Below are positions 1 to 63,107 of a stretch of 63,107 nucleotides of DNA, in pieces (the stretch's first letter is position 1; each line of letters opens with the position of its first letter). A model generated the notes under the pieces. The model was not told where the DNA came from and made no database searches. It was given only the letters and a program-made list of their open reading frames with translations. The position numbers and the translations under genes are program-made. The DNA is taken from NCBI RefSeq assembly GCF_945956965.1, contig NZ_CAMFJS010000028.1, positions 1 to 63,107 of the forward strand, read 5' to 3'. The DNA comes from an uncultured Roseateles sp. Lineage in GTDB: Bacteria; Pseudomonadota; Gammaproteobacteria; Burkholderiales; Burkholderiaceae_C.

Positions 1-48
<48 letters not shown>

Positions 49-56
49 AAAAATGG

Positions 57-90
57 AAGCCTGGTAAGTCATCGACTTACCAGGCTTTTT
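57..90 (+). terminator. Intrinsic terminator after tRNA-Met
   Basis: A perfect 14-bp stem (57-70 with 74-87) with a three-base loop ATC is followed by a run of T to position 90. It sits 9 bases after the tRNA CCA end, as expected for a Rho-independent terminator of the tRNA transcript. The rest of the stretch up to the response regulator (91-286) shows nothing I can identify. Confidence 0.85.
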
Positions 91-286
91 CATTATCAAA
101 GCCCCCGCAAGGCGGCATGGGGTCACTGAAGCGCCATCTCGCAGCCTATCCTGCGCCGCGCAAACCACGCCCCCAACTCAGCGCCGGCGCGGGTCACTCC
201 TCGATCTTCAGCGATTACTGTGAATCACACGCTCTGCACATGAGCACCACATGAGAGCCGCGCCGCCCATTCGGCCAACATCGCAG

Positions 287-302
287 ATGACAAATTCGTC
301 AT
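287..302. promoter_or_regulatory. CusR/CopR-like operator before the response regulator
   Basis: The 16 bases atgacaaattcgtcat match the known CusR/CopR/PcoR box (ATGACAA-N2-TTGTCAT) at 13 of 14 defined positions. The centre lies about 42 bases before the chosen start of the response regulator at 337. An AACAAT hexamer at about 325-330 could be the -10, which would place transcription start almost on the ATG. A sister box lies at 2864-2879. Inference: autoregulation by the adjacent two-component system. Confidence 0.65.
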
Positions 303-336
303 GTTCGGCTCGCGCTTGCGCCGCAACAATAGCGCG

Positions 337-1023
337 ATGAAATTGTTGGTGATTGAAGATGAGAGCAAGCTGGCTGAGTACCTGCGTAAAGGCTTGAGCG
401 AGGAAGGCTACGTCGTCGATGTGGCCCACAACGGCATTGACGGCTTGCATCTCGCCAGCACCGGCGACTACGAGCTGCTGGTTTTGGATGGCATGTTGCC
501 CGGGATTGACGGCTTGGCCGTGCTCACTGCCTTGCGGCAGAGCAAGCAAACGCCGGTGCTGATGTTGACGGCACGGGTGCAGGTGGAGGACCGCGTCAAG
601 GGCTTGCAGAGCGGCGCGGATGACTATCTCCTCAAGCCCTTCGCTTTCTCCGAATTGGTGGCCCGCATCCAGGTGCTGCTGCGGCGAGCCCATCCGGCAC
701 GCACAGAGGCAGAGCCTATCCAGCTCAGGCTGGGCGAGTTGGAGCTTGACCTGATCCGGCGCAAGGCCACGCGGGCCGGGCAGCGACTCGATCTGACCGT
801 GAAGGAGTTCAATCTGCTCAGCCTGATGCTGCGCCGCCAAGGCGAAGTCATCTCGCGCACCGAACTGGCCGAGCAGGTGTGGGACATGCACTTCGACAGC
901 GAGACCAATGTCGTTGAAGTGGCCGTGCGCCGGCTCCGAAGCAAACTGGACCAGCCGTTTGAGCGCCCGCTGCTGCACACCGTACGCGGCATGGGTTATG
1001 TGCTGGAGGTGCGGGAGACATGA
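337..1023 (+). CDS. OmpR/PhoB-family response regulator, heavy-metal type (CusR/CopR/CzcR-like)
   Basis: A DNA-binding response regulator of 228 residues. The receiver domain (about 1-115) carries the acidic pocket E7-D8, the phospho-acceptor D51 in LVLDGMLPG, a T/A switch around T78-A79, and K100 in LLKPF. The C-terminal winged helix (about 130-225) ends in VRGMGYVLE, typical of OmpR proteins. I chose the ATG at 337 (MKLLVIEDE) rather than the in-frame ATG at 301: the protein normally begins there, and the 301 ATG is overlapped by the operator at 287-302. The stop overlaps the kinase start by 4 bases (ATGA), so the pair is translationally coupled. The nearby CzcE-like gene and the paired boxes point to copper or another heavy metal as the signal. 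The metal itself is inferred. Confidence 0.92.
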   Translation: MKLLVIEDESKLAEYLRKGLSEEGYVVDVAHNGIDGLHLASTGDYELLVLDGMLPGIDGLAVLTALRQSKQTPVLMLTARVQVEDRVKGLQSGADDYLLKPFAFSELVARIQVLLRRAHPARTEAEPIQLRLGELELDLIRRKATRAGQRLDLTVKEFNLLSLMLRRQGEVISRTELAEQVWDMHFDSETNVVEVAVRRLRSKLDQPFERPLLHTVRGMGYVLEVRET

Positions 1024-2357
1024 GGGCCGGACTTGCCGCCCCGGCTTTGCGCCAGCGCCTGTCGCGCTGGCTTGCCCTGCAAACGCTGATTGGGCTGGGC
1101 TTGGTTTGCGCCGCGGTCTACGTCGTCACAGCCTGCACCCTCAGCCATCGGCAGAACGAGACCCTGGATCAAAAGGCCGCCATGGTCCAGCACTTGCTCC
1201 GCGAGGCCCGCGAACAGCTCGATGAAGCCGGCTTGCAGCACCAGCTCAGCGACTTTTTGGCCGGGCATGAGGAATTGACGCTCACGCTGCAAGCCCCAGA
1301 CGGACAAACACTGTTCGCCTCTTCACCACCACGACTATTGACCGGCACAGTCAAACAGCGCCAGTTCGATGTGCTGGCGCCATCCATGGCCAGCACACCT
1401 CTTCGTGCGGTGCTGAGCCTGGGCACGCAGGCGGACGAAGCCTTGTTGCGGCAGCTGGCCTTGACGCTGGCCGCGGCGGCCATCATCGGCGCAGCGGCCG
1501 TTTCCCTGGGTTGCTATTACTTGGTGAGCCTGGGCCTGGCGCCTTTGCGGCAGTTGGTCGATCAGACCCGGCAGCTCTCAGCCAGCCAGCTCGACAAGCG
1601 CCTCGACGGCTCTGCGCAGCCACGCGAGTTGCAAGCGCTGATTGAGCAGTTCAACGCGCTGCTGGCGCGGCTTGATCAGGCCTATCACCAGATGGAAGGC
1701 TTCAACGCGGACGTCGCGCATGAGCTCAACAGCCCTTTGGCTACGCTCATCAGCAGCTGCGAATTGGCACTTCGAAAGACCCGCAATGCCGATGAATTGC
1801 GCGAGGTGCTGGCCTCCAATCTTGACGACTTGCAGCGCATTGCCGGCATCGTTAAAGACATGCTCTTCCTGTCCCAGGCCGATCGAGGCGCCAGCGCTCG
1901 ACGCACGCCGGTTGACAGCCTGTCGGCCCTCGCCGGCGATGTGGTCGAGTTTCATGAGCCTGCGATGCAAGAGGCATCGCTCATCGCCGAAGTCATCGGC
2001 GACGCCTCCGGCTCGTTCGACGCCGGCCTGCTGCGCCGCGCACTGTCCAATCTGCTGGGCAACGCCACCCGCTATGCCACGCCCGGCAGCGCCGTGCGGA
2101 TAGAGATTGAACCAAGTGGCGCGGACCAAGCCATCAAGATCACGGTCATCAACCAGGGCGCGGGCATTGCCGCAGCCCATCTGCCGCGGCTCTTCGACCG
2201 CTTCTACCGCGCCGATCCCGCGCGCACCCAAGCCGATTTGAACCACGGCCTGGGCTTGTCCATCGTTGCGGCCATTGCGCGCATGCACGGCGGCGAGCCC
2301 TTTGCTGATTCAAAGAACGGCATGACACGCATCGGCATTTCACTGCCGGCGAAATAA
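1020..2357 (+). CDS. Sensor histidine kinase, heavy-metal sensor type
   Basis: An inner-membrane sensor kinase of 445 residues that should phosphorylate the upstream regulator. It has a first transmembrane helix (about 17-40), a short periplasmic sensor region of about 100 residues, and a second helix (about 145-172). A HAMP linker follows, then a HisKA domain with the phospho-accepting H234 in VAHELNSP. The HATPase domain has an N-box around 344-350 (NLLGNATRYA) and a G2 box GLGLSIVAA. The G1 box reads NQGAGI instead of DxGxGI, a variation I recall as common in metal-sensor kinases. Its start overlaps the regulator stop by 4 bases. After its stop only about 50 bases separate it from the convergent CzcE-like gene. 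The sensed metal cannot be read from the sequence. Confidence 0.92.
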   Translation: MRAGLAAPALRQRLSRWLALQTLIGLGLVCAAVYVVTACTLSHRQNETLDQKAAMVQHLLREAREQLDEAGLQHQLSDFLAGHEELTLTLQAPDGQTLFASSPPRLLTGTVKQRQFDVLAPSMASTPLRAVLSLGTQADEALLRQLALTLAAAAIIGAAAVSLGCYYLVSLGLAPLRQLVDQTRQLSASQLDKRLDGSAQPRELQALIEQFNALLARLDQAYHQMEGFNADVAHELNSPLATLISSCELALRKTRNADELREVLASNLDDLQRIAGIVKDMLFLSQADRGASARRTPVDSLSALAGDVVEFHEPAMQEASLIAEVIGDASGSFDAGLLRRALSNLLGNATRYATPGSAVRIEIEPSGADQAIKITVINQGAGIAAAHLPRLFDRFYRADPARTQADLNHGLGLSIVAAIARMHGGEPFADSKNGMTRIGISLPAK

Positions 2358-2407
2358 GCGCGCCCACTGATCACGCAAGCGCGCTAGCCGCCTAGCAGCC
2401 TTCGGCC

Positions 2408-2755
2408 TTAGTTGCGCTCCCCCTCATTGCGCTCGACATAGACCTTGATGCCAGCGCCAGCAAAGCCCGCAGGCGCGATGGCCGCCAAGTCAACAGCCGC
2501 ATGGCCGACGCTGTCGAACTTCCAGGTGAAGGTCTTGTCGCCATTGCGGAAGCTCACCACCTCACCGCATTTCAGATTGATCTGTTGCGCGACCTTCGTG
2601 ACATCGATGACTTTGCTTGCCGCAGTCGCCTGTGCTGGCACGCCGTAAACCGAGTTGCCATTGAGCAAGGTGGGGCTCGTCGCGGCCAAGGAGGCTTGAG
2701 CCGACAAGGCAATGCCGGCGAAAAGAACAGCGGCTTTCAAGGTCTGGAACTTCAT
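2408..2755 (-). CDS. CzcE-family periplasmic metal-binding protein
   Basis: A small exported protein of 115 residues. It starts with a clear signal peptide (MKFQTLKAAVLFAGIALSAQ, with cleavage probable at about residue 25 after ASLAA). The mature part contains INLKCGEVVSFRNGDKTF and a beta-rich body resembling CzcE, the Cu(II)-binding periplasmic protein of Cupriavidus metallidurans. The start at 2755 is backed by a good AGGAG ribosome site. An upstream in-frame start at 2800 would precede the signal peptide and is rejected. It converges on the two-component operon, and a CusR/CopR-like box sits about 110 bases upstream of its start. It probably serves as an inducible metal buffer or sensor. 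No efflux pump accompanies it in this window. The family call is fairly confident; the ligand is inferred. Confidence 0.82.
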   Translation of the reverse strand: MKFQTLKAAVLFAGIALSAQASLAATSPTLLNGNSVYGVPAQATAASKVIDVTKVAQQINLKCGEVVSFRNGDKTFTWKFDSVGHAAVDLAAIAPAGFAGAGIKVYVERNEGERN

Positions 2756-2863
2756 ACAAATCTCTCCTGTTGCAAGACGCGGCTTGAGCCAAATGCGCAA
2801 GCGCTTTTGATGCGTCCCAGGAGTACTTTAGGAAGCGGGCCTCGACAGAATGCCGTCAGCGGG

Positions 2864-2879
2864 ATGACTGTCTTGTCAT
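2864..2879. promoter_or_regulatory. CusR/CopR-like operator upstream of the CzcE-like gene
   Basis: The 16 bases atgactgtcttgtcat match ATGACAA-N2-TTGTCAT at 12 of 14 defined positions. They sit in a larger inverted repeat GGATGAC-N6-GTCATCC (2862-2881). The site is about 110 bases upstream of the CzcE-like start on the minus strand and mirrors the box at 287-302. The remainder of 2756-3060 shows no gene or other clear signal. Confidence 0.6.
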
Positions 2880-3074
2880 CCGCATCCGACCAAAACATGC
2901 GCCTATGCAAGCCCTGGAGCGACTGGCGCGGCACAGCGGTCAAGTCCGGCTCAAGCGACACGCATCGACAGTGCGCCCCATTGAGCGGAGCTGCGCCGCA
3001 GAAACAAGTCATGCTCCGGACCACCATGCGCAGCTGCCCCACCTCAGACATCAAGTCGGAAAAATTTAATTAAA

Positions 3075-3089
3075 TGCAAATCATTCTCA
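3075..3089. promoter_or_regulatory. Fur-box-like operator before the DUF2325 gene
   Basis: The 15-mer tgcaaatcattctca fits the 7-1-7 Fur core TGATAAT-N-ATTATCA at 11 of 14 defined positions. Its reverse complement extends to AAATGAGAATGATTTGCAT, a classic Fur-site look. It lies in an AT-rich island about 55 bases before the start of the next gene, where a promoter would be expected. Iron-responsive repression is inferred. Confidence 0.6.
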
Positions 3090-3143
3090 TTTATGATTGA
3101 TACATTGGAAGCCTGAGCTCGTATCCAGGGAGTAAGCAAGATC

Positions 3144-4505
3144 ATGTGTGAGCACAAAGCCAGCGGACTCAATCAACAACCGGACCCGGGGCCCCTGAGC
3201 CATCTGACGCCCACCGCTGCCGCTATTGGCCGCAGCGCCCTCTCCCGCGAAGTCCTAACGCCCGCCGCGACCACGGTTTGCAGCGTAGGCGCCCATCGAG
3301 AGGGCGGCTCAAGGCGACGACGCTTGTGGGACCTGCCCACCCAAGCCCTATGCCCGGTGATTGGCGTTTGCCTGCCCATGCCAGTGCTGCGCCGCCGGGT
3401 GGACAAGCTGCTGGGCGGCGATACGCGCTTGAATGACTACGAGTTGCACTGCGGCGCCATCAATGCCTGCGATGGCCGCTCCCCTATCGCCGAGTTGCTG
3501 CAAGCCGAGTTGGAACAGCGCTTTGTGCGCAGCATTCGGGCGGCGGCCGTGCACAAGAGCACCCAGGCATTGAGCCTGGCATGGCAGCAGGCCTGTGAAG
3601 GCCAAGAAGTGGCAGGCGCTTTGTGGGCGACGCTGACCCATGCCCGCTGTGATGCCGGCCTGCAAGAGCAGGTGCTGCGCGATATTCACATGCTGCAGCA
3701 CCAAGTCGGCAGCGCCAATCGCGCCGATCTGCAGCGCTTGGAAGCGCTGGAGGCGGAGAACCAAATCCTGGGTCGCGAACTGGCCAGAGCACAGGCCCGC
3801 AGCAGCAAGTTGCTGGAAGAGCGCGCCACGGTGAACGCCCAACAAGCCGCCGAGCTGATGCGCTTGCGTGCGGAGTTAGTGGGCAGCGCGACTTTGCTCG
3901 CCAGCCTGCGGGAAGAGCTGGCGCAGCTGGAAGCTGCCGTGCCGGGTCTGCGCCAGCGCCAGGCCCAGGCCGAGCAGATTCAGCATCAATTCAGCCGCAT
4001 CCAGGACCTGGAACGCGCCCTGCTGGCCAGCCAGCAACAGCTGGAACGCGAACGCCGCCGCGCCGAACAGGCCAGAGCCGAGCAAGCCACGCCTGACACG
4101 CCGCTGCCCCCGCCAGCATGCCCAGCCAGCAATAGCGCATCAGCCGAAGCGGGCGGATGCACGCCGTCACTGAGCGAGCGGGCCATCCTCTGCGTGGGTG
4201 GCCGGCGCGGCGTGATTCCCATCTATCGCCAGCTGGTCGAACGCAGCGGCGGGCGCTTTTTGCATCACGATGGCGGCGAAGAAGACGCCTGCGCCAAGCT
4301 AGACGCCAGTCTGGCCGCCGCCGACCTGGTGATCTGCCAGACCGGCTGCATCAGCCACGACGCCTACTGGCGTGTCAAAGACCATTGCAAGCGCCACGGC
4401 AAGCAATGCGTCTTTGTCGAAAAACCCAGCACCAGCAGCTTGGCCAAGGCACTTGCAAGCCTGGCACCAGTGGTGACGCCAGAGCAGGCGGCCACGCCCG
4501 ACTGA
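3144..4505 (+). CDS. DUF2325 domain protein with coiled coil
   Basis: A cytoplasmic protein of 453 residues and unknown function. The first 100 residues are polar and end in a conserved-looking block (LWDLPTQALCPVIGVCLPMP). Residues about 195-310 form a heptad-like coiled coil rich in Ala, Gln, Glu and Arg. Residues about 345-445 are a DUF2325 domain: a Rossmann-like fold starting ILCVGGRRGVIPIY and containing HHDGGEED, VICQTGCISHDAYW and KRHGKQCVFVEKPSTSS. The ATG at 3144 is preceded by AGGGAG about 10 bases upstream. The Fur-like box ahead of it suggests expression under iron limitation. The gene stands alone, with a convergent metal-response locus behind it and an unrelated exported protein after it. 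The biochemical role of DUF2325 is not known to me. Confidence 0.85.
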   Translation: MCEHKASGLNQQPDPGPLSHLTPTAAAIGRSALSREVLTPAATTVCSVGAHREGGSRRRRLWDLPTQALCPVIGVCLPMPVLRRRVDKLLGGDTRLNDYELHCGAINACDGRSPIAELLQAELEQRFVRSIRAAAVHKSTQALSLAWQQACEGQEVAGALWATLTHARCDAGLQEQVLRDIHMLQHQVGSANRADLQRLEALEAENQILGRELARAQARSSKLLEERATVNAQQAAELMRLRAELVGSATLLASLREELAQLEAAVPGLRQRQAQAEQIQHQFSRIQDLERALLASQQQLERERRRAEQARAEQATPDTPLPPPACPASNSASAEAGGCTPSLSERAILCVGGRRGVIPIYRQLVERSGGRFLHHDGGEEDACAKLDASLAAADLVICQTGCISHDAYWRVKDHCKRHGKQCVFVEKPSTSSLAKALASLAPVVTPEQAATPD

Positions 4506-4545
4506 TTGCACACCGCCAGCGGCAGCGCCGGCTGGCCACCGGAAC

Positions 4546-4580
4546 GCCAACGGGGCGGCATTTGCCCCCCCCCCGTTGGC
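4546..4580. other. Hairpin with a C10 homopolymer between genes
   Basis: GCCAACGGGG (4546-4555) can pair with CCCCGTTGGC (4571-4580), with a loop that includes most of a run of ten C (4565-4574). No T-run follows on either strand, so a Rho-independent terminator is not well supported. It sits about 40 bases after the DUF2325 stop. Confidence 0.35.
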
Positions 4581-4712
4581 TGCGCCTGCCGCGCGTGCGA
4601 CGCGGATGCTGAGCATTGATGCACAGCTCAGCCTTGAAGGCTAAGGCCCGGGCGCCGGGGGTAAATTACAATGGTGGGTTCATCCCCTCAACGCAGCCCC
4701 TGGACAAATACC

Positions 4713-5099
4713 ATGAACCGCTGTGCCATTGCCGCCCTGTTCGCGGCCGCCGCTGTGAGCCTGTCATCGGCCCACGCGCAAACTCACCGCCCCTTCACGC
4801 CGCAAACCCTGCGCGGTGAACTGGTGGTGCAACAAAGCCCTGACGTCACCTTGAACGGCAAGCCGGCGCGCCTGGCCCCCGGCGCGCGCCTGCGCAGCGA
4901 CACCCATATGCTCCTGCCGCCCGGCAGCGTCGCCGGCCAGAAATTGACGGTGCACTACACCCAAGACATTAACGGCTTGTTGATGGATGTCTGGGTGCTG
5001 AACGCAGCCGAGTTGGCCAACAAGACCTGGCCACGCACAGCGCAAGAAGCGGCCACCTGGGCGTTTGAGCCCGCCACCCAGACCTGGCTCAAACGCTGA
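4713..5099 (+). CDS. Small exported protein of unknown function
   Basis: A protein of 128 residues with a clear Sec signal peptide (MNRCAIAALFAAAAVSLSSA, cleavage likely after AHA before QTHRPF). The mature part is a compact beta-rich domain containing LRGELVVQQSPDVTLNGKPARLAPGAR and a Trp-containing C-terminus. I chose the ATG at 4713 because it opens the signal peptide; a start at 4671 would add a non-hydrophobic leader. The protein is presumably periplasmic. It lies 115 bases before miaB on the same strand. I do not recognise a named family. Confidence 0.8.
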   Translation: MNRCAIAALFAAAAVSLSSAHAQTHRPFTPQTLRGELVVQQSPDVTLNGKPARLAPGARLRSDTHMLLPPGSVAGQKLTVHYTQDINGLLMDVWVLNAAELANKTWPRTAQEAATWAFEPATQTWLKR

Positions 5100-5213
5100 G
5101 CCACTGATCCCCTGCAAGGCGTGGTCACAGCGGCCACGTCAGCATGCGCGCCCGAGCGCTTCCCCACAGCGCCCGCCAATCAGGCGCCCCCAAGCATTAC
5201 ACCCGAGCCCCCC

Positions 5214-6578
5214 ATGAGCACCACCACCCCTCCGAGCAAAAAAGTCTTCATCAAAACCTTCGGCTGCCAGATGAACGAGTACGACTCGGGCAAGATGGCC
5301 GACGTCCTGGGCGCCGCTCAAGGCTATGAAAAGACCGACGATGTTGAGCAAGCCGACCTGATTCTGTTCAACACCTGCTCGGTGCGCGAAAAAGCGCAGG
5401 AGAAAGTGTTCAGCGACCTGGGCCGCGTCAAGCACCTCAAAGAAAAAGGCGTGTTGATCGGCGTGGGCGGCTGCGTGGCCAGCCAAGAAGGTGCGGCCAT
5501 CATTGAGCGCGCGCCCTATGTGGACCTCGTCTTCGGCCCGCAAACTCTGCACCGCCTGCCCGCCATGATTGCCGCCCGCAGCGACCAGCGCCGGCCCCAA
5601 GTCGACATCACCTTCCCCGAGATCGAGAAGTTCGACCATCTGCCGCCCGCCAAGGTCGAAGGCGCCTCGGCCTTTGTGTCCATCATGGAAGGCTGCTCCA
5701 AGTACTGCAGCTACTGCGTCGTGCCCTACACGCGCGGCGAAGAAGTGTCGCGCCCCTTTGACGATGTGCTGACCGAGATCGCCGGCCTGGCCGACCAGGG
5801 CGTGATGGAGATCAACCTGCTGGGCCAGAACGTCAACGCCTATCGCGGCAAGATGGGCGGCACGAACGAATACGCGGATCTGGCCCTTCTGCTGGAATAC
5901 GCAGCCGAAATTCCCGGCATTCAGCGCCTGCGCTTCACCACCAGCCACCCGAATGAATTCAGCCAACGCCTGATCGACGCCTACGCCAAGATCCCCGCGC
6001 TGGTGAACCATTTGCATCTGCCGGTTCAGCATGGCAGCGACCGCCTCTTGATGGCCATGAAGCGCGGCTACACCGCGCTGGAGTTCAAGAGCACGATTCG
6101 CAAGCTGCGCGCCATCCGCCCCGACATCCGCATCGCCAGCGACTTCATCGTCGGCTTCCCCGGCGAGACGGACGAGGATCACGCCAAGCTGATGAAGCTG
6201 GTGGACGATATCGGCTTCGACGCCTCCTTCAGCTTCATCTTCAGCCCACGCCCCGGCACACCGGCCGCCGCGCTGGAGGATCTGACGCCGTATGAAGTCA
6301 AGGTCAAACGCCTGCAGGAATTGCAAGCCGTGATCGAGGCCAACACCCTGGCCATCAGCCAGACCATGGTCGGCCAGACCCAGCGCATCCTCGTCACCGG
6401 CAATGCCCGCAAGGACGCGTCCGAGCTGATGGGCCGCACCGAGTGCAACCGCATCGTCAACTTCAAGGGCAATGCGCGCCTGATGAATCAGCTGGTGGAC
6501 GTCAAGATCACCCAGGCCTTCGCGCACTCATTGCGCGCCGAAGTCTTGATCGCGGACGAGCAAACCGCCCTGGCCTAA
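5214..6578 (+). CDS. miaB: tRNA-2-methylthio-N6-dimethylallyladenosine synthase MiaB
   Basis: A radical-SAM methylthiotransferase that converts i6A37 to ms2i6A37 in tRNAs reading UNN codons. Over 454 residues it shows the N-terminal UPF0004 domain with three cluster cysteines (C18 in [12 protein letters not shown]55 in FNTCSVRE, C87 in GGCVAS). The radical-SAM motif CSKYCSYC (C161, C165, C168) follows, and a C-terminal TRAM domain (about 385-450). The start at 5214 ([19 protein letters not shown]) is chosen because family members begin shortly before the first cysteine motif; the longer reading from 5121 is not conserved in style. It converges on a small membrane-protein gene. All catalytic cysteines are intact. 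Confidence 0.97.
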
Positions 6579-6591
6579 GCCTGCCGAAAAG

Positions 6592-6867
6592 CTACTTGGG
6601 CCTGAACGCCAGCCACCACTGCGGCAGGCAAACACCCAGCAGCAGCAAGCCATAGCCCAACATCTTGCCGTCGCGGCCCAGCAGGGCCAGGGCAGCCAAG
6701 ATGGCCAGGCTGCCGCCCACACCACCCCAGGTGGCCAAGCGGCGCCAAGCCAGGGCTTTGAGTTCACGCCGCCACAGCAGCTTGGCGAATAAGGCCAGCA
6801 AGCCGGCCACAACCCAGGCCGGGGCAAAGAGATTGCAGAGGTGCCAGAAGGCGTCGATGGGGCTCAA
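6592..6867 (-). CDS. Small hydrophobic membrane protein
   Basis: A protein of 91 residues with three probable transmembrane helices (about 12-30, 45-65 and 69-85), charged loops (WRRELKALAWRR) and a basic C-terminus ending FRPK. It is convergent with miaB, with only 13 bases between the stops. It is divergent from hemA across a 136-base spacer that contains an 18-bp palindrome. I do not recognise a characterised family; it reads as a genuine conserved-style inner-membrane protein. Confidence 0.7.
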   Translation of the reverse strand: MSPIDAFWHLCNLFAPAWVVAGLLALFAKLLWRRELKALAWRRLATWGGVGGSLAILAALALLGRDGKMLGYGLLLLGVCLPQWWLAFRPK

Positions 6868-6910
6868 GTGGGCGGCTTTGGGGCTTGGGGTGAAGGGAAA
6901 TCCGGCGCAG

Positions 6911-6928
6911 TCTTGAGCTAGCTCAAGA
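6911..6928. promoter_or_regulatory. 18-bp perfect palindrome upstream of hemA
   Basis: TCTTGAGCTAGCTCAAGA is its own reverse complement. It contains TTGA-N6-TCAA, the outer half-sites recognised by CRP/FNR-family regulators, although the canonical FNR form is TTGAT-N4-ATCAA. It is centred about 84 bases before the hemA start and 53 bases before the start of the divergent membrane protein, so it could serve either gene. Regulation of hemA by an FNR/ANR-type protein is known in other proteobacteria; here it is inferred. Confidence 0.5.
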
Positions 6929-6991
6929 CAAATGTGTGCACAAAAGGGGCTCTGGCCCGGCTTGGGCGGCTGGTCTGATCGTTGTCAATTT

Positions 6992-6997
6992 TATAAT
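6992..6997 (+). promoter_or_regulatory. -10 element of hemA, implying a leaderless transcript
   Basis: A perfect TATAAT ends 6 bases before the hemA ATG at 7004. There is no convincing -35 at the usual spacing and no Shine-Dalgarno sequence between them (bases read cccgcc). If this hexamer is used, transcription would begin at or next to the start codon. Confidence 0.5.
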
Positions 6998-7003
6998 CCC
7001 GCC

Positions 7004-8320
7004 ATGTCAGTCTTCGCCCTCGGCTTGAACCACAACTCCGCGCCTCTGGATTTGCGCGGCCGTTTCGCGTTCTCGCTGGAGCAGTTGGCCCCCACTTTGC
7101 TCGGCTTCCGCCAGCAAATGTCGGCGGGCCGGCCGGCCGAAGCCACCATTTTGTCCACCTGCAATCGCACCGAGCTTTACGTGGCGGGCGAGCCCGGCAT
7201 GGTGCAACCCGCCGTGGATTGGTTGGCCGGCATCGGCGGTGTGGGTTCCAGCGCCTTGATGGATCACGCCTATGTGCTGGAAGGCAGCGCCGCAGCGCGC
7301 CATGCCTTCCGCGTGGCCAGCGGCCTGGATTCCATGGTGCTGGGCGAGCCGCAAATCCTCGGCCAGATGAAGCAGGCGGTGCGCGAGGCTGATCAAGCCG
7401 GCACCGTTGGCAGCACCTTGCATCAGCTGTTTCAGCGCAGCTTCTCGGTGGCCAAAGAAGTGCGCAGCTCCACCGAGATTGGCGCCCACTCCATCAGCAT
7501 GGCCGCCGCCTCGGTGCGCCTGGCCGCGCAATTGTTTGAAGACCTCAGCCAGATCAAGGTGCTGTTTGTCGGCGCCGGCGAAATGATCGAGCTGGTGGCG
7601 ACCCATTTCGCCGCCCGCAATCCCAAGGCCATGGCCGTGGCCAACCGCACCCTGGAGCGCGGCGAAAAGCTGGCTGGCCGCCTGGGGGCCGAGGCGATCC
7701 GCCTGGCCGACCTGCCGCAGCGCTTGCACGAGTTCGACGCCGTCATTTCTTGCACCGCCAGCAGCCTGCCCTTGATCGGCCTGGGCGCGGTGGAGCGGGC
7801 GCTCAAGGCGCGCAAACATCGGCCGATGTTCATGGTGGACCTGGCCGTGCCGCGTGACATCGAGCCCGAAGTCGCCAAACTGGACGACGTTTACCTCTAC
7901 ACCGTGGACGAGTTGGCCAGCCTGGTGCAAACCGCCGGCGAAAAGCGCCAGGCCGCTGTGCAGCAGGCGGAAGCCATCATCGAAACCGGCGTGCAAAGCT
8001 TTGTGCACTGGCTGGGCCAGCGCCACACGGTGCCGCTGATCCTGGCGCTCAATGCCCAGGCCGATGGCTGGCGTGAGCATGAGATTCAACGCGCCCGCAA
8101 GTTGCTGGCCAAGGGCGCGGATGTGGATGTGGTGCTGGAAGCGCTGTCGCGCGGCCTGACCCAGAAAATGCTGCACGGCACCCTGGCAGAGTTGCACGCC
8201 AGCGAAGGCGAGCAGCGCATGCAGCTGGCACAAACCGTCTCGCGCCTATTCCTGCGCGGCAGCAGCCGCAACCCGGCAAACGCCCTCAGCAGCGAAAGCG
8301 GCAATATCGGCGAACATTAG
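7004..8320 (+). CDS. hemA: Glutamyl-tRNA reductase
   Basis: First enzyme of C5 tetrapyrrole synthesis, reducing glutamyl-tRNA(Glu) to glutamate-1-semialdehyde with NADPH. It has 438 residues. The catalytic domain begins [20 protein letters not shown] and contains the nucleophile C53 in STCNRTELY. The NADPH-binding domain has [11 protein letters not shown] (about residue 187 onward), and the C-terminal dimerisation domain runs to the end. The start at 7004 matches the usual N-terminus; the reading from 6932 adds an unrelated leader. The start codon lacks a ribosome site and follows a TATAAT by 6 bases. Next comes prfA after 93 bases, a linkage common in proteobacteria. Confidence 0.97.
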
Positions 8321-8413
8321 CGGCGGCGCTTCACCGCCCTGCCCGCCCGCCAACCTGCCCTTGCACAAGGCTTGGCGCATGCACTTGTCGCCCTGTTCCC
8401 GGAATTCGCCCCC

Positions 8414-9502
8414 ATGAAAGACTCACTGCGCCAGCAGTTCGAGCGCCTGGCCTACCGCCTGGCCGAGCTTGACACCATTCTTGCCGACGGCAGCGCCGCC
8501 GCCGATATGAAGCGCTACCGCTCGCTCACCAAAGAGCAGGCGGAAGTCTCCGAGTTGGTCAGCCAATACCGCCAATACCAGCAATGCGAGGCCGACTTGG
8601 CCGAGGCGCAGGCCTGGTTGGCTGACCCCGAGATGGCCGATATGGCCAAGGAAGAAATCGCCAGCGCCCAAGCCGAGATGACGCGCCTGCACGCGGCCCT
8701 GCAACTGGCCTTGCTGCCGCGCGACCCGGACGACGAGCGGCCGGCCTTCCTAGAAATCCGCGCCGGCGCGGGCGGTGACGAGTCGGCCCTGTTTGCCGCC
8801 GATCTGGCCCGCATGTATCTGCGCTACGCCGAGCGGCGCGGCTGGAAGACCGAGGTGCTGTCGGCCAGCGAATCCGATCTGGGCGGCTACAAGGAATTGG
8901 TGCTGCGCATCGATGGCGAGAAGGTCTACGGCAGCCTCAAGTTTGAATCCGGTGGCCACCGCGTGCAGCGTGTGCCTGCTACCGAGTCGCAGGGGCGCAT
9001 CCACACCAGCGCCTGCACCGTGGCCGTGCTGGCCGAGCCCGACGAGGCCGAGGAAATCACCCTCAACCCGGCCGAGCTGCGCATCGACACCTACCGCGCC
9101 AGCGGCGCCGGCGGCCAGCACATCAACAAGACTGACAGCGCCGTGCGCGTCACCCACGTGCCCACCGGCCTGGTGGCCGAGTGCCAGGACGACCGCAGCC
9201 AGCATCGCAACAAGGCCAAGGCCCTGGCCGTGCTGAGCGCCCGCCTGCGCGATAAAGACCGCAACGAGCGCGCGGCCAAAGACGCCGCCGCCCGCAAGAG
9301 CCTGATCGGCACCGGCGACCGCAGCGACCGCATCCGCACCTACAACTTCCCGCAAGGCCGCTTGACCGACCACCGCATCAATCTGACGCTCTACAAGCTG
9401 GGCGCCATCATGGACGGCGAGCTTGACGATGTGGCCGCCGGCCTGCAAGCCGCGCAGGCCGCCGAACAGCTGGCGATTCTGGAAGAAGGCAAATCGGCAT
9501 GA
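8414..9502 (+). CDS. prfA: Peptide chain release factor 1
   Basis: RF1 recognises UAA and UAG stop codons and triggers peptidyl-tRNA hydrolysis. It has 362 residues, normal for the family. The GGQ motif is at about 233-235 in [19 protein letters not shown], and the PCRF domain lies in the first half. The RF1-type ending runs [14 protein letters not shown] onward. The ATG at 8414 ([12 protein letters not shown]) is the conserved start. The stop codon overlaps prmC by 4 bases (ATGA), coupling the factor to the enzyme that methylates its GGQ glutamine. Confidence 0.97.
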
Positions 9503-10341
9503 CGACGCCGGGCAATGTCAGCGCTGCCCTGCAACTGGCGCAAGCCATGGGCCTGGATCGCCTGGACGCCCAGCTGCTGCTCGGCCATGCGCTGCAGCGC
9601 AACCGCGCTTGGCTGATCAGCCATGACGATGCCCCCTTGGCCGCCGAGGTGGCCGAACGCCTGCTGCAGCAATTCCGCCAACGCGCCGATGGCATGCCCC
9701 TGGCCTATCTGACCGGCGAGAAGGAATTCCACGGCCTGCGCCTGCGCGTCACGCCCGACACCCTGATCCCGCGCCCCGACACCGAGACCCTGGTGGACTG
9801 GGCGCTGGAGATCCTGCGCGCCGAGTGCCCGGGCCAGCCGCGAGTGCTCGACCTGGGCACAGGCAGCGGCGCCATCGCCCTGGCCATCAAGGCCAGCCAC
9901 CCTGCTGCCGATGTGCACGCGCTGGATTTCAGCCCGGCCGCGCTGGCCGTGGCACAAGCCAATGCACGCGAATTGAACTTGCCCCTGCAATTCCACCAAG
10001 GCAGTTGGTGGGAGCCGATGGACGGCCAGCGTTTCGCGCTGATCGTCAGCAACCCGCCTTACATCGCCGGGCAAGATGAACACCTGCCGGCCCTGCGCTT
10101 TGAGCCCCTCTGCGCCTTGACCCCCGGACGTGATGACGCCAGCGGCATGCGCGATCTGCTCACCCTCATCAACGGGGCCCCGCAGCATCTGCTGCCCGGC
10201 GCCAGGCTCTTGCTGGAACACGGCTACGACCAGGCGCCTGCCGTGGCCGCGGCAATGCAGGCCCGCGGCTTTGCCGAGGTGAGTCTGCGCCGCGATCTGG
10301 GCGATCAGCCGCGCGTCACCGGCGGCCGCTGGCCGGCTTGA
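9499..10341 (+). CDS. prmC: Release factor glutamine methyltransferase PrmC
   Basis: A SAM-dependent enzyme that N5-methylates the GGQ glutamine of release factors. It has 280 residues: an N-terminal helical RF-binding domain, then a Rossmann methyltransferase domain with [16 protein letters not shown] for SAM binding and the catalytic NPPY motif at about 185-188. Its start overlaps the prfA stop by 4 bases. It ends 122 bases before the next gene, an exported protein with its own ribosome site. Confidence 0.96.
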
Positions 10342-10463
10342 TGGCTTGACGGCAGCGGTGGCCTGATCGCCACAAAAGACAGCCCTTCACCGGCAATTTG
10401 TCATTTCCCTGCGGACCGGCCTGACGTAGCATCGACCCAAAACCACTGCCGCAGGAGAACGCC

Positions 10464-11123
10464 ATGAAGACCGCGTGTTCATCTCACCGTCTACCTTGCC
10501 TGCGAGCGCCTCTGTACTCTTCCGGCCTGCTGGCAGCCTTGGCAGCCACCAGCTTGCTGGCGTTTTCACCCAGGCCAGCACACGCCAGCGATATCGCGGC
10601 AGCGGCCAGCCCCGCCGAAGGCCTGAAGTGGCAGGCGAGGCTGGAGCTTGGCAGTCCGGACGCCGACAAAGCCTATAGCGGCTCGCCCTCCCGCCTGCTC
10701 AGCGCCCAGCTGATGGGCGACTACTTCCTCACCGGCTCCGGCCTTGGCGGCGTTCAAGGCGGGCTGCGCGCCACCGGCGGCATGTTGCTGGGGCCACGTT
10801 CGATGAGCCAGCATGGCCTGGGCGCCTCCTTGGGTGCCAACGCCGCCAGGCTTGGGCCAAACTGGTCCATCAGCCAGCGCAGCCTGAGCGGCAACTCACC
10901 CGGCCTGGACGCCGGCGACCCGACCACCGCCATGTCCTACCTCGGCCTGGGCTACACCGGACAATCGCTGCGCGGCGGCTGGGGCTTTAGCGCCGACTTG
11001 GGGCTGCTGGGCAATAGCAGCAGCCTGCGCCTAGGCAATAGCCGCGGGCCGGGTATGGATGAGCTGCTGCGCGATCTGCGCTTCCAGCCGGTGCTGCAAC
11101 TGGGTCTGTCGTACAGCTACTGA
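10464..11123 (+). CDS. Exported, probably outer-membrane protein of unknown function
   Basis: A protein of 219 residues. A signal peptide spans about 1-42 (hydrophobic LYSSGLLAALAATSLLAF, then ARPAHA-like cleavage before SDIAA). The mature chain is rich in Gly, Ser and Leu with alternating patterns (LSAQLMGDYFL, GLRATGGMLLG, FSADLGLLG, PVLQLGLSYSY) that suggest antiparallel beta strands. The C-terminus ends in aromatic Tyr, as outer-membrane barrels often do. The ribosome site GCAGGAGAA precedes the ATG at 10464 by a good distance. It sits between prmC and grxD on the same strand. I do not recognise a family. Confidence 0.75.
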   Translation: MKTACSSHRLPCLRAPLYSSGLLAALAATSLLAFSPRPAHASDIAAAASPAEGLKWQARLELGSPDADKAYSGSPSRLLSAQLMGDYFLTGSGLGGVQGGLRATGGMLLGPRSMSQHGLGASLGANAARLGPNWSISQRSLSGNSPGLDAGDPTTAMSYLGLGYTGQSLRGGWGFSADLGLLGNSSSLRLGNSRGPGMDELLRDLRFQPVLQLGLSYSY

Positions 11124-11186
11124 ATCCGGGGGCTTTACGCCTGACCGATAATCCACCCCAGTTAATTAACCAAGGGGTGTAGAGCT

Positions 11187-11504
11187 ATGAGCGACGTTCA
11201 GCAGCGCATTGACGAGCTGGTCAAGAACAACCGTGTTGTCCTGTTCATGAAGGGCACGGCGCAATTTCCCATGTGCGGCTTCTCCGGCCGCGCTATCCAG
11301 ATCCTCAAGGCCGCCGGTGTCACCGATCTGAAGACCTTCAACGTGCTGGAAGACGCCGAAGTGCGCCAGGGCATCAAGGACTACGCCAACTGGCCCACCA
11401 TTCCCCAGCTCTACGTCAACGGGGAATTCCTGGGCGGCTCGGACATCATGATGGAAATGTACGAGTCCGGCGAGTTGCAACAAACCCTGGCCGCCAGCGC
11501 CTGA
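11187..11504 (+). CDS. grxD: Monothiol glutaredoxin Grx4/GrxD
   Basis: A CGFS-type monothiol glutaredoxin of 105 residues that binds and transfers [2Fe-2S] clusters with glutathione. The active site reads FPMCGFSGRA with C30. The glutathione-binding features WPTIPQLYVNGEFLGGSDI are intact. The upstream region has a GATAAT hexamer (11147-11152) and a TTAATTAA palindrome that may be promoter elements. The ubiX start lies 8 bases after the stop. Confidence 0.96.
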   Translation: MSDVQQRIDELVKNNRVVLFMKGTAQFPMCGFSGRAIQILKAAGVTDLKTFNVLEDAEVRQGIKDYANWPTIPQLYVNGEFLGGSDIMMEMYESGELQQTLAASA

Positions 11505-11512
11505 GCCCCTCA

Positions 11513-12088
11513 GTGACAGCGCCGCAAAGGCTTGTCGTCGGCATCACCGGCGCTACTGGGGCAGCCTATGCGCTGCGCCTGCTGCGCCGGGGCCGCGAGC
11601 TCGGGTTGGAAACGCATCTGATCGTTACCCCCGCCGGGGTGCTGAATGCCCACCACGAGCTGGGCCTGGACCGATCCAGCCTGGAGCGCGAAGCCAGCTT
11701 CGCCTACTCACCCGCCGATGTGGGCGCCTGCGTGGCCAGCGGCAGCTTTGCCACCGCCGCCATGGTGGTGGCACCTTGCTCGATGAAAACGCTGGCCTCG
11801 GTGGCCCACGGCTTCGGCGACAACTTGCTGACGCGCGCTGCGGACGTCACCCTGAAGGAACGCCGCCGCCTGATCCTGATGGTGCGCGAGACGCCCTTCA
11901 ATCTGGCGCATCTGCGGAATATGACGGCCGCCACCGAAATGGGCGCCGTCATCTTCCCGCCCCTGCCCGCCTTCTATCACCACCCGCAAAGCATCGACGA
12001 GCTGATCAACGAGAGCGCCGAGCGCGTGCTGGAATTGGCGGGTGTGCTGGGCGCCGCACCCAAGGCTTGGGGAGGCCTCAAGAACTGA
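11513..12088 (+). CDS. ubiX: UbiX flavin prenyltransferase
   Basis: UbiX joins dimethylallyl phosphate to FMN to make the prenyl-FMN cofactor for UbiD decarboxylases in ubiquinone synthesis. It has 191 residues. It opens with the flavin-binding GITGATGAAYALRLL and has VVAPCSMKTLASVAHGFGDNLLTRAADV, LKERRRLILMVRETP and EMGAVIFPPLPAFYHHP, all family hallmarks. The start is a GTG at 11513, 8 bases after grxD. The same frame is open further upstream, but those codons lie inside grxD and do not look like UbiX. It converges on the lytic transglycosylase. Confidence 0.95.
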   Translation: MTAPQRLVVGITGATGAAYALRLLRRGRELGLETHLIVTPAGVLNAHHELGLDRSSLEREASFAYSPADVGACVASGSFATAAMVVAPCSMKTLASVAHGFGDNLLTRAADVTLKERRRLILMVRETPFNLAHLRNMTAATEMGAVIFPPLPAFYHHPQSIDELINESAERVLELAGVLGAAPKAWGGLKN

Positions 12089-12147
12089 AGCCTCAAGGCC
12101 GGGCAGCCGAGCTAAGCACTGCCTGGCGACCCTAGTTCACTTTCCCG

Positions 12148-12774
12148 CTAGCGCTCGCCGGGCATCAGCCATTGGCGGCGGCAAGCGAACACCGCATCGG
12201 GGTATTCCGCGCGACCGCGGCTGCCGTTGTAGCGCCCCAGAGCGAGGAACATATCGCCCTTCTCGCGGTCCAGGTAGTGGCGCAAGATCACGCAGCCGAA
12301 ACGCAGATTGGTCTGCATATGGAAGAGGCGCGAGGCCTGTCCATCGCCAATCGACTTGGCCCAAAACGGCATCACCTGCATATAGCCGCGCGCGCCGGCC
12401 GAGCTGATGGCGTATTTGCGAAAGCCGCTCTCCACCTGCACGAGGCCCAGCACCAAACTGGGCTCCAGCCCGGCGCGCTTGGACTCGTACCAGATCGTTT
12501 CAAGAAACTCGATGCGGGTCTGCGTTTCGCTCTTGCGGCGCTTGAGCCGCTCGCTCATTTCACCCAGCCAGCGCAGATAGACCAGGCGCTGCTCAACGTC
12601 ATCAAAGCGCGGCTTGGGTGGCGCGCTATTGGCCACAGCCGCGCTCAGCGCCGAGCGCACCGAGTCGATCAAGGGTTCTTCAACCTGCGCGCCAGCCTGA
12701 CTTGGCCGCGGCAACCAGCCCGCCGCCAAAGCGGCCAGCAAAAGGCCGCGGCGGCGCAACTCCTGTGGGCCCAT
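12148..12774 (-). CDS. Lytic transglycosylase (SLT domain)
   Basis: A periplasmic murein hydrolase of 208 residues. An N-terminal signal, twin-arginine-like (RRRGLLLAALAAGWLP), is followed by a helical region and an SLT domain. The catalytic Glu is in LVQVESGFRKYAISSAGARGYMQVMPFW, followed by the conserved ILRHYLD and ALGRYNGS blocks. The ATG at 12774 overlaps the proS stop by one base (TGATG); a TTG one codon earlier is a less likely alternative. From memory this proS linkage is widespread in Burkholderiales. The substrate is peptidoglycan glycan strands. Confidence 0.9.
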   Translation of the reverse strand: MGPQELRRRGLLLAALAAGWLPRPSQAGAQVEEPLIDSVRSALSAAVANSAPPKPRFDDVEQRLVYLRWLGEMSERLKRRKSETQTRIEFLETIWYESKRAGLEPSLVLGLVQVESGFRKYAISSAGARGYMQVMPFWAKSIGDGQASRLFHMQTNLRFGCVILRHYLDREKGDMFLALGRYNGSRGRAEYPDAVFACRRQWLMPGER

Positions 12775-14519
12775 CAAAGCTTCAGCTTGCCCTTCAGATG
12801 GGCCAGCACATCGGCCAGAGCCAGCTTGCTGGCTTCGGCGTCACGGCGGCCTTGGACCTCGACCTGGCCTTCCTTGAGGCCGCGATCCGACAGCACCACA
12901 CGCTGCGGCACGCCGATCAGTTCCCAGTCGGCAAACATGGCGCCGGGGCGCTCGCCACGGTCATCCAGCAGCACATCCACACCCAAGTCGCGCAGCTCGT
13001 CGTACAGCTTGTGGGCGGCAGCCTTGACCTCTTCGCTGCGGTCCATGCCGATCGGGCAGATGACCACGCTGAAAGGCGCCAAGGCGTCCGGCCAGATGAT
13101 GCCGCGGGCATCGTGGTTCTGCTCGATGGCGGCGCCCAAGATGCGGGTCACGCCGATGCCATAGCAACCCATCACCATGTGCTGGGGTTTGCCGTTCTCG
13201 TCGAGGAAGGTGGCATTCATGTCCTTGGAGTACTTGGTCCCCAGCAAGAACACATGGCCCACTTCGATGCCGCGCTGAATCGCGAGCACGCCCTTGCCGT
13301 CCGGCGAAGGATCGCCGGCGACGACATTGCGGATGTCCGCCACCAGATCCGGCTCGGCCAGGTCGCGGCCCCAGTTGGCGCCGGTGAAGTGGCAGTCCAT
13401 CTGATTGGCGCCACAAACAAAATCGCTCATCAGCGCGACCGTTCGGTCAGCCACCACCTTGACCGGCTTGAGTAGCTTGATCGGACCCAGATAGCCCGGC
13501 TTGCAGCCGAAGTGATCCTCGATCTCGGTATGCGTCGCGAAGCGGAAGCCGCCTTTGAGGCCCTCGATCTTGCCGGCCTTGACCTCGTTCAGCTCATGGT
13601 CGCCACGCAGCAGCAGCAGCCAGACGGTGGACTTGACGATGGCGCCGTCTTTGTCGAGCTCATCACTGGCCAGCACGATCGACTTCACGGTTTGGCTCAA
13701 CGGCAAGCCCAGCAGGGCCGCCACGTCTTCGCAGGTGCTCTTGCCCGGTGTGGGCGTGAGGGTCAGGTCTTGCGTCGCAGCCGCGCGTTCGGCCAGCAAG
13801 GCCACACCTTCGGCCAATTCGATATTGGCGGCGTAGTCGCTGCTCGGGCAGTAGACGATGGCATCTTCACCGGTGTCGGCGATGACCTGGAACTCATGCG
13901 AAATCTCGCCACCGATGGCGCCGGTGTCGGCCGCCACGGCGCGGAACTGCAGGCCAAAGCGATCGAAGATGCGCTGGTAGGCCGCGTACATATTCTGGTA
14001 GCTCAGGGTGGCGGTGGCCACATCGCGGTCGAAGGAATAGGCATCCTTCATCGTGAACTCACGACCGCGCATGACGCCGAAACGCGGGCGGCGTTCATCC
14101 CGGAACTTGGTCTGGATGTGATAGAAATTCTTCGGCAACTGCTTGTAGCTGCGCAACTCCTGGCGCGCGATGTCGGTCATCACCTCCTCGGAGGTTGGCT
14201 GGATGATGAAGTCACGGCCATGGCGGTCTTTCACGCGCAGCAACTCGGGGCCCATCTTGTCAAAGCGGCCGGTTTCTTGCCACAGCTCAGCAGGCTGCAC
14301 GATAGGCATCAAGAGCTCGACGGCGCCGGCACGGTTCATCTCCTCGCGGATGATCGCCTCCACCTTGCGAATCACGCGCAAACCCATGGGCATGTAGTTG
14401 TAAATGCCCGCGCCGATGCGCTTGATCATGCCGGCGCGCATCATCAGCTGATGGCTGACCACTTCGGCATCGGCCGGAGCTTCTTTGAGGGTGGAGATGA
14501 AGAACTGGGAAGCTTTCAT
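12774..14519 (-). CDS. proS: Prolyl-tRNA synthetase (bacterial type)
   Basis: A class II aminoacyl-tRNA synthetase of 581 residues. It begins [15 protein letters not shown]. Motif 2 is [26 protein letters not shown], with TSEEV earlier. The mid-protein YbaK-like editing insertion (about 230-390) that hydrolyses Ala-tRNA(Pro) is present, then motif 3 and an anticodon-binding domain ending HLKGKLKL. The start at 14519 is the conserved one; the open frame to 14627 reads through the divergent rppH promoter region. It is divergently arranged with rppH and coupled to the downstream lytic transglycosylase. Confidence 0.96.
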
Positions 14520-14659
14520 GATGGCTGGCGGACTCGGCAAAAAAGATGCTTCGCAAACGCGGCGAAACAAGGCAAAGGGTGGGGTCAGGGTAAGCGAGGA
14601 CGATGCCGGGGTGGCATCCCAATGCAATAATCAAACCAACTATAGATTCGAGGTTGATT

Positions 14660-15307
14660 ATGCTCGACCGTGAAGGCTTTCGGCCCAACGTCGGCATCAT
14701 CCTGCTCAACCACAGGAATGAAGTGTTTTGGGGCAAGCGCATCCGCACCCATTCCTGGCAGTTCCCGCAAGGGGGCATCAATTACGGCGAGACGCCCGAG
14801 CAGGCGATGTATCGCGAGCTCCACGAAGAAGTGGGGCTCGTGCCCGACCATGTGCGCATCATTGCGCGCACCCGCGATTGGCTGCGCTACGAAGTGCCCG
14901 ATCATTTCATTCGCCGCGATGCGCGTGGCCACTACCGTGGGCAAAAACAAATCTGGTTTTTGCTTCAACTGATAGGGCGCGACTCCGACATGAATTTGCG
15001 CGCCACCAATCACCCCGAGTTCGACGCCTGGCGCTGGAACGAGTATTGGGTGCCGCTGGAGGCGGTGATCGAATTCAAACGCGGCGTTTACGAGAATGCC
15101 TTGACCGAATTGGCACGCTATCTGCCGCGGCTCAATCAGCACAATCGCTATCTGCGCTCGGGCCTGCGCTCGCACCATCACCAAGCGGGGCGCCACGAAG
15201 AGGTGCAGCCGGGCACGGAAAACGCGCCAACTGAGTCCAAGGACGCGGACACCAAGCCGGGCAGCAACCAAGCCGACACCAGGCATCAGCCCGGGTCGGG
15301 CAGCTGA
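14660..15307 (+). CDS. rppH: RNA pyrophosphohydrolase RppH (Nudix)
   Basis: Removes pyrophosphate from the 5' end of mRNA to trigger decay. It has 215 residues, about 40-50 longer than the E. coli enzyme. The Nudix box [20 protein letters not shown] continues into VGL and has all key Glu residues. The family start [15 protein letters not shown] is at 14660. After the catalytic domain (to about 160) comes a hydrophilic tail rich in His, Gln, Lys and Asp (from [14 protein letters not shown] to the end) that looks disordered. It ends 3 bases before the convergent proB stop. Confidence 0.95.
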
Positions 15308-15310
15308 GAC

Positions 15311-17646
<2,336 letters not shown>

Positions 17647-17686
17647 CTAGCCCCCGTCGGCGAATCGCATTCGCTGAAGTCTGCGC

Positions 17687-17944
17687 CTAGGCAGCCGTCA
17701 CGAACACGGTCTGGCGGCTCTTTTCACCCTTGACGGCGAACGACACGTGGCCGTCAACCAAGGCGAACAGCGTGTGGTCCTTGCCGATACCGACGTTAGT
17801 GCCGGGATGGAACTTGGTACCGCGCTGACGCACGATGATGGAACCTGCCGAGATGAGTTGGCCGCCGAAGGCCTTCACACCCAACATCTTTGGTTTGGAG
17901 TCGCGGCCGTTTCGTGTTGAACCGCCGCCCTTTTTCTGTGCCAT
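17687..17944 (-). CDS. rpmA: 50S ribosomal protein L27
   Basis: A protein of 85 residues starting [24 protein letters not shown], the standard L27 N-terminus that reaches the peptidyl-transferase centre. The body shows the usual [23 protein letters not shown]. It follows rplU by 42 bases on the same transcript. Confidence 0.98.
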
Positions 17945-17986
17945 GGATCAGCTCCTTGAACTGTTAGCTAAAGAAGAAAACCGCGC

Positions 17987-18298
17987 TCAGCCGTTCACCG
18001 TGCTGATCAACAGCTCGGTGAAGTTCTGGCGATGGCCTTGACTCTTCTTGTAGTGCTTACGACGGCGCAGCTTGAAGATGCGCACTTTGTCGTGCCTACC
18101 GTGAGCCACAACTGTGGCGGAAACGCTTGCGCCCGCAACCAAGGGAGTGCCGATCTTCAATTCAGCGCCGTTGCCGACAGCCAAAATTTGGTCGATCACA
18201 ATCTCTTGGCCAACATCCGCAGCAATCTGTTCTATCTTGATCTTTTCGCCGGCAGCAACTTTGTATTGCTTACCGCCGGTTTTTATGACCGCGTACAT
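17987..18298 (-). CDS. rplU: 50S ribosomal protein L21
   Basis: A protein of 103 residues starting [24 protein letters not shown], with the L21 signature near [26 protein letters not shown]. It is the first gene of the rplU-rpmA operon and is divergent from ispB, an arrangement shared by many beta- and gammaproteobacteria. A strong promoter is visible about 95 bases upstream. Confidence 0.98.
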
Positions 18299-18392
18299 AT
18301 CAGCCCTTTCAATTAAACCTGCCTGGCACTCGTCTATTCAATCAGAGCAAGCCAGGCCAAACCCCTGCCACCCGAAAGCAACAGAGCCCGCG

Positions 18393-18420
18393 AGTATAGC
18401 ACGCCTTGCTTCTTTGGCAA
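18393..18420 (-). promoter_or_regulatory. Sigma-70 promoter of rplU-rpmA
   Basis: On the minus strand TTGCCA (18420-18415) and TATACT (18398-18393) are separated by 16 bases. The predicted leader before the rplU ATG at 18298 is about 85-90 bases. Confidence 0.7.
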
Positions 18421-18536
18421 GCACCCAACAACCCCGCAGCACTTGAACGACAGCCGCTGTGCAAACCCAAGCGCGCCGCGCCGGGGTTCGCACAGCTGTT
18501 CCTATAATCCTCCTTCCGTCCAAATGAGAGCCGAGA

Positions 18537-19541
18537 GTGCACGCTGCGACTGCTTCGTCCCCCTCCACCGATCCCCTCCTGAGCGAGGCACTTGCCACAC
18601 TGGCAGCAGAGATGCTGGAAGTCGATGCTGTCATTGCCCAGCGTCTGAGTTCGGACGTGGCTTTGATCAATCAGATTGCCGGCTACATCGTGCATGCCGG
18701 CGGCAAGCGCATGCGGCCCAAGCTGGTGCTGCTGTTTGCCAACGCACTCGGCTACGACAAGCCTGGGCGCTTTGAACTCGCTGCCGTGGTGGAGTTCATC
18801 CACACCGCCACGCTTTTGCACGATGACGTCGTGGACGAGTCCTCGATGCGCCGCGGCAAGAAAACCGCCAACGCCTTGTTCGGCAATGCCGCCAGCGTGC
18901 TGGTGGGCGACTTCCTCTACTCGCGCGCCTTCCAGATGATGGTGTCGGTGAATAAGCTGCGCGTGCTGGATGTGCTGGCCGAGGCCACCAATGTGATCGC
19001 CGAAGGCGAGGTCTTGCAGCTGATGAATATGCATGACCCCGACATCACGGTGGAAGCCTATCTGCGCGTGATCCGCTACAAGACCGCCAAGCTGTTTGAA
19101 GCCAGCGCCCGCCTAGGCGCCGTGCTGGCAGATGCCAGCCCTGAGATCGAAGAAGCCTGTGCCGGCTACGGCCGCGCGCTGGGCACCGCCTTCCAGCTGA
19201 TCGACGACGTGCTCGACTACGAAGGCGACAGCCAAGCCCTGGGCAAGAACGTTGGTGACGATCTGCGCGAAGGCAAGACCACCCTGCCCCTGCTGATCGC
19301 CATGGAGCGCTGCAATGCCGAGCAACGCCAGCTCTTGCGCCACGCCATCGAGCATGGCGAGCAGGAAAAGCTGGCCGAGATCGTCGCCATCGTGCGCGAA
19401 ACCGGCGCACTGGAAGCCACCCGTGAAGCCGCAAGAGCCGAAGCCAAGTTGGCGCATGAGTGCCTCAATCTCTTGCCCGACTCAAAATGGCGAAAATCCC
19501 TGCTAGAATTTGCGGCTCGGTCGGTTGAGCGCTCTTTCTAA
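18537..19541 (+). CDS. ispB: Octaprenyl (polyprenyl) diphosphate synthase
   Basis: Builds the ubiquinone side chain by adding isopentenyl units to farnesyl diphosphate. It has 334 residues. Both aspartate-rich motifs are intact: DDVVD in TLLHDDVVDES and DDVLD in QLIDDVLDYEG. GGKRMRPKLVLL also fits. The likely start is a GTG at 18537. A TATAAT lies at 18503-18508 but without a clear -35. It is divergent from rplU and is followed by tRNA-Pro. Chain length (C40) is assumed from the family, not read from the sequence. Confidence 0.95.
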   Translation: MHAATASSPSTDPLLSEALATLAAEMLEVDAVIAQRLSSDVALINQIAGYIVHAGGKRMRPKLVLLFANALGYDKPGRFELAAVVEFIHTATLLHDDVVDESSMRRGKKTANALFGNAASVLVGDFLYSRAFQMMVSVNKLRVLDVLAEATNVIAEGEVLQLMNMHDPDITVEAYLRVIRYKTAKLFEASARLGAVLADASPEIEEACAGYGRALGTAFQLIDDVLDYEGDSQALGKNVGDDLREGKTTLPLLIAMERCNAEQRQLLRHAIEHGEQEKLAEIVAIVRETGALEATREAARAEAKLAHECLNLLPDSKWRKSLLEFAARSVERSF

Positions 19542-19635
19542 GTCGCCTCTCAGCCGGTCGATACAAGCAGTAAAAGAAATACATGACGTTTTGCGCTGGA
19601 CTCGCATCAAGCCGAAGTCCCAGCAGCAAGAATAT

Positions 19636-19712
19636 CGGGGTGTAGCGTAGCCTGGTAGCGCGCCACGTTCGGGACGTGGAGGCCGGAGGTTCGAATCCTC
19701 TCACCCCGACCA
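19636..19712 (+). tRNA. tRNA-Pro (CGG)
   Basis: A complete 77-base cloverleaf beginning CGGGGTGTAGCG and ending with encoded CCA. The anticodon loop TTCGGGA sits in the stem CCACG/CGTGG, giving anticodon CGG. The T-arm loop is TTCGAAT and the acceptor stem CGGGGTG/CACCCCG is perfect. The start of a tRNA-Pro with C at position 1 is typical. Confidence 0.97.
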
Positions 19713-19739
19713 AATTCTCCTTGCGCATCAAGGAGTTAG

Positions 19740-19770
19740 CAAAGCCCCAGCCACTGGGGCTTTGTCGTTT
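19740..19770 (+). terminator. Intrinsic terminator after tRNA-Pro
   Basis: An 11-bp stem (19740-19750 CAAAGCCCCAG with 19754-19764 CTGGGGCTTTG) with loop CCA, followed by TCGTTT. It lies 28 bases downstream of the tRNA. Confidence 0.75.
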
Positions 19771-20284
19771 CTGCAGCCCCTTTTTGACACACTGGCGGCA
19801 GGCCGCGTGTTTTCGCGCCACCGCCACTCAACACGGGCAGACAGCCTTTCTAAGCCTTACTCCATAGCTCCGGAGTAACTCGTCGATTGCCCCTCGAATA
19901 CCGCTCTGGCATCCTCGACCCCATTCAGCGTGGCAAGGACGCGACGCAGCCCTTTGCCCCTTCCGAGGGCAAAGGAAGGCGCACAAGCCCTATGCGAGCA
20001 GCACCGACGACAGGCCAGCAAGAGCCTGAAGCACGATTTTTTGGGTACTGATCGTCCTATAGGTGAGTTGGCCGGTGGTCATGATGCTTATATTGGATGG
20101 ACGGAAGGCAGCAGGTCCTGACCGTCGGGCGCATTTGCAAAAGTGAATTCCGCACGTTCGGCTCGTTAGAATCTGGTTGCTTGGCACCCGGGCACCCTCA
20201 TGCCTGTGGCGCTGAAGAACGGTGGTAGTGCCGAGCGCTTCTCACGTGGATGCGCCGGTCTGTACGGACAAGTTGGAGACACTC
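19771..20284. other. 514-base noncoding leader before the giant surface-protein gene
   Basis: No convincing gene. A 9-bp hairpin CCTTTGCCC/GGGCAAAGG (19951-19959 with 19967-19975) has no T-run. A weak promoter pair TTGGCC (20068-20073) and TATATT (20089-20094), spaced 15 bases, points toward the giant gene. A GGAG ribosome site at 20275-20278 is well placed for the ATG at 20285. Confidence 0.4.
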
Positions 20285-23200
20285 ATGCGGTTCTTCAGGC
20301 AGTTCAAGCGGCAGCTCAGTCTTGGTCAGGCTGGGCGCGCAAATCCGAAAGCCCTGACACACGTCACGCCGCCTCAGACCTCCCTTTTGTTGGCGTTGGA
20401 GCCACGCGTTATGTTCGACGCTGCGGCACTGAGTACGGCCGCTGAGGTCGCCACTGTGCACCACGAACCTACGCATACCGCCGAAGCCGACCCCGCGCTC
20501 CTGCAGCAGCACTTCGGGCCAAGTACAAGCGCACAGCCCGTCGCGCGCGAGGTTGTGTTCCTTTCGGCCCAAGTAGATGACGCATCCACCCTGCGGCAAG
20601 CAACACGGCCAGGGGTGGAAGTCGTGAACCTCGATTCCTCGCGCAACGGTCTGGACCAGATTGCCGACTACCTGACTCAGCACAATGACGTCACGGCCGT
20701 GCACATCGCCTCACACGGCAGGGATGGCGCCGTGGAGCTCGGCAATCTCTGGTTGGACAGCAGCAACTTGTCTAGCTACGCGCCCACGTTGGCGCGCATC
20801 GGTAGTGCGATGGCACCGGGTGGAGACCTACTGCTGTATGGCTGCAATGTGGCCACCAGCGAACCTGGCCGAGATTTTGTTCAGCAACTAGCACAGGCGA
20901 CCGGTCGCGACGTAGCCGCTTCGAACGATGCCACGGGCGCCAGCCGCTCGGGCGGTGATTGGGCCTTGGAGGTGCAAGCCGGGAGCGTCCAGGTGGCCGT
21001 CGCCTTCGGCGGGCAGGCCCTGGGGGCCTATCAAGGTCTGCTCGCCGTTTCCAGCGAGAACTTCGACAGCGTCGGCCTGATCTACCAGCCCAGTGTGACC
21101 AGCGTCAACGTGGGCACCTGGACCTTCACCGCAGCGTCCAGCAACGACTTTGTCACCCCAGACTCCAGCGACCAGGCCTTCAACACCAATCTGGACGGCG
21201 GCGGCAGCGACCGCACCTTCGTCTGGAACTATGGCGGCAATTCCATTTCCAACTTCACCATGAAGTCGGCCGATGGCACGGACTTCAAGCTCAACTCCTT
21301 CGTGCTGGGCTCCTCCGCCGGCTCGACCACGGTGACGGTCAGCGCCTACCGGGACGGCAACCTCGTGGTCAGCGGCGAAGTCGTGACCCTGACGACCGGG
21401 GACTCCTCAGGCCACATCACCTACAACTTCTACGGCACGACGGCCGGGGGCAGCTACGGGCAGCTGGTCTTCGACAGCCTCTATGCCAATGTGGACGAGA
21501 TCCGCTTCAGCTGGTCCGGCGCGGTCACGCCCGAGATCGATGACATCAGCATCTCTGCTGCCGTTAGCGCGGCCAGTGTCACCAGTGCCACCTATGACGC
21601 CAGCACCGGCGTCCTGGCCGTCACCGGCGCCGGCATGGTCGGCGGGGACACCATCGATCCCAGCAAGCTCACGCTGACCGGCCAGGGCGGCGCCACCTAC
21701 ACCCTCACCTCGGCCAGCACCACGGCCAGCAGCAGCACGGCCTTCTCGGTCACACTCAACGCCGCCGACCGGCTGGCCATCAATGGCCTGCTCAACAAGG
21801 ACGGCACCAGTGCTGTGGGCGGCACCACCTTCAACCTGGCCGCCGCTGCGAACTGGGACTCCACCGCCAGCGCGCCGGCCGATCTCACCGGCAATGGCGT
21901 AACGGTGAGCAACGTCACCGCCCCCACCATCACCTCGGCCACCTATGACGCCAGCACCCATGTGCTCACCGTCACGGGCACCAATATGGTGGGCGTGGTC
22001 GGGGCGGGCAATGACATCACGGTGTCCAAGCTCACGCTGGTGGGAGAAGGCGGCAGCAGCTACACGCTGACCACGCCCAATGTCGAGGTGAGCTCCGCCA
22101 CCAGCTTCTCGGTCACGCTCAATGGGACGGATCGTGCGCAGGTGGAGATGATGCTCAACCGCAATGGCACGGCCTCCACCGGCGGCAGCACCTACAACCT
22201 GCAGGCCGCTGACGACTGGAACAGCGTCGTGACGGCCGGCGACATCTCTGACGGTACCAATGGCGTGACCGCGAGCAATGTGGCGGTGCCTGCGATCACC
22301 AGCGCCACCTACAACAGCACGAGTGGCCAGCTGGTGATCACTGGCACTGGCTTGCTGTCGCTGAGCGGGGCCGGCAACGATGTCGTCGCGAGCAAGCTCA
22401 CCCTGACGGGCGAAGGCGGCGCCAGCTACACGCTCACCGACACCGCCAATGTGGACATCAACTCCGGCACCAGCGCCACCCTGACCCTCAGCACCACCGA
22501 CAAGGCCGGCGTCAACGCCCTGCTGAACAAGAACGGCAGCGCTTCGACCGACAGCACCACCTACAACCTGGGTGCTGCCGAGGACTGGAACGCCGGGGCA
22601 GCTGCTGCGGTCACGATCGCCGACCTGAGCGGCAATGGCGTCACGGTGAGCGGCTACAACAGCACGCCGCAGACGGGCAACCTGCAAGGTGATTCGGTCG
22701 CCTGGGCGGGCGTGGGCGGGACCGTGGTCCTGGATGCGGGCGGCAATGCCACCGTGCTGGATACCGAGTTCGCCGCCCTCAACGGCGGCCTGGGCGACTG
22801 GGCTGGTGGCAGCCTGACGGTGCAGCGCCAGGGCACGGCCTGGTCCGCGGACACCCTGGGCTTCAACGCGGCCGGATTCACGGTCAGCGGCGGCAATCTG
22901 CAGTCCGGGGGCCTGACCTTCGCCACCTTCACCAACTCAGGCGGCGTGCTGAGCATCAGCTTCACCAGCTCCGGAACCACGGCCACCAATGCCCTGGTGC
23001 AAGCCGTGCTGCGTGGCATCACCTACCGCAATGACACACCGGCCGGGAACGAGACGGTGCGCTTCACGATCTCAGACGGCGCGAGCAGCGCCACGGCTGA
23101 CGTCAGCGTGACCAGCAGCAGCATCTACGTCACCAACACCACGGACACGAGCACAGCCAACTTGAGCGATGGCGTGAGCTTCAGCGAAGCCATGGCCATT

Positions 23201-26200
23201 GCCAACACGCAGTCGGGCACGGACACCCTGGTGCTGTCCAGCGGTTTCACCGGGACGATGACGCTGGCCGGCAGCCTGTCGGTCAGTGACAGCGCCACGG
23301 TGGACGCCATTTTGGGCAACGGCTTCAACCTGAGCGGCAGCACGCTCACGCTGGACGCGGGCAAGACACTGACGATCTCCAATGACTCGGGCAAGACCGC
23401 CACGATTTCCAGCCAGCTGGCCGGCTCGGGCACCCTGGGCAAGAGCGGCGCCGGGACCCTGGTGCTCAGCAACACAGGCAATCACGCCAGCATGAGCGGT
23501 GACATCACCGTGGGGGGCGGCACGCTGCGCATCTCGGATGCCAACCACCTGTCCTCCGGCACGCTGACGCTAGATGGCGCCACCCTGGCCGACACCAATA
23601 GCGCCGCCCATACCGTCTCGAATGCCGTAGTGGTGGGCAGCGGCGGCGCCACCTTCACCAAGACCGGCAGCGGCACCCTGACCCTGTCGGGGTCGCTCAA
23701 TGGCGGTGGCTCGATCACCAACACCGCCGCGGCCCTCAACCACACCGGAGGCGGCACGCTGACCCTGGACGGCGCCACGGTGGAAAGCGCCACGGGCGGC
23801 AGCCAGATCACCCTGGGGGGCCAGGTGGTGATCGGCAGTGGCGGGGCCACCTTCAACACCGTATCCGGGGACATCAATCTCAAGGGCAATGTCGGCGGAT
23901 CGGGTGCCATCGCCAAGAATGGCTCGAGCTATTTCCTGTCCCTCTACGGCAACAACTCGCAGAGCGGCACGCAGACTATCAATGCCGGCTACCTGGTGGT
24001 CAACGGCTCGGCGAGCGCACTGGGGACGGGCCAGATCGTGCTGGCCAGCGGCGCCTCCCTGGGCTTCATCTCCGTCGGGACGATGACGGCCACGAACGAC
24101 ATCGTGCTGGCCGGTAACGCCACGGTCATCAATGGGGTGGCGGGCAACTGCATCGTCACCTTCAGCGGCAACATCACCGAAAGCGGCGGCAGCCGGAACC
24201 TGTCCATCACGCCAAATTCGGGCGCCAACAGCCGGATGATCTTCACGGGGACCAACAGCTACACGGGGACGAGCGCCCTCAGCGGCGGAGTGGTAGAAGT
24301 CAATGATGGCAGCAACCTGGGTTCCGGGGCGCTGACCCTGTCCAGCACCACCCTGCAGATCAACGGCAGTGGGGTGACGCTGAGCCAGAACATCACCGTC
24401 AATGGCACGTCGACCATCAGCAATGCCAATAGCGTCGGCTTGTCTGGCGTCCTATCAGGGAGCGGCACCCTGGCCAAGACCGGCTTAGGCACGCTGACAC
24501 TCTCGGGCACCAACACCAACACCGGGGCTATCACGGTGTCTGCGGGCACCTTGGCGCTCAGCGGCGGCGCTGCGGTGGCCAACAGCACGGCAGTGACGGT
24601 TTCTAGCGGTGCGACGCTGGCCCTCAATGCGAGCGAGACCATCGGTTCACTGGCGGGGGCCGGTGCAGTCAACCTGGGGGCCAACACTCTGACCACCAGC
24701 GGCAACGCAAGCACCACCTTCTCGGGCGCCATCAACGGCAGCGGCGGGCTCACCAAGCAGGGCACTGGCACATTGAGTCTCTCCGGCACCAACACCTACA
24801 CCGGCAGCACGACTCTGAGCGCTGGCGCCCTGACCCTGAGCGGTGGGGCTGCAATGTCGGACAGCTCCGCCCTGGCCATGAGCGCGGGCAGCACGCTGAA
24901 CCTGTCTGCCAGCGAGACCATCGGCTCACTGGCAGGTACGGGCACCGTCAGCCTGGGCGCCAACACGCTCAGCGCAGGCGGCGACAACAGCAGCACCAGC
25001 TTCAGCGGCGCCGTGGGCGGCACCGGGGGCCTCACCAAGCTGGGCAGCGGGACGCTGACCCTGAGCGGCACCAACACCTTCACCGGCGCCACCACCGTCT
25101 CTGCGGGCGAACTCGCGCTGAGCGGGGGCGCCGCCCTGGCCGACGGCTCCGCCGTGACAGTGGCCAGTGGCGCCCTGCTGACCCTGGCCAGTGCCGAAAC
25201 CATTGCTTCCCTGGCGGGTGCAGGCACCGTGGCCCTGGGGAGCAACACCCTGACATCCAGCGGCAACGCCAGCACCACTTTCTCAGGGGCCATCAATGGC
25301 AGCGGAGGGCTGACCAAGCAGGGCAGCGGCGCATTGACGCTCTCAGGCAGCAACGGCTACACCGGCGCCACCACCCTCAACGCGGGCACCTTGTGGATCA
25401 ATGGCAGCGTGAGCAGTGCCGTGCAGGCCGCCAGCGGAAGCACCCTCGGCGGCAGCGGCACCATCACAGGCAATGTGCTTGTGAACAGTGGCGCGACCCT
25501 GGCGCCAGGGGCAAATGCTGTCGGCACCCTGACCATTCAGGGCGACTTGGCCTTGTCCGGCACCTTGAGTGCGGAACTGGCGGGCACCACGCCGGGCACA
25601 CAGTACGACCAAGTCGTGGTCAACGGCACCGTGGACCTGGGCGGCGTGGGCAGCATAACGCTGAGTTCCAGCGGCGGCTTCGCGGGCAGCGGCACCTTCG
25701 CACTCATCGTCAACGATGGGGCCGACGCCTTCATCAACCCCGGCAACACCGCTGAGGGTGGCAGTCTCAGCTTTGGCGCAAGAACCTTCCGCCTGACCTA
25801 CGCCGGCGACAGCACCGGCCCGGCCATCAGCGGAGGCAATGACCTCCTGGTCGTCGGCAACGCCGCGCCCGCTGTGGGCGGCTTAGGGGGCGACGGCGTG
25901 TCGTACACAGAAGACGGCGCGGAGGTCCGCCTCGATGCCGGGCAGAACGCGACGGTGGTAGATAGCGATAGCGCCAACTTCGACACTGGCACCCTGCGTG
26001 CCGCCATCGTCAGCAACCGGGTCGCGAGCGAGGACATCCTGACCATCGTGCACCAAGGTAATGGCACCGGCCAAATCGGCGTGTCGGGCAACCAAGTCAG
26101 CTATGAGGGCGTACTCATCGGCACCTGGTCCGGCGGCAGTGGCACCAACGACCTGGTCATGAGCTTCAACAGCAATGCCACCTCAGCGGCCGTGCAGGCC

Positions 26201-29200
26201 CTGGTCCGCGACATCGCCTACCGCAACAGCAACGGCCTTGACCCAAGTAGCGCGGCCCGCACGGTACGCGTGACCGTCGACGATGGCGACGGCGGCACAA
26301 GCACCGATGCCGATATCACCGTGGCGGTGTTGCCAGTCAACGATGCGCCAAGCCTCACGGCCGGCTCAGGCCCCGTCAGCTTCGTCGAGGGCGGCAGCGC
26401 TGTGGGCCTATTCAGTGACGCCGCCATCAGCACAGTGGAAGCCGGGCAGAACATCCTGCAGTTCACGCTGACAGTCAGCCATCTGAGTGATGGAGGCAAT
26501 GAATTCCTGGGGATCGATGGCAGCTCAGTGGCGCTGACCCCAGGCACCTCCCTCACGACGGCCGGCAATGGCCTCAACGTCACGGTGAGTGTGTCAGGCG
26601 ATACCGCAACGCTCAACCTCACAAAGCCGACGGGCCTCAGCGTAGCGACGGCTCAGAGCCTGATCAATGGCTTGACCTACCGCAATGACAGCGAAGCACC
26701 GACCACCGGCAACCGCGTCGTGACACTCACCGGCCTCCAGGACAGCGGCGGGACGGCCAACGCCGGCACCGACACCAGCAGCCTGTCCATCGCTTCGACA
26801 GTGACCGTGGTGGCGATCAACGATGCACCGGTGCTGGTCACGACCAGCGGCAGTGCCGCCTTCGTCGAAGCCGCCGATGCCATCAGCACGCCCCTTGTCG
26901 TAGACGCAGGCATCCTGATCAGCGATGCCGACAGCGCCAAGCTGGCGAGCGCCACCGTGAGCATCAGCGGCAATTTCCGCAGCGCGGAGGATGTGCTGGC
27001 CTTTACCAACAGCAATTCAAACAACTTCGGCAATATCAGCGGCAACTACGACAGCGGCAGTGGGGTGCTGAGCCTCGTCTCGGCGGGGGCAACCGCGACC
27101 CAAGCCCAGTGGCAGGCGGCCTTGCGCGCCGTGAGCTACACCAACACTTCGGATGCGCCGGACACCAGCGCCCGCACGGTGAGTTTCAGCCTTAGCGACG
27201 GTGCCTTGAGCAGCACAGCGGCGACCCGGCTGATCAGCATCGCCGCAACGAACGACAGCCCCGTCAACAGCGTGACCGCACTGATCCAGCATGTGAGCCA
27301 GGACGGACAGCTGGCGTTCAGCAGCGCCCAAGGCAATGCCCTGAGCATCGCGGATGTCGATGCGGGCAGCGGTCTGGCGCAAGTCACGCTCAGTGCCACG
27401 CACGGCACGCTCACGCTCGCAGGGTTTGGCGGCCTGAGCTTTGTCTCGGGCACCGGGAGCGGTGACGCCAGCATGTCCTTCCAGGGCACTGTGGCGGACA
27501 TCAATGCGGCGCTGAACGGCCTGCGGTTTGCACCAACGGCGGGCTATAACGGAGCCGCGAGCCTGCAAATCAGCTCGAATGACCTTGGCCACAGCGGCGC
27601 AGGCGGAGAAAAGACAGACGTAGACACCGTGACCTTGAGTGTGGACCCGGTTCAGCCCATCGTCACGGGCGTCAGCGCCTCCGAGGCAGATGGACTCTAC
27701 AAGGTCGGCGATACCCTTACCCTCAAGGTCACATTCGACCAAGCCGTCACCGTTGACACGGCAAGTGGCACGCCAACGCTGCTGCTGGAAACCGGTACCG
27801 TCGATCGCCAGGCCGTCTATGTGTCCGGCTCGGGTAGCCGGACCCTCAGCTTTGCCTACACGGTTCAGCCGGGCGACCGCAGTGCAGACCTGGATTACGC
27901 CTCGAATGCTGCCTTGGCCCTCAACGGCGGCAGCGTTCGCGGGCCCTCTCTTTTGGACGCGGTGCTGACCTTGCCAGCCACCGGCAGCGCCGAGGCATTG
28001 GCCGGCCAGAAGGCGCTGGTGATCGACGGGCTGGCGCCCGAGGTCGTGCGCGTGGATCTGCCGGCCAAGGGCAATTACGTGGCGGGCCAGGTGCTGGACT
28101 TCAGCGTGCAGTTCAGTGAAGCACTCAAGGTGGACACAGCGGGCGGCACGCCGCGCATCGCGATCACGCTGGATACAGGTGGGACCGTCTACGCCGACTA
28201 CCTTGCCGGCTCCGGCGGCACAACGCTCACCTTCCGGCATATCGTGCGCATCGGCGAACTGGACAACACAGGCATTGCACTGGGGACCCGCATTGAGCCT
28301 CGAGGCGCGACGCTGCGCGACACCGCGGGCAATGACGCCGCCCTGACACTTCAAGGCGTGGCCAGCACAGACGACGTCAAGATTGACGCTGTAGCGCCGA
28401 CGCTGACGAGCTTTACCCGGCTGGATCCTTCCCCCACGGGAGCTGCCACGGCCAGCTACACGCTGGTTTTCTCCGAAGCCGTGACAGGGCTTGACCTCGC
28501 AGATCTCTCTGTGGTGCGCAGTGGCTCGGCGACAGGCGCGCTCCAGTCCATCACCCAGGTGGACGCTCGCACTTACACCGTTGTGCTGGGCGGCCTCTCG
28601 GGCACCGGTGAGCTATTCCTTCAGCTCAATGCCTCTGGCAATGGCATTGCCGATATTGCGGGCAATGCCTTGGTCAACGGCGGCGTTTCCCAGACTTATC
28701 AACTAAGTCCCGTGGTCGTCGTTCCGCCCGTGGTTGAGGTGCCAGCACCCGCACCGGCCCCTGCCCCACTGCCCGAGCCCGATCGGTGGACGCCACCGCT
28801 GACCTTCCATTCCGACGGGCCGGTGCGTTCCGCAGATCTGCCCACTCTGCCGCCCACGCCCCAACTCACGTCTCTGCCGACTTTGCAGCTGAGTGCGCAG
28901 CCGCTGCAGTCCGCGCTCGATTCGGTGGGAGTGGGCCTTGGCGGGCGACCCGGACTGCCTGTCTCCAGCGAGCTCTCGCCTGGCAGCCCACCTCCCCCCC
29001 CCTTCCAGCGCGCCCCTCGCGGCACCGACCAATGCCCGCAGCAGCTTTGTGGAGTTGGGCGCCGCGGGCAGTCAGGGCCTGCATTCGCTGCCGGATGTCG
29101 GCGATTTCTCCTTGCGGGCGGGGCAAGCTCTCAGCATCACGCTGCCTGCATCAACCTTTACCCACACAGACAGCACAGAGCAAATCACCGTCGAAGTCCG

Positions 29201-29458
29201 CCTGGCCAATGGCAAACCCCTGCCCAGCTGGTTGAAGTTCGATCCGGTAACGGGCACCCTCAGCGGGCAAGCACCCGCCGGCCTGAGTCAGAGGCTCAGC
29301 ATCGAGGTGATTGCCCGCGACAGCAAGGGGAACCGGGTCAGCTCGCACTTGCAAATCGATGTCAAAGCGACGAGCCGGCCGAATGCCTTCCTTTGGGCCC
29401 CCGACGGGGCGGAGACCGACTTCGCCGGCATGCCGGAGCTGCTCGCCCAAGTGCGTGA
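20285..29458 (+). CDS. Giant LEPR/DUF4347 surface protein (probable adhesin), C-terminus frameshifted
   Basis: As read, the frame gives 3,057 residues. With one C removed from the run at 28994-29002 it would be 3,099 residues, ending at 29585. The start at 20285 has GGAG six bases upstream. There is a basic N-terminus with no classical signal peptide, and the motif [11 protein letters not shown] at 38-48. Residues about 88-235 are a DUF4347 domain with H144 in IASHG and C187 in LLLYGCN, the dyad layout of caspase-like peptidases. A jelly-roll-like module (about 255-430) follows. Then come three repeats of about 120 residues, autotransporter-type beta-strand repeats (about 1040-1760), cadherin/Ig-like modules with NDAP junctions to about 2820, and a Pro-rich linker. 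There are no RTX nonapeptides. It heads an operon with TolC, two adaptors and an M50 fusion, which presumably export or anchor it. Adhesion or biofilm function is inferred from architecture only. Confidence 0.85.
21581..22655 (+). repeat. Three coding repeats of about 120 residues in the giant protein
   Basis: Units start near 21581, 21932 and 22298 (351 and 366 bases apart). Each begins SATY(D/N)(A/S)(T/S)(T/S)(G/H) with small changes, passes through SKLTL(T/V)G(Q/E)GG and ends with a W(D/N)S-type block plus GVTVSN or similar. They look like Ig-like adhesin units. The DNA has diverged between copies, so the duplication is not recent. Confidence 0.85.
24473..25400 (+). repeat. Four coding repeats of 93-94 residues (autotransporter-associated beta-strand type)
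   Basis: Equivalent points fall at 24491, 24770, 25052 and 25331. Each unit holds (L)(A/T)K-x-G-x-G-x-L(T/S)LSG(T/S)N-x-(N/Y/F)(T)G followed by AG-x-L and ETI(G/A)SLAGAG. Less regular copies precede them from about 23400. This resembles the PATR repeat of autotransporter passenger beta-helices, although no autotransporter barrel exists here. Confidence 0.85.
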
Positions 29459-29585
29459 GCCAAGCTCCTTGCCGCAAGGGCGTGCCGCGCTGGCGGATCA
29501 GTTCGAACGCCATGGCAGCGCCGCCCTGAAGGCTGAACGCCAAGCCTTGATCCTGCACCTCAAAGCCGCCGCGCAGCGCGCTTGA
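28994..29585 (+). other. Out-of-frame C-terminal module of the giant protein after a C9 run
   Basis: Nine consecutive C occupy 28994-29002. Downstream, the plus-one frame, not the frame of the main gene, reads as clear protein: [20 protein letters not shown], then an Ig/cadherin-like putative-Ig domain ([39 protein letters not shown]). A helical charged tail ends QALILHLKAAAQRA with stop at 29585. The main frame instead yields an Arg/Gln-rich shadow that stops at 29458. Eight C would join the two parts perfectly. The tail may carry a sorting or export signal. The frame change is either a sequencing error or a true slippage-prone switch. Confidence 0.85.
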
Positions 29586-29618
29586 TCTCATTGCCAAAAC
29601 TCCAAGGAGAAACGCAAG

Positions 29619-31127
29619 ATGCCAACCCGCCGACTGCCGACTCGCTCGGTACTTGCCGTCCTGATATCTGCCGCCTTCGCCGGCTGCGCGATCCAGCCGC
29701 AGGCTTTGAGCCCAGACGAACGGCAGGCCACACTCAAGGCCGACCGCAGCGAGATGTACCAGCAGCAGGACCCTGTGCAAGGGCCGATCACGCTGGACGA
29801 AGCCATGGCACGGGCCATCAAGTACAACCTGGATCACCGGGTCAAGCTGATGGAGGAGGCACTCTCCCAGCGCCAGCTGAATCTGTCCCGCACCGACTTG
29901 CTGCCCAAGCTGGCCCTGTCGGCAGGCTATGCAGGGCGTGACAATGAGCTGGCCTCGTCCTCGCGCAGCGTGCTCAGCGGCAACCAATCGCTGGAGCCTT
30001 CGACTTCCACCGACAAAAACCATAGCACTGGCGACCTGTCCCTGAGTTGGAATGTGCTGGACTTCGGCGTGAGCTACTACGGCGCGCACCAACAAGCGGA
30101 TCGCGTGCTGGTGGCCGAAGAGCGCCGGCGCAAGGTGCTGCACCTGCTGATGCAGCAGACGCGCCAGGCTTGGTGGCAGGCCGCCGGTGCGCAGCAGTTG
30201 GAGGCCCGCATCGAACCTGTGCTGAAGCTCGCCCGCCAGGCCCTGGACGATTCCCGCCAGGTGGAGGTCGAAAAGCTGCGCTCGCCGATCGAGGCTCTGA
30301 CCTACCAGCGGCAGTTGCTGGACATCGTGCGGCAGCTCGAGGCAGTCCGTGACGAGTTGGCCCAGGCCAAGCCGCGACTGGCCTCGATCATGAACCTGCC
30401 ACCGGGTGAGCCTTTCTCGGTGGCTGTCGGCGCCACGCTAGCTGCGCCCAGCGTCAGCCTGCCGGTCAGCGCGATGGAAGAGGCCGCCATGCTGCGCCGG
30501 CCGGAGCTGGTGGAAGCACAGTACAACGAGCGCATCAGTCTGCTGGAAACCCGCCGGGCACTGGCCCGCCTTCTGCCCGGCTTGGAGCTCAGCCTAGGCC
30601 AGCATTACGACAGCAATAGCTTCCTGACGAACCATCGCTGGGGCGATGTCGGCCTGCGCGTGAGCTGGAACTTGTTCAACGTGCTGAACGCCGACACCAT
30701 CCGGGGCGTGGCGCAGACCCAGCTGGACCTGGCCCGCCAGCAGCGCCTGGCGCTCAGCATGGCGGTCCTGACACAAGTGCACGTGGCGCGGCTGGATTAC
30801 CTCGGCCGCCTCAAGCAGTACCAGCTGACGGACGACCTCAACAAGGTCGAGCAGCGCATCTTGCAGTACACCCGCAATGCCGCTTCGGCCAATTCGCAAG
30901 GCAAGCTGGAGGAAGTGCGGGCATCAGCCGCCGCCATGATGTCCGAGCTGCGGCTCTACCAGACCTATGGCTCGCTGCAAGGGGCTTATGGCCAGCTGGT
31001 GGCGACCTTGGGGCTGGACCCATTGCCGGAGTCGGTGCCGTCCCATGACTTGAAGACCCTGGGTGAATCCGTACGGGCATCTGAAGCGAGCTGGACCAAG
31101 ACCATCAACCCGGGAGGCGGTGCATGA
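29619..31127 (+). CDS. TolC-type outer-membrane efflux lipoprotein
   Basis: An outer-membrane channel component of 502 residues. A lipoprotein signal with lipobox AFAGC (C23) precedes two internally repeated OEP regions of long helices and short strands. Signs include ITLDEAMARAIKYNLDHRVKL, LSLSWNVLDFGVSYYGAHQQADR, VGLRVSWNLFNV and the repeated Asn-Leu-Phe/Leu-Asp-Phe strand ends. AGGAGA precedes the ATG by a good distance, and the gene follows the true end of the giant gene by about 33 bases. It overlaps the next adaptor gene by 4 bases (ATGA). It probably forms the outer-membrane duct for the giant protein or another substrate of this operon. Confidence 0.92.
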   Translation: MPTRRLPTRSVLAVLISAAFAGCAIQPQALSPDERQATLKADRSEMYQQQDPVQGPITLDEAMARAIKYNLDHRVKLMEEALSQRQLNLSRTDLLPKLALSAGYAGRDNELASSSRSVLSGNQSLEPSTSTDKNHSTGDLSLSWNVLDFGVSYYGAHQQADRVLVAEERRRKVLHLLMQQTRQAWWQAAGAQQLEARIEPVLKLARQALDDSRQVEVEKLRSPIEALTYQRQLLDIVRQLEAVRDELAQAKPRLASIMNLPPGEPFSVAVGATLAAPSVSLPVSAMEEAAMLRRPELVEAQYNERISLLETRRALARLLPGLELSLGQHYDSNSFLTNHRWGDVGLRVSWNLFNVLNADTIRGVAQTQLDLARQQRLALSMAVLTQVHVARLDYLGRLKQYQLTDDLNKVEQRILQYTRNAASANSQGKLEEVRASAAAMMSELRLYQTYGSLQGAYGQLVATLGLDPLPESVPSHDLKTLGESVRASEASWTKTINPGGGA

Positions 31128-31876
31128 TCCGAAGCCTCGGAACTGCATTTATCTCCTTCGCCTTTGCCCTCGGCGCGGCCTGGGCGCAAACCTCTCCACT
31201 GGCTACTGACAAGGACGGACGCATCCGCACTCAGCTGAGCGCCCGCAATTCGCTCACAGTGTCGGCTGAAATCGCGGCACGCGTCATCAGCCTGCCGCTG
31301 CGCGAGGGTGAAAGCTTTCGTGCCGGTCAGACGCTGGTCGGCTTTGACTGCTCGCTCTACCAGAACCAGCAGCGCAAGGCCGAAGCCACGGTGGAGGCTG
31401 CCAGCGCCGTGCTGCAGTCCAACCAGCGCATGGCCGAACTCAACTCGATTGGCCGGTTTGAGGTCGAACAGGCTCAGGCCAAGCTCAAGGAGGCGCAGGC
31501 CGAAGTCGCCAGCGCTAGGCTGCTGGTAGGGCGCTGCGCCATCGCCGCGCCCTTCGCGGGCCGGGTGGTCAAGCGCCAAGCCGCAGCGCATCAATACGTC
31601 TCACCGGGCAGCCCGTTGCTGGACATTGTCGAGACCGGGCAACTCGAGTTGCAGATGATCGTGCCGTCCAAATGGTTGAGCTGGCTCAAGCCGGGCAGCA
31701 ATTTCAGCGTGGAAGTCGAAGAGCTAGGCAAGAGCTACCCGGCCAAGGTGCAGCGCCTCGGCGCACAGATCGACCCTGTCAGCCAGACCCTAGCGGTCTA
31801 TGGCGTGATGGATGGCAGCCAGCCGGGCCTTCTGCCCGGCATGAGCGGTTGGGCCGTGTTCCCTGCGCGCAAATGA
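31124..31876 (+). CDS. Periplasmic adaptor (membrane-fusion) protein, RND type
   Basis: An adaptor of 250 residues, short for the family. A signal peptide ends about residue 21 (AAWA before QTSPL). The lipoyl half-motifs are split around a short helical hairpin (VSAEIAARVISLPLREGESFRAGQTLVGFD, and IAAPFAGRVVKRQAAAHQYVSPGSPLLDIV), followed by a beta-barrel (LELQMIVPSKWLSWLKPGSNF). It lacks a transmembrane anchor. It is coupled to TolC by a 4-base overlap and is followed at once by a second adaptor. No RND pump or ABC transporter is encoded beside it. Confidence 0.88.
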   Translation: MIRSLGTAFISFAFALGAAWAQTSPLATDKDGRIRTQLSARNSLTVSAEIAARVISLPLREGESFRAGQTLVGFDCSLYQNQQRKAEATVEAASAVLQSNQRMAELNSIGRFEVEQAQAKLKEAQAEVASARLLVGRCAIAAPFAGRVVKRQAAAHQYVSPGSPLLDIVETGQLELQMIVPSKWLSWLKPGSNFSVEVEELGKSYPAKVQRLGAQIDPVSQTLAVYGVMDGSQPGLLPGMSGWAVFPARK

Positions 31877-31906
31877 GTGCGAGCTCTTGCGTGCAAACCG
31901 CCTGAT

Positions 31907-33280
31907 ATGAGCGCTGCGGACCCGAATGTCGCCTTGCTGAGCCTGCTGCAGTTGCAGCGGCGTGCCCGTGAGGCCAGCACACCCGAAGCCCTGGGCTTCG
32001 TGATGGTCAACGAGACTTTGCAACTTTTGCCTTATCGCCAGGCTGTGCTGTGGAGCGAGGCCGGCATGGGCAAGGTCGCCGCCGTGTCGGGGCTGCCTCA
32101 GCCCGACAGCGGCGCCCCCTACGTGCAATGGGTCGGCCGCCTGTGTCGATATCTGATGCGCAGCCTCCCCGATCCAGGCGCAGCCCCCGAGACCGCCTCG
32201 TCATTGAACGAAGTGGCCCCGGACCTCCTGCCAGAAGCCTTGCGCGCGGACTGGCCGCAGTGGTTGCCCGCCTCGGCCCTTTGGCTGCGACTGGGCCAGG
32301 AGGCAAACCAAGCGGGCGAGCCTGCCGAGGCAGGGCTGCTGCTGACCCGGGATGAGCCCTGGCTGCCGCATGAGAAAGCCCTGCTGCAGGAACTGGCTCA
32401 TGCCTATGCCCATGCCCTTCATGCCTTTGCCCCCCGACAGGCCTGGCGCGGGCGAATCAGCGCAGCGCTGAGCAGCAAGTCACGACCTTGGTGGCTGGCG
32501 GGCCTGCTGCTGCTCAGCCTGTGCCCCGTTCGCTTGACCGCGCTGGCCCCCGCCGAAGTCGTGCCCCAAAACCCCTTCATGGTGCGGGCGCCGTTGGATG
32601 GCGTGATTGAGCGCTTTGACATCCATCCCAATGAAGTCGTCCAACCGGGCACGCCACTTTTCAGCCTGGACACCAGCGTCTTGCGCACGCGCATGGAATT
32701 GGCACGCAAAGCGCTGGACGCGGCGCAGGAGGAATACCGCCAATCCGCGCAGGCGGCGGTCACCAGTGACAAGAGCCGGGCGGAAACAGCCCTGCGTCGG
32801 GGCAAGCTGCAAGAAAAAGCCGTGGAGGTGGACTACACCGCTGAACAGCTGGCCCGCATCCAAGTGAAGGCCGACCGCAAAGGCGTGGCCGTGTTTGCCG
32901 ATGCCAATGACTGGGTCGGAAAGACCGTGTCCCTGGGCGAGCGGGTGCTGCTGATCGCTGATCCGGCTCAGGTCGAATTGCTGGCCTGGCTGCCAGCCGC
33001 AGACCTGCTGCCGCTGGCCCCGGGCGACCGCCTGACGCTCTACCCCCAAGGCGCACCACTGCAGTCCTTTGACGCCCGCATCAGCAGCGTGGCCTACCGT
33101 GCCGAGATGACGCGTGACGGCTTCTTGGCCTACCGCATCAAGGCCAGCTTCGAGGCCGGTCAGGCACCGCCACGCATTGGCCAACTGGGCTCGGCTCGGC
33201 TGCAAGGTGGCTGGGCACCGCTGATCTATGTGGCGCTGCGCCGCCCCTTGGCCGTGGCCCGACAGTGGCTGGGCTGGTGA
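31907..33280 (+). CDS. HlyD-type adaptor with cytoplasmic GAF-like head
   Basis: A fusion of 457 residues. Residues about 1-175 are soluble and resemble a GAF-type sensor fold (LQRRAREASTPEALGFVMVNETLQLLPYRQAVLW near the start). A single transmembrane helix lies about 195-215 (WWLAGLLLLSLCPVRLTAL). The periplasmic HlyD part has APLDGVIERFDIHPNEVVQPGTPLF, a coiled hairpin (ARKALDAAQEEYRQ), and a barrel domain. I use the ATG at 31907; a GTG at 31877 directly after the previous stop is equally possible and adds ten residues. It overlaps the next gene by one base (TGATG). The GAF head hints that export is tuned by a cytoplasmic signal, which is inference. Confidence 0.82.
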   Translation: MSAADPNVALLSLLQLQRRAREASTPEALGFVMVNETLQLLPYRQAVLWSEAGMGKVAAVSGLPQPDSGAPYVQWVGRLCRYLMRSLPDPGAAPETASSLNEVAPDLLPEALRADWPQWLPASALWLRLGQEANQAGEPAEAGLLLTRDEPWLPHEKALLQELAHAYAHALHAFAPRQAWRGRISAALSSKSRPWWLAGLLLLSLCPVRLTALAPAEVVPQNPFMVRAPLDGVIERFDIHPNEVVQPGTPLFSLDTSVLRTRMELARKALDAAQEEYRQSAQAAVTSDKSRAETALRRGKLQEKAVEVDYTAEQLARIQVKADRKGVAVFADANDWVGKTVSLGERVLLIADPAQVELLAWLPAADLLPLAPGDRLTLYPQGAPLQSFDARISSVAYRAEMTRDGFLAYRIKASFEAGQAPPRIGQLGSARLQGGWAPLIYVALRRPLAVARQWLGW

Positions 33281-35391
33281 TGCTGCCGCCACTGAGGCAA
33301 GACCTGGCCCTGCATCCTGGCCCGGATGCGCCCGACGGCTCGCCCACCTGGACGCTGCACGACCCCGCCAGCAATCGCTTCTTCGCCTTGAGCTGGCCTG
33401 CCTTTGAGATACTGGCCCGCTGGGGCCTGGGCAGCGTAGAAGCCTTGTTGACGTCCATCCACGCCGAAACCACGCTGAAGATCGGCGCGCCCGACGTCCA
33501 GGGGCTGCTGCAGATGCTGGCTGGCAACCACCTGCTGGTGGCCGCCAGCGCACAGGACAGCCTGCGCCTGGGCGAGCAGGCCAAAGCCCAGCACTTGCCG
33601 GCCGGGCAGTGGCTGCTCAAGAACTACCTCTTTTTCCGCCTCCCGCTGCTGCGGCCCATGCACTGGCTTCAACGCATGAGCCCCTGGGTGCGCTGGGCCT
33701 ACCTGCCTGCATTCTGGGTTGTTGTGGTCCTGCTGTGGCTGTTGGGCGGGGTCCTGGCGGCCCGCCGCTGGGACGAATTCACCCATACCTTCACCTCCTA
33801 CGCCAGCTGGGACGGCTTGCTGGCCGTGGGCCTGGCCCTGAGCGTGGCCAAGGTCTTGCACGAGCTGGGACATGCCTTCACCGCCACGCGCTACGGCTGT
33901 CGCGTGCCCACCATGGGCGTCGCCTTCCTGGTGATGTGGCCGGTGCTGTACACCGACACCAACGAAGCCTGGAAGCTGCGCTCGCGCCGCCAACGCCTGG
34001 CCATCGGCGCTGCAGGCATCCTGAGCGAGTTGGCGCTGGCCAGCGTGGCATTGCTGCTGTGGCATCTGCTGCCGGATACGCCGGCCTGGGGGCCGGTGCG
34101 TTCTGGAGCTTTCTTGCTGGCCACCACGACTTGGCTGCTGACGGTCGCCATCAATGCCAGCCCCTTCATGCGCTTTGACGGCTACTTTCTGCTGTCCGAT
34201 GCATTGAACATGCCCAATCTGCATGAGCGTTCCTTTGCCCTCGCACGCTGGTGGCTGCGTGAGCGCCTGTTCGGCTGGGGTGTACCCCCGCCCGAAATCA
34301 TGCCGCCGGCACGCCGCGCAGGCTTGATCGTCTTTGCCTTGATGACCTGGCTCTACCGGCTGCTGCTGTTCTTTGGCATTGCGCTGCTGGTGTATCACGC
34401 CTTTTTCAAGGCCTTGGGCTTGGCCTTGATGGCGGTGGAGTTGGGCTGGTTCATCGCCAGGCCGGTGTGGCGGGAAATGCGGGTCTGGTGGCAGGGGCGT
34501 GAGGCAACGCGTTGGAATCGGGCCTCCCGGCGCAGCGCACTGCTCGCCGGCATGGGGCTGCTGGCCCTGGTCTGGCCCTGGCAAGGCGTGGTTCAAGCGC
34601 CTGCCATCTTGGGGGCTTTGCAGGCCCAGGCGGTCTACTCGCCCTATGCCTCGCAGCTGATGTCGCCGCTGCCAGCGACGGGGCAGTCCTTCAAGGCGGG
34701 GCAGCCCATGCTGCAGCTGCGTTCGCCTGAGCTCGCCGTGCGCCTACAGCAGGCCCAGGCCATTGAGCAGCAGCTGCAGTGGCAGCTCAGTCAGCAAGCC
34801 TTCGATCCGCAACTGATGGCGGCCGGCGCGGCTCTGCGCAAGCGCTGGGAGTCCGCAGCAGCCGAAGTGGCCGGGCTGCAGGCAGAGCTCCATCGACTTG
34901 ACCTGCTGGCCCCCTTTGATGCCCGCGTGGCAGAAAGCAACGAAGACGCCCAAGCCGGGAGCTGGCTACCTGCTGGCGAGCGCCTGCTGATGCTGGTAAG
35001 CCCCCAGGGCAGCAAAGTGGATGCCTATGTCGACGAGTCGGCACTGGCCTCGCTCTCGCCGGGCCTAAGCGCCCGCTTCGTCCCCTCGGCCCTGGAGCAG
35101 CCCTCTGTGCAATGCCGGGTGGAGCGGGTGGACCCCGTTCAACTCAGCCAGCTGGATGCGCCGGTGTTGGCCAGCGTTCACGGTGGCGAGATTGCCGTGC
35201 AAAAAGCACCCGATGGGCGCCTGCTGCCCTTGCAGCCCGTTTTCCGGGTGCGCCTGGAACATTGCGATCGTGCCCAGCCACCGCTGATGGAGCTGCCCGG
35301 CCGCGCCGAGCTTCAAGGGGAGCGACGATCCTGGTTGGCCCGTGGCTGGCGTTGGGCGGTGGCGCTGTGGCAGCGTGAGTCGGCCCTCTAG
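33280..35391 (+). CDS. PqqD-like/M50 site-2 protease/HlyD fusion membrane protein
   Basis: A protein of 703 residues with three parts. Residues about 1-95 resemble a PqqD-type winged helix (TWTLHDPASNRFFALSWPAFEIL). Then comes a polytopic M50 metalloprotease core with zinc motif HELGH (H194, E195, H198) and a second motif N292-ASPFMRFD300-GYFLLSD. The C-terminal third is a periplasmic HlyD-like arm with lipoyl halves (YSPYASQLMSPLPATGQSFKAGQP and LLAPFDARVAESNEDAQAGSWLPAGE) and a coiled hairpin. The start at 33280 overlaps the previous stop. Active-site residues are intact. It likely cleaves or handles a membrane-inserted or N-terminal segment of the exported substrate; this role is inferred. 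It ends the operon, and no terminator was found. Confidence 0.88.
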   Translation: MLPPLRQDLALHPGPDAPDGSPTWTLHDPASNRFFALSWPAFEILARWGLGSVEALLTSIHAETTLKIGAPDVQGLLQMLAGNHLLVAASAQDSLRLGEQAKAQHLPAGQWLLKNYLFFRLPLLRPMHWLQRMSPWVRWAYLPAFWVVVVLLWLLGGVLAARRWDEFTHTFTSYASWDGLLAVGLALSVAKVLHELGHAFTATRYGCRVPTMGVAFLVMWPVLYTDTNEAWKLRSRRQRLAIGAAGILSELALASVALLLWHLLPDTPAWGPVRSGAFLLATTTWLLTVAINASPFMRFDGYFLLSDALNMPNLHERSFALARWWLRERLFGWGVPPPEIMPPARRAGLIVFALMTWLYRLLLFFGIALLVYHAFFKALGLALMAVELGWFIARPVWREMRVWWQGREATRWNRASRRSALLAGMGLLALVWPWQGVVQAPAILGALQAQAVYSPYASQLMSPLPATGQSFKAGQPMLQLRSPELAVRLQQAQAIEQQLQWQLSQQAFDPQLMAAGAALRKRWESAAAEVAGLQAELHRLDLLAPFDARVAESNEDAQAGSWLPAGERLLMLVSPQGSKVDAYVDESALASLSPGLSARFVPSALEQPSVQCRVERVDPVQLSQLDAPVLASVHGGEIAVQKAPDGRLLPLQPVFRVRLEHCDRAQPPLMELPGRAELQGERRSWLARGWRWAVALWQRESAL

Positions 35392-35663
35392 CAATAAGCC
35401 GCTACCCAGCCTCGTACGCGGTATCGGCGGGCAGAGTTTTCGAAAGACCTCAAGGCCGACGGTGAGAATCGCCCCATATCAACTAGGTATTCCCCAGGCC
35501 AGCAAAAGTCATGGGTCAATCTATCAATCGATAGATCGTTTGTACAAGCATGCACTGCGGCAATATCGGCTTTTTGACCCAGTTTGGCTGAACGCCCGCA
35601 GTCGGCGTCGCAGGTGCAACTCTCGCCCATACAATGCGCGCCAAACTGATGGAGCTTGCCCGA

Positions 35664-36266
35664 ATGTCTGCGCCGATTGATTTCTACTTTGACTTCGCCT
35701 CGCCCTACGGCTACATCGCCTCGGCCGTCATTGACCAATTGGCGGAGCGGCACGGCCGCAGCGTCAACTGGCATGTGATCGTGCTGGATGCCAATTTCAA
35801 CTCGCTGGAGCGCATCCGCATTCCTAACAATGTGATGCGCAGCGACTACATCCGCCGCGATGCGGAGCGCCTGGCCACCTATTACGGTGTCGCGTACAAA
35901 ACGCCCTCGACCCTGGGATTGCACACCGAACAGGCGGCGCGGATCTTCCACTGGATCAACGACCGCAACCCGCAGCAAGGCCGCGAGTTCGCCAAGCAAG
36001 TGCTGCAAGCCTACTTCGTCAAGGACCAGAACATCGCCGCATCTGAAGTGCTGCAAGCCATCTGCGAGGAATTGGCGATCTCCGCCGAAGACTTCCAAGA
36101 AGCCAGCAGCGGTACGGCCAGCCGCGCGCGCCTGAAGGCCGAGGTGGATATGGCCGAAGCGCGTGGCGTGTTCGGCTCGCCCTTCTTCATCGTGGAAGGT
36201 GAGCGCTTCTGGGGCAATGACCGCCTGCCCCAACTCGAACGCTGGCTCGCCAACGGCCCTTACTGA
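35664..36266 (+). CDS. 2-hydroxychromene-2-carboxylate isomerase family protein (DsbA-like fold)
   Basis: A thioredoxin-like kappa-class GST/HCCA isomerase relative of 200 residues. It starts MSAPIDFYFDFASPYGYIAS, where the usual CxxC is replaced by SPYG and S13 is the expected glutathione-contacting serine. The ending GVFGSPFFIVEGERFWGNDRL has the cis-Pro region and the substrate-binding FWGNDRL typical of the family. Alternative starts at 35649 and 35634 are possible. In the spacer before it an inverted repeat ATCTATC-N4-GATAGAT (35519-35536) may be an operator. Its stop codon is the first bases of a 76-bp tandem repeat. The physiological substrate is unknown here. Confidence 0.88.
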   Translation: MSAPIDFYFDFASPYGYIASAVIDQLAERHGRSVNWHVIVLDANFNSLERIRIPNNVMRSDYIRRDAERLATYYGVAYKTPSTLGLHTEQAARIFHWINDRNPQQGREFAKQVLQAYFVKDQNIAASEVLQAICEELAISAEDFQEASSGTASRARLKAEVDMAEARGVFGSPFFIVEGERFWGNDRLPQLERWLANGPY

Positions 36267-36564
36267 GTCAGGACCGAGGCAAGGCCCTGCGGCCTTGCTG
36301 ACGCCTGACGAAGGCCGAGCCGCCTACGAGCGGATTGGCTGAGTCAGGACCGAGGCAAGGCCCGGCGGCCTTGCTGACGCCTGACGAAGGCCGAGCCGCC
36401 TACCAGCGGATTGGCTGAGTCAGGACCGAGGCAAGGCCCTGCGGCCTTGGCTACGCCTGACGAAGGCCGAGCCGCCTACCAGCGGATTGGCTGGGGCAGG
36501 ACCGACACACGGCCCTGATGCCTCGCTGAGGCCAGACCGACGCAAGGCCAACATGGGCCTTGCT
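36264..36564. repeat. 76-bp tandem repeat array with hairpins
   Basis: Units begin at 36264, 36340, 36416 and 36492, exactly 76 bases apart. The first three are near identical and the fourth is partial and diverged. Units 1 and 2 carry the hairpin GCAAGGCC-N4-GGCCTTGC. Unit 3 differs by one base at its 3' arm, and a last related hairpin lies at about 36542-36564. The array fills the gap between two convergent genes and starts within the stop codon of the isomerase gene. Confidence 0.92.
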
Positions 36565-36568
36565 CGCA

Positions 36569-36808
36569 TTACTTCGGCTGCAAACTCGCCGCCAAGCTGC
36601 GCAGCGCGGCAGCATCCAGGGTCTTGCCGGGCTGCGCTTCGCAAATCTGCGCCACGCGGTTCAGCAGGCCCACCGCGAAGCGATGCGCTGCCGCCAGCGT
36701 TTCTTCGTCGCTGTCATAGGTGTCATAAGCCTCTACGGCCACGCCGCTGTCCGAGGCGATTTGTTTGACGTCGATCTTCTTGGGCGAAGAGGTGTTGTTG
36801 GTGGCCAT
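36569..36808 (-). CDS. Small hypothetical protein, 79 residues
   Basis: It starts MATNNTSSPKKIDVKQIASD with a good AGGAG site just upstream of 36808. It is soluble, mixed acidic and helical (DSDEETLAAAHRFAVGLLNRVAQICEAQ), and ends LRSLAASLQPK. The longer frame toward 36949 has no matching ribosome site and overlaps recD territory. It follows recD on the same strand and could be the last gene of the rec operon, 73 bases after its stop. No family recognised. Confidence 0.65.
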   Translation of the reverse strand: MATNNTSSPKKIDVKQIASDSGVAVEAYDTYDSDEETLAAAHRFAVGLLNRVAQICEAQPGKTLDAAALRSLAASLQPK

Positions 36809-36881
36809 GCTGTTGAGCTCCTTTTGAATGGCCACCACTGTACTGGAGCGGCAAGGCACTACGGCCCTGCCGCCGCCGCGA

Positions 36882-38858
36882 CTAGCGCTGATCCAGCAAT
36901 TCCAGCAAGCCACTGGCTCGCCGGGTGCGCCGCCCCAGAGCCTGATCAAAGCTCTGCGCGCGGCCGGTGACCAGGGTGAAGGCCTTGCGGGCGCGTGTGA
37001 TGCCGGTGTAAACCAGTTCTCGTGACAAGGTCTGGCTGGCCTGATCGGGCAGCACCAGCACGGTGTGCTCGAACTCCGAGCCCTGCGATTTATGCACCGT
37101 CATCGCAAACGCGGTCTCCACATCAGCCAGCCGGCTCACCGCCACCGAGCGCAGCGCCGTGCCGTCCAGAAAATAAGCTCGCAGCGAGGCCGCGCCGGTA
37201 CCTGATCCCCCCGCCGACCAGGGCTTGAGCACGATGCCAATGTCGCCATTGAAAACGCCCAGGCTGGCGTCGTTGCGGGTCACCATGATGGGCCGGCCCT
37301 CGTACCACTCGCCCGTCTTGTTGAGCAGACCGGCAGCCTGCAGGGCGCGCTCCACCGCCGCATTCAAGCCCGCCGCGCCCCACTCACCCTCACGCACGGC
37401 ACACAAGAGGCGGAAGCGTTCAAAGGCCGTCAACACCGCGACCACCCATTCATCAAACGTAGCGCGCTCAGCGCCCGCCGGGCGCTGCGGCAGCAAGCGC
37501 AGATAAAGGCCATAGCCGCACTCCGCCCCCTTGGCACCAGGCTGACCCTGCAGTGCCAAAGGCAAGACGGCCTGAGCCGAGCTGGCATTCACCCAGCGCA
37601 AGACCTGACCCTCGCCGTCCTCGCGCAACAGCGCCGCGGCAGCCTTGGCATCACCCGCATTGCTGGCCAAGGCCAGCTGGCCGATGGGGCCACCGAAGCG
37701 GTGGCTTTCGCGCAGCATCACGGTTTGCTGCGCCAGCTGTGTGCCGGCTTGCGACAGCATCTCGTCCGGCAGCGCCCGGCCAGTGGCGGCCAGGGCGAAG
37801 GCGGCCGTGGCCGCCGAGTAATGCCCGGCTTGGGCGCCGCTGCACAAATCACCCAGCACTGCTCCAGCTTCGACCGAGGCCAGCTGATCTTTGTCGCCCA
37901 GCAAGATCAGGCGCGCGCCCGGGGGCAAGGCCTCCAGCAAGCCGGCCATCATTTCCAGATGGATCATCGAGGCCTCGTCCACGATCAGCACATCCAGCGC
38001 CAAGGGGCTGGCCGCGTCGGCGCGCAGCTTGCGCGTGTCGGGCCGGGCCCCCAGCAGGGAATGCAGGGTGCGCGCCGGGCCGATGGCACTGGTCAGCGCT
38101 GCGCGCGGCAGGCCGCAGTCAAAGTCGGCCGGGATGCTGGCCAGTGCGGTTTCAATCGACTGCTTGAGCCGTGCCGCCGCCTTGCCGGTGGGCGCGGCCA
38201 GGCCCACGCGCAGGCGCTGCGGCTGCTCGTCCAGCGCAAAAATCAGCGCCAGCAAACGCGCGGCCGTGTAGGTTTTGCCCGTGCCCGGCCCGCCGGTGAT
38301 GACGGTCAAATTGGCCCGCATGGCCACAGCGCAGGCGAAGCTCTGCCAATCAAATTTAGCTTCCTTGGGCGGGAACAACTGATCCAGCTTGGCGCGCAGC
38401 CGGCTCACATCGACCGCCTCTGATGCCGCCCCCACCGCCGCACAGCGCCGCAAGACTTGCGCCGCCACCCGCCCCTCATAAGCCCAGTAGCGGCGCAGAT
38501 ACAGGCGCGAGCCACGCAGCACCAGGGGCGAGTTTTCGCCTTGCAGCAAGGGGCTGGCCGCAATTCGCGCAAGTAACTCCGCCGGCTCCTGGCTATGTTG
38601 GGCCAAGGTGTCACGCAAGGCAGTCAAGCCTTCCTGCGGCCAGCTCAGCAAGCCGTCTGGATCCTGCATGAGCTCAGCCAGATCCAGGCAGCTGTGGCCC
38701 TGGCCTTCCTGGTGCGCCAGCAGGGCGGCGGCCAGCAGCAGCTCAGGCGCGGCAGCGGGGTCCAGCTCGGCCATGAAACGGGCAAAGGCCAAATCCAGGC
38801 GGCGCAGCCAGCCGGCCTCACGCCAGCTTTGCAAGTCACTCAAAATCAGCTCGGTCAT
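36882..38858 (-). CDS. recD: Exodeoxyribonuclease V alpha subunit RecD
   Basis: The 5'-3' helicase subunit of RecBCD, 658 residues. Walker A is VITGGPGTGKTYTAARLL, Walker B is VLIVDEASMI, and the C-terminal helicase motifs include TVHKSQGSEFEHTVLVLP and ELVYTGITRARKA. The N-terminal domain that contacts RecC is present. The start at 38858 overlaps the recB stop by 4 bases (ATGA). The frame extends to 38948 but those codons lie inside recB. Confidence 0.95.
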   Translation of the reverse strand: MTELILSDLQSWREAGWLRRLDLAFARFMAELDPAAAPELLLAAALLAHQEGQGHSCLDLAELMQDPDGLLSWPQEGLTALRDTLAQHSQEPAELLARIAASPLLQGENSPLVLRGSRLYLRRYWAYEGRVAAQVLRRCAAVGAASEAVDVSRLRAKLDQLFPPKEAKFDWQSFACAVAMRANLTVITGGPGTGKTYTAARLLALIFALDEQPQRLRVGLAAPTGKAAARLKQSIETALASIPADFDCGLPRAALTSAIGPARTLHSLLGARPDTRKLRADAASPLALDVLIVDEASMIHLEMMAGLLEALPPGARLILLGDKDQLASVEAGAVLGDLCSGAQAGHYSAATAAFALAATGRALPDEMLSQAGTQLAQQTVMLRESHRFGGPIGQLALASNAGDAKAAAALLREDGEGQVLRWVNASSAQAVLPLALQGQPGAKGAECGYGLYLRLLPQRPAGAERATFDEWVVAVLTAFERFRLLCAVREGEWGAAGLNAAVERALQAAGLLNKTGEWYEGRPIMVTRNDASLGVFNGDIGIVLKPWSAGGSGTGAASLRAYFLDGTALRSVAVSRLADVETAFAMTVHKSQGSEFEHTVLVLPDQASQTLSRELVYTGITRARKAFTLVTGRAQSFDQALGRRTRRASGLLELLDQR

Positions 38859-41800
38859 GGCGCGGTCGCCTCGTCTTGCAAAGATTGCTGCTGGAACAAA
38901 CCATCCAGCTGGGTCAAGAAGGCCACAGGCGGCCGCAAGGTGTAGCAACCCGCCGCCGGGCCGTTGACCCCACGCAAAAAGTAAAACACCGCACCGCCCA
39001 GATGCTGCTCGGGGTCATAGGCTGCGCCCAAACGAGCTTGCAGCAAGCGATGCAGGGCCAACAGGTAGATGGCGGCCTGCACCTCGTAGCGGTGCGCGGC
39101 CATGGCGGCTTCCAGGGCCTCGGGGTGATAGTCCTCATCACGCCACCCCAGGGCGTTGGACTTGTAGTCCAGCACAAAGTAGCGCCCATCGGCCTCGAAT
39201 ACCAAGTCGGCAAAGCCCATCAGCATGCCGCGCAGCTCGCGCTGCGGCAGTTCGGGCCGGCTGTGCCGGCTCGGGCCGCCCAGCAAATTCTGGCGGCACA
39301 GGCCATCCAGCTCGGCCACGGCCAGGCCGGCGCTGGGGAACCAGAACTCCATCTCCGGCAGGGAATAGCGAATGTCTTGCAGAGCCAGCCCCAGCGGCGG
39401 CAGGACCCGGCTGCAAACCTGGCTCAGCCAAGCCTGCACCTTAGGCTCATGCTTGGCCCACAGGCCGCGCTCGCAACGGCGGCGCAATTGCTCCTGCAAA
39501 TCGGGCGAGCCGGCCAAGCCAATGCCCGGCGTCTGCTCGCTCATCAGCCATTCCAGCTGATCGTGCAAAAAGTTACCGGCCAAAGCGCCACGCGGGAACG
39601 CATGCCAGGGGGCCAGGTCTTGCTCCTCGGTCCCAATCAGCGCCGGACGCGACGCCACACTTAGGGCCGCGACAAGCGTGCTGCTGCCGGATTGCCCGGC
39701 CTCGCTCGCTTCGGCCGCCTCATCATCACGCGCAGCGGCCACGCTGACCGCTGTGGCAGCCGCTGCTGCGCTGGCAACACCCGGTTGGGCCAGCGCACGC
39801 ACAAGCGCTGAGAAGCTGCCTATGGTCCAGTTGCGCTCAAACTCGGCGGCATAGGTCTGCAGCTCACACAGGGCCGGGGGCGCGCCGCGCGAGCGCAGCG
39901 CGCTGGCCACCGGCGCCTGATTGGGCATGGGCAGCAGGGCAAAAGCTGTTCGCCCCTTCACGAGATGTTCCAGACATGCCTGCAACTCCGCCGCATCCAT
40001 CTTGTCCGGGCCGCCCAGCAAAAAGCCCAGGGCGCTGCGGTGCGCCGTGCAGTCTTTGCCACCGCGCACATTGAGCGCCGCCACGCCCACCCACAGGGCA
40101 TGGCGGGCGCGCGTCAGCGCGACGTAGAGCAGGCGTAGGTCTTCACGCAGACGGTCGCGGTCAGCGGCGGCTACCAAATCCTTGTTCAGTTGCAGATGCA
40201 GCTGGCTTTCGCCCGCTGCGCCCACCACCTTGACGAAACTGCTGCGCGCTTGCTCCACCGCCCGGTAGCTGCAGGCAAAAGGCAGAAAGACCAGCGGGTA
40301 CTCCAAGCCCTTGGACTTGTGCACCGTCACCACCTTGACCAGATCGGCATCGCTTTCCAGGCGCAGCACTTGCTCGTCACCGCCCGCCCCGCCGCCCGCG
40401 GCCGCGTCTTCAATCTCGGTGGCCAGCCAGCGCACCAGGGCCTGCTCGCCTTCGAGCTGGCGGCTGGCCGCCTGCAGCAGCTCGGCCAGGTGCAAAAAGT
40501 TGGTCAGCTGGCGCTCACCGTTAGCGGCTTCGTCCTGCAGCCAGTGTGCCGGCAGGTCCAGGCGGTGCAGGGTCTGGCGCAACATGGCCAGCACGCCTTG
40601 CTTGAGCCAGACCTGGCGCAAGGCCTTCAGCTGCTCGCTGCGGGCTTCGAAAGCCTCATCATCAGCGGCCAGGCGGGCCAACTCGTCCAGGCTGAGCCCC
40701 AGCATGCCGGTGGCCAGGGCGGCGCGCACCAGGCGGGTATCCAGCGGCGCAGCCACGGCCTTGAGCCAGCGCAGCAGATCCAGCGCCTCGGCACTGGCGA
40801 AGACGGAATCCTTGTCGGACAAATACACCGAGGCCACACCGCGCCGGCGCAGCTCGCGCCGCACCGCCAGGGCTTCGCGCCCGGTGCGCACCAGCACCGC
40901 CATATCGGCCGGGCGCAGGCGCACAAAGCTGCCGGCTTGCGCATCCGCAAAACCGGCGCCTTCGTCATTGAGCAGGGTGACGATGCGCTCGGCGCAATGC
41001 GCGGCAAACAGGCGCTGGCTGCTTTTGCCATCGCGCAGCTCGGCATCGAAGGCGAAACTCAGCGCGGGCGTGGGATCCTGGCCGCTGAAAACAAGGCGCT
41101 CGGCACGGCCCTTGGCGGCCACCGGCTCGAAGGGCAAATCATCCCCGGCGCCCGCCCCCTCATCGCCCGCCGCGCGGAACATGAAGGCGCCCTCGCCCGC
41201 ACGGCTTTCCGCCTGCACGAACAAGGTGTTGACGCTGTCCACCAAGTCCTGCGTCGAGCGGTGGTTGGTGCCCAGCATGTAATGCCGCCCGGCGGTGGCA
41301 TGGCGGGCGCGCAGATAGCTGTAAATATCGGCACCACGGAAACCGTAGATGGATTGCTTGGGGTCGCCGATCAGCAGCAGCGCGCTTTGCGCATCGTTGG
41401 CGTCCAGCGCGTAGAGGCGATTGAAGATGCGCAGTTGCAGCGGCGAGGTGTCCTGAAACTCATCGATCAGCGCCACCGGATATTGCTTGAGCATGCGCTC
41501 GCGCAAGCGCAGGGCATTGGGGCCGTTGAGCGCCGGATCGAGCGCGCGGTCCAGCCGGCTCAACATATCGGCGAAGCCGAAGGTGCCGGCTTTTTGTTTG
41601 AGCTCGGCCAGGCGCAGCTGGATGCGCGCCGCCGCATGTTCGCGCAGCTTGGTGCGCGGCTGGGGCAAGCGCTCCAGCGCCTGCATCAATTGCGCGAAAG
41701 CCTCAAACTCCTCGGGCAGCGCCATGGGCACGCCCTCTTTCCAAGCCTCGGCCATGCCCTCGGGCGTGAAGCGGGTGGCACCGGTTTTCACATCCGGCAC

Positions 41801-42664
41801 CAACAGCTCGGGCTCATTGGCCCAGCTCGCCAGGGCCGCCAGCCAGTTGCTGTAATGGCGCTGCGCCAGCTTGGCTTTGTTGAAGGGACAGGTCTTGCTG
41901 GCGAACAGGCCGTCCAGCCAGTGCTGCATGGCCTCGGCCCGCGCGGCCCAGCCCTGTTTCAAATCGGCCAAAGCGGCCGCATGCTCCGCCAGGCTGCGGG
42001 CGATCAGCTCGCCCAAGCCGCCCGTGCCTGCGCCTTCGGGCATGCTGAAGTCCAGCAGGCTGCGCGCATCTTTGCCGAGCGTCTCCACGCTGGGCCAGAC
42101 CCCCAGCGCCGTCTCCAAGGCCTCACCCCGCAAGGGGTAAAGCTCGGCGCGCCAATAGTCTTGCGCGGCCAGCAGTTGCAGCTCGGCCTCGTCGCCCTGC
42201 AGCTCTTCGTCAAACAGACAGCCGCTGTCGAAAGCATGTTCGCGCAGCATGCGCTGGCACCAGGCATCGATGGTGTGCACGGCCGCGTCGTCCATGCTCT
42301 CAGCCGCCAGGCTGAGCTGCCAGGCCGCGCGCTCACGCGCTGGGCCGGGCTCAAAGCCGGCCAGCAAGCTCTGCATAAAGGGGTCGGGCTTGGCCTGAGG
42401 GTCGCCCCGGAAGCAGCGGGCCGCGTCCAGCAGGCGCTCGCGGATGCGGTCAGACAGCTCGCGCGTGGCGGCGCGGGTGAAGGTCATCACCAGAATCTCG
42501 GCCGGCAAGAGCGGGCGCGTGAAGCTGGCGCCGGCCTCACCATGGCCCAGCACCAGGCGCAGATACAGCGCGGCAATGGTCCAGGTCTTGCCGGTGCCGG
42601 CGCTGGCTTCGATCAGGCGGCTGCCCCACAGGGGGAAGCGCAAAGGGTCAAGGGCTTCAGTCAT
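38855..42664 (-). CDS. recB: Exodeoxyribonuclease V beta subunit RecB
   Basis: The 3'-5' helicase and nuclease subunit of RecBCD, 1,269 residues. Walker A is LIEASAGTGKTWTIAALYLRL. UvrD-type motifs include VALIDEFQDTSPLQLRIF, LLIGDPKQSIYGFRGADI, VVTVHKSKGLEYPLVFLP and LLYVALTRARHALWVG. The C-terminal PD-(D/E)XK nuclease has LMGFADLVFEADGRYFVLDYKSN, with the catalytic Asp-Asp-Lys set intact. It overlaps recC by 8 bases and recD by 4. Family members are usually 1,180-1,270 residues. Confidence 0.96.
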   Translation of the reverse strand: MTEALDPLRFPLWGSRLIEASAGTGKTWTIAALYLRLVLGHGEAGASFTRPLLPAEILVMTFTRAATRELSDRIRERLLDAARCFRGDPQAKPDPFMQSLLAGFEPGPARERAAWQLSLAAESMDDAAVHTIDAWCQRMLREHAFDSGCLFDEELQGDEAELQLLAAQDYWRAELYPLRGEALETALGVWPSVETLGKDARSLLDFSMPEGAGTGGLGELIARSLAEHAAALADLKQGWAARAEAMQHWLDGLFASKTCPFNKAKLAQRHYSNWLAALASWANEPELLVPDVKTGATRFTPEGMAEAWKEGVPMALPEEFEAFAQLMQALERLPQPRTKLREHAAARIQLRLAELKQKAGTFGFADMLSRLDRALDPALNGPNALRLRERMLKQYPVALIDEFQDTSPLQLRIFNRLYALDANDAQSALLLIGDPKQSIYGFRGADIYSYLRARHATAGRHYMLGTNHRSTQDLVDSVNTLFVQAESRAGEGAFMFRAAGDEGAGAGDDLPFEPVAAKGRAERLVFSGQDPTPALSFAFDAELRDGKSSQRLFAAHCAERIVTLLNDEGAGFADAQAGSFVRLRPADMAVLVRTGREALAVRRELRRRGVASVYLSDKDSVFASAEALDLLRWLKAVAAPLDTRLVRAALATGMLGLSLDELARLAADDEAFEARSEQLKALRQVWLKQGVLAMLRQTLHRLDLPAHWLQDEAANGERQLTNFLHLAELLQAASRQLEGEQALVRWLATEIEDAAAGGGAGGDEQVLRLESDADLVKVVTVHKSKGLEYPLVFLPFACSYRAVEQARSSFVKVVGAAGESQLHLQLNKDLVAAADRDRLREDLRLLYVALTRARHALWVGVAALNVRGGKDCTAHRSALGFLLGGPDKMDAAELQACLEHLVKGRTAFALLPMPNQAPVASALRSRGAPPALCELQTYAAEFERNWTIGSFSALVRALAQPGVASAAAAATAVSVAAARDDEAAEASEAGQSGSSTLVAALSVASRPALIGTEEQDLAPWHAFPRGALAGNFLHDQLEWLMSEQTPGIGLAGSPDLQEQLRRRCERGLWAKHEPKVQAWLSQVCSRVLPPLGLALQDIRYSLPEMEFWFPSAGLAVAELDGLCRQNLLGGPSRHSRPELPQRELRGMLMGFADLVFEADGRYFVLDYKSNALGWRDEDYHPEALEAAMAAHRYEVQAAIYLLALHRLLQARLGAAYDPEQHLGGAVFYFLRGVNGPAAGCYTLRPPVAFLTQLDGLFQQQSLQDEATAP

Positions 42665-45600
42665 GGTTCTGGGCCAGCTCGGCGCTGCCGTGCAGTTGCA
42701 GCGTCACATGGGTTTGCATCCACTGATGCAAGGGGGCGAACAGGGCTTGGGCCAGCTCATCAAACTGGCCATCGGCGCTGAGCGCGGCAAAGTCGGCATA
42801 GCAGCGCGCCAGCGTGGCCTCACTACCCTCGCCTTGCGCCAGCGCACCGAAGCCGCCGCCTTCAAACACGGCGGCCACATCGGCGGCCTCGCTGACCCGG
42901 GCCAGCGCCGTCTTGGCTGCAAAAGGCAGGGGCGCTTGCATGCCGAGTCCCCAGGCGCGCAGCAGTTCGGTCAAGATGGCGTGCGCCTCGTCCTGCGCCA
43001 GCGGGTTGACATAGACCAGCGCGTCGCGGCCCACCAGCAAGCCCTGCACCGCCTCACCGCAGGCGCTGGCCACCAGGGTGCGCACCCAGGCGCCCAAGAG
43101 ATGGTCGGCACGCGGCGTCAGGCTCTTGGCGTCTTTGCACAAGCGGCTGGGCAGCAGTTGCAGCCACACCAGCTGCTCTTGCGCGGGCGTGGCCTGCAGG
43201 CCGTCCAGCCAGTCATCCAAGAGCAAGGCAGTCGCCCTATCGGCAGCGTCCTCGGCGGGCAGCTCAAACTGCAGCCGCGCCATCGCCGCCTTGTGCGGGA
43301 ACAGGCTTTGCATCTCGCACCAGCGCTGCAACATGGGCATCAGGGCCTCGGCCAGCAGGCGCTCCTGGCGGCGACCTAACTCGCCAATCGGCAGGCGGCC
43401 GGCGGCGCGAATGCGCGCGCTTTGCTCCTGCACCTGGGCCAACAATCGCTCGGGCGAGGCGGCAGCTTGGGCAAAGTCCTGCTCGCCCAGCCCCAGCAAG
43501 ACCGCGTGGGTCAGCTCGCTCAGCAAGCTCCATTCCTGCAGGCCATCGAGGCCAAAGCTCTCATCATCTTCCAGCGCCTCGTCCTCATCGCGGAATTGCA
43601 CATCCAGGCGCTGCTTGAAAAACTCGCGCACCGGGTTCTTCAAAAAATTCACCAGGGCAGCCATATTCAGGGCCGGCAGGTCTTGCGGCGGCAGGGCCGC
43701 GGCGGGCGTGTCGGCTGCTTCTTCGTTCACCGCATGCGCCTGGCGCCACTCGCGGGCATAGCTGAGCAGGCGCGCATCGTTTTCAAAATAGCGGCGGCTG
43801 AAGGGCTGCAAGGGATGGGCCGTGGTGCGCGCATCCACCTCGGCCTGGCCCCAGCCTGTGGCCAGATAGTCACGCAGCTGCGAGACCAGCACCGAGGGTG
43901 GCTGCTCGCTGTTGTCGCGCACGCTGCGGCCGCTCCAGCTGATGTAGAGCCGCTGGCGGGCCGAGAGCAAGGCCTCCAGAATCAGCTGCCGGTCATCGTC
44001 CCTCCCCGAGCGATCGCCCGGGCGCTGCTGGCCGGGCAGGCCCATCAGGTCGAAGTCGCTACGCATGCTGCGGCGCGGGTAATCGCCATCATTCATGCCC
44101 AGCAGGCAAACCACTTCAAAGGGCACGGCGCGCATCGGCATCAAGGTGCAGAAGGTGATGCCGCCGGCCTTGAAACGCTTGTTCAAAGTGGGCAGATCCA
44201 GGCCCGACAGCCAGGCTTCGCGGGCCACCACCAGTTCGATGTCATCGGCAAATTCCGCCGTCTCGCAGGCGGCCAGCCATTGCGTCAGCGCGGCATCGGC
44301 GGCGGCGAGCGTGGCGCGCTCCTGATCGTCCTGAGCCAGGAAAAAATTCGCCAGCAATTCGCGGCCGCGCTCACCCCAGGCCTGCGGCGTGGCCAGGGTG
44401 CTGCTCAATCGCCACCAGGCTTCCAGCGCACCCAGCAGCTCGGCCAGATGGCCGGCCAGGGCGGCGTCCAGGCCGCCCACTTCGGCATAAGCGGCAATGC
44501 CGGCGAAAGGCTCGCGGTGCGCCGTGGTGTCGCCCACCGCATAGCCCAGCAAGATGCGGCGCAGGCCGAACAGCCAGCTGTTCTGTTCGCCGCAAGCGGC
44601 CAGGCCTAGCTCGCCGCGCTGCTCGGCATTGAGCCCCCAACGGATGCCCGCCCCTTCCATCCACTGCGTCAAGCGCGGCAGGTCAGCGGGTGTGAGGCCA
44701 AAGCGCGCGGCCACGGCCGGCACATCCAGCAGGTCGCGCACCTCGCTCAAACGGCAGCGCTGTTGCGGCAGGCGCAGCAGCCACTCCAGCGCGATCATCA
44801 GCGGGTTGTGGCCGCGATCTTTCAGGTCGGCGATGTCGAAGGGGATGAAGCGCTTGTCGCCACGCCCGTTGAAACCGTACTGGCCGAACACCGAGCGGAT
44901 GGCCGGAGCGAAGGCGTCGATATCGGGCACCATCACCACGATGTCGCGCGGCTGCAGGCCGGGTGTTTTGGCCAGCAGGTCCAGCAACTGGTCTTGCAGA
45001 ATTTCCACCTCACGCTGCGCGCCGTGGGCGATGTGGAAGACGATGGAGCGGTCGTCCGCCTGCAGCGGCTGCGCAAGCGCCGGGTGCTCGGCCAGCGGCA
45101 CCAGTTCGCGAATGCGCGCCTGCACCTGGCTCAGCAGGCTGGCGCCCTCGCCTTCGTCAAACAAATCGATCTTGGCCAGGGCGAAGCGCTCCTGCGCCTG
45201 CAAGGCATCGTCAAAGGCATCGAGCTGGCGCACAAAGTCACGGCCCTGGCGGCCCCAGCTGGCCAGCAAGGGGTGGGCATGCTGGTGCATGGATTCCAGG
45301 CCCACCTCGGCCAGGTCCAGGCCAGCACGCAAGGGCTGGCGGCGCCGGCTGATCTTGAGTAACTCGCGGCCGTCGATGATGTCGGCCCAGTGGAAGCGGC
45401 AAGGGTTGGGGATGGCCAGAATCACCTGGCAATGCGCCGACAAAGCGGCCAGCGCCTCCAGCGTCTGCATGGGCACATGGGTCATGCCGAACAGCACCAC
45501 GCGGCGCGCCATCGGCGCTACCGGCCGCTGACCCGCATGCAGCGCGGCCACAAAGCGCTGATGCAGCTGCGGCCGACTGGCGCCGCGCTCACTGGCGCTC

Positions 45601-46217
45601 AGCGGCTGCTGCAGCGCGCGCCACAACAGGGCCTGCCAGCGCTGGTCGGCAGCCAGGGCTGGCGCGCTGGCCGGGTCTTGGCCAAGCTGGGCAGGCAAGG
45701 TGTCATGCCCGGCACCCCAGGCTTCCAGCCAATCGCTGCGGTAGACCTGGTATTGGTCAAACAAGTCGGCCAGGCGCTGGGCCAGCTGCAAGCGCCGCTC
45801 CATGCCGCCCAGGCTCAGAAATCCCAGCAAGGGCTCAAAGCCGGCCTGCGCTTGCAGCTGCGGCAGCAATTGCATCAAACGCCAGGTCAGCGGCAGCTTG
45901 TCTAACTTCGATTCCGCAGGCACTGCGGCGCGGCCCAGCAACTGCCGATAGGCACGCCACAAAAAGCGCCCGGGCAGCTCCACCCGGGTGGCGGCGCAGA
46001 TGCCGGTTTGCTGCGCCAACGTCATCTTCAACCACTCCGCCACGCCATTGCTTTGCACCAGAAAGATCTCTTCCTCCAGCGGCAGCAAGGGCTGGCGACG
46101 CAACCACTCGAACACGGCGTCGCCCAATAACTCGGCACGGTTGCCGTGCAAAACCAGAAGGCCGGGCGTGATCGAAGTGGCGGGGAGTTCGGGCGAGGCC
46201 GAGGGGCGGTCAGTCAT
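42657..46217 (-). CDS. recC: Exodeoxyribonuclease V gamma subunit RecC
   Basis: The Chi-scanning subunit of RecBCD, 1,186 residues. It starts near GLLVLHGNRAELLGDAVFEWLRRQP. Motifs of the inactive helicase fold are visible, such as LPLEEEIFLVQSNGVAEWLKMTLA, RVVLFGMTHVPMQTLEAL, DIVVMVPDIDAFAPAIRSVFG and EVVCLLGMNDGDYPR. It is the first gene of recC-recB-recD, and the overlaps indicate one transcript. Chi recognition residues cannot be judged from sequence alone. It is divergent from the SRPBCC gene across about 230 bases without a gene. Confidence 0.95.
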   Translation of the reverse strand: MTDRPSASPELPATSITPGLLVLHGNRAELLGDAVFEWLRRQPLLPLEEEIFLVQSNGVAEWLKMTLAQQTGICAATRVELPGRFLWRAYRQLLGRAAVPAESKLDKLPLTWRLMQLLPQLQAQAGFEPLLGFLSLGGMERRLQLAQRLADLFDQYQVYRSDWLEAWGAGHDTLPAQLGQDPASAPALAADQRWQALLWRALQQPLSASERGASRPQLHQRFVAALHAGQRPVAPMARRVVLFGMTHVPMQTLEALAALSAHCQVILAIPNPCRFHWADIIDGRELLKISRRRQPLRAGLDLAEVGLESMHQHAHPLLASWGRQGRDFVRQLDAFDDALQAQERFALAKIDLFDEGEGASLLSQVQARIRELVPLAEHPALAQPLQADDRSIVFHIAHGAQREVEILQDQLLDLLAKTPGLQPRDIVVMVPDIDAFAPAIRSVFGQYGFNGRGDKRFIPFDIADLKDRGHNPLMIALEWLLRLPQQRCRLSEVRDLLDVPAVAARFGLTPADLPRLTQWMEGAGIRWGLNAEQRGELGLAACGEQNSWLFGLRRILLGYAVGDTTAHREPFAGIAAYAEVGGLDAALAGHLAELLGALEAWWRLSSTLATPQAWGERGRELLANFFLAQDDQERATLAAADAALTQWLAACETAEFADDIELVVAREAWLSGLDLPTLNKRFKAGGITFCTLMPMRAVPFEVVCLLGMNDGDYPRRSMRSDFDLMGLPGQQRPGDRSGRDDDRQLILEALLSARQRLYISWSGRSVRDNSEQPPSVLVSQLRDYLATGWGQAEVDARTTAHPLQPFSRRYFENDARLLSYAREWRQAHAVNEEAADTPAAALPPQDLPALNMAALVNFLKNPVREFFKQRLDVQFRDEDEALEDDESFGLDGLQEWSLLSELTHAVLLGLGEQDFAQAAASPERLLAQVQEQSARIRAAGRLPIGELGRRQERLLAEALMPMLQRWCEMQSLFPHKAAMARLQFELPAEDAADRATALLLDDWLDGLQATPAQEQLVWLQLLPSRLCKDAKSLTPRADHLLGAWVRTLVASACGEAVQGLLVGRDALVYVNPLAQDEAHAILTELLRAWGLGMQAPLPFAAKTALARVSEAADVAAVFEGGGFGALAQGEGSEATLARCYADFAALSADGQFDELAQALFAPLHQWMQTHVTLQLHGSAELAQNHD

Positions 46218-46449
46218 GGAGTTTTCGGTGACGGTGGCGGCGGTGCGGGAGTCGGCAATTCAGGCAAGCCCGGGCGGTGTGGCGCTGGCGTGAGCCATTG
46301 TCAGCCAGGGCGAAGCCGGCTTGGCCATGAAGATGAAACTTCCTGAGCCGGAATGGCAATGCTCACGACACAAGTCGATGGCTGGCAGCTTGGCGGCAGA
46401 ATCCCGGCAGGCATTCTTCTTCACCCATTCTTTCTTTCTCGGAGTTCCC

Positions 46450-46866
46450 ATGAAGATCAGCGTCAGCACCCTCGTCCAGGCCCCGATTGCCGAAGTCTGG
46501 CGCGCTTACACCTCGCCGGAGGACATCAAGGTCTGGAACACCGCCTCGCCGGACTGGCACACCACCGCGGCCAGCGTGGACTTGCGTGTCGGCGGCCAGT
46601 TTTCATCGCGCATGGAAGCCAAAGACGGCTCCTTCGGCTTCGACTTTGCCGGCGAATACACCGAGGTCCGGGCGCCTCATCACCTGGCCTACCGCTTTGG
46701 CGATCGCATCGGCGTGGTCGACTTTGCCGAGACCCCGAACGGCGTGACGGTCACCGTCACTTTCGACGGCGAAGCCACCCACACCGAGGAACAGCAGCGC
46801 AGCGGCTGGCAGGCCATTCTCGACAGCTTTGCGCGGCATGTGGTGGGAGCAAGGCCCCAGGCTTGA
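46450..46866 (+). CDS. SRPBCC/AHSA1-family protein
   Basis: A START-like ligand-binding fold protein of 138 residues. It starts MKISVSTLVQAPIAEVWRAYTSPEDIKVWN, the typical AHSA1 opening. The centre is SRMEAKDGSFGFDFAGEYTEV and the end GWQAILDSFARHV matches the C-terminal helix. GGAG lies about 9 bases ahead of the ATG at 46450. A longer frame from 46321 is not conserved in style. The ligand is unknown. It converges on the coiled-coil protein gene. Confidence 0.88.
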   Translation: MKISVSTLVQAPIAEVWRAYTSPEDIKVWNTASPDWHTTAASVDLRVGGQFSSRMEAKDGSFGFDFAGEYTEVRAPHHLAYRFGDRIGVVDFAETPNGVTVTVTFDGEATHTEEQQRSGWQAILDSFARHVVGARPQA

Positions 46867-46902
46867 GGGCGAGGCAGTTCGGCACCCCGCGGGACTGACC
46901 CG

Positions 46903-49026
46903 TCAACGCCGCAGCTGCGCGGCCTGTGCCACCCGCTGCAGATCCAAGGCTTCTGGCGCGGGCGCGGCTTGGCGCGAGCTCTGCGCCACCTTGGCCAGCA
47001 CCTGACTCAAATCGCCCAACGCGCCCAGGTCTAGCGCCGCCGCCGGCGCGGCTGGTGGCAGCTGGATGCTGGCCAGATCCAGTTCCAGCGCCTGGGCAGT
47101 GCTTGCTTCTTGCTGCGGCGCTAACTCACGGATCTGTATTTGAGTGGGGTCGAAGGCCGCCGGCTTTGCATTGGCCTGGCTCACATTCAAATTGATGTGC
47201 AAAAGGGCGGCCAGCTCAGCCCGCTCGCGTTCGGCTTGGGCTTCACGGGCCAGGCGAACCTGCTCACGCCGAGCTGCTTCCTGTGCCTCTGCCAGTTGCG
47301 CCGCGGCCACTGCCTGGGCTTCAGCTTCCGCTCGCTGGGCCGCCAGTTCAGCCGCCCGCTGTTCGGCCAAGGCCCTCACTTGGGCCTGCCTTGCCACTTC
47401 TTCTGCAGCCTTGAGTGCCGCAGCGCGTTCAGCCGCCAGTTGCGCCTGCAGCCTTGCCTGCTCGGCAGCTCGCACTTCAGCGGCGGCAGCTGCAGCAGCA
47501 GATTGGGCAGCAGCCGCTGCCGCCGCTAGCTTGGCCTGGCGCGCCGCTTCTTTGCGGGCCTTGGCCGCATCGCGCGCCTGGGCAAGCTCATGTTGGCGCA
47601 GGGCCTGTGCGGCGTCCTTTGCGGCCTTGGCTTGTGCGGCCTTTGCGCTCGCCTCAGCTTGCGCTTGCGCCTGTTTCTGCGCCTGTCTGCGCAACTGTTC
47701 CTGCGCTTGCTCATGCGCCATCTGTGCGTCACGCCAACGCCGTACATCTTGGCCGACCTGGGCCTGCAAAGACGCCATCAGCGGCTGCATCTGCTGGTCG
47801 AGTTCCGTGTAGGCCCGCTCGGACTGACTCTGCTGCAAAGCCAGGGCCTGGCCGCAAGCCTCTTGGGCCTGGGCCATCTGCTGCTGAAGCCGCTGCAGGC
47901 TGGCCGCCTGGGCCAGGCGGGCCGCATGCGCGGCCAACAAGCGCGCCCGGCATTGCTCGGCCAAGGCGCTGGCTTGCGCTTGCAGCTGCAGCCCTTGATC
48001 GGCCTGCGCCTTGGCGCGGGCGGGCAGTTCTTCGTCGGCCAGTTGCTGGGCCAATGCCTGCGCTTGGCTCAGCAGCTGCCGGAAGAAGTCCGCCAACTGC
48101 GCAGCGCGTTGGCGCTTTGCCAGCTCTTCTTGCTGATGCTGGCGCGCCAGCGCCAAGACCTCCGTCTGCAACTGGGCGGCCAAGTCGCTGGCCTCGGCCA
48201 GGCATTGCGCATGGGCGGCAGCAAGGGTCTGCTGCGTTTGCACGCAGCGCTGCAGGCTGGCAGCCAGTTGCAGGTGCAGCATGGCCTGCAAGGCAGCCGC
48301 AGCAGCAGCTTCTTGTTGACGCCGCCGTCTGGCCCATTCATCCGCAGCCCGCGCCAGCACCTGGGCTTGCAATTGCTGATTGCGGGCATCGACCTGGGCT
48401 TGCCACGCTGTTTGCGCAGCCAGCTCGGCACGCCGCGCCTGATCGAAGGCTAGCGACTGCGCTTGCTCGCACTCGCGCAATCGTTGCTGAACTTGGGCCT
48501 GGCGCGCGGCCCGCTCATGCACCTGGGCTTGAGCCTGCGCCTGTGCCTGCCGGGCTTGCTCTGCTTGCTCGGCAAGCAGCGCTTCTTCGGCTTGCCATGC
48601 ATCGCTGGCCGCTTGCGCAGCGGCGTCGGCAGCAGCATCAAGGCACGATTCAGCCGCCCTGCCCGCCACCGCATCAGGCAAGGCGAGCCGATCGCTGCCC
48701 AGCGCCAGCCGAAGCGGCTGAGCACGGCCGCTGATGTCCTCCACATCCACGACATCGTCCATATTCCAGCGCGGCTTGCTCGGGCGGGACGGGTTGGCTG
48801 AGCGCGGCGCCGCACCCATACCGGCCTTGCTAGCTTTGTCGCTGCCGTGGCGCTTGTCCACATGGCGCCCGTTCAAGGCGTCCACATTGGCCCGCAGCGT
48901 CTCTTGCGAGATGGACAGATCCACCGGCCTTTCGCGCTCACGCAGGAGTTGGGCAAAGTCCTGCATGACCTGATTGGGGTCAAAGCGGGCCTTGTTTTTC
49001 TCCTGATCCGGGTCGCGGGCGGGCAT
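46903..49026 (-). CDS. Ala/Gln-rich coiled-coil protein (TolA-like composition), function unknown
   Basis: A protein of 707 residues. The N-terminal 120 residues are polar and include RFDPNQVMQDFAQLLRERERPVD and WNMDDVVDVEDISG. Residues about 125-610 are an almost unbroken helical coiled coil of Ala, Gln, Glu, Arg and Lys. The C-terminal 90 residues repeat short motifs ending in Leu (FDPTQIQIRELAPQ, LELDLASIQLPP, LDLGALGDLSQVLAKVAQ). No signal peptide or transmembrane helix is seen, so it is probably cytoplasmic. The start at 49026 (MPARDPDQEKNKARFDPN) is chosen over a TTG at 49107. It lies right behind a single-pass Pro-rich membrane protein. Composition can mimic TolA, so similarity is not evidence of function. 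Confidence 0.72.
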   Translation of the reverse strand: MPARDPDQEKNKARFDPNQVMQDFAQLLRERERPVDLSISQETLRANVDALNGRHVDKRHGSDKASKAGMGAAPRSANPSRPSKPRWNMDDVVDVEDISGRAQPLRLALGSDRLALPDAVAGRAAESCLDAAADAAAQAASDAWQAEEALLAEQAEQARQAQAQAQAQVHERAARQAQVQQRLRECEQAQSLAFDQARRAELAAQTAWQAQVDARNQQLQAQVLARAADEWARRRRQQEAAAAAALQAMLHLQLAASLQRCVQTQQTLAAAHAQCLAEASDLAAQLQTEVLALARQHQQEELAKRQRAAQLADFFRQLLSQAQALAQQLADEELPARAKAQADQGLQLQAQASALAEQCRARLLAAHAARLAQAASLQRLQQQMAQAQEACGQALALQQSQSERAYTELDQQMQPLMASLQAQVGQDVRRWRDAQMAHEQAQEQLRRQAQKQAQAQAEASAKAAQAKAAKDAAQALRQHELAQARDAAKARKEAARQAKLAAAAAAAQSAAAAAAAEVRAAEQARLQAQLAAERAAALKAAEEVARQAQVRALAEQRAAELAAQRAEAEAQAVAAAQLAEAQEAARREQVRLAREAQAERERAELAALLHINLNVSQANAKPAAFDPTQIQIRELAPQQEASTAQALELDLASIQLPPAAPAAALDLGALGDLSQVLAKVAQSSRQAAPAPEALDLQRVAQAAQLRR

Positions 49027-49110
49027 GGCGCTATTGTGAGGTGCTGCAGGCTGCGGGGAATCCCGTAAATCCAGTGCCCGCAAGCGCCTGAGCGGCAGGG
49101 AACACAAGGC

Positions 49111-50859
49111 CTACCAACGGCAGCCCTTGTCCCGCACAGCGTCCAGCGCCAAGGGCACGACGGCCAACAGACCCGCCCCGCCATAGGCTTGGCGGCAGTC
49201 TTGTTTGCCGGCCTTTTCCAAGTCCTGGGCCAGCTTGGACTTTTGCTCGGGCGGGGTCGGCAACAAATCCAAGGCGCCACGCGAACCGCGGCCCGAGAGC
49301 TCACCGCCACGCGGTCGGGTAGGCAATGACAAATTCAGCCGCGCCGGTGCTTGCGGCAGCTCGCTGACGGCCGAAGGCGGTGTGGCCAAATCGCGGCCGA
49401 GCTGGCTGCCGGCGTCGGGCGCCCCCGTCAAACCCACCGCGCCGTTTTCAGGTGGCGGCAATGATGTTGACGATGAACTGGCGGCCGCCTTGCCGTCTTT
49501 GGCCGCGAGGCTGGCTCCGCTGGGCGAGCCCAGTCGCGGTGGCGCTGACGTGCTGTTGAAGCCTGGGCCGGAATGAGGGCTCAGCGAACTCGGCACTGCC
49601 GGCTCAGCCTGCGGCGCTGGCTCTGGCTTGAGTGACGGCGGGCTGGCACTCGGGGGCGCAGGAGCGCGCTCGGGCAGGCGCTCAGATGCTGACTCTGGCA
49701 GGGGCGCAGGGACTGCTGCCGGTGCTGGTGCAAGCTTGGGCTGCTCGGCGATGGCTGCCGGGCTCGACGTGAGTGGCGCCGCGTTACTCATTGGCGGCGG
49801 GGTTGTTAGCGCAGGGGCTGCTTGCAAAGGACTTGTGGCCGGCGCGGGCAAGGCTTGCACCGCCTGCCGAACAGGCATGGGCGGTGGTGCAGGAACAGCC
49901 TGAGGCGCCAAGCGGGGCAGTTGGTGCTGCAAGGGGGGTAGCTGCGGCAAGGCAGAAAGTGTTTGAGCCGCCGGCCCCGTCAACGCGGATGGCGGCACAT
50001 TGCTCGAACTGGCCGGCTTGGCCTTGAGCAAGGCGGCATCTGGCCGCACCCGCTCAAGCGCCGGGCTGCCAGCTGCGGCGTCAAACTGTTTCAAGGTCGG
50101 CGCCGGGCTGAGCGGCGCAAGCACAGGAGTCTGCAAATCAGCCGCAGACGGCGTCATCACCGCCGACTTAGGCGCAATCAGCGCTGGGGCTGATAAGCGT
50201 TGCACGGTGCTGGCAGGCGCCTTGAGCTTGGCGATGCTGGGCGCGGGAGCGGGCATCGGTTCGACGCTGACTTCGGCGGGTGCTGGTGGCGCAGCAGGCA
50301 CGTCAGGTGCAACAGGTGCAACAGGCGCAACAGGCGCAGGGGCTGCCGGGGCTGCCGGGGCCTCTGATCTTGTAGGAGGCGCGGCCACTGGTGCAGCGTC
50401 CTGCCTTGCAACGGGCGTCTGGGCCGCAGGCCTCGCGGGTGCTGCGGGCGGCGCCAATGCATCAGCATCGGCGCTGACCGGCGGCACAGCCTTGGGTGCC
50501 CAAGGCCCCAGCTGGGCCGCGCCGGGTGGCGTGGTGGCCGCGGGCGTCTGCGCCTGTTCGCGCACCGCGCCGCCAAAGCGCTCTTGCGGCGCGCTGCCGC
50601 GGGGCCCGTTATGGCGCGGCAGCGCCGCGGGGTCGCCATCAGGGCTGCCGTTCACCGGCCCTTGCAAGGTGATATTGAGCCGGCCCCACACGCCATCCCC
50701 CGGGGGCGCCGTGCCGGTGGTATTGCCCACCAGCAGCACCAGCCACAGGTGCAGCAGGCCGGCCAGCAGCAGGCATTGCTGCATGCGCACCGGCTCAGCC
50801 GGGCGGCGGCCCAGGCCAAGGGCGGCGATCCAACTGCGCGGGCGAGCTAGGGCATGCAT
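49111..50859 (-). CDS. Single-pass Pro/Ala-rich envelope protein (TonB-like architecture)
   Basis: A protein of 582 residues. A short cytoplasmic N-terminus and one transmembrane helix (about 27-46, QQCLLLAGLLHLWLVLLVG) are followed by some 480 residues dominated by Pro, Ala, Ser and Val, as in periplasm-spanning proteins. A compact C-terminal end contains DCRQAYGGAGLLAVVPLALD and finishes VRDKGCRW; the two Cys could form a disulfide. The layout recalls TonB/TolA-type energy transducers, but no TonB domain is evident. The start at 50859 lies just after an ATTG-rich stretch (about 50883-50906). It probably forms an operon with the downstream coiled-coil gene. Confidence 0.75.
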   Translation of the reverse strand: MHALARPRSWIAALGLGRRPAEPVRMQQCLLLAGLLHLWLVLLVGNTTGTAPPGDGVWGRLNITLQGPVNGSPDGDPAALPRHNGPRGSAPQERFGGAVREQAQTPAATTPPGAAQLGPWAPKAVPPVSADADALAPPAAPARPAAQTPVARQDAAPVAAPPTRSEAPAAPAAPAPVAPVAPVAPDVPAAPPAPAEVSVEPMPAPAPSIAKLKAPASTVQRLSAPALIAPKSAVMTPSAADLQTPVLAPLSPAPTLKQFDAAAGSPALERVRPDAALLKAKPASSSNVPPSALTGPAAQTLSALPQLPPLQHQLPRLAPQAVPAPPPMPVRQAVQALPAPATSPLQAAPALTTPPPMSNAAPLTSSPAAIAEQPKLAPAPAAVPAPLPESASERLPERAPAPPSASPPSLKPEPAPQAEPAVPSSLSPHSGPGFNSTSAPPRLGSPSGASLAAKDGKAAASSSSTSLPPPENGAVGLTGAPDAGSQLGRDLATPPSAVSELPQAPARLNLSLPTRPRGGELSGRGSRGALDLLPTPPEQKSKLAQDLEKAGKQDCRQAYGGAGLLAVVPLALDAVRDKGCRW

Positions 50860-50927
50860 GCGTGAAGCTGGCGGCTGTTGGCGGATTGATTGATTAATTG
50901 ATTGACTGACGAAGTCCGGTGTGCGCC

Positions 50928-51425
50928 TCAGTCCTGCAGCGCCGCCAATTTGGCCTTCACATCGTCGGGCGACCAGAACAACCAGCCGCGCGCGGCCATC
51001 AACTCGCGGATGGCCTGACTTTGGCCTTGATTGACCTTGCCGGCCAGCAAGCCCAGGGTCAGCGTGCTTTGCTCATTAGCCATGCCCGCCTCGATCAAAT
51101 CCTGCTTCAGCCGCGCCAGCACCACCGTGCGGTAACGCTCAGAGGTAAAAAGCTTGAAGCGCCCGGTCGGCACCTCATGCTCTTCTTGCATCTGGGCCAG
51201 CTTCACGCCGGGCGTGTCGGCATAACTCTTGGCCTCCAGTGCCAGCAATTCATTGCGTCCGAAATGAAGGGCTACCAGATCAACGATGGGGCGCGGCGCC
51301 GAGGACTTGCCGATGGCGCGCTTTTCATCCTGTGTCAGATTGACACGCACGCCGCGCCGCACCCAATAGCCCTCGGCCTCCAGGAGCTTGCACACACTGT
51401 TTTCAAAGCCATCTGTCATCGTCAT
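50928..51425 (-). CDS. Possible PD-(D/E)XK nuclease-fold protein
   Basis: A soluble protein of 165 residues from the ATG at 51425; a GTG at 51461, an ATG at 51446 or an ATG at 51419 are also possible. FENSVCKLLEAEGYWVRRGVRVNLT leads to IVDLVALHFGRNELLALEAKSY. The order Glu in the first helix, then Asp, then E-x-K resembles the restriction-endonuclease fold. The rest (FTSERYRTVVLARLKQDLIEAGM) is helical and ends WSPDDVKAKLAALQD. Function is unknown and the nuclease idea is inference from the motif. It is divergent from cysK. Confidence 0.65.
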   Translation of the reverse strand: MTMTDGFENSVCKLLEAEGYWVRRGVRVNLTQDEKRAIGKSSAPRPIVDLVALHFGRNELLALEAKSYADTPGVKLAQMQEEHEVPTGRFKLFTSERYRTVVLARLKQDLIEAGMANEQSTLTLGLLAGKVNQGQSQAIRELMAARGWLFWSPDDVKAKLAALQD

Positions 51426-51579
51426 CTTGTTTTGCCCCGGGCCCATCAGCCGTTTACTCACTAGCGAGCGATTCTAGGAGGCTGCTCGCCCGAATCGCCC
51501 CGCCACAACATCTTGCCTGCAGTGCCGCTACCATCTGGCCTAGCCACAATCCGACCATCTTTCACCGGAGCCCTTCAGC

Positions 51580-52509
51580 ATGAAAGCCAATAACGTTCTC
51601 GACACCATCGGCAACACCTCGCACATCCGCATGCAGCGCCTGTTCCATGGCGTGGCTGGGGCGCAGCAGCAGGTCTGGATCAAGTCCGAGCGCAGCAACC
51701 CGGGCGGGTCGATCAAGGACCGCATCGCCCTGGCCATGGTGGAGGACGCTGAAGCGCGTGGCCTGCTGCAACCCGGCGGCACCATCATCGAGCCCACCTC
51801 CGGCAACACCGGCGTGGGCCTGGCCATGGTGGCCGCCGTCAAAGGCTACAAGCTGATTCTGGTGATGCCCGACAGCATGTCGGTCGAGCGCCGCCGCCTG
51901 ATGCTGGCCTATGGCGCCAGCTTCGACCTGACGCCGCGCGAAAAAGGCATGAAGGGCGCCATCGCCCGCGCACAAGAGTTGCAAGCCCAACACCCTGGCG
52001 CCTGGATTCCGCAGCAGTTCGAGAACCCGGCCAACGTCGCCGTGCATGTGCGCACCACGGCGCAAGAAATCCTCAATGACTTCCCCGAGGGCCTGGACGC
52101 GCTGATTACCGGCGTGGGCACCGGCGGCCACATCAGCGGCTGCGCGCAAGTGCTCAAGCAAGCCTGGCCCCAACTGAAGGTGTTTGCGGTGGAGCCCAGC
52201 GCCTCGCCGGTCATCAGCGGCGGCGCACCCAGCCCGCACCCGATCCAGGGCATTGGCGCGGGCTTTATTCCAGCAAACCTACACACCAATCTGCTGGACG
52301 GCGTGATCCAGGTCGATGCCGAACCCGCCCGCGAATACGCGCGCCGCTGCGCGCGCGAAGAAGGCTTGCTGGTGGGCATCTCCAGCGGCGCCACCCTGGC
52401 CGCCATTGCGCAAAAGCTGCCCGAGCTGGGCCCGAATGCGCGTGTGCTGGGCTTCAACTACGACACGGGCGAGCGCTATCTGTCGATCGAAGGCTTCCTG
52501 CCGGTTTGA
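51580..52509 (+). CDS. cysK: Cysteine synthase A (O-acetylserine sulfhydrylase)
   Basis: A PLP enzyme of 309 residues that makes cysteine from O-acetylserine and sulfide. The PLP lysine is K46 in [22 protein letters not shown] forms the substrate loop, [10 protein letters not shown] binds the phosphate, and [12 protein letters not shown] fits CysK more than CysM. CGGAG precedes the ATG by about 10 bases. It is followed by a convergent FHA gene, with a GC-rich hairpin but no T-run between them. Confidence 0.94.
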
Positions 52510-52577
52510 TCTCCCGGGCCGCTTGGGCGCGCGCAGGCAGCGCTTCGCACGCTGCCCTGCGGGCATGATGGCCGGCG

Positions 52578-53603
52578 CTAGTCCTCCAGCTCCACGCTGG
52601 CGCCGACCTGATCATTGTCTTTCGCGGCCTGGCGGGCCAGCTCGGCCTCCAGTGGCCGCAAGGCATCCAGCAACTCAGCCACCGGCTTGGGCTCCACCAG
52701 ACGCAGGGCCGGCGGCGGCAAGGCGCTCAAATAGGCCGGGCCCAGCCAGTACTGCTGCTCCTGGCGGCGCGCCATGTCCAGGCCCAGGCCCAAGCAGGCC
52801 AGGCTGACCAGCACCACAGCGATGCGGCGCTGCACCCGCGGGCGCGGCCAGATCAGGCTGGCATGCCAGCCCAGCAACAGCGCCAGGCCAAAAGCGTCGA
52901 CCAAATCGTCCAGCACCATCAGTCGCGGCCAGGACAAGGCATAGGCCAGCGCCGGCAAAACCAAGCCCAGCAGCAGCATGCGCAGGATCAGCAAACGCAA
53001 GGCAATGCGCAAATGCGCGGCAAAGGGAAAGCTGCGCCGGAACAGCTGGGTCACCAGGGCGCAAAAGCCCACCCAGCTCAGCAAGCCCGCCAGGGGCAGC
53101 AGCACGGCGCCGCTGTAATCCATCCAGCGCGAGCCCGGATTGAGCTGCGCCCACTGCTGACCCGCCAGCATGGCCAACCACAGCAGCAACAAACCCAGCA
53201 CCGGGGCCAAGCCCGGGCGCAGGTGCAGATGCTGGCCTTGCAAGCGGTGCAAATGGGTTTCCAGCGGCTGCTCAGGCGGCAGCGCAGCGTCCAGGCCACG
53301 CCAGCGCAGCTGACTGGCGCCGAGCTGGAACTGGCTGCTTGGCCCTAAGTCAATTGCGTCACCGGCATGCAAGCGGCGCTCACCCTGCCAGCCACCATTC
53401 AGGCTGGGCAGCATGCGCAATTGCGGGCCGGCTTCGGCCCAGTCCAGCTGGGCATGCTCGGCGGCCAGATGGGCATCGTCGAGCACCAGCTCGCAAGCGG
53501 GTGAGCGGCCAATGCGCACCGGCCACTGCAAGACGCGCTGCGCCCGCAAGACCTGACCCTCCCGGCCCAGCAGCTCCAGCACGCCGATGTGATCCGTCGT
53601 CAT
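52578..53603 (-). CDS. FHA-domain polytopic membrane protein
   Basis: A protein of 341 residues. An FHA domain (about 5-100) has RIGRSPACELVLDDAHLAAEHAQLDW and GDAIDLG, the phosphothreonine-binding layout. Five to six transmembrane helices follow (about 120-290), then a cytoplasmic helical tail ending GASVELED. It overlaps the protease gene by 4 bases (ATGA at 53600-53603), so the two are translated together. FHA domains bind phosphothreonine peptides; no Ser/Thr kinase is seen nearby. The role is unknown. Confidence 0.85.
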   Translation of the reverse strand: MTTDHIGVLELLGREGQVLRAQRVLQWPVRIGRSPACELVLDDAHLAAEHAQLDWAEAGPQLRMLPSLNGGWQGERRLHAGDAIDLGPSSQFQLGASQLRWRGLDAALPPEQPLETHLHRLQGQHLHLRPGLAPVLGLLLLWLAMLAGQQWAQLNPGSRWMDYSGAVLLPLAGLLSWVGFCALVTQLFRRSFPFAAHLRIALRLLILRMLLLGLVLPALAYALSWPRLMVLDDLVDAFGLALLLGWHASLIWPRPRVQRRIAVVLVSLACLGLGLDMARRQEQQYWLGPAYLSALPPPALRLVEPKPVAELLDALRPLEAELARQAAKDNDQVGASVELED

Positions 53604-55012
53604 GGCTTGGCCCGGCTGTTCTTCGGCGTCCATGCGAAGCCCTCCAGATAGTGGGCGCTCAACTTCAGCGCATTGTCAAAGCTCACGCCGGCGGCGTTGA
53701 ACCGGCCCAGCGCGCCCTCGGTGGGCGCGTCAACCGTGGTGACCAGCACGCTCAAATCATGCAGGCCGGCCAACTTGCGATAAGCGCGCAGGCAGACCAC
53801 GGCGCGCAGCGGCAGGCCCTGGCGGTCAATGAACTCCTCCTTGCAATACGGCGCGGTGCGGTCTTTGTCGTCGCGGCCCAGGCGCTCATTGCGGAAGCTG
53901 GCCGAATACTGCTTGGCGAAGCGCCAGGGGCCGAGCTTGCCGCCGTCATAGGCCTCATGGCTCATGGACAGAAAACCCGTCTGCAGGCTGCCATTGATGA
54001 ACAAGGCTTGCTCCATGCGGCATTGCGAGCGCTGGAACTCCAGCCCCTTGGCATCCGCCTGCGTGCCGCGCCCCCAGCAGCGCATGAACACTTCTTGCGG
54101 CACCGGCAGGCGGTATCGCTCCGGGCTATTGGGCGCTTGTGCCTGCCAGGGTTGGGCGATGAAGCGGGCGCTCAACTCCTCTTGATAGGCCAGCAGTTGC
54201 TCACGCAAGCGGCCCCAGGCGGGCTGCGTCAGCGGCTTGGCGTCGCGGCTGCGCGCGAGCAAGGCCTGGGCATACTCGCCCGGCACCAGAAAACTCATTT
54301 GCTGGGCGAAAAACATGGCCGAGACATTGACGCCCACCACCCGCCCGGCCTCGTCCAGCACCGGCCCGCCACTCATGCCCGAATTGATGCTGCCGGAGTA
54401 GTAAATCAGCGCATCGAAGCTGCGCTCGACCAAGCCGTTGTAATTGCCCTCGACCACGGCGAACGCCACATCATGCGGATTGCCCATGGAGTAGATGCGG
54501 TCGCCCTTGGCCAGCGGCTGCTCCTGCGGGCGAAAACGCAGCGCGGCCCCGCGAGGCGCAAAGTCTTTGACGCGCAGCAGCGCGAGATCCCGGCGCACAT
54601 CGATGTCCAGCAGTTCCAACTGCCCGCCGCTGCCATCGGTGCCGGCATAGCGCAGGCGGTAGCGCTCGGGCTCCAGGGCGAACTGGCTGATGACGTGATA
54701 GTTGGTGATCACATGGCCCTGCTCGCTGACGACAAAGCCGGAGCCGACTGAGGCCTGGCTGTCCTGACTCTTGAGCAAGGTGCGGATTTGCAGCAGCTGA
54801 CTACGCGCGCCCTCGTACAGGCGCCGCGCGCTGGCGGACACTGGCGCGCTGGCCGCAGGCTCGGCGGCCGCAGGAACAGGCTCGGGCAAGGCGCCAGGCT
54901 TGGGCTGTGCTTGCGCTTGCAGCGCCAGCAGCATCGCCAGAGCGCCCAAACCCGCACGCAAGAGACCGCGACCGGCAAGACCTGACCCTCGCGCCAGCAA
55001 ACAAAACGGCAT
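53600..55012 (-). CDS. Trypsin-like (S1) serine protease, exported
   Basis: A protein of 470 residues. After a signal-like hydrophobic N-terminus (about 11-35) comes an S1 protease domain with triad H106 (ITNYHVIS), D142 (RRDLALLRV) and S214 (NSGMSGGPVLD). No PDZ domain is evident. Instead a C-terminal domain of about 220 residues carries several Cys (MRCWGRG, RSQCRMEQ, APYCKEEF, AVVCLRAY) and has no clear relative. The start at 55012 is preferred to 55039. It is the first of a coupled pair with the FHA membrane protein and follows DUF3025 by 40 bases, which suggests a larger operon. Confidence 0.87.
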   Translation of the reverse strand: MPFCLLARGSGLAGRGLLRAGLGALAMLLALQAQAQPKPGALPEPVPAAAEPAASAPVSASARRLYEGARSQLLQIRTLLKSQDSQASVGSGFVVSEQGHVITNYHVISQFALEPERYRLRYAGTDGSGGQLELLDIDVRRDLALLRVKDFAPRGAALRFRPQEQPLAKGDRIYSMGNPHDVAFAVVEGNYNGLVERSFDALIYYSGSINSGMSGGPVLDEAGRVVGVNVSAMFFAQQMSFLVPGEYAQALLARSRDAKPLTQPAWGRLREQLLAYQEELSARFIAQPWQAQAPNSPERYRLPVPQEVFMRCWGRGTQADAKGLEFQRSQCRMEQALFINGSLQTGFLSMSHEAYDGGKLGPWRFAKQYSASFRNERLGRDDKDRTAPYCKEEFIDRQGLPLRAVVCLRAYRKLAGLHDLSVLVTTVDAPTEGALGRFNAAGVSFDNALKLSAHYLEGFAWTPKNSRAKP

Positions 55013-55051
55013 GTGCAAGAACAACTCCCAATGAGGCATGTGGCGCTGATG

Positions 55052-55771
55052 CTAGCGCAAGGGGCGAAACACCCCCGCGTCACGATAGAAATCCAGATTC
55101 TCATTGGCCGCGCACCAGCCAGGAATGCCCAGCACCGGCAAGGCAAAGAAGGGCTTTTGGCGCAGGCGCAGCGGGTCCTCCAGCACGCTGGCGTCCAAAA
55201 GCACATGGGCGCAGATGGGCTTGCGCGGCTGCAGCAGCTTTTCCAGCAAAGCATGGCCCACCACTTGCCAGCGCGCCTCACGCCACAGCGGGCGCAGGCG
55301 GCCGCCTAAGCCCGTCCAGTCCCGCTGCCGCAAGGCTTCGGCCAAGGGTGCCGGGGCTTGCAGGATCAGGCCGTTTTCGTCGAATAGGGTCAGGGCATCG
55401 CGCATCGCCCCCCGTCGCCCGGGGCCAGCCTCGTCAGCCGCCAAGGCCTGCAGATGCCAAGCATTGAAGCGGGCCTTCAGCTCGGGCTGCTGCAGCCAGA
55501 TCAGGCCGTGGAAGAAGTCGTGCCAGTTGTCCCGCGTGGGCACGGCCGCTTGGCTACTCACAAAGGCTTCAAAGCCCATGCTGGCGGGCAACTTGGCCTG
55601 GGGCACAAAGCGCAAGTCGCCGGCAGGCAGCCGGATGGGCCGCGCCTGCAGGGCCGAGTTCAAGGCCTGCGCGACCGAAGCACCTTGCCTGATCTGCGCC
55701 AGCAAGGGCTCGCCGAGGGTGCGCAAGGGCTCAAACCAGGGCTGCTGCCAATCAATCTGCCAGGGCGGCAT
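55052..55771 (-). CDS. DUF3025 family protein
   Basis: A protein of 239 residues starting MPPWQIDWQQPWFEPLRTLGEP. It has the DUF3025 hallmarks VPTRDNWHDFFHGLIWLQQPELKARFNAW, RGAMRDALTLFDENG and VVGHALLEKLLQPRKPICAHVL. The family function is unknown to me. The start overlaps the AraC-type gene stop by one base (TGATG); the longer frame to 56227 is a shadow inside that gene. From memory DUF3025 often lies next to pyrC in related genomes; here two regulators lie between them. Confidence 0.9.
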   Translation of the reverse strand: MPPWQIDWQQPWFEPLRTLGEPLLAQIRQGASVAQALNSALQARPIRLPAGDLRFVPQAKLPASMGFEAFVSSQAAVPTRDNWHDFFHGLIWLQQPELKARFNAWHLQALAADEAGPGRRGAMRDALTLFDENGLILQAPAPLAEALRQRDWTGLGGRLRPLWREARWQVVGHALLEKLLQPRKPICAHVLLDASVLEDPLRLRQKPFFALPVLGIPGWCAANENLDFYRDAGVFRPLR

Positions 55772-57489
55772 CAATCCAAGACTCCGCCGATCTTGGCTGC
55801 CGGCGCCACCGGTCTGGCCAGCAACTCGGCCAAGCCGGTGAACTCGGCGGATGGCGGACTTGGATCGGTCGGCGGCGCCGCGTCCTGCTCCACCGGGCTC
55901 AGGCGGGCCAGCCATGCCAGCACCGGAGTCGGCAGCCCCCAGGCGGCCAAGAGCAGATAGCTGGCATCGTGGCGATCCAGACCATAACGCCGACGTTCCT
56001 CGGCCCACTGCTGCGCAGGCGGGCGCTGCGCCCAGCTTCGTCTGAAATCGAGATACGGCAGGCCGATCACCCGCTGCAAGAGCAATGCCCCGAGTTCGGC
56101 CCAGGCCAGCAGCGCGAACTCCTTGCTCGCCAAGGGGGCGCCACCCTGCCCGCCTTGCGCCAGCAAGAGCAATTGCTGCCAGCGCGCTTGCAAAGGCTCG
56201 GCCACGGGCTGACGACCCTGCATCCAAGCCCGGGCCTGGATGGCGTCCATCAAGCGGCTGGTGCCCAGCTGCTGCAACAAGGCGTCGTCATCGGGCTGCA
56301 AAGACTGCGCGCCAAAGCGTGCCTGCGCCGCAAGCCCGAGCGCGTGGGCCCACAAGACCGGATCGGCGCGCAGCTGCGCACCCAGGGAATGAAAGCGCGC
56401 GCCCGCCGCAGGCAAATCGAAAGCCGGCAGGCGCAGGGGCGAGGCCCAGTCCTCCGCCGCCTCCAAGGCCTGTAGCGCTTGCAGATGGCGGCGCAGGCGC
56501 GCGGGTGGGCCGGCGAACCAGCCCCGAAAAGCCCGGCCCAGCGCGACCCGGCCGGAATAGCCCAGCTGCTGGGCGGCCTGCTCCACGGGGCAGTCGTGCA
56601 AGACCATCAAGTCAAAAGCACGCTGGCGTCGATGCGCTTCCAGCAAGGCGCTGAAGCTGCAGCCTTCTTGCGCCAGGTGCCGGCGCAAGGTGCTGGGCGT
56701 GAGGCGCAGCTCAGAAGCCACCGACTCCAGGCCAAAGTCACCCGCCTGCGTCGCGGCCTCGATGCAATCGAGCACGCGCCGCCACACAGGCTCATGATTC
56801 AAATGCCGCCGCCCCAGCACATCGAAACAAGTGGCCGTGCGCTGACGCACGCCGGCATGACTGCCGGGCAAGGGCACGCTCAGCCATTCCAGCGGCAGCC
56901 GCAGGCCGAAACAGTCAGCACCGGATTGCACCGCACAACCCAGAAGCTGCTCCAGGATATGGGCTTGCGCGCTGGGCGGCGTCATGACCCAGGCCTCCAA
57001 GACCGTGGGTGTTTGGCCCAAGCAGAAATTGATGGCCCGGCGCAGCCAGGTCAGCGTGCCCTCCCAAAAAATCAACAAACCCAGCGACGGCTCGTTCATC
57101 AGCGGCGTCAGGGTGATGCGCAGCGTCTGCCCCTCTTCGCTGACCTGCAAGTTCGCCCCGGGCAACCAGACCGATTGGTGGTGAATCAGCTCGCCCAGCA
57201 TCTCATGCAGGGTTTCGCTGCTGCGGGCGAAGTAAAGCAGGCCTTCACCCGCGCTCAGGTCTATCCGCGCCGCCAGCTGGGCGCCGTAATGAGGCTCACC
57301 CTGGGCATGCATAAATAGCGCCATTTCCTGCCGCGCATTGAGTGGCAAGGTGCGCAAATCATTCGCCGGCACACGCTGCAACATGCCGCGCGCCTCCAGC
57401 TCGGCCAGCAAGTCGGGTCGATGCGCCAGGATGTCGTAGAGCGGCTGCAAATGCCGCATCTCGACCCGGACGTGGGGATGCTCAGTCAT
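55771..57489 (-). CDS. AraC-family regulator with mid-protein HTH and long C-terminal extension
   Basis: A protein of 572 residues. The N-terminal half (about 1-230) starts MTEHPHVRVEMRHLQPLYDILAHRPDLL and resembles the AraC-type arabinose-binding region of the Pfam Arabinose_bd group. The two-helix-turn-helix AraC domain is at about 240-335 (LESVASELRLTPSTLRRHLAQEG and VEQAAQQLGYSGRVALGRAFRGW). A further 230 residues follow with no recognised domain; normally the HTH ends the protein. It overlaps the upstream paralogue by 8 bases and the downstream DUF3025 gene by one. The target genes and ligand are unknown. Confidence 0.85.
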   Translation of the reverse strand: MTEHPHVRVEMRHLQPLYDILAHRPDLLAELEARGMLQRVPANDLRTLPLNARQEMALFMHAQGEPHYGAQLAARIDLSAGEGLLYFARSSETLHEMLGELIHHQSVWLPGANLQVSEEGQTLRITLTPLMNEPSLGLLIFWEGTLTWLRRAINFCLGQTPTVLEAWVMTPPSAQAHILEQLLGCAVQSGADCFGLRLPLEWLSVPLPGSHAGVRQRTATCFDVLGRRHLNHEPVWRRVLDCIEAATQAGDFGLESVASELRLTPSTLRRHLAQEGCSFSALLEAHRRQRAFDLMVLHDCPVEQAAQQLGYSGRVALGRAFRGWFAGPPARLRRHLQALQALEAAEDWASPLRLPAFDLPAAGARFHSLGAQLRADPVLWAHALGLAAQARFGAQSLQPDDDALLQQLGTSRLMDAIQARAWMQGRQPVAEPLQARWQQLLLLAQGGQGGAPLASKEFALLAWAELGALLLQRVIGLPYLDFRRSWAQRPPAQQWAEERRRYGLDRHDASYLLLAAWGLPTPVLAWLARLSPVEQDAAPPTDPSPPSAEFTGLAELLARPVAPAAKIGGVLD

Positions 57490-59137
57490 GCCCCGCCGCC
57501 TCCACCAAGCGGGCGTCGAACAGGCGCAGCGCCGGGCAGGCCCGCTCAATCAAATGCAAAGGCTGCTGGCGCAAAGCTTCGCAGTGGGCATGCCAGGCCG
57601 AAAGCCCCGTCCACGCATGGCCGGCCTGCTGCAGGGCTTGCAGGCAGCGCTGACCTGCGGGGCTGACTTGGCTTGGGGCGGCGCTGCTCGGCGCCTCGCT
57701 CACAAGCTCATCGGCCCAGACCAAGGAATCCGCCCAGGGTTCAGCCCGGCCGGCTTGCACATCGTCCTGCAGGCTTTGCAATCGCTGCAGGCAGTCAGGT
57801 GAGCCCTGCCAAGCGGCCAGCAAAAGCCTCGCCGCCTGCACCGCGTCGGCGCAGCTCAGTGTGGACGCCGACTGCCCCGCAGCGGGCATGGCTTGCACCC
57901 ATGGCCAAGCCAGGCTCAGCGCCGCACACAAAGCCTCATGCGTGGGCTCAAGCGGGGCCGCTCTGGCCTTCAGAATGGCCTGCACCAGCGCCATACGCAT
58001 CCAGTTGCGGCGCTGCTCGGGCGTGAGCTTGTCGGCGCGGGCGCTCGCCTCGGGGCCGGTGTAGGGTTGGGCTTGGGCCTCAAACACACTCAGCCGCAGC
58101 GCGGCGCTTGCCGCCAAGCCGCTTGGCGCCAGCAGCTCTTTCAACATCGCCCGCACCAGGGCGGGCCGCAGCGCAAACCAATTCTGGAAAGCACGCTCCA
58201 GCCCCGCACGCTCGGAATACCCCAGCGCCACCGCCACCTCGCTCAGTGGCTGTTCACCAAAAGCCACCGCCGCAAAAGCACGCGCGCGTCGATGAGCTTG
58301 CAAGAGCCCACTGAAGGCTTGGCCTTCATTCATCAGCTGGCGCCGCAGGGTGCTGGCGCCGCAGGCCAGCGCTTGGGCGGCTTGCTCCAATGTCACCTGA
58401 TTCAACTGGGGCTGTGCGGCCAGCCAGGCCGAGACTTTTTCGCTCGGGCGCTCTTGGGCGACGGAAGGGCCGGGCAGCAGGCTGTCAAGCTGCGGCCGCA
58501 GCGCACTCAGCACGCCTGGGCTATAGCCGGGCAAGGCCAGCGTGAGCGCGGCGCGTGGGTAGCGAATCACGCAGGCCTCACTGCCCCACTGAATGGGGCA
58601 GCCCAATAGGGATTCCAGCATGCCGGCCTGGGGTGAAGGCGGGCTCATCAGATCCACCGACAAGGCCGCCAAGCCGCCCCCGGTGCATTGGCTGAACACA
58701 TGGTGAAGCCACACCAGGCCGGTCTCATAACGCAGCTGGCGCCCCAACCTTTGGCTTTGGTAGGACGGGCGCAGTTGCAGGGCAACATGATGGGCATGCA
58801 ACTCCATCCGCATCTGGCCATCGGGCAGAAAGCGCGCGCGCAAACGCAGCAGCTCAGCCAAGGCGTCGCCCAACAGAGCATGGCTGCGCAGGTAATACAC
58901 CATGCCGCTGGCCACACTGGCATCGGCCTGCACGGCCAGCAAGGCGCCCCGATGCGGGTCACCCTCGGCATGCAGGCGCTCGAGCAGGCGCAACATGGCT
59001 GAGGTGGGCATCAGCCCCATGCCCTGCTGGCTCACCACCCGCAGGCCACAGTCACGCTCCAAGCTGCTCAGCAGCGCAGGCCGGTCGGCCAGGTGCTGGT
59101 AGAGGGGCTGCAGAAAAAACAGGTCCAAACCTTTCAT
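57482..59137 (-). CDS. AraC-family regulator, paralogue of the next gene
   Basis: A protein of 551 residues starting MKGLDLFFLQPLYQHLADRPALLSSLE, parallel to the start of its neighbour. The AraC HTH domain is at about 240-330 (LEQAAQALACGASTLRRQLMNEG and LSEVAVALGYSERAGLERAFQNW), with a C-terminal extension of about 220 residues. Shared layout and tandem position indicate an old duplication. It starts 87 bases after the pyrC stop and overlaps its paralogue by 8 bases. The extra region is helical and rich in Ala and Leu and has no recognised domain. Confidence 0.85.
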   Translation of the reverse strand: MKGLDLFFLQPLYQHLADRPALLSSLERDCGLRVVSQQGMGLMPTSAMLRLLERLHAEGDPHRGALLAVQADASVASGMVYYLRSHALLGDALAELLRLRARFLPDGQMRMELHAHHVALQLRPSYQSQRLGRQLRYETGLVWLHHVFSQCTGGGLAALSVDLMSPPSPQAGMLESLLGCPIQWGSEACVIRYPRAALTLALPGYSPGVLSALRPQLDSLLPGPSVAQERPSEKVSAWLAAQPQLNQVTLEQAAQALACGASTLRRQLMNEGQAFSGLLQAHRRARAFAAVAFGEQPLSEVAVALGYSERAGLERAFQNWFALRPALVRAMLKELLAPSGLAASAALRLSVFEAQAQPYTGPEASARADKLTPEQRRNWMRMALVQAILKARAAPLEPTHEALCAALSLAWPWVQAMPAAGQSASTLSCADAVQAARLLLAAWQGSPDCLQRLQSLQDDVQAGRAEPWADSLVWADELVSEAPSSAAPSQVSPAGQRCLQALQQAGHAWTGLSAWHAHCEALRQQPLHLIERACPALRLFDARLVEAAGHD

Positions 59138-59224
59138 GACCCGCTCGTCACTTGCGGCACACCTGCCGCTTGCTGGCTCATCGGTGCCGGCTTGCCACGC
59201 ACCAGAACTCCGGGGCACCGCGCG

Positions 59225-60256
59225 TCAGCCGACGAACTTCCAGCCCAGGGACTCGCCGCCGCGCAAGGGCTTGATCAGCGCCTCACCAAAAGGCACGGAT
59301 TCGGGCAGCGACCACTTCTCTTGGCGCAGCAGCACGGTGTCAGTGTTGCGAGGCAGGCCGTAGAAATCGGGGCCGTGGAAGCTGGCGAAGCCTTCGAGCT
59401 TGTCCAGCGCGCCCATGGCCTCGAAGGCCTCGGCATACAACTCCAGCGCCGACATGGCGGTGTAGCAACCGGCGCCGCAGACCGAGTTCTCTTTCAGCAC
59501 CGAGGCGTGCGGCGCGCTGTCCGTGCCCAGGAAGAACTTGCTGCTGCCCGAGGTGGCGGCTTGAATCAGCGCCAGGCGATGTTGCTCGCGCTTGAGCACC
59601 GGCAGGCAGTAGTAATGCGGGCGCAGGCCGCCGGTGAAGATGGCGTTGCGGTTGTAGAGCAAATGCTGGGGCGTCAGCGTGGCCGCGGTAAAGCGGTCGC
59701 TTTCGGCCACGTATTGCGCGGCTTCTAGCGTGGTGATGTGCTCGAACACCACCTTCAGTTCGGGGAAGTCATGGCGCAGGGGGCGCATGACGCGGTCGAT
59801 GAAGACGGCCTCGCGGTCGAACACATCCACGTCCGGGTCGGTCACCTCGCCGTGCACCAGCAAGAGCAAGCCCTCGCGCTGCATGGCTTCCAGCGTGCGG
59901 TAGGTCTTGCAGATATCGCTCACGCCCGCATCGCTATTGGTGGTGGCACCGGCCGGGTACAACTTCAGCGCCACCACGCCGGCATCACGCGCCCGGCGGA
60001 TTTCCTCCACCGGCGTGTTGTCGGTGAGGTACATGGTCATCAAAGGCGTGAAGTTCGCGCCGGCCGGCAAGGCCGCCAGAATGCGCTCACGATAAGCCTG
60101 CGCCAGCGCGGCCGTGGTGATCGGCGGGCGCAGATTCGGCATCACGATGGCGCGTGCGAACTGACGTGCGGTGGCAGGCAAGACGGCGGCCAAGGCGGCG
60201 CCATCGCGCAGGTGCACATGCCAATCGTCGGGGCGGGTAATGCGGATCTCGTTCAT
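59225..60256 (-). CDS. pyrC: Dihydroorotase (class II)
   Basis: A zinc enzyme of 343 residues that cyclises carbamoyl aspartate in pyrimidine synthesis. The metal-binding HVHLRD is at 13-18. The carboxylated lysine is in VVALKLYPAGATTNSDAGV. Further ligands are in LLLVHGEVTD and FEHITTLEAA, with the C-terminal FLGTDSAPHASVLKE. The start MNEIRITRPDDWHVHLRDG is conserved. It lies upstream of the AraC pair on the same strand. Confidence 0.96.
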   Translation of the reverse strand: MNEIRITRPDDWHVHLRDGAALAAVLPATARQFARAIVMPNLRPPITTAALAQAYRERILAALPAGANFTPLMTMYLTDNTPVEEIRRARDAGVVALKLYPAGATTNSDAGVSDICKTYRTLEAMQREGLLLLVHGEVTDPDVDVFDREAVFIDRVMRPLRHDFPELKVVFEHITTLEAAQYVAESDRFTAATLTPQHLLYNRNAIFTGGLRPHYYCLPVLKREQHRLALIQAATSGSSKFFLGTDSAPHASVLKENSVCGAGCYTAMSALELYAEAFEAMGALDKLEGFASFHGPDFYGLPRNTDTVLLRQEKWSLPESVPFGEALIKPLRGGESLGWKFVG

Positions 60257-60327
60257 GCTTGAATTATCTCACCCGACCTCGCGCGCCGGCCGATCAGGCC
60301 GGGCGCCATGAGGACTTTAGCCGAGCA

Positions 60328-63107
<2,780 letters not shown>

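Follow-up and report, generated by a model that had tools for sequence, protein, structure and literature searches.

A five-gene Gram-negative locus probably dedicated to leader-guided export of a giant LEPR-DUF4347 protein

In the type I secretion of giant adhesins (LapA/LapBCE, SiiE), a giant repeat protein passes through an HlyD-type adaptor and a TolC-type channel, while in the accessory Sec pathway of Gram-positive bacteria (SecA2/SecY2) a dedicated SecA paralogue is linked to a giant repeat protein. The window analysed here, a stretch of 63,107 nucleotides from an uncultured Roseateles sp., contains a gene set that can be compared with both. As in the type I systems, there is a giant repeat protein with HlyD adaptors and a TolC channel, but the set has no ABC gene, it includes a fusion of an RRE, a site-2 protease and an adaptor as well as a GAF-adaptor, and the conserved tag tested is N-terminal. 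The resemblance to accessory Sec comes from an S-type sister clade, where a dedicated SecA paralogue is again linked to a giant repeat protein; here, however, the setting is Gram-negative, with adaptors, a TolC or TpsB-like protein and a site-2 protease, and a SecA-like gene is missing from the locus of the window's own type. RiPP maturation (lasso, daptide, epipeptide) shares the RRE fold, the M50 protease and the N-terminal leader of the presumed substrate, whereas the window M50 protein is fused to an adaptor and adjoins a gene for a protein of thousands of residues. LEPR-XLL proteins (NF012209) have the giant size and probably the N-terminal motif in common with the window giant, but in the accessible parts of the literature found they were merely named, with no exporter described, and no description of an exporter for LEPR/DUF4347 giants was found in the open-access literature, as far as its text was available. 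The DUF4347 domain has been described, in the portion of the report available, from Tce1 (PA0256), a putative cysteine protease and type VI cargo of 310 residues (PMC13323088), whereas in the window it heads a giant LEPR protein.

The set comprises five genes at 20285-35391, all on the + strand according to the ORF list and profile searches, with the Pfam domains DUF4347 (E 5e-55), OEP, HlyD, and Peptidase_M50 plus HlyD. An earlier sequence-only reading had described five closely spaced genes on one strand, and this was borne out. Of the overlaps of 4 and 1 bases that it claimed, the former is shared by the TolC and MFP1 genes (31124-31127), while the latter depends on the start of the M50 gene, the overlap with the GAF-adaptor gene being 1 base with an ATG at 33280 (TGATG) and 16 with the longer GTG start at 33265. 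The end of MFP1 directly abuts the start of the GAF-adaptor gene (31876/31877). What was computed comprises the composition of the set, the linkage and co-occurrence of its genes, the folds of the three parts of the M50 protein, the DUF4347 fold with its conserved His and Cys, the agreement of leader with clade, and the sister clade's SecA-like gene. The frame break in the giant gene, the RRE fold of a presumed leader reader, the apparently caspase-like DUF4347 fold and the sister-clade SecA-like gene go beyond what the earlier reading contained.

In the window, the giant gene is not one open frame. The part that runs in frame to the stop (20285..29458, +) encodes 3057 aa, with PATR/TIGR02601 beta-strand repeats, but the frame breaks at nine C (28994..29002, +) within a proline-rich linker, so that the C-terminal end of the giant lies in another frame. 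This end is encoded by an ORF at 28893..29585 (+), which contains a He_PIG domain (29097-29363, +, E 3.7e-13) and the C-terminal tail (29475-29582, +), the likeness of tails being judged by eye. The claimed gap of about 30 bases therefore holds only from the out-of-frame end, which lies 33 bases before the TolC gene; from the in-frame stop the distance is 160 bases. In the relative G044, whose M50 protein is 92% identical to that of the window, the giant is a single frame of 3123 residues that includes the same C-terminal end and has no C run. A strict pattern for the tail matched only L044 and L091, the broader likeness being one seen by eye. As had been read from the sequence, the giant has no classical signal peptide, the best 19-residue hydropathy window in its first 120 residues reaching 1.17.

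Near its N-terminus, the giant carries a LEPR leader motif of 10 residues and D type (20396..20425, +), a candidate recognition or processing signal, which was matched by NF012209 (LEPR-XLL) with 13.1 bits in one search and with 21.5 bits (20387-20449) in another, the cut-off being 17. Downstream lies the DUF4347 domain (20552..21043, +), which scores 186 bits with PF14252 against a gathering cut-off of 24.6. The model of this domain resembles Tce1 and caspase-like proteins among PDB matches, and one His (codon 20714-20716) and one Cys (codon 20843-20845) are conserved, a combination that may place it with the clan CD cysteine peptidases; DUF4347 would be an active protease with somewhat better than even probability. 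The longest open frame with a LEPR match has 19,427 residues, and LEPR/DUF4347 proteins occur in Pseudomonas, Pectobacterium, Burkholderiales, alphaproteobacteria and Nitrospirales.

At the other end of the set lies the three-part M50 protein (33280..35391, +). Its first part is an RRE (33280-33546, +) that matches the PqqD-type winged helix as a fold, its second a site-2 protease recognized by profile and alignment (HELGH at 33859-33873, plus RFDG), and its third a HlyD/MacA-type, TolC-docking adaptor (34570-35349, +). The fold search mainly spans the adaptor part, the RRE and protease parts being represented by single rows plus sequence matches. The earlier description of a PqqD-like/M50/HlyD protein stands for M50 and HlyD; the PqqD profile is missed by the window member and matched by 8 of 18 aligned members, and the PqqD fold is found. 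In all 18 aligned proteins, Pfam M50 was matched and the HExxH motif and the Asp that is the second zinc ligand are invariant. Among curated M50 families, those of RiPP maturation proteases come closest, although the window protein stays under the daptide and epipeptide equivalog cut-offs (158.9 of 300 and 28.7 of 225 bits).

Between the two are the remaining components. The TolC-family outer-membrane factor (29619..31127, +; OEP E 4e-28, TIGR01844 below cut-off) has a lipoprotein-type signal, AFAGC, by eye. MFP1 (31124..31876, +), a periplasmic adaptor with HlyD_3 and RND_mfp over cut-off, has a cleavable signal by eye, and all its 19-residue hydropathy windows are at or below 1.6. The membrane-anchored GAF-adaptor (31877..33280, +) has a GAF-like N-terminal part, one hydrophobic segment (residues 205-229) and a HlyD domain; the GAF head proposed for it is matched in 6 of 18 aligned members and not in the window protein itself.

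Since 48 of the 50 LEPR genomes in a sample of 299 have the M50 protein, the gene set is no chance neighbourhood, and the co-occurrence proposed by the sequence-only reading was upheld in the reverse direction as well, a LEPR or DUF4347 match being present in 81 of 87 M50 genomes of that sample. The LEPR/DUF4347 and exporter genes adjoin in many lineages; unlinked LEPR copies number 12 (of 78 LEPR matches, 34 entered the analysis of neighbours of unlinked copies, and the rest, viewed by eye, added no neighbour). The D or S type of the leader agrees with the clade of the M50 protein in 62 of 62 pairs, the two being separated by one split in a tree that omits L067 (an M50 domain without RRE), L120 and L128 (motif not found by pattern), seven M50 loci without DUF4347 in the stretch, partial M50 frames and one duplicate. 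For L087, where the pattern had caught a later false match, the leader LEPRMLFDGA was set by hand.

The sister clade differs in a further gene. All 12 chosen S-type loci have a SecA-like gene beside the M50 gene, as against 0 of 8 loci of the window's type; these 20 leader-M50 pairs were hand-picked from the 34 that share a contig, and in most of them the giant and M50 genes run in line. Divergent pairs, such as G240, G364, G135 and G218, fall outside this set. No SecA-like ORF was found in the window. Of the sister-clade proteins, the three that were scanned all score below every SecA and SecA2 cut-off, that of L054 reaching 462 of 1085, 409 of 930, 386 of 725 and 337 of 1100 bits against the SecA2 cut-offs. 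In a SecA tree with frames chosen by score, one 100/100 branch splits 23 SecA-like from 16 housekeeping rows; an earlier tree, in which one long housekeeping row had its frame chosen by fewest stops, needed two changes. The sister version is widespread.

We consider it likely that the set is devoted to exporting or displaying the giant, and probable that it is, more specifically, a leader-guided exporter of this one surface protein, distinct from type I secretion and perhaps driven by Sec. In such a pathway, the RRE of the M50 protein, probably cytosolic, would recognize the N-terminal LEPR leader, a pairing that we regard as rather likely, and the site-2 protease part would cleave the giant at or near this leader; that the M50 protein cleaves the giant has about an even chance of being correct. 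A conduit built from the M50 protein's HlyD part, the GAF-adaptor and MFP1 would lead to the TolC lipoprotein, and the apparently caspase-like DUF4347 might afterwards trim the giant or release it from the exporter. The inner-membrane step could be powered by Sec, with the housekeeping SecA here and the sister clade's own SecA-like ATPase there; for the window's type, a Sec drive has slightly less than an even chance.

The question of the motor is where other explanations compete. The absence of an ABC gene from the set was corroborated by a pattern unmatched in window ORFs of at least 150 aa (a pattern without positive control, which matched ORFs elsewhere) and by Pfam in five flanking genes, and no RND or MFS transporter domain was present in the products of the set or of those flanking genes. 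A type I system that has lost its ABC gene was rejected as the main reading because the ABC pattern is nearly absent from the stretches (3 of 80 named loci, 1 of 21 stretches) and G180 and G307 show no full-length ABC of T1SS type at E 1e-100 among the best candidates scored. It could still be argued that an unlinked type I ABC transporter drives export and that the set contributes no more than adaptors and an outer-membrane channel: one LssB-type ABC of the window genome is over cut-off, and the sampled genomes have the LssB type in 12 of 20, the PrtD type in 8 of 20 and the HlyB type in 4 of 12. We consider this unlikely, given that same rarity of the pattern near the set, the occupation of that place by the SecA-like gene in the sister clade, and the genomes G180 and G307, where the LssB/PrtD/HlyB searches gave none over cut-off and, among the candidates scored, no match of full length at E 1e-100, these candidates being the best per genome (e.g. 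the best 34 of 51 in G307). In G114, too, none exceeds the cut-off, but two ABC matches of nearly full length fall below it.

Signalling is a frequent role of site-2 proteases, and ligand sensing one of GAF domains; the set could accordingly be an envelope sensing or processing unit, the giant leaving by another route; the three HlyD-type adaptor domains together with a TolC protein suggest a channel, however, and the set is strongly linked to the giant gene, so that we regard this as very improbable. An M50-HlyD complex that itself moves the substrate, with no separate motor and with folding outside pulling the chain, would fit the RiPP maturation proteases as nearest curated relatives; EpeP is thought both to cleave and to export the epipeptide, according to the part of the report available (PMC10885120). 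Motorless transport of thousands of residues would be unlike EpeX, and the SecA-like gene is kept in every chosen S-type locus; this reading, too, we hold to be improbable.

Returning to leader-guided export, the set could represent a kind of protein secretion system not yet described, since the usual ATP-driven pump is missing from it, a membrane protease is fused to the putative tag reader, and a sister version with a SecA-like gene is widespread. More tentatively, and with the odds somewhat against it, one could envision a separate Gram-negative type of secretion with two sister forms, where the RRE reads the leader, the protease-adaptor fusion processes it, Sec pushes the chain into the adaptor-TolC conduit, and DUF4347 frees or tethers the product. 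Such a type would handle leader-bearing proteins with open frames of ~2,000 to 15,000 residues, with the DUF4347 head where there is one, and the SecA of one form would be a third lineage. If true, the set would unite leader reading of the RiPP type, intramembrane proteolysis and a TolC conduit, and would offer Gram-negative bacteria an equivalent of accessory Sec for giant surface proteins.

A defence system was also considered and set aside, PADLOC being without match for three proteins, and an ARAGORN tmRNA call on the minus strand (34700-35375), which falls within the M50 gene, was taken as spurious. A sixth gene of the window's type, such as a motor, was not found among the five neighbour families scanned from ORF clusters in 41 loci, other clusters reaching up to 16 loci. 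These five families, comprising a phage-collar-domain family (25), GNAT (19), a sub-threshold sulfotransferase match (13), sulfotransferase (12) and PMT_2 (10), sit chiefly in Pseudomonas-like loci.

The five-gene set at 20285-35391 on the plus strand, as delimited by gene and domain scans of the window, encodes the giant LEPR-DUF4347 protein, a lipoprotein of the TolC family, a periplasmic adaptor (MFP1), a second adaptor that sits in the membrane and has a GAF-like head, and an M50 + HlyD protein. On one side of the set lie a polyprenyl synthase gene and tRNA-Pro, on the other recD and a DsbA-like gene. The sequence-only reading had proposed that these genes form a dedicated export set for the giant, and this core idea stands and is extended: judged from sequence, the set would serve to export giant proteins, would be linked to their leaders and would be widespread, with a D type without a recognised motor gene and an S type with a SecA-like gene. 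Several of the details on which the proposal was built were also borne out. The 4-base overlap lies between TolC and MFP1 and the 1-base overlap between the adaptor and M50 (ATG at 33280), the remaining junctions including abutting genes; the ABC pattern was absent from window ORFs of at least 150 residues; and by hydropathy the giant has no signal peptide of the classical kind. Although its parts are known, we rate the system as categorically new, pending a bench test. ARAGORN called a tmRNA inside the M50 gene (34700-35375, minus strand), which looks spurious, and a C10 run at 4565-4574, directly past an ORF end and with flanks resembling an inverted repeat by eye, looks terminator-like.

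Among 99 relatives, an M50 relative (E<1e-30) was found in 18 genomes and DUF4347 in 19, with both in 13 (Fisher 2.7e-8). In a sample of 299 genomes, evenly drawn from the phylum, LEPR was present in 50, M50 in 87 and DUF4347 in 84, with DUF4347 and M50 together in 71, so that M50 was missing from 13 of the DUF4347 genomes. The co-occurrence check set beforehand thus came out in favor of the proposal, M50 being present in 48 of the 50 LEPR genomes and LEPR or DUF4347 in 81 of the 87 M50 genomes; these counts by genome ignore relatedness, and by genus M50 was present in 29 of 30 LEPR genera. The two LEPR genomes without M50 were G306, which is 86% complete, and G372, where the match lies in a 64-residue frame. 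For at least 34 of the 78 LEPR matches a listed M50 was on the same contig, and for at least 27 it was no more than 10 kb away from the frame of the giant. A named collection held at least 578 DUF4347 relatives, the best 80 of which came from Pseudomonas, Pectobacterium, Burkholderiales, alphaproteobacteria, Nitrospirales, cyanobacteria and others. An LEPR-like motif was found in 57 of these 80, and M50 (at least 500 bits) was nearby in 31 of the 57 and in 3 of the 23 motif-less relatives (L119, L120 and L128, the first with a variant motif found on later inspection), many of the locus stretches ending at contig ends. Since the order of genes varies among loci, with the giant first, between adaptors or last, a working unit is favored over inherited order alone. 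Open frames with LEPR matches reached 19,427 residues (G159:C115:112865).

The leaders fall into a D type (LEPRxMFDAA and similar), which includes the window, and an S type (LEPRxLLSAD and similar). We compared 62 leader-M50 pairs, the partners of each pair sharing a locus or operon: the 44 D-type and 18 S-type pairs separate at a single branch of the M50 tree (support 100/100), where shuffled labels need about 16 changes. Because this agreement is a single split, it shows co-inheritance, not recognition, and could reflect descent only. Even so, three genomes (G087, G202 and the window genome) carry both types, and in each of them every giant adjoins the M50 of the matching type. In the window genome, the S-type locus (L054, L055; contig C5, about 33001-65000, minus strand, from domain scans) is ordered AMIN-TolC protein, giant, GAF-adaptor, M50-adaptor, SecA-like, adaptor and TpsB-like POTRA protein, and its LEPR giant has a frame of 6700 residues.

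The SecA-like gene lies beside M50 in 12 of 12 chosen S loci vs 0 of 8 chosen D loci (Fisher 7.9e-6). Among the earlier loci, it was seen in L052, L053, L054, L056, L057, L059, L060, L061, L120 and L138, as well as in L124, where M50 is not in the stretch; it was not seen in L058/L140 (one identical locus), nor in any earlier locus with the window-type M50. Its product has SecA DEAD (E 3e-90), cross-linking and P-loop domains, and the ATPase residues are invariant in 11 rows of the alignment. All three proteins scanned fell under every SecA and SecA2 cut-off, and one 100/100 branch separates the SecA-like proteins (23 rows) from housekeeping SecA (16 rows). At a cut of at least 570 bits, which we set ourselves, 42 copies were found among the 299 genomes, spread over 34 of them, each of which also has M50; among the matches listed, at least 25 copies have M50 within 4 kb and 5 further have an LEPR match within 10 kb, while 12 of the 42 are on contigs without a listed match.

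No recognised motor gene was found in the D-type locus stretches examined. It could be argued that a T1SS ABC encoded elsewhere drives export, and the window genome does have one LssB-type ABC. However, G180 (D type) and G307, each with M50 and an LEPR or DUF4347 match on one contig, had no ABC over any of three T1SS cut-offs, and none of the candidates scored matched over the full length at E 1e-100; G114 had none over the cut-offs but two near-full-length matches beneath. An unlinked T1SS ABC is therefore unlikely as the general motor. This leaves housekeeping Sec, with one SecA match each in G180 and G307, or an unknown component. For Sec to take a giant without a classical signal peptide, the targeting would have to be unusual, and the RRE-M50 protein would be the obvious candidate for a receptor.

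Besides the possible descent behind the leader agreement and the LssB-type ABC of the window genome, two more points were counted against the reading of the set as an exporter. One is a published Vibrio LEPR giant with a C-terminal RTX (PMC10868602). Among open-access papers, 2 were found to name LEPR-XLL and 4 to name DUF4347 (PMC10451321 and PMC6744689 among the latter), and the portions examined of the others yielded no exporter of this kind. The other point is the broken frame of the giant in the window itself, a break absent from the sequence-only account. The frame changes at a C9 tract (28994-29002, plus strand), with an in-frame stop at 29458, and the C-terminal end (He_PIG domain and tail) continues in a different frame to 29585; in the relative G044, whose M50 is 92% identical, the counterpart is a single 3123-residue frame, end included, without the C run. 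The run itself is unsurprising, since the window has three C9 matches vs a mean of 0.96 in shuffled windows, 12 of 100 of which give three or more. Possible causes of the break are a phase-variable switch, a mutation and an error in base calling. By eye, tails loosely similar to the severed one (L..QQ or QF, followed by a basic and leucine-rich part) occur in many such giants; a strict pattern matched two giants only. A similar hydrophobic C-terminal stretch (..LWLLRGG..LP.W...DPLPVL), perhaps a membrane anchor, was seen in L048 and L058/L140 and, by eye only, in L132 and L138. In L082, L097, L128, L088 and other Pseudomonas loci, the set repeatedly has genes for phage-collar-domain, GNAT, PMT_2 and sulfotransferase proteins as neighbours, and decoration of the giant is a possible role for them.
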